A DNA stretch of 64,000 nucleotides from Mesotoga prima MesG1.Ag.4.2 (lineage in GTDB: Bacteria > Thermotogota > Thermotogae > Petrotogales > Kosmotogaceae): positions 1,488,001-1,552,000 of the forward strand of contig NC_017934.1 in the NCBI RefSeq assembly GCF_000147715.2, read 5' to 3'. The notes under the pieces were generated by a model that worked only from the letters and a program-made list of their open reading frames with translations, was not told where the DNA came from and did not search any database. How positions within the stretch are numbered: the first letter of the stretch is position 1; every line of letters begins with the position of its first letter. Both the position numbers and the translations under genes were made by a program. This document shows, one piece after another, positions 1-64,000 of this stretch.

Positions 1-338
1 TCAGGAAACCTGTACTCGGCCTCATGAAAGGCAATGAACTTTCTCCGCGATTGCCAAAGAATATCAAAGACCTTTCTGTAAAGGTTATACAGCTTCTCTT
101 CTACAGTGTTTCCCATGACCGAAGCAGAGGCGGACTCGAACCTGGTCTTGATATCCTGGACGATTTCTTTGAATACCTGTTCCTTACCAGTGTAATGTCT
201 ATAGAATGCTCCATTTGACAGTCCGCAGGTTCTGCATATGTTCGCAACAGAGGTCATCTCGAAACCAAGGCGACTGAACAGCTCTTCAGCCGCCTCTTTA
301 ATCTGTAGTCTTGTTCTCTCGCTTCGAGAGACCTTCAA
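1..338 (-). CDS. TetR/AcrR family transcriptional regulator (3' end cut by window edge)
   Basis: About 112 codons are visible on the minus strand. The start is a TTG inside the fabG-like stop (TTGA overlap), so the two genes are translationally coupled. The N-terminus carries a TetR helix-turn-helix: a helix containing KEAAEELFSRLGF, then TSVANICRTCGLSNGAFYRHY, then GKEQVFKEI. This order is characteristic of the TetR family. The ligand-binding domain is mostly outside the window. As the last gene of a ketoacyl-synthase/reductase operon it is probably the local regulator, and the 34-bp palindrome in front of the first gene (2144-2177) is a natural candidate operator. The family call is firm; the target is inference. 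Confidence 0.85.
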   Translation of the reverse strand, partial: MKVSRSERTRLQIKEAAEELFSRLGFEMTSVANICRTCGLSNGAFYRHYTGKEQVFKEIVQDIKTRFESASASVMGNTVEEKLYNLYRKVFDILWQSRRKFIAFHEAEYRFP

Positions 339-1081
339 ATTACGAGACCCCCGTCAACGCCAATTACCTGACCGGTCAAATAACTCGACTCATCGGAAAT
401 CAAGAAGAAGTAGACATTCGCAATTTCCTCAGGGAGTCCAATTCTTTTAAGAGGGATCTTCTCTTCAAGTGCCACCAGTATCTTCTCAGGCATTTTCTCA
501 GTCATAGGCGTCTTTATGAAACCCGGTGCCACAGCGTTTACCCTTATCTTCGCGCCCTTTCTTGTCAACTCTTTAGCCCATGTCTTAGTCATTGCAATAA
601 CTCCTCCCTTTGAAGCGGAGTAGTTAGACTGTCCGATATTTCCGTATACGCCGACAATCGATGAAGTATTGACAATCGAACCATAACCCTGATCTATCAT
701 CACTGGAGCAACCGCCTGCGTCATGTTGAAAACACCTTTCAAATTGACGTTGATAACCAGGTCCCAATCTTCTTCGGACATTCTCTGAATCAGAGCGTCT
801 CTAGTCACTCCAGCATTATTGATAAGCCCATCGATGCGGCCGAATTCGCTTTTGATTTCACCTATAAGTTCAGTTATTGCAGGCCTATCCGTCACGTTGA
901 GTCTCTTCGGAATTACCTTGCCCGGAAGCTCGGAAAATTCCTTCTTCAGATTATCCAATCCTTCGACGTCCATATCGCAGGCGTAGACAATCGCTCCTTC
1001 GCGGGCAAACTTTTCGACTGCCGCTTTACCCAGTCCACTTGCGCCACCAGTTATGATGACGACTTTACCTTCCATTCTCAC
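335..1081 (-). CDS. SDR-family oxidoreductase, 3-oxoacyl-ACP reductase-like
   Basis: Classical short-chain dehydrogenase of 248 aa. Visible motifs are the dinucleotide-binding TGGASGLG (residues 11-18), the structural NNAG (88-91), and the catalytic triad Ser in NTSSIVG (about 141), Tyr154 and Lys158 in YSASK. The FabG group reduces 3-oxoacyl-ACP or 3-oxoacyl-CoA with NADPH, and many members have drifted to other carbonyl substrates. GTG at 1081 is chosen because AGGAGG lies 7 nt upstream; ATG at 1075 is possible and the longer frame from 1108 has no ribosome site. It overlaps the upstream ketoacyl synthase by a few codons and the downstream tetR by 4 nt, so the three form one operon. Confidence 0.85.
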   Translation of the reverse strand: MRMEGKVVIITGGASGLGKAAVEKFAREGAIVYACDMDVEGLDNLKKEFSELPGKVIPKRLNVTDRPAITELIGEIKSEFGRIDGLINNAGVTRDALIQRMSEEDWDLVINVNLKGVFNMTQAVAPVMIDQGYGSIVNTSSIVGVYGNIGQSNYSASKGGVIAMTKTWAKELTRKGAKIRVNAVAPGFIKTPMTEKMPEKILVALEEKIPLKRIGLPEEIANVYFFLISDESSYLTGQVIGVDGGLVI

Positions 1082-1092
1082 CTTTTCGCCTC

Positions 1093-2115
1093 CTAATTCT
1101 TGCCCCATTTTACTGTCGTCGCTGCCCAGACGAAGCCCAATCCGGCACCAACCATTACAACCACGTCACCATCTTTAATCTTTCCCTCCATCAAACCTAA
1201 TTCTATCGAGAGAATCTGATCATTCTGCCCAAGATGGCCGTAGTAATCAAGGTAAGTACTCTGATTTTCCTTTAGCCCGAGCTCTTCAAGAACTGCAAAA
1301 TGAGCCGATCTTTTGAAATGCAAAATAGCTAAATAATCGATATCGCTTTCGGAGAAGCCACTCTTTCTGAGTGACTCTCTAATCACCCAGTAGAAATTAG
1401 GCATTGTAGTCTCTCCGAGGCGTTTCTTGAACTCTGCAGTATCTCCCTGGACGGAGAAATGATAGTTCCGCGTATCTTCGGGGGTCATAGGCCACTTCTT
1501 TGTCCCGCCGACAGGGACAACACACAACTCTGAAAATGATCCGTCACCCTTAAAGGCCGAAGATAGGACGACGTTTTCATTATGGCCTTTCTTAAGAACT
1601 ACAGCGGCCCCGCTGGCTCCTACATCAAGCATGAATGATGTTGATGGTTCAGAAAGATCCATAAGATCCACATTTCTATAGCCGCTCACTAGCAGAACAG
1701 TATTGACATCGTCTCTAGCGATCATGAGACTCTTTGCCACGTCAATGCCGGCCATCATAGATCCACACATGGCTTCCATATCGAAAGACCAGGCGTTTAC
1801 AGCACCGATTTCGTCTGCAACCTTCAATCCGGCCAGCCAGCAAGGGTAATCTTTATGCTGAGCGCCGTTCCAGATTAACAGATCAATGTCTTTGGGATCT
1901 ATCCTGGCATTCTCAAGAGCTTTCCGTGCCGCTTTTATTCCCAAATTACTTGTGGTTTCACCGGGACCTGGAACCAGTCTTCTCTTCACTCCAAATTTCA
2001 GTTCGATTACCTCTTGCGGAATGCCTGTGGAATCAGCAATTTCCTCTGGAGTCATGAAGGTCTCAGGTATGTATGTCCCGATCCCCGCTATTCCAATTAT
2101 TGGAACTGAACTCAC
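1093..2115 (-). CDS. 3-oxoacyl-ACP synthase III-like (KAS III) condensing enzyme
   Basis: Thiolase-fold condensing enzyme, 340 aa, close to the usual FabH length. The nucleophile is Cys117 in EAMCGSMMAG and a second catalytic His is at about 266 in ILHFKRSAH. The third element, normally Asn after a Tyr-Gly, reads YYGHLGQND, so a His stands where FabH has Asn; substrate or chemistry may differ from fatty-acid initiation. GTG at 2115 is preferred because AAGGGGTGAT lies just upstream; the longer ATG start at 2145 would lie inside the 34-bp palindrome. It heads a KAS-SDR-TetR operon. It could act in a dedicated acyl-CoA or ketone-forming reaction rather than core lipid synthesis. Confidence 0.8.
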   Translation of the reverse strand: MSSVPIIGIAGIGTYIPETFMTPEEIADSTGIPQEVIELKFGVKRRLVPGPGETTSNLGIKAARKALENARIDPKDIDLLIWNGAQHKDYPCWLAGLKVADEIGAVNAWSFDMEAMCGSMMAGIDVAKSLMIARDDVNTVLLVSGYRNVDLMDLSEPSTSFMLDVGASGAAVVLKKGHNENVVLSSAFKGDGSFSELCVVPVGGTKKWPMTPEDTRNYHFSVQGDTAEFKKRLGETTMPNFYWVIRESLRKSGFSESDIDYLAILHFKRSAHFAVLEELGLKENQSTYLDYYGHLGQNDQILSIELGLMEGKIKDGDVVVMVGAGLGFVWAATTVKWGKN

Positions 2116-2143
2116 CAAGATCACCCCTTGTGGCTTGCGTGTC

Positions 2144-2177
2144 ATGATTCATCTCTCATATATGAAAGATGAATCAT
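2144..2177. promoter_or_regulatory. 34-bp palindrome, candidate TetR operator
   Basis: The arms ATGATTCATCT (2144-2154) and AGATGAATCAT (2167-2177) are perfect reverse complements. The 12-nt centre is itself nearly palindromic around CATATATG. It sits between the likely promoter and the GTG start of the ketoacyl-synthase gene, whose operon ends in a tetR-type gene. That position and symmetry fit a repressor-binding site; a role as an RNA hairpin in the leader is the alternative. Confidence 0.6.
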
Positions 2178-2187
2178 CTCTCACTTT

Positions 2188-2223
2188 CACAATACACTAA
2201 ACTGATCCGGTTGGTAAATTCAA
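2188..2223 (-). promoter_or_regulatory. Probable promoter of the ketoacyl-synthase operon
   Basis: Reading the minus strand, TTTACC is followed after 18 nt by TATTGT, matching four of six bases in each sigma-70-type box. It lies directly upstream of the 34-bp palindrome. The match is moderate only. Confidence 0.35.
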
Positions 2224-2287
2224 TTAAAGTAGTTTATTGATGATTATCGACGAAAGAAGATGAATAACTACCAAATCGTCCCTTTTT

Positions 2288-3097
2288 CTAACAATTCTTA
2301 AGTACGAACCCGATGATTGCTGTCATGAATTCTCCTGGTTTTTCGAGGAAAGCTCCGTGACCGGCATCTTTTATGACAAGAAATTCCGAATTTCTGACTC
2401 TTTCATGAATTGCTTTCATCTCTTCTATCGGTGTAATGATGTCTCGATCGGCACCAAGTAGCAGAGTCGGGCACTGAATCTTGTCAAGTTCTTCCAAAAC
2501 ATTGAAATCGGGATTTGAAGAAATAAGCCTTATGAACCCTTCAAACCATTCTCCGTTGAGTGTCGATTTGAACATCTTCTGTCTTTCTTTTAGCCACTGC
2601 AGATTACGATTGTAGAAGAAATCTGAATAGATGAAGGGTATTGCCAGCTTGAAGAACCGCTCTCCATCTTTAAGTTCTGCAGCTTCTTTCCACGCTTCGC
2701 CAAGTTCTGCAAGGTATGGAGAAATTCGGGCGGGAGTATTGGCGAGTACTAGAGAATTTACTCTCTCCGGTCTCTTTATTGCTAACATTTCTGCCACCTG
2801 GCCTCCATAGGAGAGACCAACTACGTTTGCGCTAGAAATCTCAAGCGCATCGATCAGGTCGGTTAGATCGTCAACGTGGATGGAGATGTGATACTGTGAA
2901 TCCTTTCTTTCAGATCGGCCCTGATCTCTGAAATCCATCAGAATCAATCTGAAGTGCCTTGAAAAGTGGGGAACAAATCCTGCCCACGAGGGGACCGACA
3001 TCATAATTCCGTTGAGAATAACAACAGGTGGGTTAGATTGATCTCCGTGTACTTCGTAATAGATTTGAGTTCCGTCGCTAGTTCTGAGCAGTGCCAT
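2288..3097 (-). CDS. Alpha/beta-fold hydrolase
   Basis: 269-aa soluble alpha/beta hydrolase of the 3-oxoadipate-enol-lactonase/haloperoxidase-like type. The nucleophile elbow is GLSYGG with Ser96. The acid is in GADRDIITP (about 217-219) and the base is His247 in DAGHGAF. An oxyanion-side motif LNGI is near residue 28. The ATG at 3097 has GGAGGTGA upstream. It is separated by about 170 nt from the KAS operon on the same strand and transcribed divergently from the SIS gene. Such enzymes hydrolyse esters, lactones or C-C bonds; the substrate cannot be read from sequence. Confidence 0.85.
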   Translation of the reverse strand: MALLRTSDGTQIYYEVHGDQSNPPVVILNGIMMSVPSWAGFVPHFSRHFRLILMDFRDQGRSERKDSQYHISIHVDDLTDLIDALEISSANVVGLSYGGQVAEMLAIKRPERVNSLVLANTPARISPYLAELGEAWKEAAELKDGERFFKLAIPFIYSDFFYNRNLQWLKERQKMFKSTLNGEWFEGFIRLISSNPDFNVLEELDKIQCPTLLLGADRDIITPIEEMKAIHERVRNSEFLVIKDAGHGAFLEKPGEFMTAIIGFVLKNC

Positions 3098-3207
3098 AAA
3101 TTCACCTCCATCCTTATTATTGCATCGATTTCACTGATTAGTCAAAACCAATCTTTGATGATAGACTTTAAAGTGAATGACACCCCTGGACCGATAGATC
3201 ATCGAAT

Positions 3208-4236
3208 TTGTCTCACGAAAGGATGAATGATTTGTCAAAATTTCTGGAAGATATGCTTGAGCAATCAGAAGCAGTAAGAACCATTATTTCCACATCTGAC
3301 GTCGTCTTTGAGAAAGCGAAGTCTCTAAACTTTGAAAGAGTCCTGTTCACAGGCATGGGAGCTTCTCTTCATGCTTCAGAGGTTGCGGCTTCATTTCTAA
3401 GATACTCTGGCATCGACGCAGAAAGCTTCGAGATGTCGGAGATCATAACTTACTCATCCCAAGAACTGCTAAAAAGATACTCAACAATCTTTCTCATCAG
3501 TCAGTCAGGAGAAAGCGCAGAACTAATCCGATTCATCGAAGAAAACAAAGCGCTTCTGCCTTCTATGACACTTGTAACCAACAACGAAAAGAGCAGCGCG
3601 GCAAAGGCTTTCCCTGATGAAAGAGTATTTCCGCTTTTCGCGGGCAATGAGAGATCTATGGGTGCAACAAAAACCTTCGTGAATAGCATTGTCTTAACTC
3701 TGATGATTTCAGCCTTCAGAACCGCAAGAAGATTGAACTTTTCTGACCTGCCCACAAGAATGGACGAAGCTTTGTCGCATGATTTATCATGGCTTGCAGC
3801 TATGTTATCTGAGAAAAGGGAGAGGATTCTCGTTGCCAGGGGTTTTGGTATAGGTGTTGGAAAGATGGCGAGGCTAATGTTTGCTGAAGTTGCCAAGCTA
3901 AGTCTCATATTCTATTCGGGAGCCTCTTTCAGACACGGTCCCGTCGACTTGCTTGCAGACAAGCCCGTTGTAATCACCATGAATCCCAAGGGAGAGACTT
4001 ACGACCTAATGCAGGAACTCCACAATGACATTTACGACAAATGCGATTTGATTACCCTAACGAATTCGAGAGAGGGGAATGTGAAATCAATATACGTTTC
4101 CGATGGCCTGGAAGAAGTCCTTGCTTTCATTCCCATGATGAATCTTCTTCAGAAAACCGCTGAAGAAATCGCCAGAAATAGGGGATTCGATCCCGGCTCA
4201 GGTGTATTTGGAACAAAGGTGACCACCAAAGAATAA
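3208..4236 (+). CDS. SIS-domain sugar-phosphate isomerase/deaminase-like protein
   Basis: 342 aa with two SIS (sugar isomerase) domains, the architecture of the GlmS isomerase half and of AgaS/FrlB-type aminosugar-phosphate enzymes. The first domain shows TGMGASLHASEVAASFLR and ISQSGESAE (phosphosugar binding); the second shows ARGFGIGVG, LMFAEVAKLS and the FRHGPVDLL stretch typical of GlmS relatives. No glutaminase domain is present, so it probably isomerises or deaminates an amino-sugar phosphate or deglycates a glycated amine. The start is uncertain: ATG 3208 has no ribosome site, ATG 3223 lies immediately after GAAAGG, and TTG 3232 has AAAGGATGA upstream. It appears to be monocistronic. 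Confidence 0.75.
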   Translation: MSHERMNDLSKFLEDMLEQSEAVRTIISTSDVVFEKAKSLNFERVLFTGMGASLHASEVAASFLRYSGIDAESFEMSEIITYSSQELLKRYSTIFLISQSGESAELIRFIEENKALLPSMTLVTNNEKSSAAKAFPDERVFPLFAGNERSMGATKTFVNSIVLTLMISAFRTARRLNFSDLPTRMDEALSHDLSWLAAMLSEKRERILVARGFGIGVGKMARLMFAEVAKLSLIFYSGASFRHGPVDLLADKPVVITMNPKGETYDLMQELHNDIYDKCDLITLTNSREGNVKSIYVSDGLEEVLAFIPMMNLLQKTAEEIARNRGFDPGSGVFGTKVTTKE

Positions 4237-4437
4237 TCAAAATGCTTTGAAAGCAAAAACAACTTCTTTGGAAGTGGCCTTGAAGATTTACGACCTTACT
4301 GGAGCTTGGGACTGCTCAAGGGAAAAAACTTATACCGGTTCTTCCGTTTAGTTGGTACCTGTAGGGTTCTATCTACGAACTGCAGCTGCCCTTATATCTG
4401 ATGCCTGTAATAACCTGCATGGCTTCAACCAAAATCC

Positions 4438-5109
4438 TCACAAAAAGGTTGTGCTTATCAAGCCCACCAACGGATGAATCTGAACAACTTCAATTTCGTT
4501 CGCACCTGAATGCTGGAAAACTTCTTTCATAAATGAAATGCTCGCCGGGTGATCTAATTCGTTGTCGTCGAAATAAACTTCGTCCCACGCATCCCTGTGC
4601 TTTCCAGGATCGTCGAACCACATAATATCACCAACAACGATCCTACCGGGCCTCTTCAAAATCTGCGTAAGCTTCGAAATCGCTTCCATCTTCATCGGAT
4701 CTGTAAGATGGTGAAGAGAATAGATGGCTACAACCTTGTTTATGTTCATTCTTGATAGGTTCACTTCTTCGCACGGGTTCTCGAAGGAGCCCCTAAAGAA
4801 TTCGACGTTCTCAACACCCGCGCTGGCAATATTTGATCTTGCATCTTCTAACATCCTTCTGCTAATGTCAATGCCTATCACTTTTCTGCAGTAAGGACTG
4901 GCGGCCACGGCCCACCTTCCTCTGCCGGTTCCGATATCAAGTAATGTATCTCCGGAATCAAGATCAAGATAATCAAGTGCGAGCGCACCAACCATTGCGA
5001 TGATATCACCTTTGAACGGATCAATATCTGCAATCGGAGAGGCCTCGGGAAGATTGTCAAATTCTTGCTCAAGTTTTCCACGATCGTAATGCTGCTTCAA
5101 ATGACTCAC
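4438..5109 (-). CDS. Class I SAM-dependent methyltransferase
   Basis: 223 aa. Motif I is LLDIGTGRGRWA (about residues 56-67), followed by the acidic end of beta-2 in VIGIDIS and the motif-IV-like region VVAIYSLHHLTD, then a post-motif GRIVVGDIMWFDD. This is the Rossmann-like UbiE/Methyltransf_11 pattern. The ATG at 5109 has GAGGTGA at good spacing. It is probably monocistronic; a roughly 200-nt non-coding stretch separates it from the convergent SIS gene. The acceptor substrate is unknown, and neighbours do not suggest one. Confidence 0.8.
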   Translation of the reverse strand: MSHLKQHYDRGKLEQEFDNLPEASPIADIDPFKGDIIAMVGALALDYLDLDSGDTLLDIGTGRGRWAVAASPYCRKVIGIDISRRMLEDARSNIASAGVENVEFFRGSFENPCEEVNLSRMNINKVVAIYSLHHLTDPMKMEAISKLTQILKRPGRIVVGDIMWFDDPGKHRDAWDEVYFDDNELDHPASISFMKEVFQHSGANEIEVVQIHPLVGLISTTFL

Positions 5110-5179
5110 CTCGTAACTCTACCTTATCATCTAGATTATACTCCAGGCAACAGTGCAATATGACTGAAATCCGAATCAG

Positions 5180-6154
5180 TCAGCAGATCTGAATCTCTTG
5201 GCCTTCTCTGAAGCTCTTGTAAGCAGCATCAACGACTTTGAGAGCCTCAAGTCCATCTTCTCCTCTTGTGAAAGGATCCTTCCCTGACCTAAGAACCTCA
5301 ACAAAATCCTCAATCAAAAGGCAATCAAAGTTGTCACCATAAGCTTCCCATCGACTACCCTTTTCGTTGGAATAGACCTCGATCTTTGAGTTGAAGACAT
5401 CCAGGAAGAGCGTTCCCTCAGTTCCGACTATGTGAAGAGTTACGTCTCCCCAGTAAGGATGGGTCTTTGGTCTCGACCAGCTGCAGTCGAGTGTCATGTA
5501 CTGGCCAGTCGAAAGTCTGAACATCTCCAGTCCACAGTCTTCGACCGGTATGTCATGTATAAGGGTACCGTAAGTTGCGTAAACCTGTGTGAATTCGCAG
5601 TCAAGAAGCCATCTCACTATATCCACCACGTGCACGGTGTGATCCATAACGGCACCGCCACCGCCCAGCACCGGGTCTATGAACCAGCCGCCCGGCATTC
5701 TCCCGTGGTTTGTTCCCACCAGACTCACCACTTCGCCCAGCAGACCGCCCGCGATGATCTCTCTGGCCTTTCTCACGGAGGCACTGTACCTGACCGGGAA
5801 GGCTATTTGAAGCTTCACATTGTTCTCGCGGCAAATCTCAATCATCGCCTCCGCGTCTTCTACCGTTGTCGCGATCGGCTTTTCGCAGAGAATGTGTTTT
5901 CCGGCTCCGGCAGCGATCTCGACGAACTCCCTGTGGGTAGAGTTCTCGCTCGTTACTATCACACCGTCGCTCCGAGCGACGAGTTCTTCTGGCTTTTCAC
6001 AGGGCTTTATGCCCAGGTGTTTGCAAGCTTTGTTCATCCTGGATCTGTCCTCATCGTAAAGCCCCGCTATCTCGATATCATTCATTCTCTTCAAGGCTCT
6101 CACATAGCTGTAACCGTGCATATGTGCAATACCTAGGATCGCGATTTTCGTCAT
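5180..6154 (-). CDS. Gfo/Idh/MocA family NAD(P)-dependent oxidoreductase (distal copy)
   Basis: 324 aa. The N-terminal Rossmann fold begins IAILGIAHMHG and the family's signature EKP is at residues 91-93 (LCEKPIATT). The C-terminal substrate domain holds GGGGAVMDHTVHVVDIVRW, where the Asp and His are the usual catalytic pair. These enzymes oxidise or epimerise sugars, inositols or sugar phosphates. Its start lies one base after the stop of the second Gfo/Idh/MocA gene, so both are co-translated, together with the PHP-phosphatase remnant upstream. The substrate is probably a carbohydrate but cannot be named. Confidence 0.88.
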   Translation of the reverse strand: MTKIAILGIAHMHGYSYVRALKRMNDIEIAGLYDEDRSRMNKACKHLGIKPCEKPEELVARSDGVIVTSENSTHREFVEIAAGAGKHILCEKPIATTVEDAEAMIEICRENNVKLQIAFPVRYSASVRKAREIIAGGLLGEVVSLVGTNHGRMPGGWFIDPVLGGGGAVMDHTVHVVDIVRWLLDCEFTQVYATYGTLIHDIPVEDCGLEMFRLSTGQYMTLDCSWSRPKTHPYWGDVTLHIVGTEGTLFLDVFNSKIEVYSNEKGSRWEAYGDNFDCLLIEDFVEVLRSGKDPFTRGEDGLEALKVVDAAYKSFREGQEIQIC

Positions 6155-6155
6155 C

Positions 6156-7166
6156 TCAAAACACCTCCGAAAGCTCGACCGATCTGTGCAGTTTTGCAGA
6201 CATGTTGGCCGCCAGCGCGACTCTCAACGATTCTATGGCCTCTTGCCCGTTAACGGGGACTTCTCTGTCTTTCTCTACTGAGAGTATGAAGGACTTCAAT
6301 TCTTCGGTGTACGGATCAAAATAGGCCGGATTCTCCTGCAAGTATCTCGGCTTTCCATCGATCGAAGTTTGCAGACGAAGCATCGTCTCTCTCTCGTAGC
6401 TGTTGGTTATCATTCCCTTAGTGCCGACAAATTCGTAGAACGTTCCAAAATTAACAGGCATCCCGGCCGGTTCGGCCCAGCTGCCTTCGATGTGTGCCAG
6501 GGCGCCGGATTCGAACCTCAGAATCGCCATGCCATGGTCGAAAGAGTTTTTCTTCCTCTCCGAGCTCAGCGTTACTGACCTCGCTTCGACGGTTTTCACG
6601 GGGCCCAGCAGTTTTCTGAGAAAGTCGAAATCGTGTATTGAGAGATCTACGAAGACGCCCCCGCTCTTTGTAATATCGGCGAACCAGTTGTCTATACCGT
6701 GAGAGGGAAATGAACCTCCCCTGTAAAGCCTTGCCATTACAATTTCACCCACGTCTCCGGCGGCAGCAAGTTCCTTAACTCTTATATACTGCGGAAAGAA
6801 GCGTACAACGTGGCCCACCATGAATTTCCTTCCGCTCTTCTTGGCCGCCCTGTCCATTGCCCTTGCGTCTTCAAGAGTTAGCGCCACGGGCTTTTCGCAG
6901 AAGACGTGCTTGCCGGCCTTGAGCGCCCTGACGGCAAGTTCCCTGTGCGTGAATGTCGGCGTGCAGATACCTACAATGTCTACACTGCTGTTTTCCAGAA
7001 CCTCCTCAAAGCTGGCGACGGTCGCTCCGTATTTTTCTGAGATCGCCTTTGCCCTGCTTTCGATTGGATCGACTATCCAGAGGGAATTTCTTTGATCGAT
7101 GGCCCTGTAGGCCCTCGCGTGGACGTTTCCCATCATCCCCGCTCCAAGTATCGCTATCGAATGCAT
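6156..7166 (-). CDS. Gfo/Idh/MocA family NAD(P)-dependent oxidoreductase (proximal copy)
   Basis: 336 aa. The nucleotide-binding start is IAILGAGMMGNVHARAY, the lysine motif CEKPVALT is at about residues 90-97, and the catalytic region is GGVFVDLSIHDFDFLR. The ATG at 7166 is selected because AAAGGAGG stands a few bases upstream; the longer frame from 7226 is not supported. The start codon overlaps the end of the PHP gene, and the stop is one nucleotide from the next dehydrogenase. Two non-identical paralogues in tandem suggest successive oxidation steps or a heteromeric enzyme in a sugar or inositol route. Confidence 0.88.
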   Translation of the reverse strand: MHSIAILGAGMMGNVHARAYRAIDQRNSLWIVDPIESRAKAISEKYGATVASFEEVLENSSVDIVGICTPTFTHRELAVRALKAGKHVFCEKPVALTLEDARAMDRAAKKSGRKFMVGHVVRFFPQYIRVKELAAAGDVGEIVMARLYRGGSFPSHGIDNWFADITKSGGVFVDLSIHDFDFLRKLLGPVKTVEARSVTLSSERKKNSFDHGMAILRFESGALAHIEGSWAEPAGMPVNFGTFYEFVGTKGMITNSYERETMLRLQTSIDGKPRYLQENPAYFDPYTEELKSFILSVEKDREVPVNGQEAIESLRVALAANMSAKLHRSVELSEVF

Positions 7167-7949
7167 CTCGCTCCTCCTTTTCTCTCTTCCGGTTTGAATA
7201 TGTCGGCTTCGTTCAATCCGATGCAATTCAACACTCTGGTTATGAACTCTCTCTTCAAAAGCTGTTCCGGACCGTGCGAATCGGTCCCGTAAGAGAACCG
7301 CACGCCCCTGCGCCGGAGGAGATCGATCACCTCAAGCCTGGGCGATGCGGACATTTCGTGAATCTCCACGGCCACGCCGCTCTTTACGAGGGCCGGACCT
7401 ATCGAGGCGTACCAGTCGAGGGCGAGATACTTCGCGGCGTAGTAACGCTCGATCTCGCGCCTTTCATCGAAGGGCTGCTCGCTCCAAGAGGCGTCAGGAA
7501 GGGTATCCCTCGACATGGCCGAGAACCTGAAAGCCTCCCTTTTCTATTCCGCGCTCTATGTAAGTCCTGTACTCTCTCCAGTAGTCGGATTCGCTCTTAT
7601 GCCTCCAGTTTACCCTGTGCACGCTGGCGATCAAGAAATCGAAGGGCGGTACCTTCGCCGGAAGCATCAAGCCGTCCGGTCCCAACCCCGTTTCGCCGCC
7701 CAGAAGAACCTCTATGCCAGACTTTCTCGCTTTCTCTTTGAACCGGTTGAACAGATCCATATAATGAGCCTCCGACACGGCCACCGAATGGGGCAAGCCC
7801 GTTTCGAAGTGATCGGTTATCCCGCATTTCGACAGACCGGCATTACGCAGCGCTGTCAGAACCTCCTCGAAGGACATCGAACCGTCGGAAAAGACCGTAT
7901 GAAAATCGAAATCAACGCTCATCATCACAGCTCCAGATGTTTTCACCAT
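7154..7949 (-). pseudogene. PHP-domain phosphatase (histidinol-phosphatase-like), frameshifted
   Basis: Two abutting minus-strand frames together make one PHP-domain protein of about 264 aa. The first (7949 to 7494) holds the metal-binding start DFDFHTVFSDGS, GITDHFET, GGETG and SVHRVNW, and ends GHVEGYPS-stop. The second (from about 7516 to 7154) resumes at LPDASWSEQP and carries VEIHEMS and the terminal SYGTDSHGP metal motif. Reading through needs removal of one C in the CCC near 7502, which joins GHVEGY to LPDASW. This is either a real frameshift mutation or a base-calling error; all conserved metal ligands survive. It would be the first gene of the operon with the two Gfo/Idh/MocA dehydrogenases. 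Confidence 0.75.
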
Positions 7950-8110
7950 CGAATTTCCTTTTGCTTTCTATAGAGAGAATCTTCAATGTCATCGGCACGA
8001 TATCAACCAGCTTTGCCGCAGGTATTCTGCAGCGTTTCATCATGCTACCCCAGAAAGCGATCACGGTTCCCTCCTCGCCCTCGGTTCCATGATAGCCGAA
8101 TCCTCCCGTT
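7912..8110 (-). pseudogene. C-terminal remnant of a type I phosphodiesterase / alkaline-phosphatase-superfamily protein
   Basis: About 65 codons of good family signal read TGGFGYHG, EGTVIAFWGSMMKR, IPAAKLVDIVPMTLKILSI and a closing DGENI. In nucleotide-pyrophosphatase/phosphodiesterases this is the C-terminal block (GxHG metal site, 'allfxGpgik', 'vDiaPTil', 'DG'). The rest of the enzyme is absent: the frame runs upstream directly into the CBS-domain remnant at about 8105-8117. Its last codons overlap the PHP gene start. It is interpreted as the stub left by a deletion that fused two genes; an independent function is unlikely. Confidence 0.55.
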
Positions 8111-8743
8111 TTCGGTCGCAAATATGGCCTTGAGTCTTTATCCAAGAGCTCTGAATTCACCAAATGAGGCGACGATATTCGATAGGGTTGCCTTTCTGTT
8201 TGCAAATTCCACGGTCTCGTCTTCTTCGGCATACTCCATCACATTACGGGCCCACGTTTTCCTTATGTTTACCCTTACTTCTTCACTTGCACCTGCCATC
8301 CATCGGCTATTGCGCTTGTCGTCAGGATTCCTTTGAATTGATCACCATGGTATACAGGGATCTGAGAATATGATTTTTCAGCAATAATCTTTAGCCTTTT
8401 CCAGGCTGTCATTTGTGTCTATCTTCGCTACTTTCTCGTATCCAAATACAGAAGTAATCCTTGGCGGATCATTGAGCATACGAGCGATCCGCTCTATGTC
8501 TTGAACTACTTCGCCGTGTGGCTCTGCGATAGGTCCGGTATCGGCTGTTACTGTCTGGACTATCGCGTTGCGTAACTCTGAATATTCCAGAAGAACCTCG
8601 AGAAAGCTCCTGAGAACCTTGTCACTCTTCGACAAACCTCTCAAAGATCTGGAGAATTCATCGATCTGATTATCTTCGTTGAATCTGCTAAACTCCCCTT
8701 CTGTCGTTGCAAAGGCACGCACGAATCTCACTGAATTCTTCAT
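8103..8743 (-). pseudogene. CBS-domain pair protein, broken by two frameshifts and a stop
   Basis: The intact-looking first part starts at ATG 8743 (GGCGGA upstream) and runs to a stop at 8378, ending ITSVFGYEKVAKIDTNDS and a frameshift. Shifting frame near 8390 continues with IIAEKSYSQIPVYHGDQFKG and ILTTSAIADGW, a clear CBS-domain hand. A second shift near 8305 gives TWARNVMEYAEEDETVEFAN, RKATLSNIVASFGEFRALG, then an in-frame TAA at 8138-8140, then RLKAIFATENG, the end of a second CBS repeat. The whole would be about 213 aa of N-terminal helical region plus two CBS motifs. CBS pairs bind adenine nucleotides. The translated first part may still be made as a 122-aa product. Confidence 0.6.
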
Positions 8744-8749
8744 GGTCAA

Positions 8750-9242
8750 TCCGCCTGACTTAAGAACACTTATGCTGAGAAAAAATGAACTACGGTGAGA
8801 AACAGAAATGGACTCTCACTTGTGTTTTCATCTTAATTAAAGTATAACAAAACGGTGGTTTGGGAGAAAACGGGTTTCAGCTAATAGTCCGTGATTAGAG
8901 TAGACTGGTGGGTTTCTCTATCGAAGAAGATTAGATTGTTTTAATATGAGCAGATCTGTTCGTAATTTTAGCCTATTCCTGATTATCAAGAAGTCTCTTT
9001 CTTCTGGGGTTGTTCAGCTCTTACAATTATGCATCCAATAATTCAAAGAGCAGCCGGGGGAAAGGCTGCTCTTTGATGTAACTACGCTACACTGCTTTTC
9101 TTTTGACCTTGGTCGTGTTGACGGAGCAAGTTGCATTTTGTTGGACGAATCATGTTGAACAGTTACAGAGTTGCCTATTTCATCGGATTTTGTTGCAATG
9201 TGATTTTTCTCGCTCAGAGAACGGAAAATTGAAGTCCGGGTT
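8750..9242. other. Non-coding stretch with one long perfect hairpin
   Basis: I see no supported gene on either strand. The one notable structure is the inverted repeat described separately at 9044-9075. An AT-rich section around 8830-8850 could hold a promoter for the broken CBS gene, but no pair of boxes is convincing. Confidence 0.5.
9044..9075. repeat. Perfect 12-bp inverted repeat (hairpin), possible terminator
   Basis: The arms CAAAGAGCAGCC and GGCTGCTCTTTG are exact complements around an 8-nt loop GGGGGAAA. Neither side is followed by a run of T, so it is not a textbook intrinsic terminator. It lies 170 nt past the stop of the small minus-strand gene at 9243 and may end its transcript or be a stable RNA element. 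Confidence 0.5.
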
Positions 9243-9506
9243 CTATCTGAGTTTTTCTAATAGCTTTCTTAGCTTCTTGTATGACTTGCCTTCGAGAGGA
9301 TATGGCAGGGAAAGCAACCAGTCGCTAATCAGCGCAATAGCCAATGTATATGCCCTGCCATCTTGAATCAGATCCTCAATTTCCTCGTCCTTGAGCAGGT
9401 TGCTGTCTAGTATAGCTTCTGCCTTGCTGCATAGAACTTTCTCAGCGTACTCTGACACAAGTTCCTTGATCTGCCTTTTCACTATCTCTTTCTCTTTCTC
9501 TCTCAA
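9243..9506 (-). CDS. Small helical protein of unknown function
   Basis: 87 aa if started at TTG 9506, which has AAAGGTGATC at ideal distance. An ATG at 9608 gives 121 aa but lacks a ribosome site and adds a low-complexity head. The sequence is strongly amphipathic and charged: KEKEIVKRQIKELVSEYAEK, then DEEIEDLIQDGRAYTLAIAL, and a Lys/Leu-rich tail KSYKKLRKLLEKLR. No domain is recognised. It stands alone between two gene-poor stretches next to a decaying region, so it may be a remnant of a larger accessory gene. Coding status is moderate, based on the ribosome site and the protein-like composition. Confidence 0.45.
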   Translation of the reverse strand: MREKEKEIVKRQIKELVSEYAEKVLCSKAEAILDSNLLKDEEIEDLIQDGRAYTLAIALISDWLLSLPYPLEGKSYKKLRKLLEKLR

Positions 9507-9608
9507 AGCGATCACCTTTGCATCCTCAAGAACTAAGTCAACGGCCAAGCGTTGTTGACAAAAAGAACCATGCAAAACAATGCCTATGTGGCGTTTATCC
9601 AAGTTCAT

Positions 9609-10324
9609 AGGTAAGCTCGGCTGTTTACACGCAGTTCTTTGCAGAAAACAAGATTGAGCTCAAAGTTTTTGTAGCAAATCAGGGGATTTCGAGACAATAA
9701 AAGATGAAGAAGTCCCTAGCTTTCTGATGATTTATTGCTTCATTTCTTCCAGTTTGGGTGGCAAATGATTCTCGCTTCTCTACACGATAATCGAGACCCG
9801 AGGGTGCTTTCCTTATGAGCTAAGGAGGACGTTCAAAGTGAAAGGATTATTCCGCAAGATTTAAGCGAAAGAATGATTACTCTTGCCGAACTTTTCTGAA
9901 ATGAGGACTCAATAACTCCCTTCGAATCAAATTTGGTAGCGAACTAGAACGCGTGACTTGCTAATGACAGGGAAGACGGCAATGTGAGCATTAAGATTCG
10001 AGGCTGCGGAAATTAGTTTCCTTAATGCGACTGATTTGTTGAAATCCACTTCTAAGAGAAGCGGCCGATTGACGCGAATATTTTGAGATTCCTGTGAGAA
10101 CTTTAGTATTCTACACCTCAGCAGGCAAACAAGACTGCGATCGCTTGATTCGAGTTTACAGTTCTCAAATCCGCAGTATCCGTAAATCTCTTTTGAGATT
10201 TCTCTGGTCCGTGGTCTTGGCATAAAGTTGCTACGTAATATTAGATCTATCTATCCATCTATCCGTGCTTGGTGGACTTGTAATTTGGATTGAAGACTTC
10301 TCTTGAAGGAGGGGTTATTAGCCA
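9609..10324. other. Gene-poor stretch before the pilin cluster
   Basis: A 98-codon minus-strand frame (9927-10223) has no ribosome site and no family signal and is not called. A short plus-strand run near 9850-9900 reads like the tail of a gene (contains PQDLSERMITLAELF-stop) but has no start. Just before the pilin operon lies a tetranucleotide-like tract, variants of TCTA/CCAT between about 10243 and 10267. No clear promoter boxes were found for the pilin genes. Confidence 0.4.
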
Positions 10325-10888
10325 ATGGAAAGAACAAGAGCCGGTCTTACACTTGTCGAACTTGCAGTGGTTTTGGCTGTTTTTACGATAGTACTTGCTT
10401 CTGTGTTGCTTATGTTTACTGACCTCACAAGAAGATCAAGAATAGCTCTTGGAGAGGTGGAAAGGTATTCAGAGCTCTTTAGGGTTGATAGTCTGATTCA
10501 AGCTGAGCTTTCAAAGGCGGGTCCGAATGTTGAAAAGATAACACTTGTAAGGGAAAGTGAAGAGGGTCCGGCAAAAGGATTGAGATATATGGTTTCTTTG
10601 CCTTTTGTCAGAGGAAAGGTGACAAAGCAATTCTATATAGATGAAGGTCGGCTTTTCATATGGGAAAAACAGAGTGGTCAAGGGGACTTTCCCGCTGATA
10701 GTACTGCAGATGTAATTGAGTCTTTTGACAAAAGCGAGGACATAATTTTCTCTTCGAGCTCATTTGACCATGTAGATTTGGAATTTGAGTCTGTCGACGG
10801 AGGATCGGTTTCATATAGCATAATGCTTTCTTCGCCCGATGGAACCAGAACTCACAGGTCTTCTGTGAGATTGATAAATGTGAAGTGA
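10325..10888 (+). CDS. Prepilin-type pseudopilin (PilW/GspJ-like position)
   Basis: 187 aa with a class III (type IV) prepilin leader: a short basic head ending in Gly before LTLVELAVVL. Prepilin peptidase would cut after that Gly, and Glu at +5 is present, followed by a roughly 20-residue hydrophobic alpha-helix (to about residue 36). The globular part contains a beta-rich stretch (YMVSLPFVRGKVTKQFYID) as in minor pilins. The ATG has AAGGAGGGG upstream. It is the first gene of a three-gene operon with the next pseudopilin and a PilX-like giant, all with overlapping or near-touching ends. Confidence 0.8.
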   Translation: MERTRAGLTLVELAVVLAVFTIVLASVLLMFTDLTRRSRIALGEVERYSELFRVDSLIQAELSKAGPNVEKITLVRESEEGPAKGLRYMVSLPFVRGKVTKQFYIDEGRLFIWEKQSGQGDFPADSTADVIESFDKSEDIIFSSSSFDHVDLEFESVDGGSVSYSIMLSSPDGTRTHRSSVRLINVK

Positions 10889-10896
10889 GGATGACT

Positions 10897-11244
10897 ATGA
10901 AGAAGGGACTTTCTATGGTCGAAATGATTATCACAATGGCTGTTGTTGCGATAATAATCGTGACCGTATTTCAGATATTTCTGACAATACACTCGACTCT
11001 TAGCAAGTCAAATGCGAGAATGAAAGATTACACAGAAATAAGATACGAAATCACCAATCTTTGGAGATCGGGCGGAGCTAACGATTACGGATTGGAAGTA
11101 TCTGAAGATGGATCTTTCTTTGACAGGTTAGCTGCAGAAGGTGTCTCTTCTGGTCTCCTGGAAAAGCTTGAAGCAGCAATCTCAATAATGAATGTACAGG
11201 ACAAGAGCCGCGAAGCAACATTCACTGCAGTAATGCAGAAGTGA
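10897..11244 (+). CDS. Prepilin-type pseudopilin (short, PilV/GspI-like position)
   Basis: 115 aa. The leader MKKG is followed by LSMVEMIITMAVVAIIIV, a prepilin cleavage site with Glu+5 and a hydrophobic helix. The rest is a small soluble domain ending EATFTAVMQK. ATG 10897 is chosen since GAGG lies 6 nt upstream; a GTG at 10885 overlaps the previous stop and ATG 10891 abuts the ribosome site. The operon position between a larger pseudopilin and a PilX-like protein is that of minor pilins that prime type IV pilus or type II secretion fibres. Confidence 0.75.
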   Translation: MKKGLSMVEMIITMAVVAIIIVTVFQIFLTIHSTLSKSNARMKDYTEIRYEITNLWRSGGANDYGLEVSEDGSFFDRLAAEGVSSGLLEKLEAAISIMNVQDKSREATFTAVMQK

Positions 11245-11259
11245 TTGGGAGTGAGCCAC

Positions 11260-13977
11260 ATGAGGAAAGGGCTTGTTTTGCCATTGACCTTGATAATAAT
11301 GATGTCAGTTACAGTAATCTCTGTTGCGCTTCTAAACAGAACTTCTTCAACTACCTCAGAGTTGTTTCAACGGATTAGCAAGGCGCAGCTGCAGGTGAAC
11401 GGGGGAAATGCATTCTTCGCGAATTTCGGATACCTGAAGAGGAAATTCGCTGAAGAAAGCTATCTCAATCTGTCAACCGACAATTTCTACATGTCACTTA
11501 CTTCTACCCCGACAATGTACGAGGATTTTCTCGGTCTTTTCGCTAGTGATACTCTTGAATATCTGGCATGGAAGGATTTGTTTTCGAAGTTCTCTGACGA
11601 GAGGTTCTACAAGCCAGGATTTGATTTGACTAAGGTTTTTGATGAAGTGACGGGGGGAACCTTCGACGATATGGTTCTAATCCCTTACAAATCATCTCCA
11701 AATACACTTCTCGCGATCGTGAGGACCTCTAAGGGGAATATGAGTGCTTACTTCTGGGGACTTGCGAGCCCGCGTTTCTTCAGCAATTGGTCGAGATTTG
11801 AATTAGAAAGTAACTCAACTGCCTTCTGGTATCCTGGATCGGTGATATATGGACCGACTTTCTTTGGGTCCGTAGGTCAGGGCGGAGCTGGAAACGGTGG
11901 TTTCAGAATGAAGGCAACGATTCCGCCTGATCCTGACGATGTTTCTGGAGATGGCCCGATCTTCAATGGTGAGGTTTGGTGCGAGAATGCAAACATCGAC
12001 CTTGCCCTTCAAGGGGATTGGGAAGGAAGAAAGACAATACGCGTTGATACGGATGGCGACGGTGATTTTGATGATGAAAGATTCAACAACAAGTACTATG
12101 CAGTACACGTGGAGAATGGCGAAACATGGGTATTTCTCGAGGGGTTCAATGAGGTAATTGTTGCAGATTCTTATGAAGAAGTGCAAGGAGAAATGAGAGT
12201 GAAAGGTTCAGTTATTGACTTTGTAGACAACGCTTCTTCGGGGGATTTCAACAGCCGTTTTTTACCCTGGTTTCTGCGAGCAGGGAGTATCAAGGTTAGT
12301 CAGGAAACTATAGTAGACCTTGAAACGAGATTCGATGAGATGGAAGAATACTATCAAAGCCACTACTCAAATACGACCTCGCTGGAAGACATGCTGAATG
12401 CTATTGAGATGGGCAGCGTTTTACCTCAGAATTCTCTCGGCCTCTACTTGAAAGACACCGAGAGAAGCTCTGGTTCTCAAGTCACTGAGACCGAAACGTT
12501 ACAGCAGATAAGATACGAGGACACGCAATGGCTTGAAGCTCTTCTAATCAATAGCAATGAATTTCTAGATGAACTTGAAGCCTGGATAATTGATGATGAT
12601 CACCGGAAACTCTCTGCGAATTCTATTCTCGGGAAGAACGACAACATAACTGATGATAGCTTCACGTATGAGGAATTGCGAGAGATAATCAGTAGCGACC
12701 ACGTAACGCTTTCAGAATTTGAATCCCCGATCATTGAGGAAAGAAGAAGCATTGTTCAAGTAGAAACGACCGGAAACCTCAGTATATTGGACATGGCCAG
12801 CAATGTAACTATATCGTCAGATGTTCTTCTCGGTTCTTCACTAAACAATCTTGTCGGATCAGGAGCTTTTGAGAGCTCATCTTCATTTTCTGTGATCAGT
12901 TATCAGTGGGATAGGGAAGTAAGATCATCAAGTGGCAGCCAACAGATAAGAGAGCGAACTCGAGTTGCGAACAGATACCCCATGGAATATGAAATGTCAA
13001 CAGTTGTTTTTTCTCTTAACTTCACCGGATGGGAATGGAGGTTCACTGGTAAGAGTGGCCCATCTCAAAAGGGACCCAGATCATGGAGTCACAATTCAAG
13101 CATCGAGGGGCCTGTAGCAATAGCAGTATGGTCAGACTGGAGTTATTCTCAATGGTCTGATTGGGACGTAATAGGCGGGGGTGGTAGCGGCCAAAAGATT
13201 GCAGATGCAGATGTCGACATGTATTTGATAACTCCGTCCGATGGTTTCTCTGAAATGAACTTCGACACTACCGTTATTATGAAGGTAAATTCGCACGATG
13301 AGGACGACTACCCTTCTTTCACCACCGAGGCGACCTCTTTCTCGAACAAAGGATACTACGTGGTAGAGGAAGATATTGAAACGGGAGGTGCGGGAATACC
13401 TGGAGGGGTCGGAACAACACTGGGAAGAGAAGCAACTGTGATTGACGGGAGATACACAATTAGGTCGAAAGAAGGAGATATCAGGATTTATGGAGATGTC
13501 CTTTATAACGACATGCTGAATGATTCAACTTTCAGAAGCTATGTAGATGAGTCAGGACTTGCTTTTGACTCGAATTACAACCCAAACCTTTCAGCGGCCA
13601 ACGCATCATTGAACGACATGCTCAATCTTGTGGCTACTAACGGGAATATTGTAATGCCTTACCAGAGCAGTTCGAGTGGAAGAGATGCGATTAAGAACAT
13701 TAAGCTATTTACTAACCTTTTCGCGTTCGGGAAAAATAGTGGGCATAGCAATACGGGACAGATTCTCATAGATGACTACGATCGCTACAATGTCGATATG
13801 GGCTTTAGGCATCTGTTTGGCACTATGGTTTCCATTGAAGCAGGTCCTGCAGGAACTACTTCAGGCGGTTTCAAAAGCCGCAACTACTACGACGAGAGGC
13901 TGTACGGAAACGAGGACCTTCCATTTGCTTCTCCGGAATCAAATATCCTTGAGGTGATGGGCACATCGATGAGATAG
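11260..13977 (+). CDS. Large PilX-like, membrane-anchored surface protein
   Basis: 905 aa. The N-terminus MRKGLVLPLTLIIMMSVTV is a prepilin-like or signal-anchor helix lacking the Glu+5, as in PilX proteins. The ectodomain is Asp/Ser/Asn-rich and holds an EF-hand-like calcium loop (DTDGDGDFDDE, about residues 268-278). The C-terminus NYYDERLYGNEDLPF resembles the closing 'YDxRL...P' seen in pilus-assembly proteins of Gram-negatives and in uncharacterised Thermotogae proteins. ATG 11260 follows GGAGTGAG; the frame opens upstream at TTG 11245. Co-transcribed with two pseudopilins and followed by a strong terminator, it is the likely extracellular tip or adhesin of the apparatus. The exact role is inference. 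Confidence 0.65.
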   Translation: MRKGLVLPLTLIIMMSVTVISVALLNRTSSTTSELFQRISKAQLQVNGGNAFFANFGYLKRKFAEESYLNLSTDNFYMSLTSTPTMYEDFLGLFASDTLEYLAWKDLFSKFSDERFYKPGFDLTKVFDEVTGGTFDDMVLIPYKSSPNTLLAIVRTSKGNMSAYFWGLASPRFFSNWSRFELESNSTAFWYPGSVIYGPTFFGSVGQGGAGNGGFRMKATIPPDPDDVSGDGPIFNGEVWCENANIDLALQGDWEGRKTIRVDTDGDGDFDDERFNNKYYAVHVENGETWVFLEGFNEVIVADSYEEVQGEMRVKGSVIDFVDNASSGDFNSRFLPWFLRAGSIKVSQETIVDLETRFDEMEEYYQSHYSNTTSLEDMLNAIEMGSVLPQNSLGLYLKDTERSSGSQVTETETLQQIRYEDTQWLEALLINSNEFLDELEAWIIDDDHRKLSANSILGKNDNITDDSFTYEELREIISSDHVTLSEFESPIIEERRSIVQVETTGNLSILDMASNVTISSDVLLGSSLNNLVGSGAFESSSSFSVISYQWDREVRSSSGSQQIRERTRVANRYPMEYEMSTVVFSLNFTGWEWRFTGKSGPSQKGPRSWSHNSSIEGPVAIAVWSDWSYSQWSDWDVIGGGGSGQKIADADVDMYLITPSDGFSEMNFDTTVIMKVNSHDEDDYPSFTTEATSFSNKGYYVVEEDIETGGAGIPGGVGTTLGREATVIDGRYTIRSKEGDIRIYGDVLYNDMLNDSTFRSYVDESGLAFDSNYNPNLSAANASLNDMLNLVATNGNIVMPYQSSSSGRDAIKNIKLFTNLFAFGKNSGHSNTGQILIDDYDRYNVDMGFRHLFGTMVSIEAGPAGTTSGGFKSRNYYDERLYGNEDLPFASPESNILEVMGTSMR

Positions 13978-14045
13978 TTTAACTGTACGTAGTTCATTGT
14001 TTTTGACATAGACCTGTTGAGATCCTTTGCATGAGTCTAAAAACA

Positions 14046-14075
14046 AAACCCGGCCTTTTCGCCGGGTTTCTTTTT
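14046..14075. terminator. Bidirectional intrinsic terminator
   Basis: The stem is AAACCCGGC / GCCGGGTTT with a 6-nt loop. T-rich tracts follow on the plus strand (TTTCTTTTT), and a TTTTGTTTTT run follows on the minus strand. It ends both the pilin operon and the convergent tct-aroA operon. Confidence 0.85.
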
Positions 14076-14131
14076 CCCCCTTGATTCCTGCTCAATTGTA
14101 TGATTCTAGACCCATTAGCGACGTCGGCTCT

Positions 14132-15421
14132 CTATTTCGTTTGGAAGCCAGCTCCGATGCTGTTCATGAGTTCGAAAAAGCCAGGAAATGATACCGAGAC
14201 GCATTCGGCGTTGCTGACTTCGGTTACTCCTTCGGAGAATAGGCCAGCGACTGAGAGAGACATTGCAACCCTATGGTCGTCGTGGCTCTGGACCTTTGCT
14301 CCGGTAAGTTTCTTTCCGCCGTGAATGATCATTTGGTGATCTGTGTCCTCGATCGATGCACCCATTTTCGAGAGTTCTCTCTTCATGACCTCGACTCTGT
14401 CTGTCTCTTTTACCCTTATGCTCTCAATTCCGGTCAATACTGTGTCTCCCTCAGCGTAGCAGGCTGCGACAGTAAGTATTGGAAGCGCGTCGGGAATGTC
14501 TGAACAGTCTATGGTGATTCCCCTGAGTTTAGTTCCTCCAACTGCCTTCAGAGAGTTGCTGGATCTGTTTAGAGTTACATTTCCGCCCATTTCTTTGAGT
14601 ATGTCGACAATTACGGCGTCGCCCTGGCTGCCCGAGAGATCCAGGTCCTCTATTACTAACTCCGAGTCAGTTACGAGTGCAGCGACTAGTGGAAAAGCGA
14701 CGGATTCCCAGTCGCTGGGAATTGCAGTATCGACCGGTTTGTAATTCTGAGGTCCTTCTACTTCGAAGAAACTGTAATTCTTCTCATCATACTTGACTTC
14801 TATCCCGTGTTCGCTCATCCAATCCACGGTCATCTGGAGGTAAGGCCTTTCTATGGCCTTCTGAACTTCGATCCTGGTTTTTCCCTCGAGCCTCGCCGAT
14901 GCCAGGAGCATTCCAGAAATGTACTGTGACATCTTTCCATCGAAAACAATAGTCCCTGCCCTCATTGGTCCTTTTACAATGACGGGAGCCGCATCGCTGT
15001 CACTTCTCGTCGTGACGGCGAAGGCCCCCAGTTTTCTCATTGCTTCCAGCAGTTTCACAACGGGTCTTCTACGAATCTGATAATCTCCCGTAAGAACAAC
15101 GTAGTCACTCAGAGTCCCCGAGATCGCCGTGGCAAAATAGAAGGTCGTACCGGAATTCCCGCAGTCAATGACATCGTCGGGAATCTTTAGGCCCTCGGGG
15201 CTGCTCTTTATCGTCCATACTCCCTTTTCAATTTTCACATCGGATCCGAAGGCCCTGGCAGCTCTGGTAGCCGCTAGACAATCTTCGCTCGGCAAAGGGT
15301 TTCTTATTGTAGAGACTCCTTTTGCCATCGCGGCAATCAACACCGCTCTTATTGTATGGCTTTTTGAACCGGGCACAGAGAGCTTACCCGAAAGATTATG
15401 CTTTGAAGCAAAGGCTATCAT
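14132..15421 (-). CDS. aroA: 3-phosphoshikimate 1-carboxyvinyltransferase (EPSP synthase)
   Basis: 429 aa, full length. It transfers the enolpyruvyl group of PEP to shikimate-3-phosphate, the sixth step of the shikimate pathway. Family landmarks in order are PGSKSHTIRA near the N-terminus, CGNSGTT, the RRRPV substrate-binding region, IPSDWESVAFPL, SDIPDALPIL, RVKETDRVEVM, and DDHRVAMSLSVAG near the C-terminus. ATG 15421 follows AAAGGAGA; an in-frame TTG sits two codons earlier. The start is 2 nt past the tctA stop, so it is the last cistron of a tripartite tricarboxylate transporter operon, with no other aromatic-pathway gene nearby. The identity is secure; the context is odd. Confidence 0.92.
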   Translation of the reverse strand: MIAFASKHNLSGKLSVPGSKSHTIRAVLIAAMAKGVSTIRNPLPSEDCLAATRAARAFGSDVKIEKGVWTIKSSPEGLKIPDDVIDCGNSGTTFYFATAISGTLSDYVVLTGDYQIRRRPVVKLLEAMRKLGAFAVTTRSDSDAAPVIVKGPMRAGTIVFDGKMSQYISGMLLASARLEGKTRIEVQKAIERPYLQMTVDWMSEHGIEVKYDEKNYSFFEVEGPQNYKPVDTAIPSDWESVAFPLVAALVTDSELVIEDLDLSGSQGDAVIVDILKEMGGNVTLNRSSNSLKAVGGTKLRGITIDCSDIPDALPILTVAACYAEGDTVLTGIESIRVKETDRVEVMKRELSKMGASIEDTDHQMIIHGGKKLTGAKVQSHDDHRVAMSLSVAGLFSEGVTEVSNAECVSVSFPGFFELMNSIGAGFQTK

Positions 15422-15423
15422 TT

Positions 15424-16935
15424 TCAATTCTCCTTTCCTTTGTCAGACCTTCCGGAGAAGAGTTTTCTCACCCCGGTCTTGACAAACTTGAAATTGGAAA
15501 ACAGTGATATGAGAATGAAGACAATAAGAATAATGCTGATGGGTCTTGAGAACATTGAGATTATCAGATTGTCTCCTGCCGAAGCAAGCGATACCGCCCT
15601 TCTAAAGTTAGCGTCCATCAATGATCCCAGCACAATACCGAGAACCATTGGCGCCACCGAGTATCCCTTCCTTCTCATGACGAAGCCAATCAGACCAAAG
15701 ATGGCCATAATAAGGATGTCGAAAACACTTGAGTTTATCGCATAAGCGCCGATTATACACAAGATTGCGACCACAGGAAGGAGGATCTTCTTCGGAATCA
15801 GTACCATCCTTGCCATTAGTGGAGCCACACCGATTCCGAGAGCAATTATCGAAAGAGATCCAATTATTCCAGCAGCCAGTATTACATAGAAGAGGTCGGG
15901 AGTCTGCGTGAAAAGCAGAGGACCGGGTCTCAAGCCGTGGACGTACATTGCGGACAGAAGAACGGCAGTAACGGCGTCTCCGGGCACAGCAAGTGTCAGC
16001 ATGGGTATAAGTGCGCCTCCTATGCAGGCATTGTTTGCAGATTCGCTTGCAACTATCCCTTCTACGGCCCCTTCGCCAAACGGAACTTCGGGTTTTCTGA
16101 CCGTCTTTTTCGCCTGATCGTAAGCAATTAGAGAAGCTACTGGGCCTCCCGTGCCTGGCAGCGCGCCTATGAAGGTACCTATCACAGCCGACTGGAGTGA
16201 AAGGGGAATGTGCCTCATGAGCTGCCGAAAACCGACCTTCTCTTTCCCCAGTTTACCGGCTATCGGTTGGAGTGAGCGCTGCCCTATCTGAACGAGAATC
16301 TCCGAAAAACCGAACAGACCGATCAGAGCAGCTATCAGCGAAATACCTGCTTGAAGCTTCATCGAGCCGAATGTGAATCTCGGTGTGCCCATAATCGGAT
16401 CGATTCCAATCAAGCTTATTATTACTCCCAGTGTTGCACTAATCAATCCTTTTAGGAAGTTCTTTGACGTCAAGGATCCGACAGTGGTAAGGCCGAAGAG
16501 GGCAAGTAGAAAGTAATCCATTGGCGAGAACTGTAGGGCAATCTTTGTAACTGGTTTTGCGAGTAAGGCCAGCATTATCAGACCAAAAAGAGTACCAACA
16601 AAAGAATAGACGGTAGCAACTCGTAAAGCCTTTCTGGCCTGTCCCTTCATGGTCATAGGAAAGCCGTCAAGTGTCGTTGCGACCGATGCGGGAGCTCCTG
16701 GGATGTTTATGAGTATCGCGGATATAGCACCGGAGAAGACTCCAACGACATAAACTCCCATCATAAGGGCCATAGCATCGTTGACCGTCCACGTGAACGT
16801 TACCGAAACAAGAATCGCGGTAGCCATTGTGACGGAAAGCCCCGGCATTGCGCCTACAACAAGTCCGGCAAAGGCACCGACAAATACCAGGAAAATGAAC
16901 CTTAGATCTATCGCGGCGAGTATCTGTTCAACCAT
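15424..16935 (-). CDS. tctA: Tripartite tricarboxylate transporter, large permease subunit TctA
   Basis: 503 aa with about 10-12 hydrophobic segments. The TctA family hallmark is the early GAMPGLSVTMATAIL, then INIPGAPASVATTLDGFPM and, mid-protein, GALPGTGGPVASLIAYDQAKK, the two homologous halves that form the substrate pathway. It imports carboxylates (citrate, tartrate or similar) with TctB and the periplasmic TctC. ATG 16935 is preceded by AAGGTGATG. It is separated from tctB by 15 nt. The solute cannot be deduced; TTT systems also carry aromatic acids and other organic acids. Confidence 0.9.
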   Translation of the reverse strand: MVEQILAAIDLRFIFLVFVGAFAGLVVGAMPGLSVTMATAILVSVTFTWTVNDAMALMMGVYVVGVFSGAISAILINIPGAPASVATTLDGFPMTMKGQARKALRVATVYSFVGTLFGLIMLALLAKPVTKIALQFSPMDYFLLALFGLTTVGSLTSKNFLKGLISATLGVIISLIGIDPIMGTPRFTFGSMKLQAGISLIAALIGLFGFSEILVQIGQRSLQPIAGKLGKEKVGFRQLMRHIPLSLQSAVIGTFIGALPGTGGPVASLIAYDQAKKTVRKPEVPFGEGAVEGIVASESANNACIGGALIPMLTLAVPGDAVTAVLLSAMYVHGLRPGPLLFTQTPDLFYVILAAGIIGSLSIIALGIGVAPLMARMVLIPKKILLPVVAILCIIGAYAINSSVFDILIMAIFGLIGFVMRRKGYSVAPMVLGIVLGSLMDANFRRAVSLASAGDNLIISMFSRPISIILIVFILISLFSNFKFVKTGVRKLFSGRSDKGKEN

Positions 16936-16950
16936 GTGCACATCACCTTC

Positions 16951-17403
16951 TCAAGGCAGGTAGACACTCAGTAGAACACCAAAGGCGTAATACAGGCCAA
17001 GAGTAGTCCCCACAGAGATTATTCCCAACAACCACCAACGCTTCTCTCCAAGTAGGAGCAGCATCGAGGCCAGGTAAGGAATTGAAATAGCAATGAAGCC
17101 AATCATCGGAAGAAGCCAGACATATATGAACGTAAGTGCCATTGAAATTGTAATTCTGAGCCAATCAACCTTGTCAAAACCACCCGATTTGAAACTCTTG
17201 CTTCTCACCGCCTGGAATATTGGAGATATTGCAAGCACTAAAAGTATTACACCCATTATCAATGGAAAGAGACCGGGCGCAAGTGACCAGGAACCGTAAG
17301 GGTTCATCCCAGCCGAGACTACAATTATGAAGACGGCGATTACAGCGAAGAAAGCTCCTTCGATTATCTGGAAATTGAGACCGCCACTCGTTTTTTCTTT
17401 CAT
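16951..17403 (-). CDS. tctB: Tripartite tricarboxylate transporter, small subunit TctB
   Basis: 150 aa, four predicted membrane helices (around residues 14-33, 46-62, 85-103 and 120-147). The small size, its place between tctC and tctA, and the motif GLFPLIMGVILLVL identify TctB, the poorly conserved small integral subunit. ATG 17403 has GGAGG directly upstream; the longer frame from 17415 starts within that site. Confidence 0.85.
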   Translation of the reverse strand: MKEKTSGGLNFQIIEGAFFAVIAVFIIVVSAGMNPYGSWSLAPGLFPLIMGVILLVLAISPIFQAVRSKSFKSGGFDKVDWLRITISMALTFIYVWLLPMIGFIAISIPYLASMLLLLGEKRWWLLGIISVGTTLGLYYAFGVLLSVYLP

Positions 17404-17447
17404 AATAACCTCCAAAGACGGTAGACACGAAGTCTACCGTCGATAGA

Positions 17448-18437
17448 TCAGAATCTCTCTATTCCGAAGTCTGCAGGACTATTGGGAGCCACTCCAGCGT
17501 CATAGAGAAGCCATGCAACGATCGAGGTCCAGCGCTTCCAGTATTCGATAACAGCGTCGCCCTGAACGTCGTGCATTCTGTTGTAGAAGCTTGACTCCGT
17601 GAATTCGATCCATCCCGGATCCTGAACTGCCTTCTGAGCGGCTTCGAGAATAACCTGTTTGATCTCGGGGGGAGTTCCTTCCTTTACAAGAATACAGTTT
17701 GGGAATGTCAAAGGCAGGTAACGCGCCATTTCGGGAATCGCGTCCGCAATTGGAGGAACATCTGGAATCGCAGGAGATCTCTCTCCCTTTGTGTAGACGG
17801 CAAGGGCTCTCAGATCACCGGTTTTCAAGTAATCGAGAACCGTGCCGATGTTGCCAAATGTGAAATCAACCTGACCGCTTATTGTTGCGAGCATGGCAGG
17901 GCTGCCACCGCCGAATGGAGTCATGGAAACATCAAGACCAACCTCTTCCAGCAGAAGTCCCTGGATGTGTCCGCTGGCCCCAGGGCCAGAGTATGACATC
18001 TTTATCTTTCCGGGGTTCTCCTTAATTGCGGTAACGAGTTCATCCATAGTCTGGTACGGCGAGTTGCCCGGAACGACTACCACTTTCGTATCTTCCACAA
18101 GCATCATAATTCCTTCGAAGTTATCGAAGCCAAGCTTGCCCGTTCCCATAACTCTGAAGACTCCTGGAGTCTCTGCCGAGAGAAGTAGCGTGTACCCATC
18201 TGCCGGCTTGGAGTAAGCAAAATCCGTTCCAATTGCTCCGGAAGCGCCCGGTTGGTTCAGAACGACAACGGGAACTCCCAGGTACTTCTCTAGATAAGGT
18301 GCAAATGCCCTTCCCACTCTGTCGGTGATCCCGCCGGCCGCCCAAGGAATAACGAGAGTTACTGACCTGTTAGGGTACGATGCAAGAACTGATGCAGCAA
18401 TAACAAGAACTAGCGAAAACAGAAGAACTTTCTTCAC
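17448..18437 (-). CDS. tctC: Tripartite tricarboxylate transporter, solute-binding protein TctC
   Basis: 329 aa. A Sec signal peptide (basic MKK, hydrophobic core, cut near ASVLASYP) precedes a Bug/TctC receptor: YPNRSVTLVIPWAAGGITD at the mature N-terminus, GASGAIGT, the SGPGASGHIQGLLL loop, FGGGSPAMLATISGQVDFTF and a C-terminal lobe. It binds a carboxylate in the periplasm and passes it to TctAB. The GTG start has AGGAGGTGG upstream. First gene of tctCBA-aroA, with a strong promoter and a LacI-type operator in front, so expression probably responds to the divergent LacI gene. Confidence 0.9.
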   Translation of the reverse strand: MKKVLLFSLVLVIAASVLASYPNRSVTLVIPWAAGGITDRVGRAFAPYLEKYLGVPVVVLNQPGASGAIGTDFAYSKPADGYTLLLSAETPGVFRVMGTGKLGFDNFEGIMMLVEDTKVVVVPGNSPYQTMDELVTAIKENPGKIKMSYSGPGASGHIQGLLLEEVGLDVSMTPFGGGSPAMLATISGQVDFTFGNIGTVLDYLKTGDLRALAVYTKGERSPAIPDVPPIADAIPEMARYLPLTFPNCILVKEGTPPEIKQVILEAAQKAVQDPGWIEFTESSFYNRMHDVQGDAVIEYWKRWTSIVAWLLYDAGVAPNSPADFGIERF

Positions 18438-18462
18438 AACAATCCACCTCCTCGAAATCGGA

Positions 18463-18470
18463 AAACGTTT
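18463..18470. promoter_or_regulatory. Candidate LacI-family operator in the tctC leader
   Basis: AAACGTTT is a perfect palindrome with the central CG typical of LacI-family sites. It lies just past the predicted transcription start of tctC, where a bound repressor would block RNA polymerase. A LacI-family gene is encoded 1.5 kb away in the divergent operon. Confidence 0.5.
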
Positions 18471-18488
18471 GCCATTTCAATTAGATAG

Positions 18489-18518
18489 ATTATACTTCAT
18501 AAGATGGGGAAATTCCAA
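18489..18518 (-). promoter_or_regulatory. Promoter of tctCBA-aroA
   Basis: On the minus strand TTGGAA is followed by an 18-nt spacer and a perfect TATAAT. Transcription should begin near 18482, about 45 nt before the tctC start codon. Confidence 0.7.
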
Positions 18519-18721
18519 AAAGCTGAGACAGATATTTGTTTTCACCAAACTCTTAATGTATACTATTTACGAAAAGTAAAGAAGAAAGCTACTGTTCTTT
18601 TTACGAGAGTTTTTCACTTAGGCTTCTGTGAGTTTTCAGAGACATAATTCGAATTGTATCGGGGAAAATGGTCCATTTCCACGATGTTGGGAAAAGCTTT
18701 TCCAGATATTGGAGGCAATAT

Positions 18722-20002
18722 GTGAGTGAAAGAGAAGCGATGATTTCAAACAATAAGGGTAAGATTCCAGTATACTGCCTGCTTGTATCGGCATATTTCT
18801 TTTCGTATTTTTTCAGGGTATCCGCTTCTGTAAGCCTTCCTGCGATTTCGACGGAATGGGGAATGAGTGCTTCCCTTGTCGGATTCATTTCCAGTCTGTA
18901 TTTCTACGCGTACGCATTCATGCAACCGATAAGCGGCGCACTCAACGACAGATTTGGACCGCTTAGGATAGTTTCGCTAGGGATGCTTACAACCGGAATC
19001 GGGGCGCTACTTTTCGGTTTCGCTTCGAATCCAACGATGCTAGGTGTAGGTCGTCTTTTAACGGGCTTTGGACTTGCGCCAATGCTTTCCGGAGTGCTTG
19101 TTTACCAGTCGCACTCCTTTCACAGGGACAAATACTCATTCTTTTCGGGAATCACTTACACTCTTGGGAACTTTGGCGCGGTGATTTCAGTCGCTCCTCT
19201 TGCCTTTGCTCTCGACAAATTTGGCAGAAGAAATGTCTTCGTCTTTCTCGCCTTTTTGAATTTTGCTCTTGCAGCGTCTCTAATCGCTTTCAGGAGGAGA
19301 GATCCTGTGATCTCAATTGATGGCAAAATTGAAAGAAAAGGTTTTTTAGATAATCTAAAAAATTCATTCCGAAAGATCCTCAGGTCGAGGCAGCTAAAGC
19401 TGATGCTTGTCCTTTGGGGAACGTCGTTTGGTGCCCTGATGTCACTGCAAGGTCTCTGGGCTGTTTCCTGGTACCAGACTTCTTACGGTGTTTCGTATGG
19501 TACGGCGAGTTTATGGTCGACGCTGATAAGCATCGGAGTGATGGTCGGAAACTTTGTAGGGGCATACATCGCAAGGCCGGCAAGATTGAGGCTCCCTGCG
19601 ATAACCGTTTCATGTGTTTCCTATGGTGCTTCGTGGGTTTTCTTCTGGTTTTCTATGAGGAGCCGGCTGCCGATTCTTATACCGGGACTGGTCGGATTCT
19701 TTCTGGGATTCTTTGCGGGTATAACCTACGATCATCTTACTGCAGGTGTCAACGATCTGGCAGCCAGAGGCCGTGGAGGTTCTCTCTTTGGAGGTATGAA
19801 CCTCTTCACTTTCATCTCTGTAATCATTTTTCAGTCTGGCACGGGATTCCTGATGCAGCGTTTCTCTTCGAGTGGGGGAGCGGAGATTGACCTTGCAGCT
19901 TTCAATTCGACTTTTGGCATAGTTACTCTTCTGGTTATAATAAGCTTAGTGGCGTTGCCTTTTCTCAAGTCCTTTTCCGGTCAAGGAGGTGAAGTACTGT
20001 GA
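18722..20002 (+). CDS. Major facilitator superfamily transporter
   Basis: 426 aa with about 12 transmembrane segments in two halves. The family-typical loop-2/3 motif appears as GALNDRFGPLRIV (motif A variant). The half-repeat in the C-terminal part is less clear. The long charged loop between the halves (ISIDGKIERKGFLDNLKNSF) is as expected for the central cytoplasmic loop. GTG 18722 is chosen because GGAGG lies 6 nt upstream; the frame extends to 18668 without a ribosome site. It is translationally coupled (GTGA overlap) to the LacI regulator and divergent from tctCBA, so it may carry a related organic acid or nucleoside. Substrate unknown. Confidence 0.8.
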   Translation: MSEREAMISNNKGKIPVYCLLVSAYFFSYFFRVSASVSLPAISTEWGMSASLVGFISSLYFYAYAFMQPISGALNDRFGPLRIVSLGMLTTGIGALLFGFASNPTMLGVGRLLTGFGLAPMLSGVLVYQSHSFHRDKYSFFSGITYTLGNFGAVISVAPLAFALDKFGRRNVFVFLAFLNFALAASLIAFRRRDPVISIDGKIERKGFLDNLKNSFRKILRSRQLKLMLVLWGTSFGALMSLQGLWAVSWYQTSYGVSYGTASLWSTLISIGVMVGNFVGAYIARPARLRLPAITVSCVSYGASWVFFWFSMRSRLPILIPGLVGFFLGFFAGITYDHLTAGVNDLAARGRGGSLFGGMNLFTFISVIIFQSGTGFLMQRFSSSGGAEIDLAAFNSTFGIVTLLVIISLVALPFLKSFSGQGGEVL

Positions 20003-21066
20003 GAAAGAGCGACAGGGTTACCATAAAACAGGTTGCTGATTACGCTGGCCTCTCGGCCGCAACGGTTTCTCGGGTTTTAAATGGTTCAAGGCCTGTGCAA
20101 GAAGACTTGAAGATAAAAGTCTGGGATGCAGTCAAAAAGCTCAACTACAAACCAAATGTTGGAGCCAGATTCATGAAGGGCCAGACCACAAATGTCATAG
20201 GTATGCTAGTTCCGGATGTTTCCCAACCCTTTTTCAGCGCGATGATTGCGGGAGCCATTCTTAAGGCCGGAGAGATCGATCATGTAATAATTATCTCCAC
20301 TTCCGACGGAAAGAGGGAACTCGAAAAAGCTGCGATCGACAGTCTCTCTCGAACGGTTGTAGATGGTCTCATCTACTGTCCGGTTTCCACCGGGGATCCT
20401 CTTCCGCAAATAGAGAGTTTCAAGGAGCTCCCAATTGTAGTTGTCGGAAGGCGAAACGTCTTCAAGTCTAAGCCTCATGTTTATACTGACAACGTTAAGG
20501 GCGGTTATCTTGCGACAAAGTACTTGCTCAGACTGGGAAGAAAGAGGGTTGGCTTTCTCGCCGGCTTCTGGTCCAGCCCATGTACCATAGACACGATTGG
20601 GGAAGTGGCTTCGAGCGAGGATGCCGGCAAATACACGACGCTCGACAGGTACATGGGGTATAGAAGGGCTCTCGAAGAGGAAAAAATAGAGTACGATCCC
20701 TCGCTCATTGTAATATGTGGATACGATTACGAGGCCGGTTACATCGGAGCGAGAGAGCTTCTTGAGAGAATGGTTGAAGTAGATTCAGTGATAGCGGCTA
20801 ACGACCTTGTGGCCGCTGGTGTAATAGGTTTCTTGACTGATCAAGGTATCAACGTCCCTGATCAGGTATCTGTGGTGGGCTATGACAACAACCTCATCGC
20901 TCCGATAACGATTCCCACGCTTACATCCGTCGATCAGGATCCCAGAACCCTCGGGGCGGAATCGGTGGTTGCTCTATCAAAGATACTGTCTGGAAAGGAA
21001 GTCTCCGATACGATTATCGATGTCAAGCTTACGATAAGGAATTCCACAAGCGTAATGCATAAGTGA
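19999..21066 (+). CDS. LacI/GalR family transcriptional regulator
   Basis: 355 aa. The N-terminal helix-turn-helix (about residues 8-27: TIKQVADYAGLSAATVSRV) and hinge helix around RPVQEDLKIKVWDAVKKLNY precede a periplasmic-binding-protein-like sensor domain (VIGMLVPDVSQPFFSAM, VVDGLIYCP, VVGYDNNLIAPITIPTLTSV). The GTG start overlaps the MFS stop by 4 nt. Divergent orientation to tctC and a CG-centred palindrome in the tctC leader make it the probable repressor of both operons; the effector is likely the transported compound. Confidence 0.9.
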   Translation: MRKSDRVTIKQVADYAGLSAATVSRVLNGSRPVQEDLKIKVWDAVKKLNYKPNVGARFMKGQTTNVIGMLVPDVSQPFFSAMIAGAILKAGEIDHVIIISTSDGKRELEKAAIDSLSRTVVDGLIYCPVSTGDPLPQIESFKELPIVVVGRRNVFKSKPHVYTDNVKGGYLATKYLLRLGRKRVGFLAGFWSSPCTIDTIGEVASSEDAGKYTTLDRYMGYRRALEEEKIEYDPSLIVICGYDYEAGYIGARELLERMVEVDSVIAANDLVAAGVIGFLTDQGINVPDQVSVVGYDNNLIAPITIPTLTSVDQDPRTLGAESVVALSKILSGKEVSDTIIDVKLTIRNSTSVMHK

Positions 21067-21356
21067 TTGCTCCAATTGAAGGTTTTCAAGGGCCTAGCAT
21101 CGCTGCTTTTTTATGCTCATTGTCTCCTTCGACCGCCTTGATTCTCCTTTCTGAAGGAGCCTGATCATTTGGAATTCATCTGTAAGACTATCTGTAAGAA
21201 GGCGCTGTTGAGAAGGGCTCTTTGGCTGACTCTGTGCAAGCAAATAGAATGTTTTGAAAGCTTCTTCTAATGACAGAGGCGATCCTTTCCATTGGAACGG
21301 AGGAGCATGATCCATTATCCTTCTTCTAAAGTCAAAGTTCGAAAGGGGTGATCGAT

Positions 21357-22847
21357 TTGTATGGAAGAGCGATAGAATTTCCAGAGTCTAGCAAGTGGAT
21401 AAATGTCGAGAGACCTCTGACCCTTGCTGATCTGAAGGGTTATGTGGTTCTGCTCGATTTCTGGACATACTGCTGTATAAACTGTATTCATGTCATTCCG
21501 GACCTCAAATGGCTCGAAAAAAAGTATGAGGATAGCCCATTCGTAGTAATTGGCGTCCATTCGGCGAAATTCGAAAACGAGCATGATGAGCGTAACATAA
21601 GAGCGGCAGTCCAACGATATGAGATCCAACATCCGGTAGTAATCGATAATGATTACTTCCTCTGGGAAAGATATGTGATCCGTGCGTGGCCCTCATATGT
21701 TCTTATTGGGCCTGATGGAAAGATACTGTCTAAGATATCGGGAGAGGGAAAGCGAGAATACCTTTCACATGAGATCTCAAAGGCTCTCGAAGAAGGAAAG
21801 AGGAAGGGAGTTCTTAGCGAGAAGAGAATTCCGGTTAAGCTAGAGCTTACCAAGAGTGAATCCAATCTCTCTTTCCCCGGGAAGATTGCCTTTGGCGACG
21901 GAGAGAATCTATTCATAAGCGATACGAATAACGATCGGATACTCTTAACGGAGCTTTCTACTCCTTTTGTGGCGAAGACAATAGATCAGATCGGGAGCGG
22001 CCTAAGTGGCTTAGAGGACGGGCCTTTTGAAAATGCGCGCCTCAACAAACCTCAAGGAATAGTCTACTCTAATGGCAGACTATACGTTGCCGACACCGAG
22101 AACCACGCATTACGTATCGCAGATATGAACCAAAGATGTCTAAGTACACTGTCCGGCGACGGATTTCAGGACAACGATTGGAATTACAATGGAGACGCTT
22201 CGAAAGCGAGACTTAACTCGCCCTGGGATCTCCAAACTGATGGCAGATTCTTGTACATTGCAATGGCGGGAATGCACCAGATATGGAGATTGGATCTTGA
22301 AAACAACACTATAAGTGCATTTGCGGGAAGTGGAGTAGAAAACATCGGCGACGGGCACCTGAAAGACGCTAATTTTGCGCAGCCCAGCGGTTTGTTTCTC
22401 GATAGAAACAGCTTATATGTGGCCGACTCCGAAGTCTCTGCAATCAGATTTGTAGATCTGGAAGCCGGGACGGTACAAACAGTTGCCGGAAGTGGTCTAT
22501 TCTCCTTCGGTTATGTGGACGGGATTCTCAAGAGGTCTTTGTTCCAGCACCCTATTGGAATTCACGGTGAAGGCAGATTTCTCTACGTGGCCGACACTTA
22601 CAATCACGCAATAAGGAAGATCGATCTCGGAATAAGGCGCGTCGAGACGGTAATAAAGAACCTAAGGGAGGGTACATGTACACTGAACGGCGATAAATGT
22701 TCAAGCCTCGGTCTATTTGAACCCAATGACGTCAAGTTTCACAAAGGATTACTGTACATAGCAGATACCAATAACCACTTGATAAGAGTCTTCGACGGCA
22801 CGGAGCTGAAAGAACTTGTTATAGAGAGCCAAGAAAAATGGACATAG
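21357..22847 (+). CDS. Thioredoxin-like domain fused to NHL-repeat propeller (NHLRC2-like)
   Basis: 496 aa. Residues 1 to about 150 form a TlpA/thioredoxin-like domain: LLDFWTYCCINC with a CINC redox site, WLEKKYED, AWPSYVLIGPDG with the cis-Pro. Residues about 175-496 contain at least five NHL-type blades, each with a variant of 'pxGi...g.lyvaDt.NhaIr' (VADTENHALRIAD, VADTYNHAIRKID, IADTNNHLIRVFD). The layout is that of NHLRC2, a protein of unclear redox role. There is no signal peptide, so it is probably cytosolic. TTG 21357 fits AAGGGGTGAT better than GTG 21348, which lies inside that site. It appears monocistronic. Confidence 0.85.
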   Translation: MYGRAIEFPESSKWINVERPLTLADLKGYVVLLDFWTYCCINCIHVIPDLKWLEKKYEDSPFVVIGVHSAKFENEHDERNIRAAVQRYEIQHPVVIDNDYFLWERYVIRAWPSYVLIGPDGKILSKISGEGKREYLSHEISKALEEGKRKGVLSEKRIPVKLELTKSESNLSFPGKIAFGDGENLFISDTNNDRILLTELSTPFVAKTIDQIGSGLSGLEDGPFENARLNKPQGIVYSNGRLYVADTENHALRIADMNQRCLSTLSGDGFQDNDWNYNGDASKARLNSPWDLQTDGRFLYIAMAGMHQIWRLDLENNTISAFAGSGVENIGDGHLKDANFAQPSGLFLDRNSLYVADSEVSAIRFVDLEAGTVQTVAGSGLFSFGYVDGILKRSLFQHPIGIHGEGRFLYVADTYNHAIRKIDLGIRRVETVIKNLREGTCTLNGDKCSSLGLFEPNDVKFHKGLLYIADTNNHLIRVFDGTELKELVIESQEKWT

Positions 22848-23623
22848 AGTCTCGGAGCTGGGGTATGCCATAGCTAGATGCGATTAGAAAGCCAGTCGGC
22901 TCCACCTGGCAAGTCGCAGTTCATGCGGCAGTCTTTGCTTTGCAGAGGTCATTGCCGACTTCGCCGGGCAAAGAGCCGTGAACGCTGATAAAATCACGTT
23001 GTTCATCAACGGTCCACCGTCCTCAGAAATCGATGAACAAAGGCAAAAGTGATGTTATTTACGGCAGGAACCGACGCTCGCTGGCGCGAGGAAGAATAGA
23101 TTATTGGGCGCAATTTACTGAAGAACATCAATGGACTCAAGGCTATCGTGGTTTCTGTAATAGGGTCGAAGGGTGGAACAATGAGAGAGGTCAGATGTGT
23201 GGAGTAGAGGTATAAAGATCAAGATCGTTAAGAAAATCGAACAATGCGTCATCTGAACATGACAGCGTCCTGTGATTCTTAAGAACACAACATTCCGTCA
23301 TCGGAACTTGATTCAGAATCTTGTGTTTATTGACTTTGACCAGAAACGAGGAACAGATCCTCGCTGTGGAAGAACGGGGTTTCTCTTTGGAGAACGGAGA
23401 ACCACTCAACGGCCAACCAGTCTCTCTTGTTCTTCCTATAATGAACCTTCAATCCCCGACGACTGTATTTCAAAGCCCGGATCCCGAAACAAGTTCGAAT
23501 GACTTTGTTTGTCTAGCTGTAAAACGTCGCATACCGTAATCTGAACTTGCTTCACCATCTCAGTCCTTTGTCAAAACCGAAACGGTCTAGTTTTAGTCGA
23601 GTTAGTGTCTCCATTTAACCCAT
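22848..23623. other. Non-coding gap with frame-broken coding fragments and degenerate repeats
   Basis: No intact gene. On the plus strand between about 22890 and 23060 a protein-like run appears only by switching frame (AVHAAVFA then EVIADFAGQRAVNADK, then ITLFINGPPSSEID), and another near 23110-23215 contains NGLKAIVVSVIGSKGG. They look like gene debris; I cannot assign a family. The second half carries three diverged copies of an interspersed repeat, listed separately. Confidence 0.45.
23246..23560. repeat. Three diverged copies of a 'GTCATC-TGAACTTG-TTCAG-ATCT' interspersed repeat
   Basis: Copy 1 near 23246-23275 (CGTCATCTGAACATGACAGC), copy 2 at 23295-23322 (CCGTCATCGGAACTTGATTC...), copy 3 at 23534-23560 (CCGTAATCTGAACTTGCTTC...). 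All resemble the GTCATCCTGAACTTG-type palindromic intergenic repeat known from several bacterial genomes, each decayed differently. The relationship is by eye only. Confidence 0.45.
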
Positions 23624-24523
23624 TTAGCTGAGCTTCACTATTTCCAGGGTTGAGATATCTATCTTTCTTCCCTCGAGACTGTGAAAATACCAGCAGCCAG
23701 TGTCTGCGGAGTCGTTTCCGATGTTGTAAATCAGGTCCCATTTTAGCCTCTCGGTAAGTTCGCCCTTTTCAGATGATCCCAGAAAGTTAAAGACAAACTT
23801 ATAACCTTTGTCTGGACTGACTCTGAGAAGTTTACCTGCCGGTTTATAAACAACGCCACCAAATGCACTATTAGCCCAGAAAGAAGCGTCAAGCGAGAGA
23901 TCTTCAAACCTATAGTCTTTGCCGGACTCTTTATCGATCCAATCTCTGGGGTATCGTCCGTTATTCACGAAAAACTCTTGAATTAGAGTTTTCAGTCCTT
24001 CGCTTATTTCATTGAAGGTAGATCCGAATTCCGTGAGCGGGGCGATGAAATTTTCGCCTAGCAGACTGTAGTAAATAGTTTCGGAGTCAAGTGATTCTCT
24101 TCCTAACCCACCGTCAAGAAAAGTGAAGTCGTCTATTCCAAAGGGAATTCCCTGTCTTGAATCGACTAGGACATCCGAGACAGTCTCGAAGTCTACACTG
24201 CGATTTGTGAATACGAAGTAGTTGTACTCGCCATCATCGTTCTTCTTCCATGCGGCGCCGAAGGAACGGCCATCAACATTTCTCCCGAGTTCGCCGATAA
24301 CTACGGGCACTCCCCCATCCAGGTAGATCTTACTTGAAAAAACACTAGAAAGCGTCTTAAGATCTTTTGCAACTGAAACGGCCTGTGATTTACGAAGCGT
24401 ATTAACCCCTATAGGTGCAATGACAGCGATAAGGCCGGCAAGTACCGCGAGAACAATAAGCATCTCGATAACAGAAAACCCTCGTCTTCTACTGCACATG
24501 AAACAACTCATAGTTAAGTTCAC
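23624..24523 (-). CDS. Prepilin-type pseudopilin, stand-alone
   Basis: 299 aa. An RRRG cleavage site is followed by FSVIEMLIVLAVLAGLIAVI, with Glu+5 and a long hydrophobic helix, the standard type IV prepilin N-terminus. The rest is a large soluble domain of about 260 aa, bigger than a major pilin, with no recognised fold; it includes a KDLKTLSSVFSSKIYLDGG helix as in GspG/PilE-like stems. The GTG at 24523 has GGGAG just upstream, and ATG 24511 or 24502 are alternatives. It is transcribed alone, 10 kb from the other pseudopilin operon. A TTGACA sits at about 24588-24593 on the minus strand without a clear -10 partner. Confidence 0.75.
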   Translation of the reverse strand: MNLTMSCFMCSRRRGFSVIEMLIVLAVLAGLIAVIAPIGVNTLRKSQAVSVAKDLKTLSSVFSSKIYLDGGVPVVIGELGRNVDGRSFGAAWKKNDDGEYNYFVFTNRSVDFETVSDVLVDSRQGIPFGIDDFTFLDGGLGRESLDSETIYYSLLGENFIAPLTEFGSTFNEISEGLKTLIQEFFVNNGRYPRDWIDKESGKDYRFEDLSLDASFWANSAFGGVVYKPAGKLLRVSPDKGYKFVFNFLGSSEKGELTERLKWDLIYNIGNDSADTGCWYFHSLEGRKIDISTLEIVKLS

Positions 24524-24735
24524 TCACTCCCTCACCAATTCTGTCATTACCTGCGCTGCAATCTCGTGCCAACAGGGGATCTACGATTGTCAATTAAAGC
24601 ACTTAAAAGATATTTCTTAGAAGTGCTTTGCATCTTTCTCATCATTGCTTATCGCGCTATGGCAACCATTGACTTTAATCACCTTTGGCCTGAGATAATC
24701 GCCACTCAACGGGAATAATTGGACTCGATTCTTCT

Positions 24736-24763
24736 TTGAACTCAGCACTGTGTCCTATATAAT
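24736..24763 (+). promoter_or_regulatory. Promoter of the ROK-repressor / sugar operon
   Basis: TTGAAC (24736-24741), 16-nt spacer, perfect TATAAT (24758-24763). The start site would fall inside the adjacent palindrome, the classic position for autorepression. Confidence 0.75.
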
Positions 24764-24789
24764 ATTTAGTAAGAAACTATTACTAAATA
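24763..24789. promoter_or_regulatory. 27-bp inverted repeat, operator for the ROK repressor
   Basis: TATTTAGTAA and TTACTAAATA are perfect complements separated by 7 nt. The half-site TTTAGTAA resembles operators of ROK/XylR repressors (TTTGTTAA-like arms). It abuts the TATAAT box and precedes the ROK gene, so autoregulation is expected. Confidence 0.7.
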
Positions 24790-24818
24790 ATCAAATTGAG
24801 TTTCAGAGGTGCCCAAAA

Positions 24819-25970
24819 GTGATAACGAAGCCCGGTGATCTTAGGGAAAAGAACATGGGAAGAGTGATACAGCTTCTGCTCGCAAATCCGGATATTTCAA
24901 GAGTTGAAATCGCGAGGAAAACCGAACTCACCAAGACAACAATTTCTGCCATACTTGCCGCGCTTCTGGATCTGAATATTGTCGAAGAAACCCCCGGGTT
25001 GAAGACGGGTCTAGTTGGCAAAACACCTATCCCTATGAGAGTTAGGGGCGATGCTGCAGTAGCTATCGGAGTGAATCTTGCAAGGGGAAGCACGTCTGGA
25101 GTGGTCATGACAGCAAGTGGTGAGCTTCTCGAATCGGTGAGCAAAGAAGTCTCTAACCTGACTAGAGCAGATGCTACTGCCCATCTCTTTGAAGTCGTTC
25201 AGAGGTTGCTGAACAAATGTTTCAGAAATGGCATCGATGTCGATGCCATTGGTATTGGAGTTCCCTCTCCTCTGGACAAAGAGAAAGGTGTGATTTACGC
25301 CCCCTACGGTTTGAGCGACTGGAAGGATTTCCCGGTGGGAGAGATTACCCGCGAAAAGTTTGGTCTGCCCGTGTTTCTCGTCAATGATGCCGATGGCGCA
25401 GCCTTCGGAATGAAATGCTTTGGAAAATGCAGAGATATCAGATCGTTCATCAGTATGTATTTTGATGAAGGTGTTGGCGCAGGGATCATATTGAACGACG
25501 AGATCTACGGCGGAAGCTCCGGATATTCCGGTCAGATCAGTTACGCTCTTATCAAGAGCTTCTGCAACGGCCAAGTTGAGAATAGCCGGTTTAGTCTGGA
25601 TACGGTTGTCAGTGACTTGAACAAGGAAATCGGAGTCAGCTGCGGGAAAATCGATGATTTCTTGGACAGGAGATTCAACGGTGGGCAAAAAATGAATTCT
25701 GTACTGAGTAGAGTGGGTGACGAACTCGGTCGTATCGCAGCTCTTGTTTCAAACATTGTAGGTCCCGAAGCAGTTGTAGTCAATGGGCGGCTTCTAGATT
25801 TTGGAAAAGTTTTCTTCTCGGCGCTAAAGGATTCGTTTGAATCTAACCTTTTTTCGAGGGGCAGTGTTCAACTCATAAAAGGTTTTACGAATCAGTTTCG
25901 AGCATTCTCTACGGGGGCTGCGAGTTATGCGATTTTCAGTTACTTGATGGATAAAGTGCTTTCAAACTAG
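24819..25970 (+). CDS. ROK family transcriptional repressor (XylR/NagC-like)
   Basis: 383 aa. An N-terminal winged helix-turn-helix (ISRVEIARKTELTKTTISAI, about residues 25-44) is joined to a ROK domain: VAIGVNLARG, GIGVPSPLDKEKGVIYAPYG, VFLVNDADGAAFG and DEGVGAGIILNDEIYGG. The ROK zinc site (CxCGxxGC) and the GEIGH histidine are not seen; YSGQISYALI stands there, so sugar-kinase activity is unlikely and it is a sensor only. GTG 24819 has AGAGGTG 7 nt upstream; the frame extends upstream through the promoter and is not translated there. It heads the long sugar locus and probably represses it until a sugar or sugar phosphate binds. Confidence 0.88.
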   Translation: MITKPGDLREKNMGRVIQLLLANPDISRVEIARKTELTKTTISAILAALLDLNIVEETPGLKTGLVGKTPIPMRVRGDAAVAIGVNLARGSTSGVVMTASGELLESVSKEVSNLTRADATAHLFEVVQRLLNKCFRNGIDVDAIGIGVPSPLDKEKGVIYAPYGLSDWKDFPVGEITREKFGLPVFLVNDADGAAFGMKCFGKCRDIRSFISMYFDEGVGAGIILNDEIYGGSSGYSGQISYALIKSFCNGQVENSRFSLDTVVSDLNKEIGVSCGKIDDFLDRRFNGGQKMNSVLSRVGDELGRIAALVSNIVGPEAVVVNGRLLDFGKVFFSALKDSFESNLFSRGSVQLIKGFTNQFRAFSTGAASYAIFSYLMDKVLSN

Positions 25971-26000
25971 CACTGAAAACTGAGAAAAGGGGGAATTTAA

Positions 26001-27251
26001 GTGAAAAGGAAAGTAGTTCTTTCGCTGTTACTGGTAGTGCTTATCGGAGTCTCCTCGTTTGGCGTAGTTACTCTGAACTTCATCGAGGTTCTCACCAGTC
26101 CTGCAAGAACACAGGTAATCAAGGAGATAATTGCAGATTTCGAGGCTAAGAACCCTGATATCAAGATCAACCTGATATCTCCTCCATACGAGCAGGCGGA
26201 CCAAAGGGCAACTCTTATGCTCAACACGAACCAGCCACTCGACATTATCGAAGTCAGGGATTATACGGTGAAACAGTTCGTCAACAACGGAAAGCTAGAG
26301 AATCTCGAGAGCTACCTTGCCGGTTGGGAGCACAATGATACTCTTACCTTTGTCGCCAATCAGGCCGCAAGAACCGTCGATAACACGGCATTCATTGTTC
26401 CTCAGTTTTTCTTCATCAAGGGTTTATTCGTAAGAACCGATATTCTGGAGAAACTAGGCGTAAGTTACATTCCAAAGACTATGAGCGAGCTTGTTGAGCT
26501 ATGTATCGACATCACTGATCCCGAAAAGAACCAGTATGGATTCGGGTTCAGAGGAAAATCATGGGAGTTTAAATTCTCAGATCTTATAGCCACTTCTTTC
26601 CTAAGCGACATCGATGCAACCAATATTTATAAGACGAAATCCGGAGAAGCCTATTTCGATGACCCCAGAGCCATCGAGGGTATTAAAATGTATGTGAGGC
26701 TTTTCGAGGGTGGAGTCCCTGCAGACGGAATCAACTGGGGATTCAACGAACAGGTGAATGCCTTTGTATCGGGTATCACTCCGTTCCTCATTCAGGATCC
26801 GGATACGGTCGCCCTTGTGGATGAGATGCTCGGTAGAGAGTATTACACTGTGGTACCCATCCCGGTAGGTCCCTCCGGCAAGGCCTATATGGACTACGGA
26901 TTCAGCGGACTCGGAATACCCTCATATTCCAAGCACAAAGAACAGGCATGGGAGTTCATAAAGTATATTTCGAGCCCCGAGGTAAACGCATACTTCAGCA
27001 AGAGTTACGGTCCGCTTCCAATCCATTCTTCCACATATGAGAATGATCCATACTTCAGTTCCGGCGTCTATACGGCATGGAGTTACATGATGAGTCACCC
27101 GGAGAAGTACATCTTCGCGTCCTATCCTCTTGACTCCGAAAAGTGGCCGGGTTGGCCGGAGATTCACCAGCAGGACATGCAATCTCTGCTCCTCGGTGAT
27201 ACCACAGTCGAAGCCGTTGCCGCAAAGTGGGCCGAGTACTGGGAAGACTGA
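26001..27251 (+). CDS. ABC transporter sugar-binding protein
   Basis: 416 aa. A signal peptide (MKRK, hydrophobic core, end near SSFG) precedes an extracellular solute-binding protein of family 1: TLNFIEVLTSPARTQVIKEI, ADFEAKNPDIKINL, LDIIEVRDYTVKQFVNNGKL and the C-lobe AWEFIKYISSPEVNAYFSKS. No lipobox Cys is visible. The GTG start has an AG-rich GGGGGAA upstream. It is 30 nt past the ROK gene and ahead of two permeases; the hairpin after its stop may lift its level above that of the permeases. With GH38 downstream, a mannoside oligomer or glycoside is a sensible ligand, but that is inference. Confidence 0.88.
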   Translation: MKRKVVLSLLLVVLIGVSSFGVVTLNFIEVLTSPARTQVIKEIIADFEAKNPDIKINLISPPYEQADQRATLMLNTNQPLDIIEVRDYTVKQFVNNGKLENLESYLAGWEHNDTLTFVANQAARTVDNTAFIVPQFFFIKGLFVRTDILEKLGVSYIPKTMSELVELCIDITDPEKNQYGFGFRGKSWEFKFSDLIATSFLSDIDATNIYKTKSGEAYFDDPRAIEGIKMYVRLFEGGVPADGINWGFNEQVNAFVSGITPFLIQDPDTVALVDEMLGREYYTVVPIPVGPSGKAYMDYGFSGLGIPSYSKHKEQAWEFIKYISSPEVNAYFSKSYGPLPIHSSTYENDPYFSSGVYTAWSYMMSHPEKYIFASYPLDSEKWPGWPEIHQQDMQSLLLGDTTVEAVAAKWAEYWED

Positions 27252-27285
27252 TAAAAAACTGAAAGATACTGACTGATTGACGATT

Positions 27286-27332
27286 CGGCACGGCGCAGAG
27301 ACAGTTCGAGATTTGCCCGCCGTGCCGTTTTT
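27286..27332 (+). terminator. Intercistronic hairpin with T-run (attenuating terminator)
   Basis: Perfect 10-bp arms CGGCACGGCG and CGCCGTGCCG are followed by TTTTTC. Being inside the operon between the binding-protein and permease genes, it is probably a partial terminator or a 3'-end stabiliser that keeps binding-protein mRNA in excess. Confidence 0.7.
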
Positions 27333-27370
27333 CTAGAGCAGGCAGAGAGATGTTCTGAGAGGTGTTGATT

Positions 27371-28255
27371 TTGAGAAAGAATTTCTGGAAGTTTTTCATA
27401 ATGATGATTCCGGCTTTCATCCTTCTTATAGTCTTTACTTACACACCTATTATCCGTGGCGGGGTTATGGCGTTTCAGCGCTATAACATGTTTGACCTCT
27501 CTGATACTGGATTCATTGGGTTTGGTAACTTCAAAGCGATCATAACCGACAGAAATTTCGATTTCGTAAGAATACTGATCAACACACTTGTCTGGGTCTT
27601 TTTCTCTTTGATTTTCCAGTTCGGCCTTGGCTTCGGACTGGCACTACTAATGAGAAAACCCTTTAAGGGGAGAGGAATCTACTCGTCTCTCGTTTTCTAT
27701 CCATGGGCGGTGTCGGGATTTGCCATAGGTCTCATTTGGGCGTGGATGTTCAACGGTCAGTTTGGGATAATCAATGACATTCTGGTAAGAGTTGGGATTA
27801 TTAGTAACCCAATAGGTTTTCTGTCAGATCCTAAGTTTGCCATGATGTCGGTGATCATCGCAAATGTTTGGTACGGAATTCCTTACTTCGCAATCATGTT
27901 GCTTGCCGCACTCCAGTCCGTTCCGAATGAGCTGTATGAGGCTTCGAGAATAGATGGGGCAAATAGGTTTAAGCAGTTGTTCAAGATCACGATACCGTAC
28001 ATTAGGCCGACAATCGTTAGCACGGTCCTGCTCAGGACGATGTGGATAATGAATTTCCCGGAGATAATCTATGGAATGACCGGCGGTGGGCCGGCCAATT
28101 CAACTCAGATACTGGCGACACACATGATAAACAGAATCTATCAGTTCTATGACTACGGTCAGGGAGCCGCGATAGGATTCATAATCATGTCCATGTTGTT
28201 ACTGTATGCGATTGTTTTCCTGAATATCTCCTCCCGTAAGGAGGTAACTGTATGA
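27371..28255 (+). CDS. ABC sugar transporter permease (MalF-type, UgpA-like)
   Basis: 294 aa, six membrane helices. The coupling motif EAA...G appears as EASRIDGANRFKQLFKITIP (about residue 196), the contact for the ATPase. The N-terminal MRKNFWKFF start is short, as in UgpA-type subunits. TTG 27371 follows GAGAGGTG at correct spacing; the GTG at 27362 lies inside that site. It overlaps the next permease by 4 nt. No ATP-binding subunit is encoded in the locus; Thermotogae-type sugar importers often borrow a shared MsmK/UgpC-like ATPase. Confidence 0.9.
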   Translation: MRKNFWKFFIMMIPAFILLIVFTYTPIIRGGVMAFQRYNMFDLSDTGFIGFGNFKAIITDRNFDFVRILINTLVWVFFSLIFQFGLGFGLALLMRKPFKGRGIYSSLVFYPWAVSGFAIGLIWAWMFNGQFGIINDILVRVGIISNPIGFLSDPKFAMMSVIIANVWYGIPYFAIMLLAALQSVPNELYEASRIDGANRFKQLFKITIPYIRPTIVSTVLLRTMWIMNFPEIIYGMTGGGPANSTQILATHMINRIYQFYDYGQGAAIGFIIMSMLLLYAIVFLNISSRKEVTV

Positions 28256-29091
28256 AGACAGTCATGAAGGTGCTCGGTAAGGTCTTCAAAGTCATCGCTC
28301 TAGGGCTGTATCTGATTGCGGCTCTACTACCTCTTTACTGGGTTGTTGTTACATCCCTCAAGGGCCCCAGGGAGATCTACACATTTCCTTTGAAATACCT
28401 CCCTTCAAAGCTTTCCTTCGAAAGCTATTCGAAGTTGTTTGGCTTTGCTAACTTCGGAGTTTACTTTCGAAACAGCGCAATAGTGGCGCTTGCGGCTGCT
28501 TTAGCCGCCATGCTAATATCTATGTTCAGTGGATATGCACTGTCGCGAATTCGAGCGAAGAGATTCAGAAACGGTACCTTGTTAGCCATGTATTTCACTC
28601 AGATGGTTCCTCCGTTCATTCTGATGGCTCCTCTGTTTGTCATGCTGGCAAACTACGGTATGACCGATAGGCTTTCCACGTTGTTTATCCTATACGTAAC
28701 CATGGTAATTGCCTTCAGCACGATCATGTCAAAGAGTTTCTTCGACAGGATACCGGTTTCACTTGAAGAAGCTGCCGTGATCGATGGTTGCAATACTTTG
28801 CAGGCGCTCTTCAAAGTGGTATTTCCGCTAACGAGGCCCGGACTTGCAGCGATTTTCAGTTTCGCCTTCGTGAATATCTGGAATGAGCTTTTTCTGGCAT
28901 CGATGTTCATCTTCTCCGATGAAAAGATGACTGTCCCGGTAGCGTTGAACTCGTTCATTTCTAAGGCCGGGATAAGCTGGGACGTTTTGAGCGCGGGACT
29001 TGTTGTTTCTCTCTTACCAACTATGATAGTTTTCGCCTTTGCACAGAGATATATAATAGCCGGACTTACCGAAGGCGCTGTCAAAGGATAA
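28252..29091 (+). CDS. ABC sugar transporter permease (MalG-type, UgpE-like)
   Basis: 279 aa, six membrane helices. The EAA loop is EEAAVIDGCNTLQALFKVVF (about residues 171-190) and the C-terminus ends QRYIIAGLTEGAVKG, the MalG-family ending. ATG 28252 has AAGGAGGT upstream and overlaps the previous stop. It pairs with the upstream permease to form the importer channel. Confidence 0.92.
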   Translation: MKTVMKVLGKVFKVIALGLYLIAALLPLYWVVVTSLKGPREIYTFPLKYLPSKLSFESYSKLFGFANFGVYFRNSAIVALAAALAAMLISMFSGYALSRIRAKRFRNGTLLAMYFTQMVPPFILMAPLFVMLANYGMTDRLSTLFILYVTMVIAFSTIMSKSFFDRIPVSLEEAAVIDGCNTLQALFKVVFPLTRPGLAAIFSFAFVNIWNELFLASMFIFSDEKMTVPVALNSFISKAGISWDVLSAGLVVSLLPTMIVFAFAQRYIIAGLTEGAVKG

Positions 29092-29110
29092 TGATTGGAG
29101 GATCTTGAGG

Positions 29111-30265
29111 ATGGAAAAGAAGTACATAACTGAGATTTTGCATCATCTGGGTGAAGACGATCTACCTTGTGGGGCGGTAAATCCTCCCATATTTCAAACT
29201 TCGATCTTCTCTTTCAAGGGCTTTGACGAGTTCTCAACGGCCCTTTCAGACGAGACGAACCATTTTCTGTACACCAGAGGAAACAACCCTACAGTAAATA
29301 TTCTCGAAGAGAAACTGGCTGCGCTGGAGCACGCGGAGAGGGCAAAGCTTTTCGGATCTGGAGTTGCGGCAATCGTTTCGAGTATTTCCGCTTTCTTGAA
29401 GAGCGGTGATCACATAGTAACTGTCAAGGACTGCTACAGCTGGACATCCACCTATGTAACCCAGTATCTGGCCAGATTTGGAGTGGAACATACCTATGTG
29501 GAAGGTAACGATGTGAATGAGATCGAGGCAGCTCTTAAACCCAACACGAAGATTATCTATCTCGAAAGTCCCACTACTTTCACTTTTAAGCTGCAAGACT
29601 TGACGGAAGTATCTTCACTGGCCAAGATGAGGGGTGTGAAGACGATAATAGACAACACCTGGGCGACTCCCATCTACCAGAATCCGATCGATTTTGGAAT
29701 AGACCTGGTAGTCCATTCCGCATCCAAGTATCTGGGCGGAAACAGCGATGTCGTAGGAGGAGTTGTAGCAGGGTCCGATGAGGATGTCAGAAGAATATTC
29801 GAAAAAGAGTTTCTCAACACTGGAGCCGTTCCCGATCCCTTTGCTGCCTGGCTTATTCTGAGGGGGATCCGGACTCTGCATATCCGGATGCCCGTGCATT
29901 TCCAGAACGCTATGGAGCTCAGCAGAAGGCTACAGAAGAGTGAAGCCGTCGAATCCGTTTTGTATCCGATGCTCGAGAGCTCGGAGCAATATGCGCTTGC
30001 CAAGAAGCAGATGAGGGGAGGATCGGGCCTCTTCTCGTTTAAGCTTAAGACCCGGGATATCGACAGGATAAAGAAATTCGTGAACTCCCTGAGATTTTTC
30101 AGGAGAGCCGTCAGCTGGGGCGGATATGAAAGTCTGATCTCTCCGTACGCCGTTTCTCACAGGGACCCCGGTGACAATGTATCTCTGATAAGGATTCATG
30201 CCGGTCTAGAAGAAATTGAAGTCCTTTCGGAGGATCTCGATAGAGCCATGAAAGAGCTCGGCTGA
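29111..30265 (+). CDS. Cys/Met-metabolism PLP-dependent lyase (cystathionine gamma-synthase family)
   Basis: 384 aa. The PLP lysine sits in VVHSASKYLGGNSDVVGG (about residue 203) and the phosphate-binding GSGVAAIVSSI is near residue 81. Other family blocks are YTRGNNPT, YLESPTTFTF and IIDNTWATPI, giving the fold of cystathionine gamma-synthase, cystathionine gamma-lyase and methionine gamma-lyase. It would cleave or form C-S bonds in sulfur amino acids, in the cytosol. Its location between ABC permeases and an alpha-mannosidase is unexpected and hints at a sulfur-containing substrate or simple insertion. ATG 29111 follows GGAGG; TTG 29105 is possible. The exact reaction is not resolvable. Confidence 0.85.
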   Translation: MEKKYITEILHHLGEDDLPCGAVNPPIFQTSIFSFKGFDEFSTALSDETNHFLYTRGNNPTVNILEEKLAALEHAERAKLFGSGVAAIVSSISAFLKSGDHIVTVKDCYSWTSTYVTQYLARFGVEHTYVEGNDVNEIEAALKPNTKIIYLESPTTFTFKLQDLTEVSSLAKMRGVKTIIDNTWATPIYQNPIDFGIDLVVHSASKYLGGNSDVVGGVVAGSDEDVRRIFEKEFLNTGAVPDPFAAWLILRGIRTLHIRMPVHFQNAMELSRRLQKSEAVESVLYPMLESSEQYALAKKQMRGGSGLFSFKLKTRDIDRIKKFVNSLRFFRRAVSWGGYESLISPYAVSHRDPGDNVSLIRIHAGLEEIEVLSEDLDRAMKELG

Positions 30266-30326
30266 GCTGGAATTTCGTTAATCGAATACGCGGAAAGATA
30301 ACTTGTGAAAGACTGGAGGGGGCACC

Positions 30327-33300
30327 GTGTATCATTCTAGAAATGAGTACTGTACAAGGCTTAGAAAGGAACTAGCAGAGCTTTTCCCGTATACTTTGAT
30401 CGAGAGAAAAGCGATTGGCGGATGGAGATTCAGTGATTTCGGCGCGGAAAGACCGCCCGAGAAAGGCTGGAAGGAGATCTCCGTTGGCTACCGGTGGGAT
30501 GAGACAAAATTCCCGGTGTGGTTCAGAACCTCCATAGAGTCAGAAAAACCTGAAGACGGAGAGAGGCTCTTCCTCAAAGCGGTTCCCGGAGGAGAAAGTC
30601 TGGTCTTGATTGACGGCCGTTCTTTTGGTGAGATAAATGTATATCATCAGTTTCTGGACCTAACGGAGTTTGCTGATGGGAAGAGCCACGTAATTGATAT
30701 ACAGACAGTCCCAAAGGGGCTGCTCGGTACTCACTTGCCCGATCCGGTCTTTGAAGGCGCCGAACTGCTCCTTCAAGATAGATTCGTATCAAGCACATAT
30801 CTCGATTTTACGGTCGCGATCGAGGTTCTTGAGGCAACCAGAGATGAATTCCTCTCAGAGAAGCTATTGAAAATCATAAGCGACTGCCTCTCCGAGATCG
30901 AGCTTCCTAGATCTACTGATCAGTACTTTAAGACGGCCCCTGACAATCCGACTCTTTTCGGGCACCATACATATGGAAGCGTAAACGAGATCTGGCAATC
31001 CCCAAGGTTTGAGAAGTCCGAAGGAAACAGACTGACCGACAATTATCGCCACACGGTCATGAAGGCCCGTGAGAAACTCGCGAGTAATATAGCCAGCTTG
31101 AGAGACGAGCATAGTGCGGTGGGCACCGTTCATGTTACCGGTCAGTCACACATTGACTATGCCTGGCTTTGGCCGATAGATGAGACCAAGAGGAAGATAA
31201 GAAGGACCTTTGCCAATGCTGTGAGAATGATGGAGAAGTTTCCGGAATTCGTTTATCTTCAGTCTTCGGCTCAGATGTACATGGATTTGAAGGAGAACGA
31301 TCGCGATCTCTTCGAGAGGGTAAAGGAGAAGATTTCGCAGGGCAAATGGGAAACGATCGGCGGAACGTGGGTTGAGAGCGACTGCACTATTTCCAGCGCC
31401 GAATCACTTGCCAGGCAGTTTCTATACGGCCAGATGTTCTTCGAAAAGGAGTTCGGTATGAGATCTTCTGTGGCATGGCTTCCTGATGTCTTTGGCTTCT
31501 CCTGGACACTTCCTCAAATCATGAAGGAAGCGGGAATAGAATACTTTTCGACGACCAAGCTGAAGTGGAATGAGAAGAATCGTTTCCCTCTCGACCTCTT
31601 CTTGTGGAGGGGGTTGGATGGCAGTGAAATAGTCTGCCATTTCTTCGATAACCCTCTCGGGGGTTACAACGGAATGCTTAATCCAGAAGCGATTCTTGGC
31701 ACATGGGAGAACTTCCAGGATAAAAGAGTTTACGATAAGACAATAACCACCTTTGGCTACGGCGACGGCGGCGGCGGTCCGACAGACGACATGGTCGAAT
31801 ACTATGAAAGGCTCAAAGAGTACCCTGGCATGCCGAAACTCGAAATGGCCCCCTTGACGAAGTATTTCAAGGAGTTGCCTTCCACTCTGGAACTGCCCGT
31901 TTGGGACGACGAGCTGTACTTCGAGCTGCACAGAGGAACATATACTAGCCAGGCAAGAACAAAGAAGTTGCATAAGGATGCGGAAGACGCTCTATACAGA
32001 TTGGAAGTCGTCGGTGCAATAGTCTGCAGTAGAGAAAAGTATCCACTCGAAAGAGCCAGGAAACTTTGGGCGACACTTCTTCACAACGAGTTTCACGATA
32101 TTCTTCCCGGTTCATCAATAAATGAAGCTCACATCCAGGCCGAAAATGAACTTGGCCAGTTAATCAGAGAGGCAAATCAAATAACCGGTACTCTACTTGA
32201 CCCTGCCGGCGATGGAAACCCTTCATTCAAAACCGTAATCAATGTTGGGTCTTATCCTCAAAAAGCAATATTTATTGACGATAATGAAATGAATCTCTAT
32301 GACGGGACGGGCAAGGTTCTGGCAAGCCAGAGAACATATGACGGAAGATTTGTTTACAGCTATGATCATGATATTCAACCCTTTTCGAGCGAGGTTTTCG
32401 AGTGTTTCGGTGGGAAGGTCGAGGAACACGCTATGGAAAGCGATCCCGTCCTTGAAAACAGCTTTTTGCGTGTTGAAGTAAACTCCGATGGAAGTGTTTC
32501 CGTTTTTGATAAGCAACTTCAAAAAGAAGTAACCTCCGGCCCAGGGAACTGTCTCTACGTATACAAGGACATTCCAGTTGCTTGGGATGCATGGGATATC
32601 GATCACGATTACAAGATATCTGGCAAGAGACTGACCGCCCTCGACGTGAGGACGATTGAGAGCGGTCCGGTGAGGAAGGTTGTTCAGGCGAGATACGAGT
32701 ATGAAGGAAGCTCAATAGTGCAGAGATACATTTTAAGTGCCTCTTCAAGGAGACTGGATATTGAAAACGATATCGACTGGCACACTAGAAGGACTCTTCT
32801 CAAGGCTCACTTTCCCGTCAGCATTCTTTCTAGAGAAGTAAGATGTGATCTCTCCGCGGGATACTCAAGGAGAAGTACGAGGGTTCGAAACACCTTTGAA
32901 GATGCCCGATTCGAATTTCCGGCTCATCGCTGGGTCGAGCTGGAAGAGCCAGGTCTTGCCGTAGCTATTCTCAACGACGGCAAGTATGGTCATTCCTGCA
33001 ACGGTTCGGATATATCTCTTACACTTCTTAGATCGCCCATTTATCCCGATTTCTTTGCAGATGAGGGAAGGCATCGTTTCACCTACTCGTTGTTCTCTCA
33101 TGATGGAGAGGATGCTGTCAGGGTGGTCGAGGAAGCCGAGGGCCTTAACAAGGAGATGATCAAGATTAACGGAAAGATAGATCTTGGAACAGCCGTGATT
33201 CAAATCTCAGCGAGAAACCTCAAGGTACTTGCCTTGAAGCATTCCGAGAAGAGCGGTTACGTACTCCGGCTCGCTGAAGTCGAAGGGAGGCGGGGAGTAG

Positions 33301-33443
33301 CAAAGATCAGTACTGCACTGGCCTTTGAACGATGCTGGATTTCGAACGTTCTCGAGGATAAAGTGTGCGAGCTCCCGGTAATTGACGGTAAGGTCGAGCT
33401 TCCCTACAGGCAATTCGGTCTCCACACGCTCAGGTTCGAATGA
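30327..33443 (+). CDS. Alpha-mannosidase, glycoside hydrolase family 38
   Basis: 1038 aa, usual length for bacterial GH38. The domain order is an N-terminal beta region, the catalytic (beta/alpha)7 barrel with GQSHIDYAWLWPIDETKRK (near residue 270) holding the first metal ligands, WLPDVFGFSWTLPQI with the nucleophile Asp (about 386), LHNEFHDILPGSS (near 585) with the other metal ligand, then the helical and beta-sandwich C-terminal parts. It has no signal peptide, so it acts on imported mannosides, releasing mannose (or an analogous sugar). The GTG has GGAGG upstream. The operon neighbours are the importer and a sugar kinase. Confidence 0.92.
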   Translation: MYHSRNEYCTRLRKELAELFPYTLIERKAIGGWRFSDFGAERPPEKGWKEISVGYRWDETKFPVWFRTSIESEKPEDGERLFLKAVPGGESLVLIDGRSFGEINVYHQFLDLTEFADGKSHVIDIQTVPKGLLGTHLPDPVFEGAELLLQDRFVSSTYLDFTVAIEVLEATRDEFLSEKLLKIISDCLSEIELPRSTDQYFKTAPDNPTLFGHHTYGSVNEIWQSPRFEKSEGNRLTDNYRHTVMKAREKLASNIASLRDEHSAVGTVHVTGQSHIDYAWLWPIDETKRKIRRTFANAVRMMEKFPEFVYLQSSAQMYMDLKENDRDLFERVKEKISQGKWETIGGTWVESDCTISSAESLARQFLYGQMFFEKEFGMRSSVAWLPDVFGFSWTLPQIMKEAGIEYFSTTKLKWNEKNRFPLDLFLWRGLDGSEIVCHFFDNPLGGYNGMLNPEAILGTWENFQDKRVYDKTITTFGYGDGGGGPTDDMVEYYERLKEYPGMPKLEMAPLTKYFKELPSTLELPVWDDELYFELHRGTYTSQARTKKLHKDAEDALYRLEVVGAIVCSREKYPLERARKLWATLLHNEFHDILPGSSINEAHIQAENELGQLIREANQITGTLLDPAGDGNPSFKTVINVGSYPQKAIFIDDNEMNLYDGTGKVLASQRTYDGRFVYSYDHDIQPFSSEVFECFGGKVEEHAMESDPVLENSFLRVEVNSDGSVSVFDKQLQKEVTSGPGNCLYVYKDIPVAWDAWDIDHDYKISGKRLTALDVRTIESGPVRKVVQARYEYEGSSIVQRYILSASSRRLDIENDIDWHTRRTLLKAHFPVSILSREVRCDLSAGYSRRSTRVRNTFEDARFEFPAHRWVELEEPGLAVAILNDGKYGHSCNGSDISLTLLRSPIYPDFFADEGRHRFTYSLFSHDGEDAVRVVEEAEGLNKEMIKINGKIDLGTAVIQISARNLKVLALKHSEKSGYVLRLAEVEGRRGVAKISTALAFERCWISNVLEDKVCELPVIDGKVELPYRQFGLHTLRFE

Positions 33444-33465
33444 GGCGAGATCATGAAGGAAAGCG

Positions 33466-34395
33466 ATGGAGTTGATTGAAGAAAGAACCCTCCTTGGCAT
33501 AGATGTGGGAGGTACGAAAACGGCCGTCGTTCTGGGAGATGAAGCTCTCAACATCCTCGCAAGAGCAGAGTTCCCGACCGAACCAGAGCTCGGTTTTCAG
33601 AGCTTCATCAAGAGGCTCTCTTCAGAAATCATCGGTCTTACAGGAGATTTGATTCCATCCAGGGTGGGAATATCCGTCGGAGGTCCTATGGATTGTAAAA
33701 CGGGTACTTTGTTCAACCCTCCTCACCTTCGATGGGGAACCGTTAACATAGTTCAGCCGTTGGTGGAGCGTTTTGGTTTCTCGATAACGATCGAACACGA
33801 CGGAAGAGCCGGTGCACTTGCCGAAGGCATTCTGGGGGCCGGCAGGGGCTTTCTAAACATTGTCTTTCTGACTCTGGGAACCGGCCTGGGCGCAGGCATA
33901 ATTATCAATGGGAATATTTATAGTGGATCTACGGGATTGGCTGGAGAGGTTGGTCATATGAGAGTAGCCGTGGATGGTCCGTCGCTCTACGGAAAGAACG
34001 GTTCATGGGAGTCTTTTTGTGGTGGTACGGGAATTTCACTATATGCGCATTACAGATTTCCTGAACGGTTTAAGCGGGGAACGACTACTCAGGATATTTC
34101 ACACCTTGCACTGAAGAAGGATCCTAACGCCATCACCGTCCTTGAGGAAAGCGGAGCATACTTCGGGAAAGGTCTCGCCGTGCTGCTGGATATTCTCGAC
34201 CCTGACAGGATAATTCTCGGTAACCTTGCCTGGCGCCTTCCGAAAATCTGGCTTGAGGCTGCTCTAAAGATGGCAGCGGAGGAAGCGCTTATCGGCGATG
34301 AGGCGAGAAATCGGGTCGTTATTACGGAGCTCAAAGACAGGATTGGTGACTATGCCGCTTTGATTGTGGCAAGCGGAATGGGAAGAAGGAGATAG
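33466..34395 (+). CDS. ROK family sugar kinase
   Basis: 309 aa. The phosphate-1 motif is GIDVGGTKTAVV (residues 11-22). The catalytic Asp is in ITIEHDGRAGALAEG, the phosphate-2 stretch is TLGTGLGAGIIING and the sugar-binding Glu/His pair is in LAGEVGHM. The ROK zinc motif CxCGxxGC is replaced by LYGKNGSWESFCGG, so structural zinc is probably absent. Kinases of this type phosphorylate glucose, mannose, fructose, N-acetylmannosamine or allose at C6. Next to GH38 a mannokinase role is the simplest reading. The ATG has AAGGA upstream and the gene lies 23 nt past the mannosidase. Confidence 0.85.
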   Translation: MELIEERTLLGIDVGGTKTAVVLGDEALNILARAEFPTEPELGFQSFIKRLSSEIIGLTGDLIPSRVGISVGGPMDCKTGTLFNPPHLRWGTVNIVQPLVERFGFSITIEHDGRAGALAEGILGAGRGFLNIVFLTLGTGLGAGIIINGNIYSGSTGLAGEVGHMRVAVDGPSLYGKNGSWESFCGGTGISLYAHYRFPERFKRGTTTQDISHLALKKDPNAITVLEESGAYFGKGLAVLLDILDPDRIILGNLAWRLPKIWLEAALKMAAEEALIGDEARNRVVITELKDRIGDYAALIVASGMGRRR

Positions 34396-34398
34396 GAG

Positions 34399-34980
34399 AT
34401 GGAGTTTAACCGTGTAGCGCGTATGGCTTTCGAGGAGAGCATGCGAGTAAAGAGTGAGTTTATCGACAAGTATGAAGAGCTGATATACGAGGTTGCGCGC
34501 AAAATAGCCAGAAGAACGGGGAATGGCGGAACCGTCTACCTGATGGGGAACGGTGGTAGTGCGGCAGATGCAGCGCATCTAGCGGCTGAACTCGTAGGAA
34601 GGTTATATCTGGAAAGAAGTCCGATCAGGGCAGTATCGCTACCCAGTAACGACTCGATTCTCACGGAAATCCCAAACGACTTTGGATATGACCAGGTCTT
34701 TTCCAGACAGCTCGAAGCCTTTCTGGCAGAAGAGGATATTGTGATTGCAATTAGCACTAGCGGAAAATCGACAAACATTTTAAGGGGACTGAAAGTGGCG
34801 ATAGAGAGACGTTCGCTGCGAGTTGGATTAACGGGGAAGACTGGCGGCGAGATGCCTGGCTTATGCGACTATCTGTTCAAAGTAGACTCTACTGACATTC
34901 CCAGGATTCAGGAAACGCACATAACTCTCGGTCACGTATTGTGTCAGCTTATCGAGGCGATTACCGTCGGAAGAGAGTAG
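34399..34980 (+). CDS. gmhA: D-sedoheptulose-7-phosphate isomerase (GmhA-type SIS protein)
   Basis: 193 aa, the length of GmhA. The SIS motifs are YLMGNGGSAADAAHLAAELVGR, with the Glu that binds zinc/substrate, DFGYDQVFSRQLEA, STSGKSTNI (phosphate-binding) and THITLGHVLCQLIE, with the conserved His. GmhA turns sedoheptulose-7-phosphate into D-glycero-D-manno-heptose-7-phosphate, the first step of heptose synthesis. Here it is followed by an unrecognised gene and a HldE-kinase/HAD fusion, so the chemistry may continue to the kinase and phosphatase steps. Spacing to the kinase upstream is 3 nt with AAGGAG. Confidence 0.85.
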   Translation: MEFNRVARMAFEESMRVKSEFIDKYEELIYEVARKIARRTGNGGTVYLMGNGGSAADAAHLAAELVGRLYLERSPIRAVSLPSNDSILTEIPNDFGYDQVFSRQLEAFLAEEDIVIAISTSGKSTNILRGLKVAIERRSLRVGLTGKTGGEMPGLCDYLFKVDSTDIPRIQETHITLGHVLCQLIEAITVGRE

Positions 34981-35011
34981 ATATAGCTTAGTGAGAATGG
35001 AAGGTGCGGCG

Positions 35012-36013
35012 ATGAGATACGAGGGTGAGTACACAGTTTTCGATACTTCTAATGTGAAGGTGTATTCTTTGTTGGACAGACCTAGTGAGGTGTCGATATC
35101 GGATCTGATAGACATAAAGGAAATAGTAAATGAGTCTGATGGCTTTAGGTCACCAGAACTGGAAGAGCTTTCCGGGAAGGTGCTTGAGGCAAAAGAGAAG
35201 GGTTTACCCGTTATTGTTTTCTGCGGTGCGCACGTAATTAAGAACGGAATGGGACCGCTGCTTTCGTCGCTTATGCATGAAAAGATCATTACTGCCCTTG
35301 GGGTGAACGGGGCTTTTACGATACATGATTTTGAACTGGCTTACTGTGGAAGGACCTCGGAAAGTATTCCGAATGCTCTTTCTAGAGGGCTTTTCGGCTT
35401 CGCAGAAGAGACAAATAAGTATATTAACAACGCACTGATTCATGGAAATAAGCTCTTTCTTGGATATGGAGAGTCGATGGGCAGACTTCTATCCGGAGAA
35501 GCGTTTCCAGAAAAGATTGACTGCATGTACCCGGAGGTCTCAGTCCAGTACAATGCGTATCGGGATAGTATACCGCTTTGTGTTCACTCAGCAATGGGAA
35601 CCGATATATACCATATGACACCATACTTCGACGGTGAGTCTCTTGGAGGATGCTCGGCAAGAGACTTTCTCATATTCGCGAATGAAATTTCAAAGCTTGA
35701 AAAGGGCGGGGTGTGTATAGTGATAGGCTCTGCAGTTATTGGTGCTGAAGTCGTTCTGAAGGCAATATCGATGGCGGCAAATGTTGGAAGACCTCCAAAG
35801 TTAATCACAACGGCCAGCTTTGATATAAGAGATGCAGATCTAGATGAGGCTTCGAAAAATAACAAGGAAGTTGCTTCTTATTACTTCAGAGATGTGAAAT
35901 CGATAGTAACGAGAATCCCGAATGCTTTTGGTGGAAAAGGTTATTACATAAAGGGAAATCATAAAGAGACTCTGCCATCGTTCTACAGATTAATTATGAA
36001 GGGAATGCCATGA
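35012..36013 (+). CDS. Conserved protein of unknown function in a heptose-type cluster
   Basis: 333 aa from ATG 35012 (AAGGTG 5 nt upstream; GTG 34991 and ATG 34997 are longer options). It has no signal peptide or membrane segment. Recognisable stretches are VIVFCGAHVIKNGMGPLLSS, TALGVNGAFTIHDFELAYCG, LCVHSAMGTDIYHMTPYFDG and KGGVCIVIGSAVIGAEVVL. The alternation of hydrophobic strands with Gly-rich turns suggests a Rossmann-like nucleotide-binding fold distantly like deoxyhypusine synthase, but I do not claim that family. Its ends touch gmhA (31 nt) and the kinase-phosphatase gene (4-nt overlap), so it should act on the same sugar. Possible roles are a redox or lyase step, or a regulatory subunit. 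Confidence 0.7.
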   Translation: MRYEGEYTVFDTSNVKVYSLLDRPSEVSISDLIDIKEIVNESDGFRSPELEELSGKVLEAKEKGLPVIVFCGAHVIKNGMGPLLSSLMHEKIITALGVNGAFTIHDFELAYCGRTSESIPNALSRGLFGFAEETNKYINNALIHGNKLFLGYGESMGRLLSGEAFPEKIDCMYPEVSVQYNAYRDSIPLCVHSAMGTDIYHMTPYFDGESLGGCSARDFLIFANEISKLEKGGVCIVIGSAVIGAEVVLKAISMAANVGRPPKLITTASFDIRDADLDEASKNNKEVASYYFRDVKSIVTRIPNAFGGKGYYIKGNHKETLPSFYRLIMKGMP

Positions 36014-37833
36014 ATCAAGCTTGGGAAAGGAAAGCTAGGGTGCTCGTAGTCGGGGACGTCTTCCTGGATAAGTATGTCTATTACGATCCCAATCTGTCGA
36101 GGCCGAGCCTTGAAACCGGTCTTATGACGATCACGGGAGTGAGAGAAGAGTACTCTCCCGGAGCGGCCGGTAATGTGGCTAAGAATCTTGCCACGCTTGA
36201 TGGGAAAGTGATTCTCCTCGCCCCAGTGGGACTCGACGCTAGGGCTGTCGAACTGGAGAGGGAGCTCAATCGTTATGGGATTTGCACGCAGTTCCTTGTG
36301 AAGTCGGAAAGACAGGTTACCCCTCTGTACATGAAATTCATCAATGCTTTGACGGGGAAAGAGGATCTGCCAAGGCTTGATATTCCCCCGGCCGGCCTAG
36401 TCGAAGAAAACAGGCGGAAGATTGTCGAAATGTTAGAATTTCTCGTTCCTCAGGTTGATGCCATAATTGTCCAAGATCAGTCTGAAATTCCTGGAACAGG
36501 CTGTATAGACGAAGAGGTAAGAAAACAACTGATTGTGTTGCGAAAGCTATTCCCGGAGAAATTATTCGTCGCGGATTCGAGAAACTGGCTCGAGACCTTT
36601 TCAGGTTTTCTGTTGAAGCCCAACCTTGGTGAATTTTCTCAGATCCTTGAAAGAGCAGGCCTTGTAGATGACAATAACAGATGTCCTGATCAAATACTGG
36701 TTCAGAAACATCTCGCTGAGGTTTCAAAACTGGTGAGTTCACCCGTTGTAGTAACCGCCAGCGAGGATGGCTCGTTCTGCTTTAAGAACGGTATTCTGAA
36801 TCGAATATTCAATCTCGAAGGAGAAGTGAGGGATGTCTGCGGAGCTGGAGATGCATTCATTGCGGCCTTGACTTTGGAGTTGTGCGTTAAGAAAGTCTCG
36901 TTATTGGACTCAGCCAAGACGGCCACAAAGGCCGCTTCGCTCTGTGTTTCTCAGAAAGGAACGGGGGTGTTGTTGAGAGAATCAATCTCAAAGCTTGAAG
37001 AACCTAATGCTTATAGAGTCGAAGATCCGTCTATCTTCAGGAATACCCGAAGGTTGCCTGGGAAGACAAGGTATGTTCTCTTTGATTTCGACGGTACCAT
37101 TTCCCTTCTAAGGGAGGGATGGCAGCCGATTATGAGAGACCTCATGATTCATTTTATTACCGGAGATAGAGAGATTGAAGAAGAGACTCGTAAAAAGATA
37201 AAAGAAGAAGTGAATGACTTCATAGCCGAAACTACCGGACTCCAGACGATTCTCCAGATGGAAGGCCTTCAAAGACTGGTGATCGACTACGGCTTTGTTT
37301 CTGAGAAAGAGATTCTTAATCCTCATCAGTACAAGCAGGTCTATACTGGGCATCTGAAAGAGATAGTCAGAAAGCGGATCAATGAGGATTCAAGAGACAG
37401 GTACCTGGTTTGCGGTTCACTGGAATTTGTAAAATCACTTCATGAAAGGGGAATTACTCTTCTTGTTGCTTCAGGAACCGATCTGGAAGACGTTATAGAA
37501 GAGTCGAAATATCTGGGAGTTTATGACTTCATGGGCGGAGGTGTCTATGGAGCTTTGAGCAGCTTCGAGGAGTACTCGAAGAAGAAGGTAATACAGAGAC
37601 TACTGACGGATAGGAAATTGCAACCCGACGAGCTGATTGTCATAGGAGATGGTCCGGTTGAAATTAGCGTGGGAAAAGAAGCCGGAGCCTTCACCATAGG
37701 GGTGGCTTCAGACGAAAGGAAAGGTTTCGGCTGGAACAAAGAGAAGTTCAATAGACTTAAGAGAGCCGGCGCCGACGTTCTTATTCCCGACTTTTCCCCG
37801 CTTTCTGCACTCATAGAGCTTATCTTTCCGTAA
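36010..37833 (+). CDS. HldE-like PfkB heptose-phosphate kinase fused to a HAD phosphatase
   Basis: 607 aa. Residues 1 to about 325 are a PfkB/ribokinase-fold kinase of the HldE/RfaE type: VLVVGDVFLDKYVYYDPN, EEYSPGAAGNVAKNLATL, FLLKPNLGEF and the catalytic VCGAGDAFIAALTLEL (near 277). From about 350 a HAD phosphatase follows: LFDFDGTISLLREG (motif I, near 359), LLVASGTD (motif II) and VIGDGPVEISVGKEAGA (motif IV, near 546), with a long helical cap between. Normal HldE instead carries a nucleotidyltransferase, which is absent. The enzyme would phosphorylate a heptose-7-phosphate at C1 and/or remove a phosphate. It overlaps the unknown gene by 4 nt. Confidence 0.8.
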   Translation: MNQAWERKARVLVVGDVFLDKYVYYDPNLSRPSLETGLMTITGVREEYSPGAAGNVAKNLATLDGKVILLAPVGLDARAVELERELNRYGICTQFLVKSERQVTPLYMKFINALTGKEDLPRLDIPPAGLVEENRRKIVEMLEFLVPQVDAIIVQDQSEIPGTGCIDEEVRKQLIVLRKLFPEKLFVADSRNWLETFSGFLLKPNLGEFSQILERAGLVDDNNRCPDQILVQKHLAEVSKLVSSPVVVTASEDGSFCFKNGILNRIFNLEGEVRDVCGAGDAFIAALTLELCVKKVSLLDSAKTATKAASLCVSQKGTGVLLRESISKLEEPNAYRVEDPSIFRNTRRLPGKTRYVLFDFDGTISLLREGWQPIMRDLMIHFITGDREIEEETRKKIKEEVNDFIAETTGLQTILQMEGLQRLVIDYGFVSEKEILNPHQYKQVYTGHLKEIVRKRINEDSRDRYLVCGSLEFVKSLHERGITLLVASGTDLEDVIEESKYLGVYDFMGGGVYGALSSFEEYSKKKVIQRLLTDRKLQPDELIVIGDGPVEISVGKEAGAFTIGVASDERKGFGWNKEKFNRLKRAGADVLIPDFSPLSALIELIFP

Positions 37834-38518
37834 CGGTCCATGACACAGAAACAGCATGAAAAGGGGATGATCCTCTGCACGCATTTTAGAAGGTTCCGAT
37901 AGCTCCGACAGTCCTTTCTTCAGAACAACTAAAGGATCGTCGTGGATGGCTTTGCTATGGCTGAAGAGCAGTAGATGAGATAACTGTTCTTTGTTAGCGT
38001 ATCTCAGATGATCAATTCAGGCTTCCGCAGAAAAGCTCGGAAGGAGTCTAGGTGTCGTAAATTTGCTTCAATACAGTCATTTTGATAACTATACAGGGAG
38101 AAATCAGCTTACCGAGAAGTCGATGACAGTTGTCTTAATCTATAAACGGGGGACGTATTCTCAGAACTAAATGGCAATTTGATCACGAATTGACCAGTTC
38201 AAATCTGCTTAAGAATCACTACACTGGATCTTGTTTCAGTTTGCTTCCCAATTTTCTCTTCTCCGGAAAGGTGAAAGAATTTTGGGATGAATCTAACTGG
38301 CTTTTAGAGAGTAAATAACGGGATCTTTACTCATGAGACAGGAATGATCTTTGCGAAGAAGTGTCAGAGGTCACTCAGCAAGTCTGCATGCCCCGGTAGA
38401 AAGTGGTACTCTGATGGGTCTTTCTTAGTTGTAAGCATTCTTCTGTTCTCTGCAAGAGAGTTGATATAATTTAGAAGAGGGGGAATCAGTCGGAAGCGTA
38501 TAACTTCAAGGAGGTTCC
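37834..38518. other. 685-nt intergenic stretch
   Basis: No gene is supported. A TATAAT at 38465-38470 lies about 50 nt ahead of the lipase gene and may be its -10 box, without a good -35. There is no T-run terminator after the kinase-phosphatase gene. A GGGGGACGTATTC sequence near 38147-38160 recalls the flanks of some transposase-associated repeats but stands alone. Confidence 0.4.
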
Positions 38519-38521
38519 GTG

Positions 38522-39691
38522 ATGAAGACGAAGGGTGGCTATTCAACTATTGTAGCGATATTCGGTATTCTTATGGGAGTAATCGCGATTCTGAACTATT
38601 TGTTTCCGTTGAATCATATGCCTTTGCCCGACGGCCCCCATAATGTTGGATTTCGTTCCTATGAAGTATCTAATCCTCAACCGATGAGTGTTGCCGGAAT
38701 CAACTACTCCGATCCTGGTAAGATCCGTCTCGAGGTCTGGTATCCCGCTGGAGATGTTTCCACGGCTCCGAGAAAGGGATGGATAGATAACGATCCTCTG
38801 GTCTTTCAGGGCTTCGAAATAGTGACCGGGTATCCCGAGGAACTCTTCGAACATATATATCGGGTAAAAACGAATTCCTTTATCGATGCGCCTCCCGTGG
38901 ACGACTCGTCGACCTGGCCGATCATAATCTTGCTTCTTGGATGGTCTTCTATAAGCGAGTTGCATACCTCTCTTGCAGAATCACTGGCAAGCGCCGGCTA
39001 TCTGGTGGTGGGTATAGAACATCCGGGAGCCTGCGCGGTGGTTTCATTTTCGAACGGGGATGTACACTACTTCCTCGGCAATGATCTTCTTGAGAGATTG
39101 CCTGAAGGCACAAGAGAGTCAAAGGTTAGAATGCTGTCTGAATACCTGGCTCGCGATGTAAACTATGCCATCGAATACCTTAATGGAATGAACGAAGACC
39201 CCTCTTCGGATTTCTTCGAAAGGCTTAATATGAATGAGATCGGACTGTATGGACACTCGGGAGGAGGTGCGGTTGCCATTCAGTATGCACTGGCTAATAA
39301 AGACGTTCCCATGGTTCTTGCCGATCCGACTCTCGAGGGATTTTCGGTTCAAGAACTGGACACTGCGTTTTCAAATAAAATCCTGCTTATGTCAACTGAA
39401 GAATGGGAGCACGGTATCAGCGAGGAGTACTCTTCAACGATTGCGAAAGAGAGAAACGAGTCCCTTTACAATCTTCGCATCTGCGGTATGAGACATGTAG
39501 ATTTCGCGATGGTCAGAAATCTTTCGCCGCTGACATTCTTCTTCGGCGAAACGGGAAGGTTCATGAACGATGAAGATGCAATTGGATATCTTGACAGCGC
39601 GGTAAAGCTCTTCTTTGACAGTGTTTTCTTTGGCGGGGGAATAGAAGAGTTATTTGCTCTTTCCGAGTCCGTTCCGGAGTTTTCTATGTGA
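38522..39691 (+). CDS. Membrane-anchored alpha/beta hydrolase, PAF-acetylhydrolase-like
   Basis: 389 aa. One N-terminal hydrophobic helix (about residues 9-28) probably anchors the protein, leaving the hydrolase outside or at the membrane. The catalytic domain shows IGLYGHSGGGAVAIQYAL with the nucleophile Ser, VLADPTLEG with the likely acid and CGMRHVDFAMV with the base His. Upstream are KIRLEVWYPAGD and GWSSISELHTSLAESLASAG, the layout of platelet-activating-factor acetylhydrolase II-type lipases. The start has AAGGAGGT; GTG 38519 or ATG 38522. The likely role is cleavage of short-chain acyl esters of phospholipids. It is convergent with ispD. Confidence 0.8.
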   Translation: MKTKGGYSTIVAIFGILMGVIAILNYLFPLNHMPLPDGPHNVGFRSYEVSNPQPMSVAGINYSDPGKIRLEVWYPAGDVSTAPRKGWIDNDPLVFQGFEIVTGYPEELFEHIYRVKTNSFIDAPPVDDSSTWPIIILLLGWSSISELHTSLAESLASAGYLVVGIEHPGACAVVSFSNGDVHYFLGNDLLERLPEGTRESKVRMLSEYLARDVNYAIEYLNGMNEDPSSDFFERLNMNEIGLYGHSGGGAVAIQYALANKDVPMVLADPTLEGFSVQELDTAFSNKILLMSTEEWEHGISEEYSSTIAKERNESLYNLRICGMRHVDFAMVRNLSPLTFFFGETGRFMNDEDAIGYLDSAVKLFFDSVFFGGGIEELFALSESVPEFSM

Positions 39692-39713
39692 GAAGATCGC
39701 TCTCTTCTTCACT

Positions 39714-40400
39714 CTATGACCCCTTGTTGATCAGTAGTTCTGCCATATCGAAGTCGAAAGCAGTCGTAATCTTCGGATTAGGAGCGATCGAGTTTACAGT
39801 GATCACCTGTCCACCAGATCTGACGAAAAGCTGTGCGTCATCCGTAGACGAAAGTATGTTTTCTTCAACCGCCCTTTTATGGACCTCCAGCATTTCATCA
39901 TATGGAAAAGTCTGTGGAGTCTCTGCCAGTCTTAAGCAGTTCCTGTCCGGTACATCCAAAACTTCGTCGTTCCCCACAAGATAAACTGTATCGTTTACTC
40001 CTTCCGTCACTACCACCCCTCTACCTGGAGCGACAAGCCGAAGGAGCTCTGGAATCTGACTACGAGAAAAGAAGGGCCTCACTGCGTCGTGAATCATTAT
40101 TGCTTCTAAACCGACTTCTCTGCATGAGAGCAACCCTTTGTATACTGATTCCTGTCTGCTCTCTCCACCGGGGACAACCATTACCGAGTTCAGTCCCCTC
40201 TTCAGAAGTATTTCCTTCGCTTTGTTTATCCAGTCTCTGTGAACAACCAATACCGTGGAATAAACAAAATCAGATCCATGGAATATTTCCACGGATCTGA
40301 CAAACATCTCTTTTCCACCGAGAGTCATAAACTGCTTTGGAAGGGACGATTTCATCCTTCGTCCGGTTCCACCTGCAACTATGATTGCTCCGGTCTTCAT
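39714..40400 (-). CDS. ispD: 2-C-methyl-D-erythritol 4-phosphate cytidylyltransferase
   Basis: 228 aa, standard IspD length. The CTP-binding start AIIVAGGTGRRMKSSLPKQF is present, followed by GGESRQESVYKGL, IHDAVRPFFS (ribose/metal contact Asp) and AETPQTFPYDEML, then DDAQLFVRSGGQV. It makes CDP-ME, the third step of the MEP isoprenoid pathway, in the cytosol. It is the last gene of the phoH-7TM-HD-ybeY-DUF1015-ispD operon, its start overlapping the DUF1015 stop by 4 nt. Confidence 0.93.
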   Translation of the reverse strand: MKTGAIIVAGGTGRRMKSSLPKQFMTLGGKEMFVRSVEIFHGSDFVYSTVLVVHRDWINKAKEILLKRGLNSVMVVPGGESRQESVYKGLLSCREVGLEAIMIHDAVRPFFSRSQIPELLRLVAPGRGVVVTEGVNDTVYLVGNDEVLDVPDRNCLRLAETPQTFPYDEMLEVHKRAVEENILSSTDDAQLFVRSGGQVITVNSIAPNPKITTAFDFDMAELLINKGS

Positions 40401-41638
40401 TTCAGTAAATGAACGACCAGCCCACTTCGCAGTTTTGGCTCGAACCAGGTTGATTTTGGAGGCATGATCTTTCCCTCATCGGCGACGGCAAGAAGCTCTT
40501 CCATCGAGGTGGGAAACATTGAAAAGGCAACTGCCCAGCCATTGGTTATTCTGTTTTCGAGAGCCTTTAGACCTCGAATGCCTCCAACGAAATCAATCCT
40601 CGAGTCCTTTCTCGGATTATCGATTCCGAGAACAGGGCTCAAAAGGTTCTTCTGAAGTATGTCGACGTCCAGACTCGAGACCGGATCATTTTCGTCAAAC
40701 GTACCCTTTTTGGCGGTGAGCTTGTACCACCTTCCCATAAGGCACATGCCGAACTCATGTCTCATGGCAGGTTCATACGGGTCTTTCGGAGCATCCTCGA
40801 CTTCAAAGACCCGCCCAACCTTTTCAAGGAACTCGTTTTCGCTCATTCCGTTCAAATCCTGAACTACCCTGTTGTAGGCCATAATCTTCAGATGAGTATG
40901 TGGAAAGGCAACTGCCATGAAGAAGTTGTATTCTTCATTTCCGGTATGTCCGGGATTGCTTTCCTTCAGAAGTTCTCTAACTCTGGAGGAAGAGGCCGCC
41001 CGGTGATGGCCGTCGGCGATGTACATGCAGTCGATCTCCTTAAATGCCTCTCGAATTTCTTCAACTCCATCCCGCTCTTTCACCGCATAAAGTCTGTGTT
41101 CAACATCGTTTTCATCGATAACACGCATGGAAAGAGGTAGTTTCCTGGAATAACTCTGTAGGAGAGTTTCGAGCTTCTCGTTTGATCTGAATGTCAGGAA
41201 GACCATTCCAGTATTCGCGTTTACCGTTTTTATGTGTTTTATCCTGTCTTCTTCCTTATCCTGTCTGGTGAGCTCGTGTTTCTTGATCAAGTCTTTCTGA
41301 TACTCATCAACACTTGCTCCTCCAACTACTCCGATCTGGATATGGTCCTTCATCTTCTGCCAGTATATATAATACAGTGGCTCTTCTTCCTGTACCAGGA
41401 CTCCACTTTGAAGCATCGTTTCAAAGTTCTCTCTTGCCTTCTCGTACACTAGATCGCTGTAATGGTCTGAGTCCACTGGCAGATCGATCTCAGCCCTGAT
41501 AACATGCATGAAGCTCTCGGGATTTCTCCCGATCTCTCTGGCCTCTTCAAATGAGACAACATCATAAGGGGGGCAATTGACCTTCTGCTCGATTCCTTCA
41601 GCGGGTCTCACTGCCCTGAATGGCCTAAAATCAGACAA
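40397..41638 (-). CDS. DUF1015 family protein
   Basis: 413 aa, the usual size. Characteristic stretches are FRPFRAVRP at the start, NCPPYDVVSFEEAREI, KKHELTRQDKEEDRIKHIK, NANTGMVFLTF and CMYIADGHHRAAS, where the His-His-Arg resembles a nucleotide- or metal-binding site. The family is widespread in bacteria and archaea, often next to serine- or cofactor-related genes, and is predicted to be cytosolic. It begins with TTG after GAGGAGG. Coupled by 4 nt to ispD and 4 nt from ybeY. I do not assign a function. Confidence 0.85.
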   Translation of the reverse strand: MSDFRPFRAVRPAEGIEQKVNCPPYDVVSFEEAREIGRNPESFMHVIRAEIDLPVDSDHYSDLVYEKARENFETMLQSGVLVQEEEPLYYIYWQKMKDHIQIGVVGGASVDEYQKDLIKKHELTRQDKEEDRIKHIKTVNANTGMVFLTFRSNEKLETLLQSYSRKLPLSMRVIDENDVEHRLYAVKERDGVEEIREAFKEIDCMYIADGHHRAASSSRVRELLKESNPGHTGNEEYNFFMAVAFPHTHLKIMAYNRVVQDLNGMSENEFLEKVGRVFEVEDAPKDPYEPAMRHEFGMCLMGRWYKLTAKKGTFDENDPVSSLDVDILQKNLLSPVLGIDNPRKDSRIDFVGGIRGLKALENRITNGWAVAFSMFPTSMEELLAVADEGKIMPPKSTWFEPKLRSGLVVHLLK

Positions 41639-41641
41639 CGT

Positions 41642-42070
41642 CTATCCCTCCTCAACAAAACGTTTATAGTAATTTCTCTGGAGACTGAATATCTCTTCTC
41701 CTTCATCGTCGTATCCCTCGTGCGTGTGGCCGAGGACGTGGAGAACACCGTGTATCAATATGTAGTAGAGCTCTTCTTCAAAGGAGTTGCCAAACTCGCC
41801 GGCCTGTTCAGAAATTCTCTCAAGCGAGATTACTATATCACCTACTATCTCCTCTTCCAACCCGTACTGGAAAGAGAGGACGTCCGTTGGTTCATCTCTG
41901 TGTCTGAATTCTTTATTTATGCTTCGAATTTCAGAGTCATCTGTGAAAAGGAGATTCAACATTCCTATCTTCCTTTCTCCAAGCTCTGCCTTGACGACCT
42001 TTTCTACAATATTAGATATTCTGCTCTCTTCTATCTTCTTCGATGTCTTGTTTTGAATTTGAATCTCCAT
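41642..42070 (-). CDS. ybeY: Endoribonuclease YbeY (rRNA maturation, ribosome quality control)
   Basis: 142 aa. The zinc site HGVLHVLGHTHE (His107, His111, His117) and the strand FRHRDEPTDVLSFQYG identify UPF0054/YbeY. It trims 16S rRNA 3' ends and degrades defective ribosomes. Its N-terminus (EIQIQNKTSKKIEE) overlaps the 3' end of the 7TM-HD gene by 59 nt, but the family needs that first strand, so the overlap is probably real. The PhoH-7TM-HD-YbeY order is typical of Firmicutes and Thermotogae. Confidence 0.92.
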   Translation of the reverse strand: MEIQIQNKTSKKIEESRISNIVEKVVKAELGERKIGMLNLLFTDDSEIRSINKEFRHRDEPTDVLSFQYGLEEEIVGDIVISLERISEQAGEFGNSFEEELYYILIHGVLHVLGHTHEGYDDEGEEIFSLQRNYYKRFVEEG

Positions 42071-43505
42071 TGATGGATACCACCTTTTCCGTAGTTTCTT
42101 TTGGATACTCGATCCTTGGTTGGTTCATGTTCATGAGGACCCTAGTAAAGGCTTCAATGATCTTCTCTAGATCGTCCAGATCAAGGCCGCTCTGGTCAAG
42201 CTGCCTCTCGTTGTAGATTCCATTGACAATCTCCTCGACGAGTTCCTGGGTCTTTGCAGGTGTGGGCTTTTTGATGCTCTTGAATGCAGCTTCCACCGAA
42301 TCGGCCAGCATAATTATCCCCGACTCTTTAAACTGTGGCTTAGGCCCCGGATATCTGAAATCGTCGCTTCTCTCTTCTTGTCCAATGTTTTTAGCTTTGT
42401 GAAAGAAGAATTTCTTGACTCTCGTTCCGTGGTGCTCTTTGATAACGTCTTCAACAAGAAGCGGAAGCCTGTACTTTCTTGCCTGCTCGACCCCCTGTTT
42501 CACGTGTTCATTTATCACTAGGTTTGACATTGAGGGGGTGAGGTTATCGTGAGGATTCATTCCCTCCTGCTGATTCTCGGCGAAGTACTGGGGCCGTTTG
42601 GACTTTCCGATGTCATGAAAATATGATGCGACTCTGGCCAGAATTGCATTTGCTCCGATTCGCTCGGCCGCCGCTTCTGAAAGGTTTGCAAGAGAGATGC
42701 TGTGGTAATACGTTCCTGGCGCATAAATCGACAGGTTTTTCAGAAGTGGGTGAGAGAGATTGCCCAGTTCAAGGAGACCCGTATTCGAGTAGATTCTGCT
42801 TGCATACTCAAGATAGGGAATGATTCCGATAGCAATAACTGACGATAATATTGGGTTAGCAAAAGCTATCAAAAGATCCACCGCGTTTATGGACTCACCC
42901 TGAAGAGACATCCTGATCGCATTTATCGCCACGAATATCAAACTGACTTCGAATCCCGCTCTTGCTATTTCAATCCTTCTCTCTATAGCTCTTGTCGTGA
43001 GGGCAGTCGCCAATACGACCACTGACAACAATATGAAGGTTTCCAGAGAGTTGTCGAGATTTGCAGATGCAAGAAACGACATGAACAGCCCGCTGCCAAT
43101 GCCTTCCTGATAGCCTATCAGTATGGTAACCATCGAAACACTCAAGAAGATAGGTGTCATTTCTGGCAGAAGCGTTTCATCTCCCAAAGAAGGAACGAAG
43201 GAATTAACGAAAACACCGAAGGACACTACAGAAAAGAACGTTATTCTATATGCGCTGTGAAGGTTGAAGTACCTGTTACTTCTCACGGACCTTTCCGCAA
43301 AGATGTACCAAAGAATTGCCGATCCAACGAAATACAGAAAAGGTTTTGAGGGAAGCGAAAGGAACGGCAGTCTGTTTAGTAAAGCAAGGAACACAGGGAA
43401 GACTATGAAATTAGTGAGATCCTTTATGTTCAGAAGTCTCTCGAGGGGAAACTGGACCTTTGAGAGATCACTTTTCTTCAGTTTTTTCTTCTCTCTCATA
43501 TTCAT
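42012..43505 (-). CDS. 7TM-HD family cyclic-dinucleotide phosphodiesterase (PgpH-like, short form)
   Basis: 497 aa. About six to seven membrane segments (residues 32-235) lead into a cytosolic HD domain with the HDIG motif at 297-300 (ASYFHDIGKSKRPQYF) and further metal ligands HDNLTPSMSNLVINEHVK and IKEHHGTR. PgpH enzymes of this class hydrolyse c-di-AMP. The large extracellular 7TMR-HDED domain that precedes the helices in PgpH is missing here, so sensing must differ. ATG 43505 overlaps the phoH stop; AAGG is upstream. Neighbours phoH and ybeY support the assignment. Confidence 0.85.
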   Translation of the reverse strand: MNMREKKKLKKSDLSKVQFPLERLLNIKDLTNFIVFPVFLALLNRLPFLSLPSKPFLYFVGSAILWYIFAERSVRSNRYFNLHSAYRITFFSVVSFGVFVNSFVPSLGDETLLPEMTPIFLSVSMVTILIGYQEGIGSGLFMSFLASANLDNSLETFILLSVVVLATALTTRAIERRIEIARAGFEVSLIFVAINAIRMSLQGESINAVDLLIAFANPILSSVIAIGIIPYLEYASRIYSNTGLLELGNLSHPLLKNLSIYAPGTYYHSISLANLSEAAAERIGANAILARVASYFHDIGKSKRPQYFAENQQEGMNPHDNLTPSMSNLVINEHVKQGVEQARKYRLPLLVEDVIKEHHGTRVKKFFFHKAKNIGQEERSDDFRYPGPKPQFKESGIIMLADSVEAAFKSIKKPTPAKTQELVEEIVNGIYNERQLDQSGLDLDDLEKIIEAFTRVLMNMNQPRIEYPKETTEKVVSINGDSNSKQDIEEDRREQNI

Positions 43506-44448
43506 CGTAGGCCTTTATAATGTCCTTCACCAGAGGATTTCTTACTACATCCTGGTCTGTTAAATAGGAGAAGCCGATTGTGGCGACCGATTTCAAGACT
43601 CTCTGCACTACGACAAGTCCCGATCCGGAATCCCTTGGAAGATCAATCTGAGTAATGTCTCCGGTGACAACTACCCTCGATCCAAAACCGATTCTTGTCA
43701 GGAACATTTTCATCTGTTGATAGGTCGTATTCTGAGCCTCATCTAGAATTATGAACGAATTGTTCAGAGTTCTTCCCCTCATATATGCAAGCGGAACGAC
43801 CTCGATTATCGAGCTATCCCTGTAATAGGAAAGCTTCTCAGCCGGAATCATCTCCATGAGTGCATCGTAAAGGGGTCTCAAGTAGGGATCGACTTTGTCT
43901 AGAAGTGTGCCCGGAAGATATCCCAGTTTCTCTCCGGCTTCGACCGCGGGTCGAGTTAGGATTATTCTCTGGACTTTGCCAGACTTCAAAAAGTCAACGG
44001 CCATGGCAACGGCAAGATACGTCTTACCCGTCCCTGCAGGACCGATGGAAAAGACCAGCTCTCTTTCTTTCATTGTCTCCATGTAGTTCTTTTGCCCGAT
44101 TGTTTTAGGCCTTATTCTATTGGAAAGTAATGTCGTTTCCTTTACTTCGTTGTAGACTCCCTTGAAACTATCATCATCTTCATCGTGCTGCAGGTGTTGA
44201 TCTACAATGTACTCGAATTCCCTCCACTCGACTAGATGACCGTCTCTGCTCATTTGAACTAGTTCATCAACAATCTTTTCAGCTATGTCAATCCCATTAC
44301 CGTCCTCACCCTTTATCCAGATTTCGTTACCAATTATAGAGATTCTTACGTCGAGTTTTTTCTGAATATACTTCGCTTTTCGATCGTACTCTCCGAAAAG
44401 CTCGGCTACTTCAACTCCCATGGGAAGACTGAGCTTTCGTACTGCCAA
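43468..44448 (-). CDS. phoH: PhoH-like ATPase (YbeZ)
   Basis: 326 aa. The Walker A motif GPAGTGKT is at residues 136-143 (inside ELVFSIGPAGTGKTYLAVA), the Walker B is FIILDEAQN (near 233), and RPAVEAGEKLGYLPG and TGDITQIDLP are further family blocks. The N-terminal KH-like part (about 1-100) is usual for PhoH/YbeZ. It is thought to act with YbeY in RNA processing. A TTG start has GGAGGTG upstream. Overlaps the next gene by 38 nt. First gene of the phoH-to-ispD operon, with TATAAT at 44471-44476 on the minus strand. Confidence 0.92.
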   Translation of the reverse strand: MAVRKLSLPMGVEVAELFGEYDRKAKYIQKKLDVRISIIGNEIWIKGEDGNGIDIAEKIVDELVQMSRDGHLVEWREFEYIVDQHLQHDEDDDSFKGVYNEVKETTLLSNRIRPKTIGQKNYMETMKERELVFSIGPAGTGKTYLAVAMAVDFLKSGKVQRIILTRPAVEAGEKLGYLPGTLLDKVDPYLRPLYDALMEMIPAEKLSYYRDSSIIEVVPLAYMRGRTLNNSFIILDEAQNTTYQQMKMFLTRIGFGSRVVVTGDITQIDLPRDSGSGLVVVQRVLKSVATIGFSYLTDQDVVRNPLVKDIIKAYDEYEREEKTEEK

Positions 44449-44470
44449 AAGAACACCTCCTACTCCAGAG

Positions 44471-44476
44471 ATTATA
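44471..44476 (-). promoter_or_regulatory. Probable -10 box of the phoH operon
   Basis: A perfect TATAAT on the minus strand about 20 nt upstream of the GGAGGTG site of phoH. The -35 region is weak. Confidence 0.4.
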
Positions 44477-44518
44477 CATTAATATTCTAGGATAAGGAGG
44501 TTTTGAAGGATCGCCCTT

Positions 44519-45835
44519 TCACTCGTCGTCGACTTCAGTAGAATGATCTTTTATGTAGCTGTTGGCCTCTGCAAGAAGATCTCGTATTCTTCTGGTTGTC
44601 AGTCCGAATTCCTTTGAAAGCTCGTTCATGTTGTTTCCAAGGACCTCTGAGCGTTGCACCAAAAGTTCATGCGAAACACTCTTGTACACCTCTTGAAGGA
44701 AGTCTTTATATGTTGTGCCATTCAACATTCTTGCCACCATTGCTTCTTCGGCTAGAAGCTTGACGTTTTTCGACATCGAAGAGTTTACTGAAGCCTGAAC
44801 AACATCGTTTACTGCCAGGTATTCTTCGATCATATTGATCAGCTCTCTCACATTTCCCGGATAGCTGTAGGAAAGGAATCTCTCCTTGAGATCTTGAGGA
44901 ATGTTCTCAAACTTCACGAGATATCCCTTTTTTTCAAGAATTGCATCAAAGATCTGGGGAATATCGGTCTTCCTCTCCCTCAGGGGCGCTAGGTCGACCT
45001 TTACGGCCGATAGTCTGTATCTAAGGTCATTTCTTATAGCAGCATCGTCATACCTGTTGGTCGCGGTGATGAAGCGTACGTCAACTTTTATGGGCTTGGT
45101 GGCGCCGATCTTGAAGAACTCTCGGTTCTCGGTTATCGCCAAAATCTTTGCTTGGAGGTTTAGGGGCATATCTCCGATCTCGTCCAGAAATAGTGTTCCG
45201 TCATTAGCCTGCTCTATAAGACCGACCTTCTCGGCAGCCGCACCTGTGAAAGCCCCTTTTTTGTAACCGAACAGCTCACTCTCGAGTAGGTTCTCCGGGA
45301 TGGCCGCGCAGTTTATTGAATAGAAGGGTCTAGAGCCCCTGGGGGAGAGTTTTGCGATAATCTCGGCAAGAAGATTCTTACCAGATCCGGTCTCTCCAAG
45401 AATCATTATTGAACCATCGTAGAACATCGAAAGAACGATCATTTTCTTCATCTGCAGTACCCTGTTGCTGTTCCCAATGATCTTATCTAGATTCTCGTCG
45501 ATACTAGACGTAATTTCCTGCACTATTTGTCTTGGACTCTTATAACTGCTCAAAACACGATAATAACCCTTGAACTCCTGTCGCTCTTCCGAATAACCTC
45601 TAATAATGAAAGCTCTAATTGGATTGTTGTTGATGAGAATAATATTGGTAAATGCAAAAATCCAGTCATTAAGGACATCTTCGCTATACTTGCTCGCATC
45701 TATGAAAAGTATCGTCGGCATCTCCTTGCCCAGGCCGACAAGGTAGTCAAAATCAACGTCAAAAAGGCTTTCAAAATACATTTCGCATTGCATGGATTCA
45801 AGGTTTTCACCAACCATGATTTTTCTGTAGAGCAA
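44519..45835 (-). CDS. Sigma-54-activator-like AAA+ regulator with a degenerate receiver
   Basis: 438 aa. Residues 1-115 resemble a receiver-like fold (TILFIDASKY, FTNIILINNN) but lack the full acidic pocket. The AAA+ domain (about 120-350) has Walker A GETGSGKNLL (147-154), the sigma-54-contact loop GAFTGA (194-199), Walker B LFLDEI (215-220), the arginine region FITATNRYDD and the sensor YSYPGNVRELINMI. A Fis-like C-terminal helix-turn-helix follows (LSKEFGLTTRRIRDLLAEA). The start is TTG 45835 after GGGGGTG. Such proteins open sigma-54 promoters. Thermotogae, as I recall, usually lack RpoN, so either this lineage has it or the protein works otherwise. Confidence 0.8.
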   Translation of the reverse strand: MLYRKIMVGENLESMQCEMYFESLFDVDFDYLVGLGKEMPTILFIDASKYSEDVLNDWIFAFTNIILINNNPIRAFIIRGYSEERQEFKGYYRVLSSYKSPRQIVQEITSSIDENLDKIIGNSNRVLQMKKMIVLSMFYDGSIMILGETGSGKNLLAEIIAKLSPRGSRPFYSINCAAIPENLLESELFGYKKGAFTGAAAEKVGLIEQANDGTLFLDEIGDMPLNLQAKILAITENREFFKIGATKPIKVDVRFITATNRYDDAAIRNDLRYRLSAVKVDLAPLRERKTDIPQIFDAILEKKGYLVKFENIPQDLKERFLSYSYPGNVRELINMIEEYLAVNDVVQASVNSSMSKNVKLLAEEAMVARMLNGTTYKDFLQEVYKSVSHELLVQRSEVLGNNMNELSKEFGLTTRRIRDLLAEANSYIKDHSTEVDDE

Positions 45836-45971
45836 AATTACACCCCCAAATGTGAAGAGTCGTCTCTGAGATTATACAATGCTAGTCAGTACGAACAGTA
45901 AGACCCGACTACTGTGAAAAAAGTGAAGGTAAAGAGGACCTTACAAGAAGGTATCCGCGTTTCAGCCTTCT

Positions 45972-46001
45972 TTGTTTTAAATTAGACTGATACTATATAA
46001 T
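45972..46001 (+). promoter_or_regulatory. Promoter of the phosphohexomutase gene
   Basis: TTGTTT (45972-45977), 18-nt spacer, perfect TATAAT (45996-46001), about 25 nt upstream of the ATG. Confidence 0.65.
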
Positions 46002-46025
46002 TAGAGCATAGAAGAGGAGGTTAAG

Positions 46026-47756
46026 ATGGACTACAGAGACCGTTACAGAAAGTGGCTCGAGAGCCCGGCTATCGATGAGAGTACTCGCGGCGAACTGATA
46101 TCGATTAAAGATGATGAAACGGAGATAAAGGATCGATTCTACAAGGAGCTCGAGTTTGGAACCGCAGGCTTGAGAGGCAAGTTGGGCGCTGGTGACAACC
46201 GGATGAACAAATACACTGTTTCGAGGGCGACACAGGGTCTGGCGAATTTCATTCTTTCAGGAGACCCCGCTTACAGAGAAAAGGGTGTGGTTATTGCCCG
46301 CGACTCGAGACATATGTCGAAAGAGTTTGCAGAGATCTCGGCAGCCGTTCTTGCGGGAAATGGAATAAAGGTGTATATCTTTGATGACATTAGGCCTACT
46401 CCGCTCCTCTCTTTTTCTGTACTCCAGCTTTCCACTGTAGCGGGGATAATGATTACCGCAAGCCACAACCCCAAGGAATACAATGGCTACAAGCTCTATT
46501 GGGATGATGGCGCCCAGGTCCTTCCCGAGATTGCTGATGAAGTCTATACTCAAATGCGTAAAACGGAGTTATTCGTGGGGTCAAAGACGATTCCACTTGA
46601 AATGGCGAGAAAGAAGGGTTTGCTTGTAGAAGTGGGCAAAGAGCTCGATGATCTATACATTTCAAAAGTCCTGTCCTTAACTTTGAGAGATTCCGAAGAC
46701 GAGCTGGACAAGTCAATAAGGATAGTCTACACGCCCTTGAACGGCACTGGGAACATTCCTGTGCGTCGTGTGCTGGATGAGAGAGGTTTCGAGAACGTCT
46801 TCGTAGTTCGCGAACAGGAATGGCCCGATCCCGATTTTACAACGGTAGGATACCCAAACCCTGAAGATATAAAGGCCTTCGCGCTCGCCAAGAGACTCGG
46901 TCTTGAAAAGGACGCTCATATCCTACTTGCAACGGATCCCGATGCAGATAGATTGGCAGTAATGGTCAGAGATGACGACGATTATGTCGCTTTGAATGGT
47001 AATCAAACCGGAGCGCTGCTGGTCAACTATCTTCTTCTTTCGATGAGTGAGAAGGGCTTGCTTCCGGAAAATGGATTCATTGTGAAATCAATAGTAACGG
47101 GAGATATGGCGAAGGTAATTGCCGAAGGATTTGGTGTCAGGACCTATGAGGCACTCACCGGCTTCAAAAATATTTGCGGTAAGGCTCTCGATATTGAAGA
47201 ACGAGGAGAGGGAAGATTCATCTTCGGTTATGAAGAGAGTATCGGATACGTAGCAGGGAACTTCGTAAGAGACAAGGATGCCGTATCTACTTCGATGCTT
47301 CTATGTGAAATGGCAGCGTATTACCTTAAGGCTGGAAAGTCACTTCTGGATGTCCTGGAGGAACTCTTTGCAAAATATGGAGTCTTCTCCGAAAAGCAGA
47401 TTTCGATCGTTCTTGAAGGAGTTTCGGGACAGAAAAGAGTCGAAAGAATAATGAAGGAGTACCGGAAGAGCTACCCTTCCGAAATCGATGGTTCGAAGCT
47501 TACTCACTATCTCGACTTTTTAAGCGGTGTTGATACCGATATTATGAACGGGAAAGAATCGGAGACTGGAATTCCCTTTTCTAATGTGATCAAATTCTCT
47601 TTCGACGACGGTTCCTGGTATGCCGTTAGACCGTCGGGAACTGAGCCGAAGCTCAAAATATATATCTACTCAAGATCAAAGAATAAAGAGGAAGCTTTGT
47701 CAAAGGTAGACAGGATCGAAAGGATTGTTCTTGGCAGAATAGAGTCAGTAGAGTAG
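46026..47756 (+). CDS. Phosphoglucomutase / phosphomannomutase
   Basis: 576 aa, the long alpha-phosphohexomutase form (PgcA-type). The active-site serine loop is GIMITASHNPKEYNGYKLYW, the metal loop is DPDADRLAVMVRDDD, the sugar-binding loop is GYEESIGYVAGN and the phosphate loop is RPSGTEPKLKIYI, all in order. It interconverts glucose-1-P and glucose-6-P, and possibly mannose phosphates. The ATG has GAGGAGG upstream. A single gene followed by a membrane protein. It could feed glycogen or glycan precursor synthesis, including the GH57 branching enzyme 11 kb away. Confidence 0.93.
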   Translation: MDYRDRYRKWLESPAIDESTRGELISIKDDETEIKDRFYKELEFGTAGLRGKLGAGDNRMNKYTVSRATQGLANFILSGDPAYREKGVVIARDSRHMSKEFAEISAAVLAGNGIKVYIFDDIRPTPLLSFSVLQLSTVAGIMITASHNPKEYNGYKLYWDDGAQVLPEIADEVYTQMRKTELFVGSKTIPLEMARKKGLLVEVGKELDDLYISKVLSLTLRDSEDELDKSIRIVYTPLNGTGNIPVRRVLDERGFENVFVVREQEWPDPDFTTVGYPNPEDIKAFALAKRLGLEKDAHILLATDPDADRLAVMVRDDDDYVALNGNQTGALLVNYLLLSMSEKGLLPENGFIVKSIVTGDMAKVIAEGFGVRTYEALTGFKNICGKALDIEERGEGRFIFGYEESIGYVAGNFVRDKDAVSTSMLLCEMAAYYLKAGKSLLDVLEELFAKYGVFSEKQISIVLEGVSGQKRVERIMKEYRKSYPSEIDGSKLTHYLDFLSGVDTDIMNGKESETGIPFSNVIKFSFDDGSWYAVRPSGTEPKLKIYIYSRSKNKEEALSKVDRIERIVLGRIESVE

Positions 47757-47794
47757 ACCGGCTTGCCTGAAAACGCCGGATTGGAGGCAGCAAA

Positions 47795-48571
47795 CTGAAA
47801 ATTTCTAAAACCCTGATTATGATCTTCCTTGCCCTATGGGCTCTTTCTTACATACTCGGTGTGATTTTAACCGAGGGCTCTATAGCAGAACATGAAGGAT
47901 ATCTCTATCGTGCCGTTTCCCGTAGTCTTCTCTGGCCGATCATCATCGTAATCCATTTTCAGTTTGTTAGAAAGTATGAGAAGGCAGATTTCGACAACGT
48001 TTGGCTACTTTCGCTTTACGCTTCTTTCACTTTCTGGATCATCTTTTCTGCAGTTGGAATTAAGAGTATCGCCATGATCATGGCGATTCCGATCTCCTTT
48101 CTTTCGGCTCAGTTTCTGAGGCTATCCAAACCCAGTTATGGTCGAATACTGAAGCACATCAAATCGAGCTATCTTGGAAGTATTTCCTTTTCCTTTAGTC
48201 TCGTTATACTGATTTGTAGCCTCTCGTTATTCTTTTCCTCGGAAGCCGCTTCCGTGCTGCTTCTCTTTTTGCTTCTAGTTCCGGCAATTATACTTACCCA
48301 TTTCAAGGCAGACCTCCTTTCGGGAGGTGTTTTCGCCTGGTTCTCATTTGCTGTGGGATTCGTCAATCTCGAGCTCTCAAGTTACATAACGGTCGCCGGT
48401 TTTTCCCTGGGAGCGATCTTCCTCCTCCTTGTGAGTTTTTCGATCTTTATCGTAAAGGAGGACCCATCTAGAAAAGTCTTCGCAACCGTTAATCCCACAG
48501 AACCGATAGATGAGGCTGAGCTCAGGATCGAATTAGATCAAGAAGAGACTAGATCGAAATCACGCCCCTGA
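47795..48571 (+). CDS. Hypothetical membrane protein with a likely CTG start
   Basis: 258 aa with about seven hydrophobic segments and a charged C-terminal tail ending ETRSKSRP. GGAGG lies 7 nt before an in-frame CTG at 47795, which gives the natural signal-anchor start MKISKTLIMIFLALWALSYI. The first ATG (47819) has no ribosome site and lies inside that hydrophobic run. No family is recognised. It ends overlapping the convergent PhzF gene by 22 nt. It is 38 nt past the phosphohexomutase and probably co-transcribed. Confidence 0.65.
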   Translation: MKISKTLIMIFLALWALSYILGVILTEGSIAEHEGYLYRAVSRSLLWPIIIVIHFQFVRKYEKADFDNVWLLSLYASFTFWIIFSAVGIKSIAMIMAIPISFLSAQFLRLSKPSYGRILKHIKSSYLGSISFSFSLVILICSLSLFFSSEAASVLLLFLLLVPAIILTHFKADLLSGGVFAWFSFAVGFVNLELSSYITVAGFSLGAIFLLLVSFSIFIVKEDPSRKVFATVNPTEPIDEAELRIELDQEETRSKSRP

Positions 48572-49352
48572 TTACAGTGACTGCCTTTCCCCGAATCAGG
48601 ATTCTTCTGTCATCTAGCAGCTCAGTCTCGAGTTCTCCCTTTCTAGCCGAAAGCTGGCAGGCCTTCAGCTTCTTCTTGTTTAGCTTCTTAGCCCAAAAGA
48701 GACCAAGAACTGTGTGTGCCGATCCAGTAACCGGGTCTTCGTCTATACCAACCCACGGAGCAAAGTATCTGGAGTAAAAGTCATATCTCTCGTCACCCGA
48801 GCACGTAACGATAAGACCTTTTGATTGTTTACCAAAATCTGTTTTCAGAAGTCTTTTGGTGTCAAACGAAAGCGTCTCAAGCTCATCTTTTACCGGGATT
48901 TCGTAGAGCAGTTTTTCCGTACCTGGCGAATAATAGGCATTGCCTTCAATCCCAATTATCTCCCCGATCCTTCTGTCTAGATCGATTCTTACGGGATCCT
49001 CGGAAGGGAAATCCATCTCAATCATTTCATCGACAAGCTTCACTTTCAATCTCCCGCTGAGTGTTTCGTAAAAGATCTCGCCTTTAATACCCAGCTCCGT
49101 AAATTGAATCCACGCAGTTGCAAGAGTTGCGTGACCGCACATTTTGACTTCCGTCTTTGGCGTAAACCATTTCAAATTGAAAGTATTACTCGTTCCTTCA
49201 GGCCAAACAAATGCAGTCTCTGAAAGATTCATTTCCGATGAGATTTTCAGGCAGAGATTTTCATCTATTTGCCCTTCCAAAACACATACTCCGGCGGGAT
49301 TACCTGAAAAAGGAACAGCAGTGAATGAATCAACCTGATAGATGTAGTGCAT
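48549..49352 (-). CDS. PhzF family isomerase/epimerase
   Basis: 267 aa. The N-terminal IYQVDSFTAVPFSGNPAGV, the catalytic-Glu region LSETAFVWPEG, MCGHATLATAW and the second-half VGIDEDPVTGSAHTVLGLFW are the four PhzF signatures, arranged as a pseudo-repeat of the diaminopimelate-epimerase fold. PhzF in phenazine synthesis isomerises a dihydro-hydroxyanthranilate; most bacterial homologues are of unknown substrate. There are no phenazine genes nearby. Monocistronic on the minus strand. Confidence 0.9.
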   Translation of the reverse strand: MHYIYQVDSFTAVPFSGNPAGVCVLEGQIDENLCLKISSEMNLSETAFVWPEGTSNTFNLKWFTPKTEVKMCGHATLATAWIQFTELGIKGEIFYETLSGRLKVKLVDEMIEMDFPSEDPVRIDLDRRIGEIIGIEGNAYYSPGTEKLLYEIPVKDELETLSFDTKRLLKTDFGKQSKGLIVTCSGDERYDFYSRYFAPWVGIDEDPVTGSAHTVLGLFWAKKLNKKKLKACQLSARKGELETELLDDRRILIRGKAVTVIRGVISI

Positions 49353-49869
49353 TAGACCACTCCTCTTTACCTATGTCGTAAACCGAATGTTCTTCAGAGC
49401 AAATTTTACACTTTTCGCCTTTACTCCTCAAATGCTTTTATATTCAGGAGTAAGTAGGAACTAAAAATGCTAAGAGATCAAGTTTTCTGTATTTTGCAAC
49501 TTGGCCCACCGAAACTCACAACCGATCTTCTCCGACAGGGATGAATCGATAACGACCTTTCTTCTTCTCTCTCGTAGGCTAAGCATATGTCTCCATGCTC
49601 TTCCCAGAGTAGTCTCAAAGGAATATTGATTGATAACCTTCGAAAAGGAACAAGGGAGGCACTTCCGCCGCAATGAGCAACTGACAAGATCCGGTTGGCT
49701 TTGAGCATAAAAAGCTTTCCAAGGGTCAACAATTCAACTGAACGACAAGGGGTAACCAAGTGGAGCCCTGAAAGGCGATCTTCAGAAATTCGTCATAATC
49801 GGACCGTGCAGCTGCCAGTGTTTGATGATAAAATGTTGTTGAGACAAATTCTCAATAAGGGTGATGTAG
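49353..49869. other. Intergenic stretch upstream of feoAB
   Basis: I find no supported gene. Two minus-strand open frames in the region are too short and lack ribosome sites. The right end holds a possible regulator site (see 49839-49855). Confidence 0.45.
49839..49855. promoter_or_regulatory. Inverted repeat before feoA, candidate metal-regulator site
   Basis: TTGAGA and TCTCAA are perfect complements with a 5-nt spacer CAAAT, 15 nt before the feoA ATG. The place fits a ferrous-iron-responsive repressor site, but it does not match the Fur box well, so the regulator is unknown. Confidence 0.45.
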
Positions 49870-50316
49870 ATGGTCGTTCCTCTGTCAAGCATGTGCGAAG
49901 GAGAGAAGGGTAAGATAAGAAAACTGGAGCTACCGCCTGTTACAAGAGAGAGGCTGTGCGGTTTGGGTTTCGTCACTGGAGAAGAGATCCAGCTCGTGAA
50001 GGTAGCACCTTTCGGAGATCCTAAGGTTTTTAGAATCAAAGGAAGTGATATTACCCTTAGAGACGATATTTCTATGTGGATTCTTGTCGAAACTTCTTCT
50101 TTCCCTCTCTCTTACGTTTCAGAGGGCGATTATTGGGTAAGTCTTATTAACGGCGGCATGGGTTTCAGGCAGAGGCTCAGGATGATCGGTATAGAAGAAG
50201 GTATAAAGATTTCGGTGATCGGTAATCTGGGGAAGAGAATTGAAGTTAGTGCAAAGGGTATTCGTTCAGTTCTTTCCCGTGGACAGGCAATGAGAATTAT
50301 TGTTAGGGAGAGATAG
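49870..50316 (+). CDS. feoA: FeoA-like protein with two FeoA domains
   Basis: 148 aa, about twice a single FeoA. The first SH3-like unit holds ERLCGLGFVTGEEIQLVKVAPFGDP, and the second SLINGGMGFRQRLRMIGIEEGIKISV, followed by the characteristic GKRIEVSAKGIRSVLSRGQA. FeoA is a small cytosolic partner that binds FeoB. ATG 49870 has AAGGGTGATG upstream. It overlaps nothing; feoB starts 9 nt later. Tandem FeoA is common in this phylum. Confidence 0.9.
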   Translation: MVVPLSSMCEGEKGKIRKLELPPVTRERLCGLGFVTGEEIQLVKVAPFGDPKVFRIKGSDITLRDDISMWILVETSSFPLSYVSEGDYWVSLINGGMGFRQRLRMIGIEEGIKISVIGNLGKRIEVSAKGIRSVLSRGQAMRIIVRER

Positions 50317-50324
50317 ACTTAGTC

Positions 50325-52274
50325 GTGGAAAACCAGGCCGATGCTATTGAGTCAAAGAAAATTAAAATAGCGCTTCTCGGAAATCCTAACGTTGGTAAAA
50401 CCAGTATATTCAATGCGTTAACAGGTTCAAGGCAGATAGTTGCAAACTGGCCGGGTGTTACAGTCGAGAAGAGAACCGGAGTAATGAAGCTCGCCAACCA
50501 TACAGTTGACGTGGTCGATTTGCCCGGAACATATACTCTTGGGGCTACCAGCCTTGATGAAAGAATAGCGCGAGACTTCCTGATAAATGAAAGGCCTGAT
50601 GTAGCCCTTGTAATTGGAGATGCCGTTAACCTTGAGAGAAGTCTCTACCTTTTGCTTCAGGTGTTGGAGCTTCGCGGTGATGTAGTACTGGCTGTCAACG
50701 CTATCGATGAAGCGAGAAAAGCGGGATTTGAAATAGACAAGCATGAGCTTTCGAAGCAACTCGGTATTCCTGTTGTACTAACTTCTGCCGTTACAGGTGA
50801 AGGCATCGAGGAATTGAAAAATACGCTGATTAAGAGCGCAAGGAGCAGCAGTCATGTCCATTATCTCTTCACAGATGAAATAGAGGCCAGTCTTAGAAAC
50901 CTGTCCGATAGAATAAAGGGAAATGCCTCTCTTTCCGCTTTTGACCAGCGTTGGCTTTCCATAAAGCTTTTAGAGAGAGATAAAGAAGTCGAGAAATTAA
51001 CAGGCATAAGCCTGGACTATGATTATTCGATAGAGATCGCCGAAACGCGTTATAAATACATCAAGAGAATTCTCTCTTCTTCCGTCAAGGGAAAGGAGAA
51101 AATCGGCTGGAACCTTTCGGAAGCAATCGACCACGTCATGACCCATAAGTTTCTTGGGATTTTGATCTTCCTCGCAATCATGTATATTGTTTTCCAGCTG
51201 ACCTTCACTATTTCGGGCCCCCTTTCTATAATGATCGAAAATCTACTTGATGGTGTTGGAAGTGTCGTGGGCGGCTGGATCGCTATAGACTGGCTCAGGT
51301 CACTTGTCGTTGACGGCGTAATTGGAGGAGTCGGGGCAATCTTAGTGTTCGTGCCGAACATATTCATACTGTTTCTTGCCCTTGGAGTTCTCGAAGAAAC
51401 CGGCTATCTACCAAGAGCGGCATTCGTAATAGATAAGCTTATGTATGCAATGAAACTCAGTGGTCGCTCTTTTATATCGCTCCTGCTTGGCTTCGGTTGT
51501 AATGTTTCATCGATTATGTCGACAAGGTCCATTTCAGAACCCAAGGAACGTCTCGTAACTATTCTGGTCTCTCCGTTTATATCTTGCAGCGCAAGGCTGC
51601 CGGTGTACGTACTGATTGCAGGCACGTTCTTCGGAGTCAATGCCGGCATAGTCGTCTTCTTCCTTTATCTGCTAAGCATAGTGATAACAGTGCTTTCGGC
51701 CCTTCTAATCAACAAACTGTTTTTCAAAGGTGAACCGTCGACGTTGATTATGGAACTTCCAAGATACAGAAAGCCCAGGTTGACCTCAATAATGCTTTAT
51801 ACATGGAACAAAGGGCGACACTTTCTCGAGAAGGCGGGCACGATAATACTTGCCGCTTCAATAGTGATCTGGATTTTGACATACTTTCCGACGGAAGGAA
51901 CGGGAAGTTTTGCCGCCACGATAGGAAAAGCCCTTGAACCTCTCTTCGTTCCGCTGGGATACACGTGGGAGATGATAACCAGTCTAGTCTTTGGAATAGC
52001 TGCAAAGGAAGTTATAGTTTCTTCTCTTACGACTTTTTTTGGCAATCCCGGCGTGAGCGGCACTTCTTTAGATATTATGAGAACCATCATTAGTCCAGAG
52101 ATCGCCTTAAGTTTCCTGGTGTTCGTTCTTCTTTATGTACCATGTATGCCGACACTTGCGGTGATTAAGAATGAAACGGGAAGTTACAAGTTCGTCTTCT
52201 TTTCGGCTTTTTACAGTCTTGCGGTCGCGTATGCGGTTGCACTGATCGTAAGAGTTGTTGGAGGGTTGTTATGA
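50325..52274 (+). CDS. feoB: Ferrous iron transporter FeoB
   Basis: 649 aa. The N-terminal GTPase has G1 GNPNVGKT (19-26), G3 DLPGTY (65-70) and the usual GDI-like helical linker, followed by about nine membrane helices. The conserved Gate motifs are seen, with the Cys-containing GFGCNVSSIMSTRSI and FISCSARLPVYVLI and the second repeat YVPCMPTLAVI. It imports Fe(II) across the inner membrane. GTG 50325 has a GA-rich site 13 nt upstream. It is translationally linked to a small membrane gene downstream. Confidence 0.93.
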   Translation: MENQADAIESKKIKIALLGNPNVGKTSIFNALTGSRQIVANWPGVTVEKRTGVMKLANHTVDVVDLPGTYTLGATSLDERIARDFLINERPDVALVIGDAVNLERSLYLLLQVLELRGDVVLAVNAIDEARKAGFEIDKHELSKQLGIPVVLTSAVTGEGIEELKNTLIKSARSSSHVHYLFTDEIEASLRNLSDRIKGNASLSAFDQRWLSIKLLERDKEVEKLTGISLDYDYSIEIAETRYKYIKRILSSSVKGKEKIGWNLSEAIDHVMTHKFLGILIFLAIMYIVFQLTFTISGPLSIMIENLLDGVGSVVGGWIAIDWLRSLVVDGVIGGVGAILVFVPNIFILFLALGVLEETGYLPRAAFVIDKLMYAMKLSGRSFISLLLGFGCNVSSIMSTRSISEPKERLVTILVSPFISCSARLPVYVLIAGTFFGVNAGIVVFFLYLLSIVITVLSALLINKLFFKGEPSTLIMELPRYRKPRLTSIMLYTWNKGRHFLEKAGTIILAASIVIWILTYFPTEGTGSFAATIGKALEPLFVPLGYTWEMITSLVFGIAAKEVIVSSLTTFFGNPGVSGTSLDIMRTIISPEIALSFLVFVLLYVPCMPTLAVIKNETGSYKFVFFSAFYSLAVAYAVALIVRVVGGLL

Positions 52275-52666
52275 AGGAGAGGGTGATAACTTTCTGGCTT
52301 TTGTTCGGAGGAACTCTTTTGGCGACTCTTTCTGTAAACTCCTTTTTCGGCCTTCTTCTGACCAAACGTGAGCCTTTCCTGGCAATGATTGCTGGAATTA
52401 ACTCAGCAATCTACTTCTTAGGGTTGGCAGAGAAAAGAAGCGACCTTAGAAAGAGGTATTCGCATCTTCTCGTTGGTAGTTTCTTCTCATATGTACTTTC
52501 TATCTACCAGGTCCTTGTTTTATTCAGCATTTGGCTTGGAGGACTACTCACTTCAACCTGCCTTTTGGCATTCGATGAGATGAATCTTCCTTTAATAATC
52601 TCCGGGTTTGCATTATCCTTTCTTTTTGACTTCGCAAAGAAGCAGTTTGAGACGAATAATCTCTAG
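52271..52666 (+). CDS. Small membrane protein of the feo operon
   Basis: 131 aa, four hydrophobic stretches, overlapping the feoB stop by 4 nt (ATGA). No family recognised; no Cys pairs for iron binding except one Cys near the third helix. The position suggests an accessory to FeoB, like FeoC in role but not in sequence. Confidence 0.6.
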   Translation: MKERVITFWLLFGGTLLATLSVNSFFGLLLTKREPFLAMIAGINSAIYFLGLAEKRSDLRKRYSHLLVGSFFSYVLSIYQVLVLFSIWLGGLLTSTCLLAFDEMNLPLIISGFALSFLFDFAKKQFETNNL

Positions 52667-52743
52667 AGAATTTTGGCTGTGAAAACCATCAAACACTATT
52701 CATCTTAATATGGTAATATGATTTGTGTTATGGAGGTGATTGC

Positions 52744-53349
52744 ATGGCACTCGTTTACGTGGTCGATGACGAGCTAAATGTAAGGCGAATCGTCAAAAAG
52801 ACCATGGAGAACGAAAACAACGAAGTCCATACTTTCGTGACAGCAGAGGAAGCCCTGGAAGAAATCGAGAAACGTAAGCCAGACCTCCTATTTACCGATA
52901 TTAGTTTGCCTTCGATGAATGGAATTCAGTTTCTAAAAGAACTTAAAAATAGAGGTTATTCAATACCTGTAATAGTAATATCTTCGGATACTTCCCCGGA
53001 ATCGATGAGGAGCGCTTTCAAAGCGGGAATTGTTGATTTCTTGACTAAACCATTTACGCCGCAGGAGATCAGGGATGCGGCAGAACTTGCGCTTAGAGAA
53101 GAAGACAGCATCTACAAACGAGCAAGGGAGATCAAGAGACTGATTGAGGAAGGGGAGACGGCGAAGGCGGAGTCCCTAATGGGAAACCTTTTCTCCGACT
53201 TTCCGGGTTCACCCTTTCCACATTTTCTTTACGCTCTTCTTGTGGCCAAAGACAATCCCAGAGTAGCCATAAAACATCTGAAGGCCTCGCTCTCACTCGA
53301 TGAGGATTTTAAGGACGCTTCCGACGAGCTTAAGAAACTAGAGGAGTAA
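52744..53349 (+). CDS. Response regulator (receiver + TPR-like C-terminus)
   Basis: 201 aa. The receiver (1-120) has the acidic pair Asp8-Asp9 (VVDDE), the phospho-acceptor Asp52 in LLFTDISLPSMNG and the Lys102 in FLTKPF. The C-terminal third (about 125-201) is helical, with a TPR-like AKAESLMGNLF and FPHFLYALLVAKDNPRVAIKHL. There is no DNA-binding domain, so it is probably a stand-alone, protein-binding regulator. ATG 52744 is chosen since GGAGGTGATT precedes it. The gene lies just before trkA-trkA-trkH, possibly in one operon; the kinase is not nearby. Confidence 0.8.
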   Translation: MALVYVVDDELNVRRIVKKTMENENNEVHTFVTAEEALEEIEKRKPDLLFTDISLPSMNGIQFLKELKNRGYSIPVIVISSDTSPESMRSAFKAGIVDFLTKPFTPQEIRDAAELALREEDSIYKRAREIKRLIEEGETAKAESLMGNLFSDFPGSPFPHFLYALLVAKDNPRVAIKHLKASLSLDEDFKDASDELKKLEE

Positions 53350-53352
53350 AAA

Positions 53353-53805
53353 ATGCCTTTCATGAAAGGTGCGATAAAAAAAGATGAATACTATGTAGTG
53401 ATTTTCGGTTGTGGGCGGCTTGGTTCTAGAATGGCAAACTGGCTATCTTCCTTGGGGTGCAGTGTCGTCATTGTCGACAGAAATGAATCTTCTTTCGATG
53501 CCCTGTCAAACGAATTCACCGGCTTCAATATTCTGGGCGATGCAACGGAGCTCGACGTGCTTAAGGAGGCCAAGCTTGACAAGGCAGATGTTGCCCTTGT
53601 GCTTACTACGGACGACAACACAAATCTCATGGTCTCGATGTCGGCAAAAGAGTATTTCGAAGTACCCCGAGTTGTCGCAAGAGCTTATGATCCTAACAAC
53701 ATCAAGATGTTCTCGGACTTTGGAATAGAAGTGATTTGTCCAACTCTCCTGGCTGTTGAGAGTATTAAGAGCGCATTGTATTTCATCGGCGGTGACGACA
53801 AATGA
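53353..53805 (+). CDS. trkA: Potassium transport regulatory subunit TrkA (single KTN domain)
   Basis: 150 aa. The NAD-binding RCK/KTN fold begins YYVVIFGCGRLGSRMANWL, with the GxGxxG motif, followed by VIVDRNESSFDAL, GDATELDVLKEAKL and the C-terminal FGIEVICPTLLAVESIKSAL. There is no TrkA-C domain. It overlaps the next trkA by 4 nt, so the two halves may form a hetero-assembly gating TrkH. Confidence 0.85.
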   Translation: MPFMKGAIKKDEYYVVIFGCGRLGSRMANWLSSLGCSVVIVDRNESSFDALSNEFTGFNILGDATELDVLKEAKLDKADVALVLTTDDNTNLMVSMSAKEYFEVPRVVARAYDPNNIKMFSDFGIEVICPTLLAVESIKSALYFIGGDDK

Positions 53806-54461
53806 AGATTGTTCTAATTGGCGGTGAGAAGATTGCCTACCATCTCGCAAGAAGATTCTTGACCAAAGGCCACAACGTTATGCTAGTCAACAAGAACGAG
53901 AGGTTCTGTGACGAAATGGCAAAGAAGCTCCGTGCAATTATCGTAAGGGGTGATGGAAGCAAGAGGTACGTTCTCGAGCAGCTTGAGCTTGACCCTACCG
54001 ACCTCTTTGTCGCTCTGACTCCTTACGATCAGGATAATCTCGTCGCCTGTTTAACGGCTTCGCGCGTCTATGGGATCGAGAGACCGGTTGCTATGGTGAA
54101 TGATCCAGACAACAAAGCTGTTTTCGAAAAAATGGGGATAAAGAGTGTGGTTAGTCCGACTGAAATCCTTGGTGTCGCGCTTGAAGACAGCCTTTTCAGA
54201 GAACACATAACGAATCTCCTCCCTTCTTCAGAAAAAGTCTCTATTCTAAGAATAGAGATGACTGATAAGTCGCCTATACTGGGAGAGGCGATTAAGGACA
54301 TTCCTCTCCCTGATGAAAGTGTTATTGGAGCAATAGTAAGAGAGGATGAAGTTGTTATCCCAAGAGGGAACACTGTGATTGAAACGGGAGATGTTCTTCT
54401 AGTTCTTAGCAGTCCAACGGTACAGTCTTCAGTTTTCGAAACTCTCCTGGGAGAGGTGTAA
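53802..54461 (+). CDS. trkA: Potassium transport regulatory subunit TrkA (KTN + RCK-C)
   Basis: 219 aa. Residues 1 to about 135 form a KTN domain starting KIVLIGGEKIAYHLARRFL (the Gly pattern is less canonical, GGEKIA rather than GxGxxG), followed by VMLVNKNERFCDEM and VRGDGSKRYVL. From about 140 a TrkA-C/RCK-C domain (ILRIEMTDKSPILGEAIKDI). It regulates the channel TrkH with nucleotide binding. The start overlaps the upstream trkA stop by 4 nt; trkH starts 1 nt after the stop. Confidence 0.88.
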   Translation: MKIVLIGGEKIAYHLARRFLTKGHNVMLVNKNERFCDEMAKKLRAIIVRGDGSKRYVLEQLELDPTDLFVALTPYDQDNLVACLTASRVYGIERPVAMVNDPDNKAVFEKMGIKSVVSPTEILGVALEDSLFREHITNLLPSSEKVSILRIEMTDKSPILGEAIKDIPLPDESVIGAIVREDEVVIPRGNTVIETGDVLLVLSSPTVQSSVFETLLGEV

Positions 54462-55946
54462 ATGTTTCTAAATCTTTTGAAACAGCGATACAGGCTTGTC
54501 TTTGGGTACCTCGGGAATCTATTTGTCTTCTTTCCCATTGTGCTGCTAATTCCACTACTGTATTGCATATGGAATCCCGAAGACTTCCTACAGAGTCTCG
54601 CTTTTGTGGAGGCTGCTTCGATCAGTTTTGTGATTGGGATGACGTTGAAGCTGACTATGAAGGTCCGGCCAGGATCTCCGATAAGTGTTCAGGAAGGGGC
54701 CATAGTGGTCTTGTTCTCCTGGGTGATGGCGATAATCCTTTCGGCACTTCCCTTTATTTTTGCCGGATACTTCAATTTTACCCAGGCCATTTTCGAGTCT
54801 ACAAGCGGCTGGACTACTACGGGTCTGACTCTCGCAGATGTCGAAACGATTCCTGGCACCTTTCTTCTATGGAGAAGCATGATGCAGTATCTTGGAGGAG
54901 CAGGCATCGCAATAATTATGATGTCCGCGATCTTAGGACCGGCGGGACTTGGACTCTATAAGGCCGAAGGCCGCATGGACAATCTTGTGCCGAATATCAA
55001 GAGTTCGACGCGGACAATAACGACAATATATGGTTCCTATGCTGTAGCTGGGATAATAATGTATAGAATCGCAGGGATGAATCTTTTCGATGCCATAAAT
55101 CATTCTCTAACCGCCCTGGCGACCGGTGGGTTTTCCACAAAGGCCGGATCGATCGCAGAGTTCAACAGCGTTTCAGTCGAGATTGTAACCATTGTTCTGA
55201 TGCTGCTAGGAGCTACGGGATTCGGGATTCACTATACTATCTGGAAGAGAAACTTCAGAGCGTTCTGGAAGAACGGTGAGCCAAAGCTGATGTTCGTCAT
55301 ACTGGCGATCTTCACGCCGTTATTGATGACAGGCACGCTGTCCATTTTCTACTCCTCGGGCGCAGAGCAGTTTCGCCACAGTGTTTTTCAGGCTGTTTCG
55401 GCATTAACTGGAACTGGTTTCTCTACAGTGGACTTAGTGCCATGGAATCATTTCGGGATATATTTGGTAATTTTGCTCATGATATTCGGGGGAGATCTCG
55501 ATTCAACATCTGGAGGCCTGAAACAGTACAGGCTGTTTGCTCTCTTAAAGATTTTATGGTTGGAAATTAGAAGGTACTTCCTTCCGAAAGATGCGATCCT
55601 TAAAGAGGAAATCTGGAAGGGTGAAACGAAGAGGTATATAGACAACTCTCTGGTCAAGGAGATCCTGCTCGTTTTCTCCCTGTATTTCCTTACGTATGCC
55701 ATTGGAACTGGCGTGTTGATGGCTTACGGCCACTCGATGGCTTTTTCAGCATTTGAATATGCATCTGCCCTTAGCACTGTTGGTCTCTCGGTTGGAATAA
55801 CAGCTCCTAACGCCCCTGCCGGGCTGATCTGGGCCGAAACAATTGGCATGTTTCTGGGAAGGCTCGAATTTCTAGTCGTAATATATGCTATAACTAAACT
55901 GATGAGAGACGGGAGAATCTTATTAAGAAGACGGAGGAATGCATAA
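54462..55946 (+). CDS. trkH: Potassium transporter TrkH
   Basis: 494 aa with eight pore-forming hydrophobic repeats. The selectivity-filter-like loops are seen, for instance STSGWTTTGLTLAD, LATGGFSTKAGS, LTGTGFSTVD and LSTVGLSVGI. The SuperFamily-K-Trans architecture and the co-located TrkA genes confirm it. It imports K+ at the membrane. The hisS gene starts just after its stop. Confidence 0.92.
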   Translation: MFLNLLKQRYRLVFGYLGNLFVFFPIVLLIPLLYCIWNPEDFLQSLAFVEAASISFVIGMTLKLTMKVRPGSPISVQEGAIVVLFSWVMAIILSALPFIFAGYFNFTQAIFESTSGWTTTGLTLADVETIPGTFLLWRSMMQYLGGAGIAIIMMSAILGPAGLGLYKAEGRMDNLVPNIKSSTRTITTIYGSYAVAGIIMYRIAGMNLFDAINHSLTALATGGFSTKAGSIAEFNSVSVEIVTIVLMLLGATGFGIHYTIWKRNFRAFWKNGEPKLMFVILAIFTPLLMTGTLSIFYSSGAEQFRHSVFQAVSALTGTGFSTVDLVPWNHFGIYLVILLMIFGGDLDSTSGGLKQYRLFALLKILWLEIRRYFLPKDAILKEEIWKGETKRYIDNSLVKEILLVFSLYFLTYAIGTGVLMAYGHSMAFSAFEYASALSTVGLSVGITAPNAPAGLIWAETIGMFLGRLEFLVVIYAITKLMRDGRILLRRRRNA

Positions 55947-55950
55947 TATA

Positions 55951-57213
55951 ATGATTACCAGAATTAAGGGTACCCAGGATATAACCTTTGACAATATCGG
56001 ATACTGGCACTATGTGGAGGAGGCAATTAGAAGTATCTCGCACAGATACTCCTTCACTGAAATACGGACTCCAATCTTTGAAGCTACGGAGCTTTTCAAG
56101 AGAAGCGTCGGTGAATCAACGGACGTTGTCCAGAAAGAGATGTATACATTTGAAGACAAGGGCGGCAGATCGATAACCTTGCGGCCGGAAGGCACCGCAA
56201 GTGTCGCAAGGGCCTTTATCGAGAATTCTTTAGTGAATCTTGGTGCTCCAATAAAACTCTTTTACAACGGTCCCATGTTCCGTTATGAAAAACCTCAGGC
56301 AGGCAGACTGCGCCAGTTCCATCAGTTTGGTGCGGAGATACTGGGATCCGAGAGTCCGTTGGCAGACTTTGAAATAATCGAGATGGCCAATAGTTTTCTT
56401 AAGGAGCTGAAGGTAAGTAAGACAAAGCTTTTCATCAATTCGATCGGTTGCCCCAAATGCAGGGAGGATTACAAAACTGCGCTCAGAGATTATTATCGGG
56501 ACAAACTGCCAGGAATGTGCACTGATTGTAGACGAAGATTTGATACAAACGTATTGAGACTTCTCGATTGTAAGATAGATAAAGAGCTCGCTAAAAAAGC
56601 TCCTAGCATTCTTGATTACCTCGATGAAGACTGCAGGAACCATTTTGAGGAACTCCAGTGGTATCTAGAGAAGGCTGACATTGAATATGAAGTCGACCCT
56701 CTCCTTGTCCGCGGACTTGATTATTACAGCAGAACGGCCTTCGAAATCCGCTCTTCATCACTGGGAAGTCAGGACCAAATCGTTGGTGGAGGTCGTTACG
56801 ACGGTCTAGTCGAATACATAGGAGGAAACAGCTGCCCGGCAGTTGGATTTGCGATAGGGCTAGAAAGAATAGTGATGCTCTTGAAATCCGAAAAGGTAAA
56901 TGTGAACGTCCCCAAGATCCCTCAGGTTGCAATACTGGCATTTGGCAGAGAGGAAAACATCAGGGGATTCGACTACTCCAGAAGACTACGTAAGATGGGC
57001 ATTTCAACTTACGTTGATGTTATGGAGAGAAACATGCGCAACAAAATGAAGCATGCGGCAAGAATCGGCGCAAAGATCTCTTTGATAGTTGGAAAAGAAG
57101 AGATTGAGAGAGACATTGTGACTGTCAAAATTATGAGCGATGGGTCACAGTTTCAGGTAGACAGCGACTATATGTCAGATTATGTGGTCGATAAATTAAG
57201 AGATATTTCGTAA
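55951..57213 (+). CDS. hisS: Histidyl-tRNA synthetase
   Basis: 420 aa class II synthetase. The first block is RIKGTQDI with HRYSFTEIRTPIFE, then motif 2 FYNGPMFRYEKPQAGRLRQF and FHQFGAEILG, histidine-specific GLDYYSRTAFEI, motif 3 GFAIGLERIVML and an anticodon-binding C-terminus from about residue 325. ATG 55951 gives the standard MITRIKGTQDI start; the in-frame ATG at 55939 abuts GGAGGA. It lies directly behind trkH. Confidence 0.94.
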   Translation: MITRIKGTQDITFDNIGYWHYVEEAIRSISHRYSFTEIRTPIFEATELFKRSVGESTDVVQKEMYTFEDKGGRSITLRPEGTASVARAFIENSLVNLGAPIKLFYNGPMFRYEKPQAGRLRQFHQFGAEILGSESPLADFEIIEMANSFLKELKVSKTKLFINSIGCPKCREDYKTALRDYYRDKLPGMCTDCRRRFDTNVLRLLDCKIDKELAKKAPSILDYLDEDCRNHFEELQWYLEKADIEYEVDPLLVRGLDYYSRTAFEIRSSSLGSQDQIVGGGRYDGLVEYIGGNSCPAVGFAIGLERIVMLLKSEKVNVNVPKIPQVAILAFGREENIRGFDYSRRLRKMGISTYVDVMERNMRNKMKHAARIGAKISLIVGKEEIERDIVTVKIMSDGSQFQVDSDYMSDYVVDKLRDIS

Positions 57214-57279
57214 ACCGGCCATTTTATGTTGTCTAATAAAGAAAAATGATAATAATCGCCGTTATTCACCTATAATACC

Positions 57280-57309
57280 TTGAATTTTCTCCCTTGAGTG
57301 TGTTATTAT
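57280..57309 (+). promoter_or_regulatory. Promoter of the DUF4912-GH57 operon
   Basis: TTGAAT (57280-57285), 18-nt spacer, TATTAT (57304-57309), about 40 nt ahead of the ATG. An additional TATAAT at 57271-57276 lacks a good -35. Confidence 0.55.
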
Positions 57310-57347
57310 CTACTTTAGTAGAAAATCATGCCCAGGAGGTTTTTCAT

Positions 57348-58085
57348 ATGAGCAACGAAGAGATTCAAACTTTCCTTAGTAAAGATCCAACGATTCAGGA
57401 CCTTCGTCGTTATGCAAAGATGATGGGGATCAACTTGAAGAGAACGATGAAAAAGAAGGATATCACTCGCGTCTTAAAGAAATTTGCCCAGAAGAGCAGG
57501 CAGACGTCGAGCACTACTACTGCAAAGAGCAGTCCCTCAGAAATACTTCGCCCATCTAAGCCTGTAGATGCCCAAATTCCTTCATCGTATTCACGTGACT
57601 TTGTCGTAATTCACCCGGTCAATCCCTACTGGGTTTACGTGATGTGGGATATGTCCAGCTGGACTGCAAGAAGCGTTTCAGATCATTCTTCAAAGCTTCT
57701 AGTGAGAGTGAGTGACATTACAAACATTATCTATGACGGTAAGAACGCTCACAGATTCAAGGAGGCCAACATCTCCCCCGATGCCGGAAACTGGTACTTC
57801 CAGGTAGATTTTCCCGATGCAGACTACATTGCCGAGATTGGGTACTACGTCGGTGGCAACTTCAACAGTGTTTTAAAATCGAAAATCACCAGAACACCTA
57901 GAAATTCGCCAAAATTTTCCGATTACGAAATCTGGGTAGACCTCAAAAAGGGATCGAGGAAAGAGTACAAAGCATCTCATGAAGAGCTCGTCTTCGAACG
58001 CGCGACTAAGTCTTCTGGGCCAACAGGCAATCCATCTTCTGAGGAGTTCATTAAAACTATCTCGAAGAGCAAGAGCGGGAGATGA
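57348..58085 (+). CDS. DUF4912 domain protein with N-terminal Rho-N-like region
   Basis: 245 aa. Residues 1-55 look like a Rho-N-type helical hairpin (TIQDLRRYAKMMGINLKRTM). The middle (about 80-205) is the DUF4912 carbohydrate-associated fold: SRDFVVIHPVNPYWVYVMWD, with NWYFQVDFPDADYIAEIGYY near its end. The tail is Ser/Lys-rich and disordered. Proteins of this family often sit before GH57 enzymes and are thought to help in glycogen handling, as here. ATG 57348 with AGGAGG 8 nt upstream; the ORF extends upstream without a site. Confidence 0.85.
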   Translation: MSNEEIQTFLSKDPTIQDLRRYAKMMGINLKRTMKKKDITRVLKKFAQKSRQTSSTTTAKSSPSEILRPSKPVDAQIPSSYSRDFVVIHPVNPYWVYVMWDMSSWTARSVSDHSSKLLVRVSDITNIIYDGKNAHRFKEANISPDAGNWYFQVDFPDADYIAEIGYYVGGNFNSVLKSKITRTPRNSPKFSDYEIWVDLKKGSRKEYKASHEELVFERATKSSGPTGNPSSEEFIKTISKSKSGR

Positions 58086-58089
58086 TTGA

Positions 58090-59694
58090 ATGGAAAGAGG
58101 CAGATTGATTCTCATGCTCCACGCACACTTGCCCTTCATAAACCATCCTGATTTTCCAAGCTTCATGGAAGAAAGGTGGCTTTTTGAAGCAATTACGGAA
58201 ACATACATTCCTTTGCTTCAAGTATTCAGAAGGTTAAAAGATGACAGTGTGAACTTCAGAGTGACAATGAGCATAACTCCACCTTTAATGGAGATGCTTG
58301 CCAATAGAGATCTGCAGAAGAAGTACATCAATTATCTAGATTCATCCATCGAATTGGCCGGGAGCGAGATTTCGAGAACGGTCTCGGAGCATCCAGCTGC
58401 GAATAGACTAGCCTTACACTATTTGAAAGAGCTCCAGGAGATAAAAAGCGTTTATGAAGAGTGCAACAGAGACCTTGTTGGAGAGTTTGCCCAGCTCCAG
58501 GAAAGCGGAGAGCTGGAAATCGTAACGTGCAACGCTACTCATGGTTTTCTTCCCCTTATGACAAACTTCCCGGAGACAATCAATGCGCAAGTTGAAATCG
58601 GGGTGCAGTCTTACAAGAGACATGTGGGAAAGGATCCGAGAGGAATCTGGCTTGCGGAGTGTGGATACGTGCCTGGCTTCGACTCCTACCTGCGCGAACA
58701 TGGTCTCTCGTTCTTCTTCGTCGATTCGCACAGTTTCTGGTACGGGGATCCCGCTCCAAGATACGGAGTGTACAGACCAGTGGTTACTCCGGAGAGTGTC
58801 TTTGTATTTGCAAGAGACCCCGAATCTAGCCAGCAAGTTTGGAGCGCTGAGGTAGGTTATCCCGGAGATGCCAGATACAGAGAATTTTACAGGGACGTTG
58901 GATTCGATCGTGAAGAGGACTATATAAGACCCTACATAGATCCGAGTGGTGAGCGGTGCAATACTGGCATCAAGTATTACAAGATAACGGGGAAGGATGT
59001 AGCTCTGAACGATAAGAGCTACTACGACATCGATGATGCAAGAAAGGCAACGATCGAGCATGCAAGAGATTTTGCAAATAGAAAGAGAGAACAGGTGAGA
59101 AGGCTTTCCAAGCAGTTCGATGGAGAAGAACCCGTCATCGTTGCGCCGTTCGATGCCGAGCTTTTCGGACACTGGTGGTACGAAGGGCCCCTCTTTATTG
59201 AAGAGCTATTCAGAGAACTAAATGGAGACGAAACCGTTGTTCCATCGACACCACCCGAAGTGATTGAGTCCATGGAACAGGCGCAGGTTGTAACCCCAAA
59301 TACATCGACATGGGGAGCGAACGGTTACAATGAAGTTTGGCTGAACGGTAGGAATGACTGGATATACAGGCATCTCGACGAGGGTTCTAGGAGAATGATA
59401 GAGCTTGCAAGGAAGTATGAGAGAACTGAAGATCCTCTCAAAATTAGGGCCCTAAATCAGATGGCGAGAGAGCTTCTCCTTGCTCAGTCAAGCGATTGGG
59501 CTTTCATAATAACTACCAACACAACTGTAGAATACGCAGTCTTCAGAACAAAGACTCACATCGACAGGTTGCTGACGCTTTACAGAGAGATCGAGAGTGA
59601 CTCGATCGATGATCACAGGTTGAAGACCCTTGAATGGATTGACTCGATATTTCCATACCTGGATTTCAGGGTTTACGCAAAGCAAGTTGGTTAG
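58090..59694 (+). CDS. 1,4-alpha-glucan branching enzyme, GH57
   Basis: 534 aa. The GH57 barrel begins LILMLHAHLPFINHP. The nucleophile Glu190 lies in GIWLAECGYVPGFD, and the general acid Asp355 in APFDAELFGHWWYEGP, with the tryptophan-rich substrate edge and the helical domain following. The length and order match GH57 branching enzymes (TM1438-like), which put alpha-1,6 branches into glycogen; some close relatives are amylases. It starts 4 nt after the DUF4912 gene, so the pair is co-translated. Confidence 0.9.
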   Translation: MERGRLILMLHAHLPFINHPDFPSFMEERWLFEAITETYIPLLQVFRRLKDDSVNFRVTMSITPPLMEMLANRDLQKKYINYLDSSIELAGSEISRTVSEHPAANRLALHYLKELQEIKSVYEECNRDLVGEFAQLQESGELEIVTCNATHGFLPLMTNFPETINAQVEIGVQSYKRHVGKDPRGIWLAECGYVPGFDSYLREHGLSFFFVDSHSFWYGDPAPRYGVYRPVVTPESVFVFARDPESSQQVWSAEVGYPGDARYREFYRDVGFDREEDYIRPYIDPSGERCNTGIKYYKITGKDVALNDKSYYDIDDARKATIEHARDFANRKREQVRRLSKQFDGEEPVIVAPFDAELFGHWWYEGPLFIEELFRELNGDETVVPSTPPEVIESMEQAQVVTPNTSTWGANGYNEVWLNGRNDWIYRHLDEGSRRMIELARKYERTEDPLKIRALNQMARELLLAQSSDWAFIITTNTTVEYAVFRTKTHIDRLLTLYREIESDSIDDHRLKTLEWIDSIFPYLDFRVYAKQVG

Positions 59695-59727
59695 TTACAT
59701 CGGCCATCTTTCTTGATATCGTGCCGA

Positions 59728-59756
59728 TTACAAGAGCATATTTACTATGGTATAAT
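59728..59756 (+). promoter_or_regulatory. Promoter of the parvulin gene
   Basis: A perfect TATAAT (59751-59756) with TTACAA 17 nt upstream (59728-59733), a modest -35. Transcription should begin near 59763, right before the hairpin at 59767. Confidence 0.5.
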
Positions 59757-59766
59757 TCGTGAAGCC

Positions 59767-59787
59767 GGGGGAGGCAAAACCTCCCCC
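59767..59787 (+). promoter_or_regulatory. 5'-end hairpin of the parvulin mRNA
   Basis: GGGGGAGG and CCTCCCCC are perfect complements around a CAAAA loop, placed about +4 from the predicted start. No T-run follows, so not a terminator; it may stabilise the transcript or be a protein or small-RNA site. Confidence 0.45.
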
Positions 59788-59832
59788 TATTGGTTGTAGA
59801 GTATTAGGTACTTGGAGGGAGTTGAAAACTAA

Positions 59833-62034
59833 ATGCCAAACAGAAAATCGAGAGGAAATTCTAATTTCATGAAATCCGTTCAGCGGCCGATTGTGTGGGC
59901 CGTGGCCATACTCTTTGGAGTTGGAATAGTCTGGTGGTCGGTTGCCCAGTATCTTGGAGGGAGCTCCCAGGGCAATGAGCAGGGCACCGGTACGGAGATC
60001 AGTTTTACCGAAACTGTCGGAGGGCTTACAAAAGACGGTACCCCTCTCTCAAATTCAGATTACTGGATCACTTATTCAGAATACGAAACGTCTGTGCGCG
60101 ACACACTTACGAATCTTCGGAGTCAGGGTTACAACCTCGATCCATACTTTGAAACTGAAAACTATCCCAGCGAAATGGGAATCAGATATGATTTGTTCAA
60201 GTCATTGATAGATCAGAAGACACTTCTTTTCTACGCGACAGAGAACGGTGTCCTTCCAACTGCGGAACAGGTCGATGCGGAAACCAATAGAATCGTCGAT
60301 GAATACGTGGCAGACGAGGAAACAAAATCCGCAATTATTTATCAGTACGGTTCGGTGGATGCTTTCTCTGAACTGGTAAGAGACTACGTGGTAACACAAA
60401 TGCTTGCAACTAATGTCACGCAGAAAGCTATTCCCGACATGGAAGAGAGATTTGAGAACTACGTCAACGAAAACATGGAAGATCTGAAGATCAACTATGA
60501 GAAAGTTGATGCAAACCACATTCTCGTCTCGGATGAAGCCAGTGCGGTTGAGATTAAGTCGATGATAGACAGCGGTGAGATTTCGTTCACCGATGCCGCG
60601 ACTCAGTTTTCTATCGATACCGACACTGCGATAAACGGTGGAGCCCTTGGTGAATTCGGAAGGGGTCAGATGGTGCAGGAGTTTGAAGATGCCTCGTTCG
60701 ATGCTACGCCCGGTCTTGTAATAGGCCCTGTGGAATCGCAGTTCGGCTACCACTTGATACGGGTTAACAGCAAAACAACTTTCGACACTTTCGAGGAGTT
60801 TGCCAGCACTTCTGCCTATCAGACTGAGCTAGGCCGCTTTGAAAATGAGGAGTTCAATAAATGGATAGCCGACTATCGTCAACAGAACAACCTCTCATAT
60901 ACAATCAACGATCCGGATTTGCAGATGTACGCCAGATACGACGAGGCAATTTCCGACCCAGAAAAGTCAAGTGCGCTTCTTGAGGAGCTCGAGAAAGACT
61001 ACTTCGACGAATCCGGCAATCTCCTGATTGGAGACTCGTATCTTCCCGTTGTTTTCTACACCGAACTCGCCGAAAACGAGATAACGAAGCTTAGAAACCA
61101 GATATTTGATCTTGAAGATCTTCAGGATTTACTGTTGACTCTGCCTTCTACGGCCACTTCGCTGACGATCGATGAAATTGACAGCCGGCTCGAGACGATC
61201 CCATCTACAGATACGGAGGCCAGAAGTGTTCTTACCGACGCGAAAAGGGCCAAAGAGTACATGAGTGAATTCAACGTAGAGACTCCTGAAGAAATTGAAG
61301 AGGCTCTCACGGAGAAACGTAGTTTGCTTGACAGCAAGAACTTGCGATTCGAGAATTCGGTGCGATACCTTTATTCTGTGATGCCAAATTCAGCGAGAGT
61401 GATTAACTACATGTACCAGATCGACGGTGATAATCCCGAAGTGGTATACATGTACAACGAGACTTCTTATAACACGAACATAAGGCCTCTTCTCGAAAGC
61501 CCCGAGCTACTCGACAGCTATCTTGAATATTATGGACAGTACTTCGGCGCTCAGGCAAGATCACTTCTCCTGGATTCTCCAATTCAGGGAATTGAAAGCG
61601 ATCTTAATCAGAAGGTTATCAACTCCACCGAAGCAGCTACGGATCTCAAGATGAGCGCTCTGTACCTCCTTGTGGATATATATGAAAAGATGGCGAACAT
61701 GGAGCAGAACGAGCAGCTAACGCAGATATACCTTCTCAGTGAAAAGCACTATCTTGAGAAACTTGCCGAACTCTATCCCGAAGACGAAACTATAAGATCG
61801 CTCATCGAAACAATAAAATTCCAGATTTCCGAACTCAATGCTCAGAATAACGTCGATGCAATTCCAACAGCTGACGCTACTTCTACTGAAACCTCGACTG
61901 AAACGCTTATCGACACTGAGATAGGTACAGGCGAACTGGAAGTTCCTTTGGGTAATGATGAGCATTCTTCTATCGGAGACGTTGATTTAGACGTGAATTT
62001 CGATAGTGAAGGAGCTACTGAGACTGTTAACTAG
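59833..62034 (+). CDS. Membrane-anchored peptidyl-prolyl isomerase (SurA/PpiD-like parvulin)
   Basis: 733 aa. One N-terminal transmembrane helix (about 21-40, RPIVWAVAILFGVGIVWW) anchors a large outer-face protein. An N-terminal SurA-like helical region precedes a PpiC-type parvulin domain (about 229-318: VDANHILVSDEASAVEI, FSIDTDTAINGGALGEFGRG, VESQFGYHLIRV). A long C-terminal helical region and an acidic Ser/Thr/Glu tail follow. It folds envelope or exported proteins; in Thermotogae it may serve the toga. GTTGAAAAC-type site upstream; a strong terminator follows. Confidence 0.8.
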   Translation: MPNRKSRGNSNFMKSVQRPIVWAVAILFGVGIVWWSVAQYLGGSSQGNEQGTGTEISFTETVGGLTKDGTPLSNSDYWITYSEYETSVRDTLTNLRSQGYNLDPYFETENYPSEMGIRYDLFKSLIDQKTLLFYATENGVLPTAEQVDAETNRIVDEYVADEETKSAIIYQYGSVDAFSELVRDYVVTQMLATNVTQKAIPDMEERFENYVNENMEDLKINYEKVDANHILVSDEASAVEIKSMIDSGEISFTDAATQFSIDTDTAINGGALGEFGRGQMVQEFEDASFDATPGLVIGPVESQFGYHLIRVNSKTTFDTFEEFASTSAYQTELGRFENEEFNKWIADYRQQNNLSYTINDPDLQMYARYDEAISDPEKSSALLEELEKDYFDESGNLLIGDSYLPVVFYTELAENEITKLRNQIFDLEDLQDLLLTLPSTATSLTIDEIDSRLETIPSTDTEARSVLTDAKRAKEYMSEFNVETPEEIEEALTEKRSLLDSKNLRFENSVRYLYSVMPNSARVINYMYQIDGDNPEVVYMYNETSYNTNIRPLLESPELLDSYLEYYGQYFGAQARSLLLDSPIQGIESDLNQKVINSTEAATDLKMSALYLLVDIYEKMANMEQNEQLTQIYLLSEKHYLEKLAELYPEDETIRSLIETIKFQISELNAQNNVDAIPTADATSTETSTETLIDTEIGTGELEVPLGNDEHSSIGDVDLDVNFDSEGATETVN

Positions 62035-62041
62035 CAGAACG

Positions 62042-62065
62042 AAGGGTGGCTTACGCCACCCTTTT
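62042..62065 (+). terminator. Intrinsic terminator after the parvulin gene
   Basis: AAGGGTGGC and GCCACCCTT pair perfectly around TTAC, followed by TT then C, so the T-tract is short. It closes the parvulin transcript and sits just ahead of the 3' end of the convergent tRNA. Confidence 0.75.
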
Positions 62066-62066
62066 C

Positions 62067-62142
62067 TGGCTGGGGCGGCAGGATTCGAACCTACGGATGT
62101 CAGAGCCAAAATCTGATGCCTTACCAACTTGGCTACGCCCCA
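62067..62142 (-). tRNA. tRNA-Gln (anticodon TTG)
   Basis: 76 nt, CCA encoded. The acceptor TGGGGCG/CGCCCCA pairs fully and the discriminator is G. The D-arm has GCCAAGTTGGTAAGGC. The anticodon arm is TCAGA-TTTTGGC-TCTGA, giving anticodon TTG, which reads CAA/CAG. The T-arm contains GGTTCGAATCC. The U1-A72 pair is normal for bacterial tRNA-Gln. Confidence 0.95.
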
Positions 62143-62198
62143 CAGCAAATAGATTCTAACATCGACGATTTGTGGTGTCAATGATTTGGAGTGATTCT

Positions 62199-63866
62199 AT
62201 GGCTGACCACGAGATTTTTGTAAAGGAATTGGGCAAGAAGATCCATGTGACGAAAGAGACTTCCTTCTTTGAACTTTCGAAAATGTGCGGCGAACTCCAC
62301 AAGGCTCCCATAATGGCTGCTAAATCTGGAAACTCTTTAATAGAGCTTTGTAGAAATGTAAACGGCGAAAGCGAAGTGGAATTCATTGATCTCTTTTCTC
62401 TCGATGGAATAAGGATCTATACCAGGGGAGCTCTGTTCATACTCTTCATTGCAATCAGGGAGCTATTCGGTTCGGCACAGTTGAATGTACACCACTCCAG
62501 AGGAACGGGACTAGTCTGCAATATTGAGGGAATAGAAAGCACTCCCGAGAATCTCCTCCAAATCGAAGAGAGAATGAGAGAGTTAGTCAAAGAGGATATC
62601 GTTTTCGAAAAGGCCACGCTGAGGAAATTCGAGGCAATACGGCTTTTCAGTGAAGATGGACAGAGAGACAAGGCTCTGCTCTTCAAATACAGAAAGAAAT
62701 CGACCGTCAATATCTACAGATGTAAGGGATTCATAAACTACTTCTACGGTTATATGCCTTACTCGACCGGAGCTATACTGAATTTTTCCCTAATACCCTA
62801 TGGAGATTATTTTATACTGAATCTCCCCGACACAAAACAGCCTGACAGGTTACCGAAGTTCGTCGATCAGCCAAAGATCTCTACCATCTTCCTCGAACAT
62901 GAAAGGTGGGGCGAGATCCTCGGAGTGAAAACTATTGGAGAGATAAACGAAATAATCAGCAAGGGCCCAAGAGAGATTCGAGAGATAGTGAATATTACGG
63001 AATCCCTCCATGAAAAGAAGATCGGTGCTATCGCAGACCAGATTGCCAAACATAAGGAACCCAGTCTGATTCTCATAGCAGGTCCTTCGAGTTCCGGAAA
63101 GACAACCTTCTCAAAGAGGCTGATGCTTCATCTCAAGGTACTCGGTATGAATCCCGTGCAGATATCGATTGACGATTACTTCGTCGACAGAGAAAAAACT
63201 CCGCTTGACGAGAACGGTAATTACGATTTCGAATCGATACATGCTCTTAACATCGATCTGTTCAACGAACAGATCTCGCAACTCTTGGATGGCAAAGAGG
63301 TCTTGCTTCCCAAATTTGATTTCATGCTTGGCAAGAGCGGCTTCCATGACAAACCCATCAGAATCTCCGAGGGTCAACCGGTGATCATAGAGGGAATTCA
63401 TGGCCTTAATGAATTGCTAAGCAGCTCCGTTCCAAGACACAGGAAATTCAAGATATATGTCAGCGCCCTGACGCAAATGAATCTCGACAGTCTGAACAGA
63501 ATACCAACTACGGACGTCAGATTGCTGCGCAGAATAGTGCGTGACAACAGATCGAGAGGTCACTCGGCGCTTGACACGATGCGCATGTGGCCAAGCGTGC
63601 GAAGAGGAGAGGATAAGTATATCTTTCCCTTTCAGGAAGAGGCAGATGTCATGTTCAATTCTGCCATAGTATATGAACTGGCAGCGTTAAAGGGATTTGC
63701 AGAGCCTCTACTTGTACAGATTGATGATTCCGTACCTGAATATATCGAAGCTAAGAGGCTTCTCAGGTTCATTGATTACCTGCTTCCAATGATGAACCTC
63801 GAGGATATTCCGAGAACCTCCATTATCAAGGAATTCATTGGCGACAGTGTATTCGGTTCCTTATGA
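62199..63866 (+). CDS. TGS-domain nucleoside/uridine-kinase-like protein
   Basis: 555 aa. Residues about 1-70 resemble a TGS domain and the next part the threonyl-tRNA-synthetase-like second domain (VHHSRGTGLVC). From about 285 is a P-loop kinase with the Walker A loop GPSSSGKTTFSKR (near 295), the Lid motif DDYFVDREKTPLDENGNYDF and the substrate-binding IEGIHGLNELL. Kinases of this form, including the T. maritima one I recall as TM0751, phosphorylate uridine/cytidine or related substrates. ATG 62199 has TTGGAGTGATT upstream; the longer frame from 62172 lacks a site. The next gene starts 9 nt after. Confidence 0.85.
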   Translation: MADHEIFVKELGKKIHVTKETSFFELSKMCGELHKAPIMAAKSGNSLIELCRNVNGESEVEFIDLFSLDGIRIYTRGALFILFIAIRELFGSAQLNVHHSRGTGLVCNIEGIESTPENLLQIEERMRELVKEDIVFEKATLRKFEAIRLFSEDGQRDKALLFKYRKKSTVNIYRCKGFINYFYGYMPYSTGAILNFSLIPYGDYFILNLPDTKQPDRLPKFVDQPKISTIFLEHERWGEILGVKTIGEINEIISKGPREIREIVNITESLHEKKIGAIADQIAKHKEPSLILIAGPSSSGKTTFSKRLMLHLKVLGMNPVQISIDDYFVDREKTPLDENGNYDFESIHALNIDLFNEQISQLLDGKEVLLPKFDFMLGKSGFHDKPIRISEGQPVIIEGIHGLNELLSSSVPRHRKFKIYVSALTQMNLDSLNRIPTTDVRLLRRIVRDNRSRGHSALDTMRMWPSVRRGEDKYIFPFQEEADVMFNSAIVYELAALKGFAEPLLVQIDDSVPEYIEAKRLLRFIDYLLPMMNLEDIPRTSIIKEFIGDSVFGSL

Positions 63867-63875
63867 GGTGAAGCC

Positions 63876-64000
63876 ATGCAAGGTGTAGACAATGAGACAA
63901 GGAAAGCTGTCCTGAACAGACTGAAAAGAATCGAGGGCCAGATTAGAGGGCTACAGAAAATGGTTGAAAATGACAGAGTCTGCGGTGATATTCTGACGCA
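63876..64000 (+). CDS. CsoR/FrmR-type metal or formaldehyde sensor (3' end cut)
   Basis: 41 codons are visible. The start MQGVDNETRKAVLNRLKRIE continues GQIRGLQKMVENDRVCGDIL, the diagnostic N-terminal helix of the DUF156 family, with the RIEGQIRG motif and a ligand Cys at about residue 36. Family members bind Cu(I), Ni(II)/Co(II), or react with formaldehyde, and repress neighbouring export or detoxification genes. GAGGTGA lies 5 nt before the ATG. Whether it is CsoR, RcnR or FrmR needs the missing C-terminal ligands. Confidence 0.85.
   Translation, partial: MQGVDNETRKAVLNRLKRIEGQIRGLQKMVENDRVCGDILT

Follow-up and report, generated by a model that had tools for sequence, protein, structure and literature searches.

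What does a sugar-uptake operon of Mesotoga prima MesG1.Ag.4.2, a mesophilic member of the Thermotogota, do with enzymes that resemble those of heptose biosynthesis? Within the 64,000-nucleotide stretch of DNA analysed here (the window), genes for an ABC importer and a mannosidase run in one direction with genes for a GmhA-type isomerase, a 333-aa protein and a fusion of an HldA-like kinase with a phosphatase domain. Heptose is a very abundant sugar of lipopolysaccharide (LPS). The literature that we searched described no heptose catabolic pathway, assigned no function to the GSU2086 family (to which the 333-aa protein belongs), which a single paper mentioned by name, and offered nothing useful on Mesotoga mannosidases, HldD-lacking heptose pathways or Geobacter LPS heptose.

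Results

A conserved operon with a dedicated repressor

Ten co-directional genes on the + strand (window positions 24819–37833), with small gaps or 4-bp overlaps at their borders, lie downstream of a sigma-70-like promoter and a palindrome (Table 1). This agrees with the original prediction of closely spaced genes behind one promoter/operator at 24763, the position at which the palindrome begins exactly. Given that the identical ten-gene order is kept in G001, G004, G007 and G009 (five Mesotoga genomes counting the source), the arrangement is not a product of chance, and the predicted linkage holds as a conserved operon with its own repressor.

The promoter-like site abuts the palindrome, and TATATAATA is kept in the five genomes; as the region has no excess of such sites over chance, the assignment of this one as promoter rests on position and conservation. 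For the palindrome, zero occurrences are expected in shuffled sequence, and its arms recur upstream of the repressor gene in the four other genomes, where no copy has more than one change. The genome has no further copy with fewer than three mismatches; matches at three mismatches were fewer than for a control pattern and were rejected as extra sites. The repressor most likely starts at a conserved GTG (24819), because the open reading frame start at 24750 would place the operator within the gene. The local ROK repressor gene, together with the presumed palindromic operator at the promoter, is in keeping with a ROK-regulated sugar catabolic operon.

Table 1 Features of the operon, in window coordinates
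Feature	Position	Strand	Basis
Promoter-like site TTGAAC-16-TATAAT	24736..24763	+	Consensus scan, 10/12
Operator, perfect inverted repeat TATTTAGTAA-N7-TTACTAAATA, 27 bp	24763..24789	.	Presumed ROK-repressor site
ROK-family transcriptional repressor (winged HTH + ROK)	24819..25970	+	PF00480, 89 bits; HTH_24
ABC importer substrate-binding protein (SBP)	26001..27251	+	PF01547 (SBP_bac_1), 121.6 bits
Stem-loop and T-run, SBP/permease intergenic	27286..27332	+	CGGCACGGCG...CGCCGTGCCG-TTTTT in four aligned genomes
Sugar ABC permease, MalF-like	27362..28255	+	PF00528 (BPD_transp_1); MalF model 107 bits, far under cut-off
Sugar ABC permease, MalG-like	28252..29091	+	PF00528 (BPD_transp_1); 4-bp overlap with preceding gene
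PLP enzyme, L-alanine/L-glutamate racemase type	29105..30265	+	NF041088, 695 bits (cut-off 629)
GH38 alpha-mannosidase, Ams1/Man2C1 type, 1038 aa	30327..33443	+	Four GH38 Pfam domains
ROK sugar kinase	33466..34395	+	PF00480, 167 bits
GmhA-type phosphoheptose isomerase (SIS)	34399..34980	+	TIGR00441, 159.8 bits, under equivalog cut-off 209
GSU2086-family protein, 333 aa	35012..36013 (mechanical ORF from 34991)	+	NF052581, 305.7 bits (cut-off 250)
HldA-like PfkB kinase fused to HAD phosphatase domain	36010..37833	+	Foldseek best match HldA 4e8y

Hidden Markov model (HMM) searches recovered the three components expected of the predicted ABC importer, a binding protein and two permeases. Conserved in the 110-bp gap between the SBP and MalF-like genes is a GC-rich inverted repeat with T5 behind it, an arrangement that is usual for extra SBP expression. 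The gene that had been called a PLP lyase encodes instead an Ala/Glu-racemase-type enzyme (above cut-off for the bifunctional L-Ala/L-Glu racemase model NF041088; PDB 9iz5, E 4e-111), in which HMM search also finds a Cys/Met-PLP domain. The mannosidase (PDB match Ams1, E 1e-118) has the predicted GH38 identity and lies in the conserved operon. The link of these two genes to heptose is weaker than had been implied, since nearly all genomes of the phylum encode a GH38 protein (56 of 61, for which reason we rejected GH38 as a marker of the module) and both genes persist in Mesotoga G005, from which the importer/repressor and the block encoding ROK kinase, GmhA, GSU2086 and kinase are both gone. 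That joint loss, a single case, speaks for an uptake role of the block; the frequency of GH38 in genomes of the phylum without the heptose-derived module speaks against a heptose reading.

Heptose-type enzymes without HldC

The closest solved structures of the isomerase and kinase are those of phosphoheptose isomerases and HldA, respectively, as the predicted heptose type would require. The catalytic-site motifs of the GmhA-like protein align with those of its best PDB matches (E 1.6e-43), and the kinase matches HldA (4e8y; E 4e-23, TMt 0.86) ahead of ribokinases, both of which favour a heptose identity. Both proteins score under curated cut-offs (for the PfkB domain, 141 bits against 345 for the RfaE-domain-I model), which counts against that identity and suggests that their substrate may have drifted from heptose. 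The ROK kinase was also correctly foreseen, and its gene lies immediately 5' of gmhA in several Thermotogota lineages. The fused phosphatase is not the GmhB type that had been implied: it is a HAD_2/subfamily IA domain matched by capped IA structures, and reaches 21 of the 44.6 bits set for HAD-IIIA. A GAGD catalytic motif and the HAD motifs (DxDGT, S-G-T-D, K and GDGPVE) are conserved in 17 fusions.

The nucleotidyltransferase gap noted at the outset is real. No HldC is evident in the Mesotoga genome, in which the three CTP_transf_like proteins, judged from N-terminal sequence, look like CoaD, NadD and TmcAL, and a search for PF01075 (Glyco_transf_9) heptosyltransferases gave no match; both had been named in advance as genes that, encoded elsewhere, might complete an ADP-heptose pathway. 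HldC was likewise found in none of six module-bearing genomes outside Planctomycetota and Latescibacterota (three Thermotogota, Atribacteria, Actinomycetota and Aerophobetes). Taken as a whole, the original interpretation keeps its conserved operon and heptose-type enzymes, and loses its PLP lyase, its GmhB-like phosphatase and part of its tie between mannosidase and heptose.

The GSU2086 family in heptose gene clusters

The 333-aa protein had been described as unrecognised. It belongs to the GSU2086 family (NF052581), and gene context marks it as a genuine companion of heptose pathways. Its AF2 model (pLDDT 94.8) predicts the NAD+-dependent deoxyhypusine-synthase (DHS)/AgrE fold (Foldseek: DHS, E 7e-10, probability 1.00, TM about 0.5; AgrE-NAD+, E 6e-8). 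Membership of the IF5A-modifying DHS family was rejected, given the bacterial heptose context and the absence of any Pfam match at 1e-3; that absence includes SDR, and with the different fold it also excludes membership of the HldD family (TIGR02197), so that our claim concerns functional replacement of HldD.

Five independent settings connect the family with heptose pathways. In Geobacter, gmhA, GSU2086 and hldE have equal fitness defects by Tn-seq (−3.7, −3.2 and −3.1, respectively; PMC5585712). In Omnitrophota, one GSU2086 gene adjoins HldA–KdsB–KdsA and a second copy adjoins HldC::PfkB and GmhA, with an ORF nearby that is transketolase-like by sequence. Woesearchaeota encode a phosphatase::HldC-like nucleotidyltransferase::GSU2086 fusion next to HldE and transketolase-like ORFs, and Lentisphaerales provide a further heptose setting.

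HldD is the sole NAD(P)-dependent step of the ADP-heptose pathway. Across 117 Omnitrophota genomes, GSU2086 and HldD nearly exclude one another (both in 3 genomes, 33 versus 65; p=9e-14), although a few genomes carry both genes and a few carry none. When 12 independent pairs were compared on an rpoB tree, HldD changed in the direction opposite to GSU2086 in about 10 of them and in the same direction in none (p about 0.002), which does not support shared ancestry alone as the source of the exclusion; the test covers one phylum, mostly metagenome-derived genomes and GSU2086 members outside the Thermotogota clade. GmhA and HldC do not vary in this way, being present with or without GSU2086 (ten genomes are without GmhA, and precisely these ten have no HldC either), and we therefore rejected GSU2086 as a substitute for GmhA in Omnitrophota. 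From the NAD+-enzyme fold, an HldD exclusion that survives the tree and the constancy of GmhA and HldC, we infer that the family takes the place of HldD, the heptose 6-epimerase, in this phylum.

The module in other lineages

The neighbourhood comparison suggested with the original prediction, for GmhA, the 333-aa family and PfkB-HAD fusions, revealed that the block of ROK kinase, GmhA, GSU2086 and kinase recurs across several Thermotogota lineages. The module occurs with ABC/MFS transporters or ROK/LacI regulators in Mesotoga and six others (L015, L018, L019, L032, L060 and L067). In Planctomycetota it is usually accompanied by an AGE-type epimerase, which suggests a different or wider substrate range there and counts against a heptose reading; this protein is closest to cellobiose 2-epimerase/mannose isomerase models. 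Simple replacement of GmhA by the epimerase is a weakened idea, as L030 has both.

Discussion

Given a GmhA–GSU2086–kinase::HAD set that lacks HldC and lies beside transporters and sugar regulators, we suggest that the Thermotogota operon probably serves either to consume a manno-heptose (or related sugar) or to interconvert it, via sedoheptulose 7-phosphate. In its more specific form, a substrate-induced sugar-utilisation unit with a module derived from heptose biosynthesis that converts manno-heptose to sedoheptulose 7-phosphate, this proposal falls somewhat short of an even chance. The importer would bring in an alpha-(hepto)mannoside that the cytoplasmic-type GH38 enzyme would hydrolyse, and the ROK kinase would phosphorylate the freed manno-heptose at O7. 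The GSU2086 protein may then invert C6 (L-glycero to D-glycero), epimerising the manno-heptose unit through transient oxidation with bound NAD+, and GmhA would convert D-glycero-D-manno-heptose 7-phosphate to sedoheptulose 7-phosphate, which could enter the pentose phosphate pathway. By analogy with HldA and GmhB, the kinase::HAD protein might shift a phosphate group from the anomeric to the primary position or back. Salvage as drawn has no need for this protein, and the union of kinase and phosphatase in one chain looks biosynthetic (that is, heptose-7-phosphate to heptose-1-phosphate). A likely benefit would be the recycling of LPS-type heptose from Gram-negative neighbours.

We advance more hesitantly, and as rather unlikely in full, the idea that GSU2086 proteins, with their predicted NAD+-dependent deoxyhypusine-synthase fold, make up a second and unrelated type of heptose 6-epimerase, and that Thermotogota use one to degrade LPS-derived manno-heptose to sedoheptulose-7-phosphate. 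If true, it would provide a function for a conserved family that has no name and occurs in many phyla, account for the many LPS-making bacteria that live without HldD, place sugar epimerisation on a fold known from polyamine and amino-acid chemistry and point to a heptose degradation route.

A rather unlikely alternative is that the module makes heptose-1-phosphate (through GmhA, kinase and HAD, with GSU2086 setting C6) for an envelope glycan via an unrecognised nucleotidyltransferase, with transcription shared with the importer for reasons of supply or regulation. The enzyme set is that of ADP-heptose synthesis minus HldC, its pairing of kinase and phosphatase follows biosynthetic logic, GSU2086 relatives outside the module lie in biosynthetic clusters and the Woesearchaeota fusion is arranged in pathway order; yet neither Mesotoga nor the six genomes checked show HldC, Mesotoga has no PF01075 protein, and the operons centre on importers, glycosidases and sugar repressors. 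It is less probable that the GmhA-, GSU2086- and HldA-like proteins have shifted to C6 sugar phosphates for an unusual catabolism or interconversion of mannose or another aldohexose. The low scores of isomerase and kinase against heptose-specific models, the fit of GH38 and ROK kinase to mannosides and the AGE partner in Planctomycetota agree with such a shift, but mannose-6-phosphate isomerase and glycolysis would already suffice for that purpose, the active-site motifs of GmhA are intact and GSU2086 outside the module tracks heptose genes.

We give equally little credence to GSU2086 being some other NAD+-dependent or structural partner of heptose pathways, with HldD exclusion marking the lineages that keep D,D-heptose. 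Although the support for epimerisation is limited to co-occurrence and fold, and the few genomes with both or neither gene would suit such a role, most independent gains and losses of GSU2086 are matched by opposite HldD changes, which are not to be expected of a passive marker of D,D-heptose. That the genes are unrelated neighbours with no common pathway, as the survival of GH38 and the PLP gene alone in G005 might hint, is highly improbable in the face of five-genome synteny, a conserved operator with no other close copy and the recurrence of the ROK–GmhA–GSU2086–kinase block.

Comparison with known systems

Set against ADP-heptose biosynthesis (GmhA, HldA/HldE, GmhB, HldC and HldD), the operon has an isomerase of GmhA type, a kinase like HldA and a phosphatase domain, and its GSU2086 family swaps with HldD of that pathway in Omnitrophota. 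It differs in that the phosphatase, a capped HAD, forms one protein with the kinase, that HldC and PF01075 are missing, and that the genes lie within an importer operon under a ROK repressor. With ROK-regulated sugar-uptake operons of Thermotogota it has in common the ROK repressor, maltose-type ABC importer, glycosidase and ROK kinase; the heptose-derived block sets it apart. The GSU2086 protein shares its predicted fold and an AxxxHDxE stretch with DHS, the AgrE/ArgZ C-terminal domain and LOR/SDH proteins, but the relationship is remote (12–18% identity, TM about 0.5), and its genes sit among those for sugar phosphates rather than amino acids or polyamines. Geobacter GSU2085–2087 is a further parallel: the same sequence family, likewise beside gmhA and a heptose kinase, from which the window protein differs in belonging to a deep clade that bears kinase::HAD fusions.

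Organization and conservation of the operon

The operon, which lies in a host genome of 2,975,953 bases on two contigs, is real, conserved and unusual. HMM searches assign its ten co-directional open reading frames to a ROK repressor, an SBP, two maltose-type permeases, a Cys/Met-PLP enzyme, a GH38 protein (of the Ams1/Man2C1 type), a ROK kinase, a GmhA-like SIS protein, a GSU2086-family protein and an RfaE-domain-I-like PfkB kinase fused to a HAD domain (kinase::HAD). The PLP enzyme, originally taken for a lyase, is instead of the Ala/Glu-racemase type, given that its HMM score clears the threshold set for the L-Ala/L-Glu racemase model and that an Ala/Glu racemase is its top PDB match. The set recurs in identical order in four other Mesotoga genomes (G001, G004, G007 and G009), and the GSU2086 gene is missing from five of ten Mesotoga genomes. 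A further Mesotoga genome, G005, retains the PLP and GH38 genes at 90% identity and an intact downstream flank, and lacks the repressor and SBP genes together with all of the first permease gene and most of the second, as well as the entire ROK–GmhA–GSU2086–kinase::HAD block. As both blocks are absent, the importer and the heptose-type block were lost together, and GH38 and PLP are separable from them; GH38 is found in 56 of 61 relatives. A divergent gene for a prepilin-like protein adjoins the operon, and a similar gene lies near the equivalent place in G005 and G009.

The locus start given in the original prediction coincides with base 1 of a perfect 27-base palindrome (TATTTAGTAA-N7-TTACTAAATA), abutted by a promoter-like site (TTGAAC-16-TATAAT); four other Mesotoga genomes keep both, and no copy there differs by more than one change in the arms. 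Given this conservation, and that no second match to the palindrome elsewhere in the genome comes closer than three mismatches (three-mismatch sites being fewer than for a reversed control), the ROK repressor looks dedicated to the operon and the palindrome is a putative operator. A GTG is the most likely start codon of the ROK gene, and a conserved stem-loop with a T-run separates the SBP and first permease genes.

Coordinates of the operon and of related loci
Feature	Sequence	Position
Prepilin-like protein gene (−)	window	23624-24523
Palindrome, first base	window	24763
GTG start of ROK gene (most likely)	window	24819
Ten-gene operon	window	24819-37833
PLP and GH38 genes kept in G005	window	28951-33436
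PLP racemase and GH38, double-loss locus of G005	L178	3741-8745
Triple-fusion cluster, Woesearchaeota	L051	1585-8139
Orphan GSU2086-like gene, Omnitrophota G090	L196	7363-8481
UroD-family neighbour	L068	1610-7525
UroD-family neighbour	L022	3494-4627
UroD-family neighbour	L042	4148-10449
UroD-family neighbour	L060	4975-6156
Free HAD, Phycisphaerae	L047	2310-4280
Free HAD, Phycisphaerae	L049	2990-4970
371-aa ORF after kinase::HAD	L022	6588-7700

GSU2086 proteins and HldD

The protein that had gone unrecognised belongs to the GSU2086 family (NF052581; HMM search), and a Pfam search with it gave no match. Its AlphaFold2 model (31 homologues; pLDDT 94.8, pTM 0.93) matched deoxyhypusine synthase best among PDB structures (Foldseek E 7e-10, probability 1.00, TM about 0.5), followed by AgrE with ornithine and NAD+ (6e-8) and a LOR/SDH protein (3e-7); an independent profile search also found ArgZ/AgrE (3.6e-7 to 3.8e-6). 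Enzymes of these types are NAD+-dependent and oxidise, then re-reduce, their substrate; we infer that GSU2086 binds NAD+.

To our knowledge, HldD (the heptose 6-epimerase) is the sole NAD(P)-dependent step of the heptose pathway. Across a single panel of 117 Omnitrophota genomes (mostly metagenome-derived), GSU2086 was detected in 36, HldD in 68, and HldC (the nucleotidyltransferase of ADP-heptose synthesis) and GmhA in 107 each; 33 had GSU2086 alone, 65 HldD alone, 3 both and 16 neither (Fisher p 9e-14; 4e-13 within HldC-positive genomes). In a quick rpoB tree of 100 members of this panel, 12 independent pairs differed in GSU2086, with HldD changing oppositely in about 10 and in the same direction in none (median p 0.002). 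GmhA and HldC had no GSU2086-linked pattern, the ten genomes without one being the ten without the other. The simplest reading of these gene distributions, seen in one phylum, is that GSU2086 proteins replace HldD. Omnitrophota genome G090 carries an orphan GSU2086-like gene (372 aa), with GmhA, HldC and HldD undetected.

A scan of 84,980 genomes yielded 48 GSU2086 loci. The family falls into two deep, supported clades. The neighbourhood comparison that the original prediction called for finds GSU2086 mostly near heptose genes in the first and places the kinase::HAD fusions in the second. The first (Omnitrophota, Woesearchaeota, AUK107, Eisenbacteria and Coatesbacteria) lies mostly near heptose/LPS genes, including a bona fide HldA (399.8 bits, cut-off 345), KdsB, KdsA, CTP synthase, LptC and heptosyltransferase-like genes. 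A woesearchaeotal locus encodes a triple fusion (ARMT1-phosphatase::HldC-like::GSU2086) beside HldE (in pieces) and transketolase-like ORFs, giving this archaeal MAG a compact heptose-nucleotide cluster. A second omnitrophotal GSU2086 copy has an HldC::PfkB fusion and GmhA as its neighbours, and a transketolase-like ORF lies close by. In Geobacter sulfurreducens, hldE (GSU2085) and gmhA (GSU2087) flank GSU2086, and the three have similar Tn-seq defects during electrode growth (−3.1, −3.7 and −3.2 for GSU2085, GSU2087 and GSU2086; PMC5585712).

The second clade holds every kinase::HAD fusion (Thermotogota, Planctomycetota, Latescibacterota, Atribacteria, Aerophobetes and one Actinomycetota MAG). 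UroD-family (corrinoid-type methyltransferase-like) genes adjoin the GSU2086/kinase::HAD module in four phyla, and the L068 locus also encodes a B12-binding protein and a protein that resembles RACo by sequence; such neighbours could serve O-demethylation of methylated sugars. At the Phycisphaerae loci L047 and L049, a separate HAD protein is encoded beside GSU2086 and a protein of 371-372 aa comes next; L022 likewise has a 371-aa ORF, there after the fusion. The proteins of L047 and L022 matched no Pfam family. In Planctomycetota (L022, L025, L030, L035 and others), an AGE-family (cellobiose 2-epimerase/mannose-isomerase-like) gene precedes GSU2086–kinase::HAD.

Proposed function of the operon

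The operon GmhA aligns with solved phosphoheptose isomerases across NGGSAAD, H..AE..GR, STSGKS and IQE.H...GH, which contain their known catalytic residues. Structural comparison of the kinase domain puts HldA in all of the top positions (E 4e-23, TMt 0.86), with ribokinase behind (4e-18). Both domains of kinase::HAD are expected to be active, since 17 fusions share the GAGD motif and the full set of HAD motifs; the HAD part is a capped IA domain and does not resemble GmhB.

The nucleotidyltransferase noted early on as missing from the locus is indeed missing more widely: neither HldC nor a PF01075 heptosyltransferase was found in the window genome, and HldC is absent from the tested module-bearing genomes of Thermotogota, Atribacteria, Aerophobetes and Actinomycetota. 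The module's neighbours in those groups are repeatedly ABC/MFS transporters, ROK/LacI regulators or glycosidases, and this, together with the lack of HldC, favours a module that consumes sugar; at L019, a DHDPS-type aldolase gene overlaps the kinase gene. It is improbable, if worth weighing, that the module instead makes heptose-1-phosphate for an envelope glycan, for which the role of kinase::HAD is the main argument. Slightly less probable still is a hexose-specific version of the route.

As a reasoned proposal, we suggest heptose catabolism, in which the importer would take up an alpha-(hepto)mannoside, GH38 would hydrolyse it, the ROK kinase would add phosphate at position 7, GSU2086 would invert C6 and GmhA would yield sedoheptulose-7-P; kinase::HAD, the weakest link, would convert anomeric phosphates into primary ones or the reverse. 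Of the new findings, the firmest is the exchange between GSU2086 and HldD, together with the NAD+-enzyme fold. The operon GmhA and kinase score well under their curated cut-offs, in keeping with divergence of the module from ADP-heptose synthesis.
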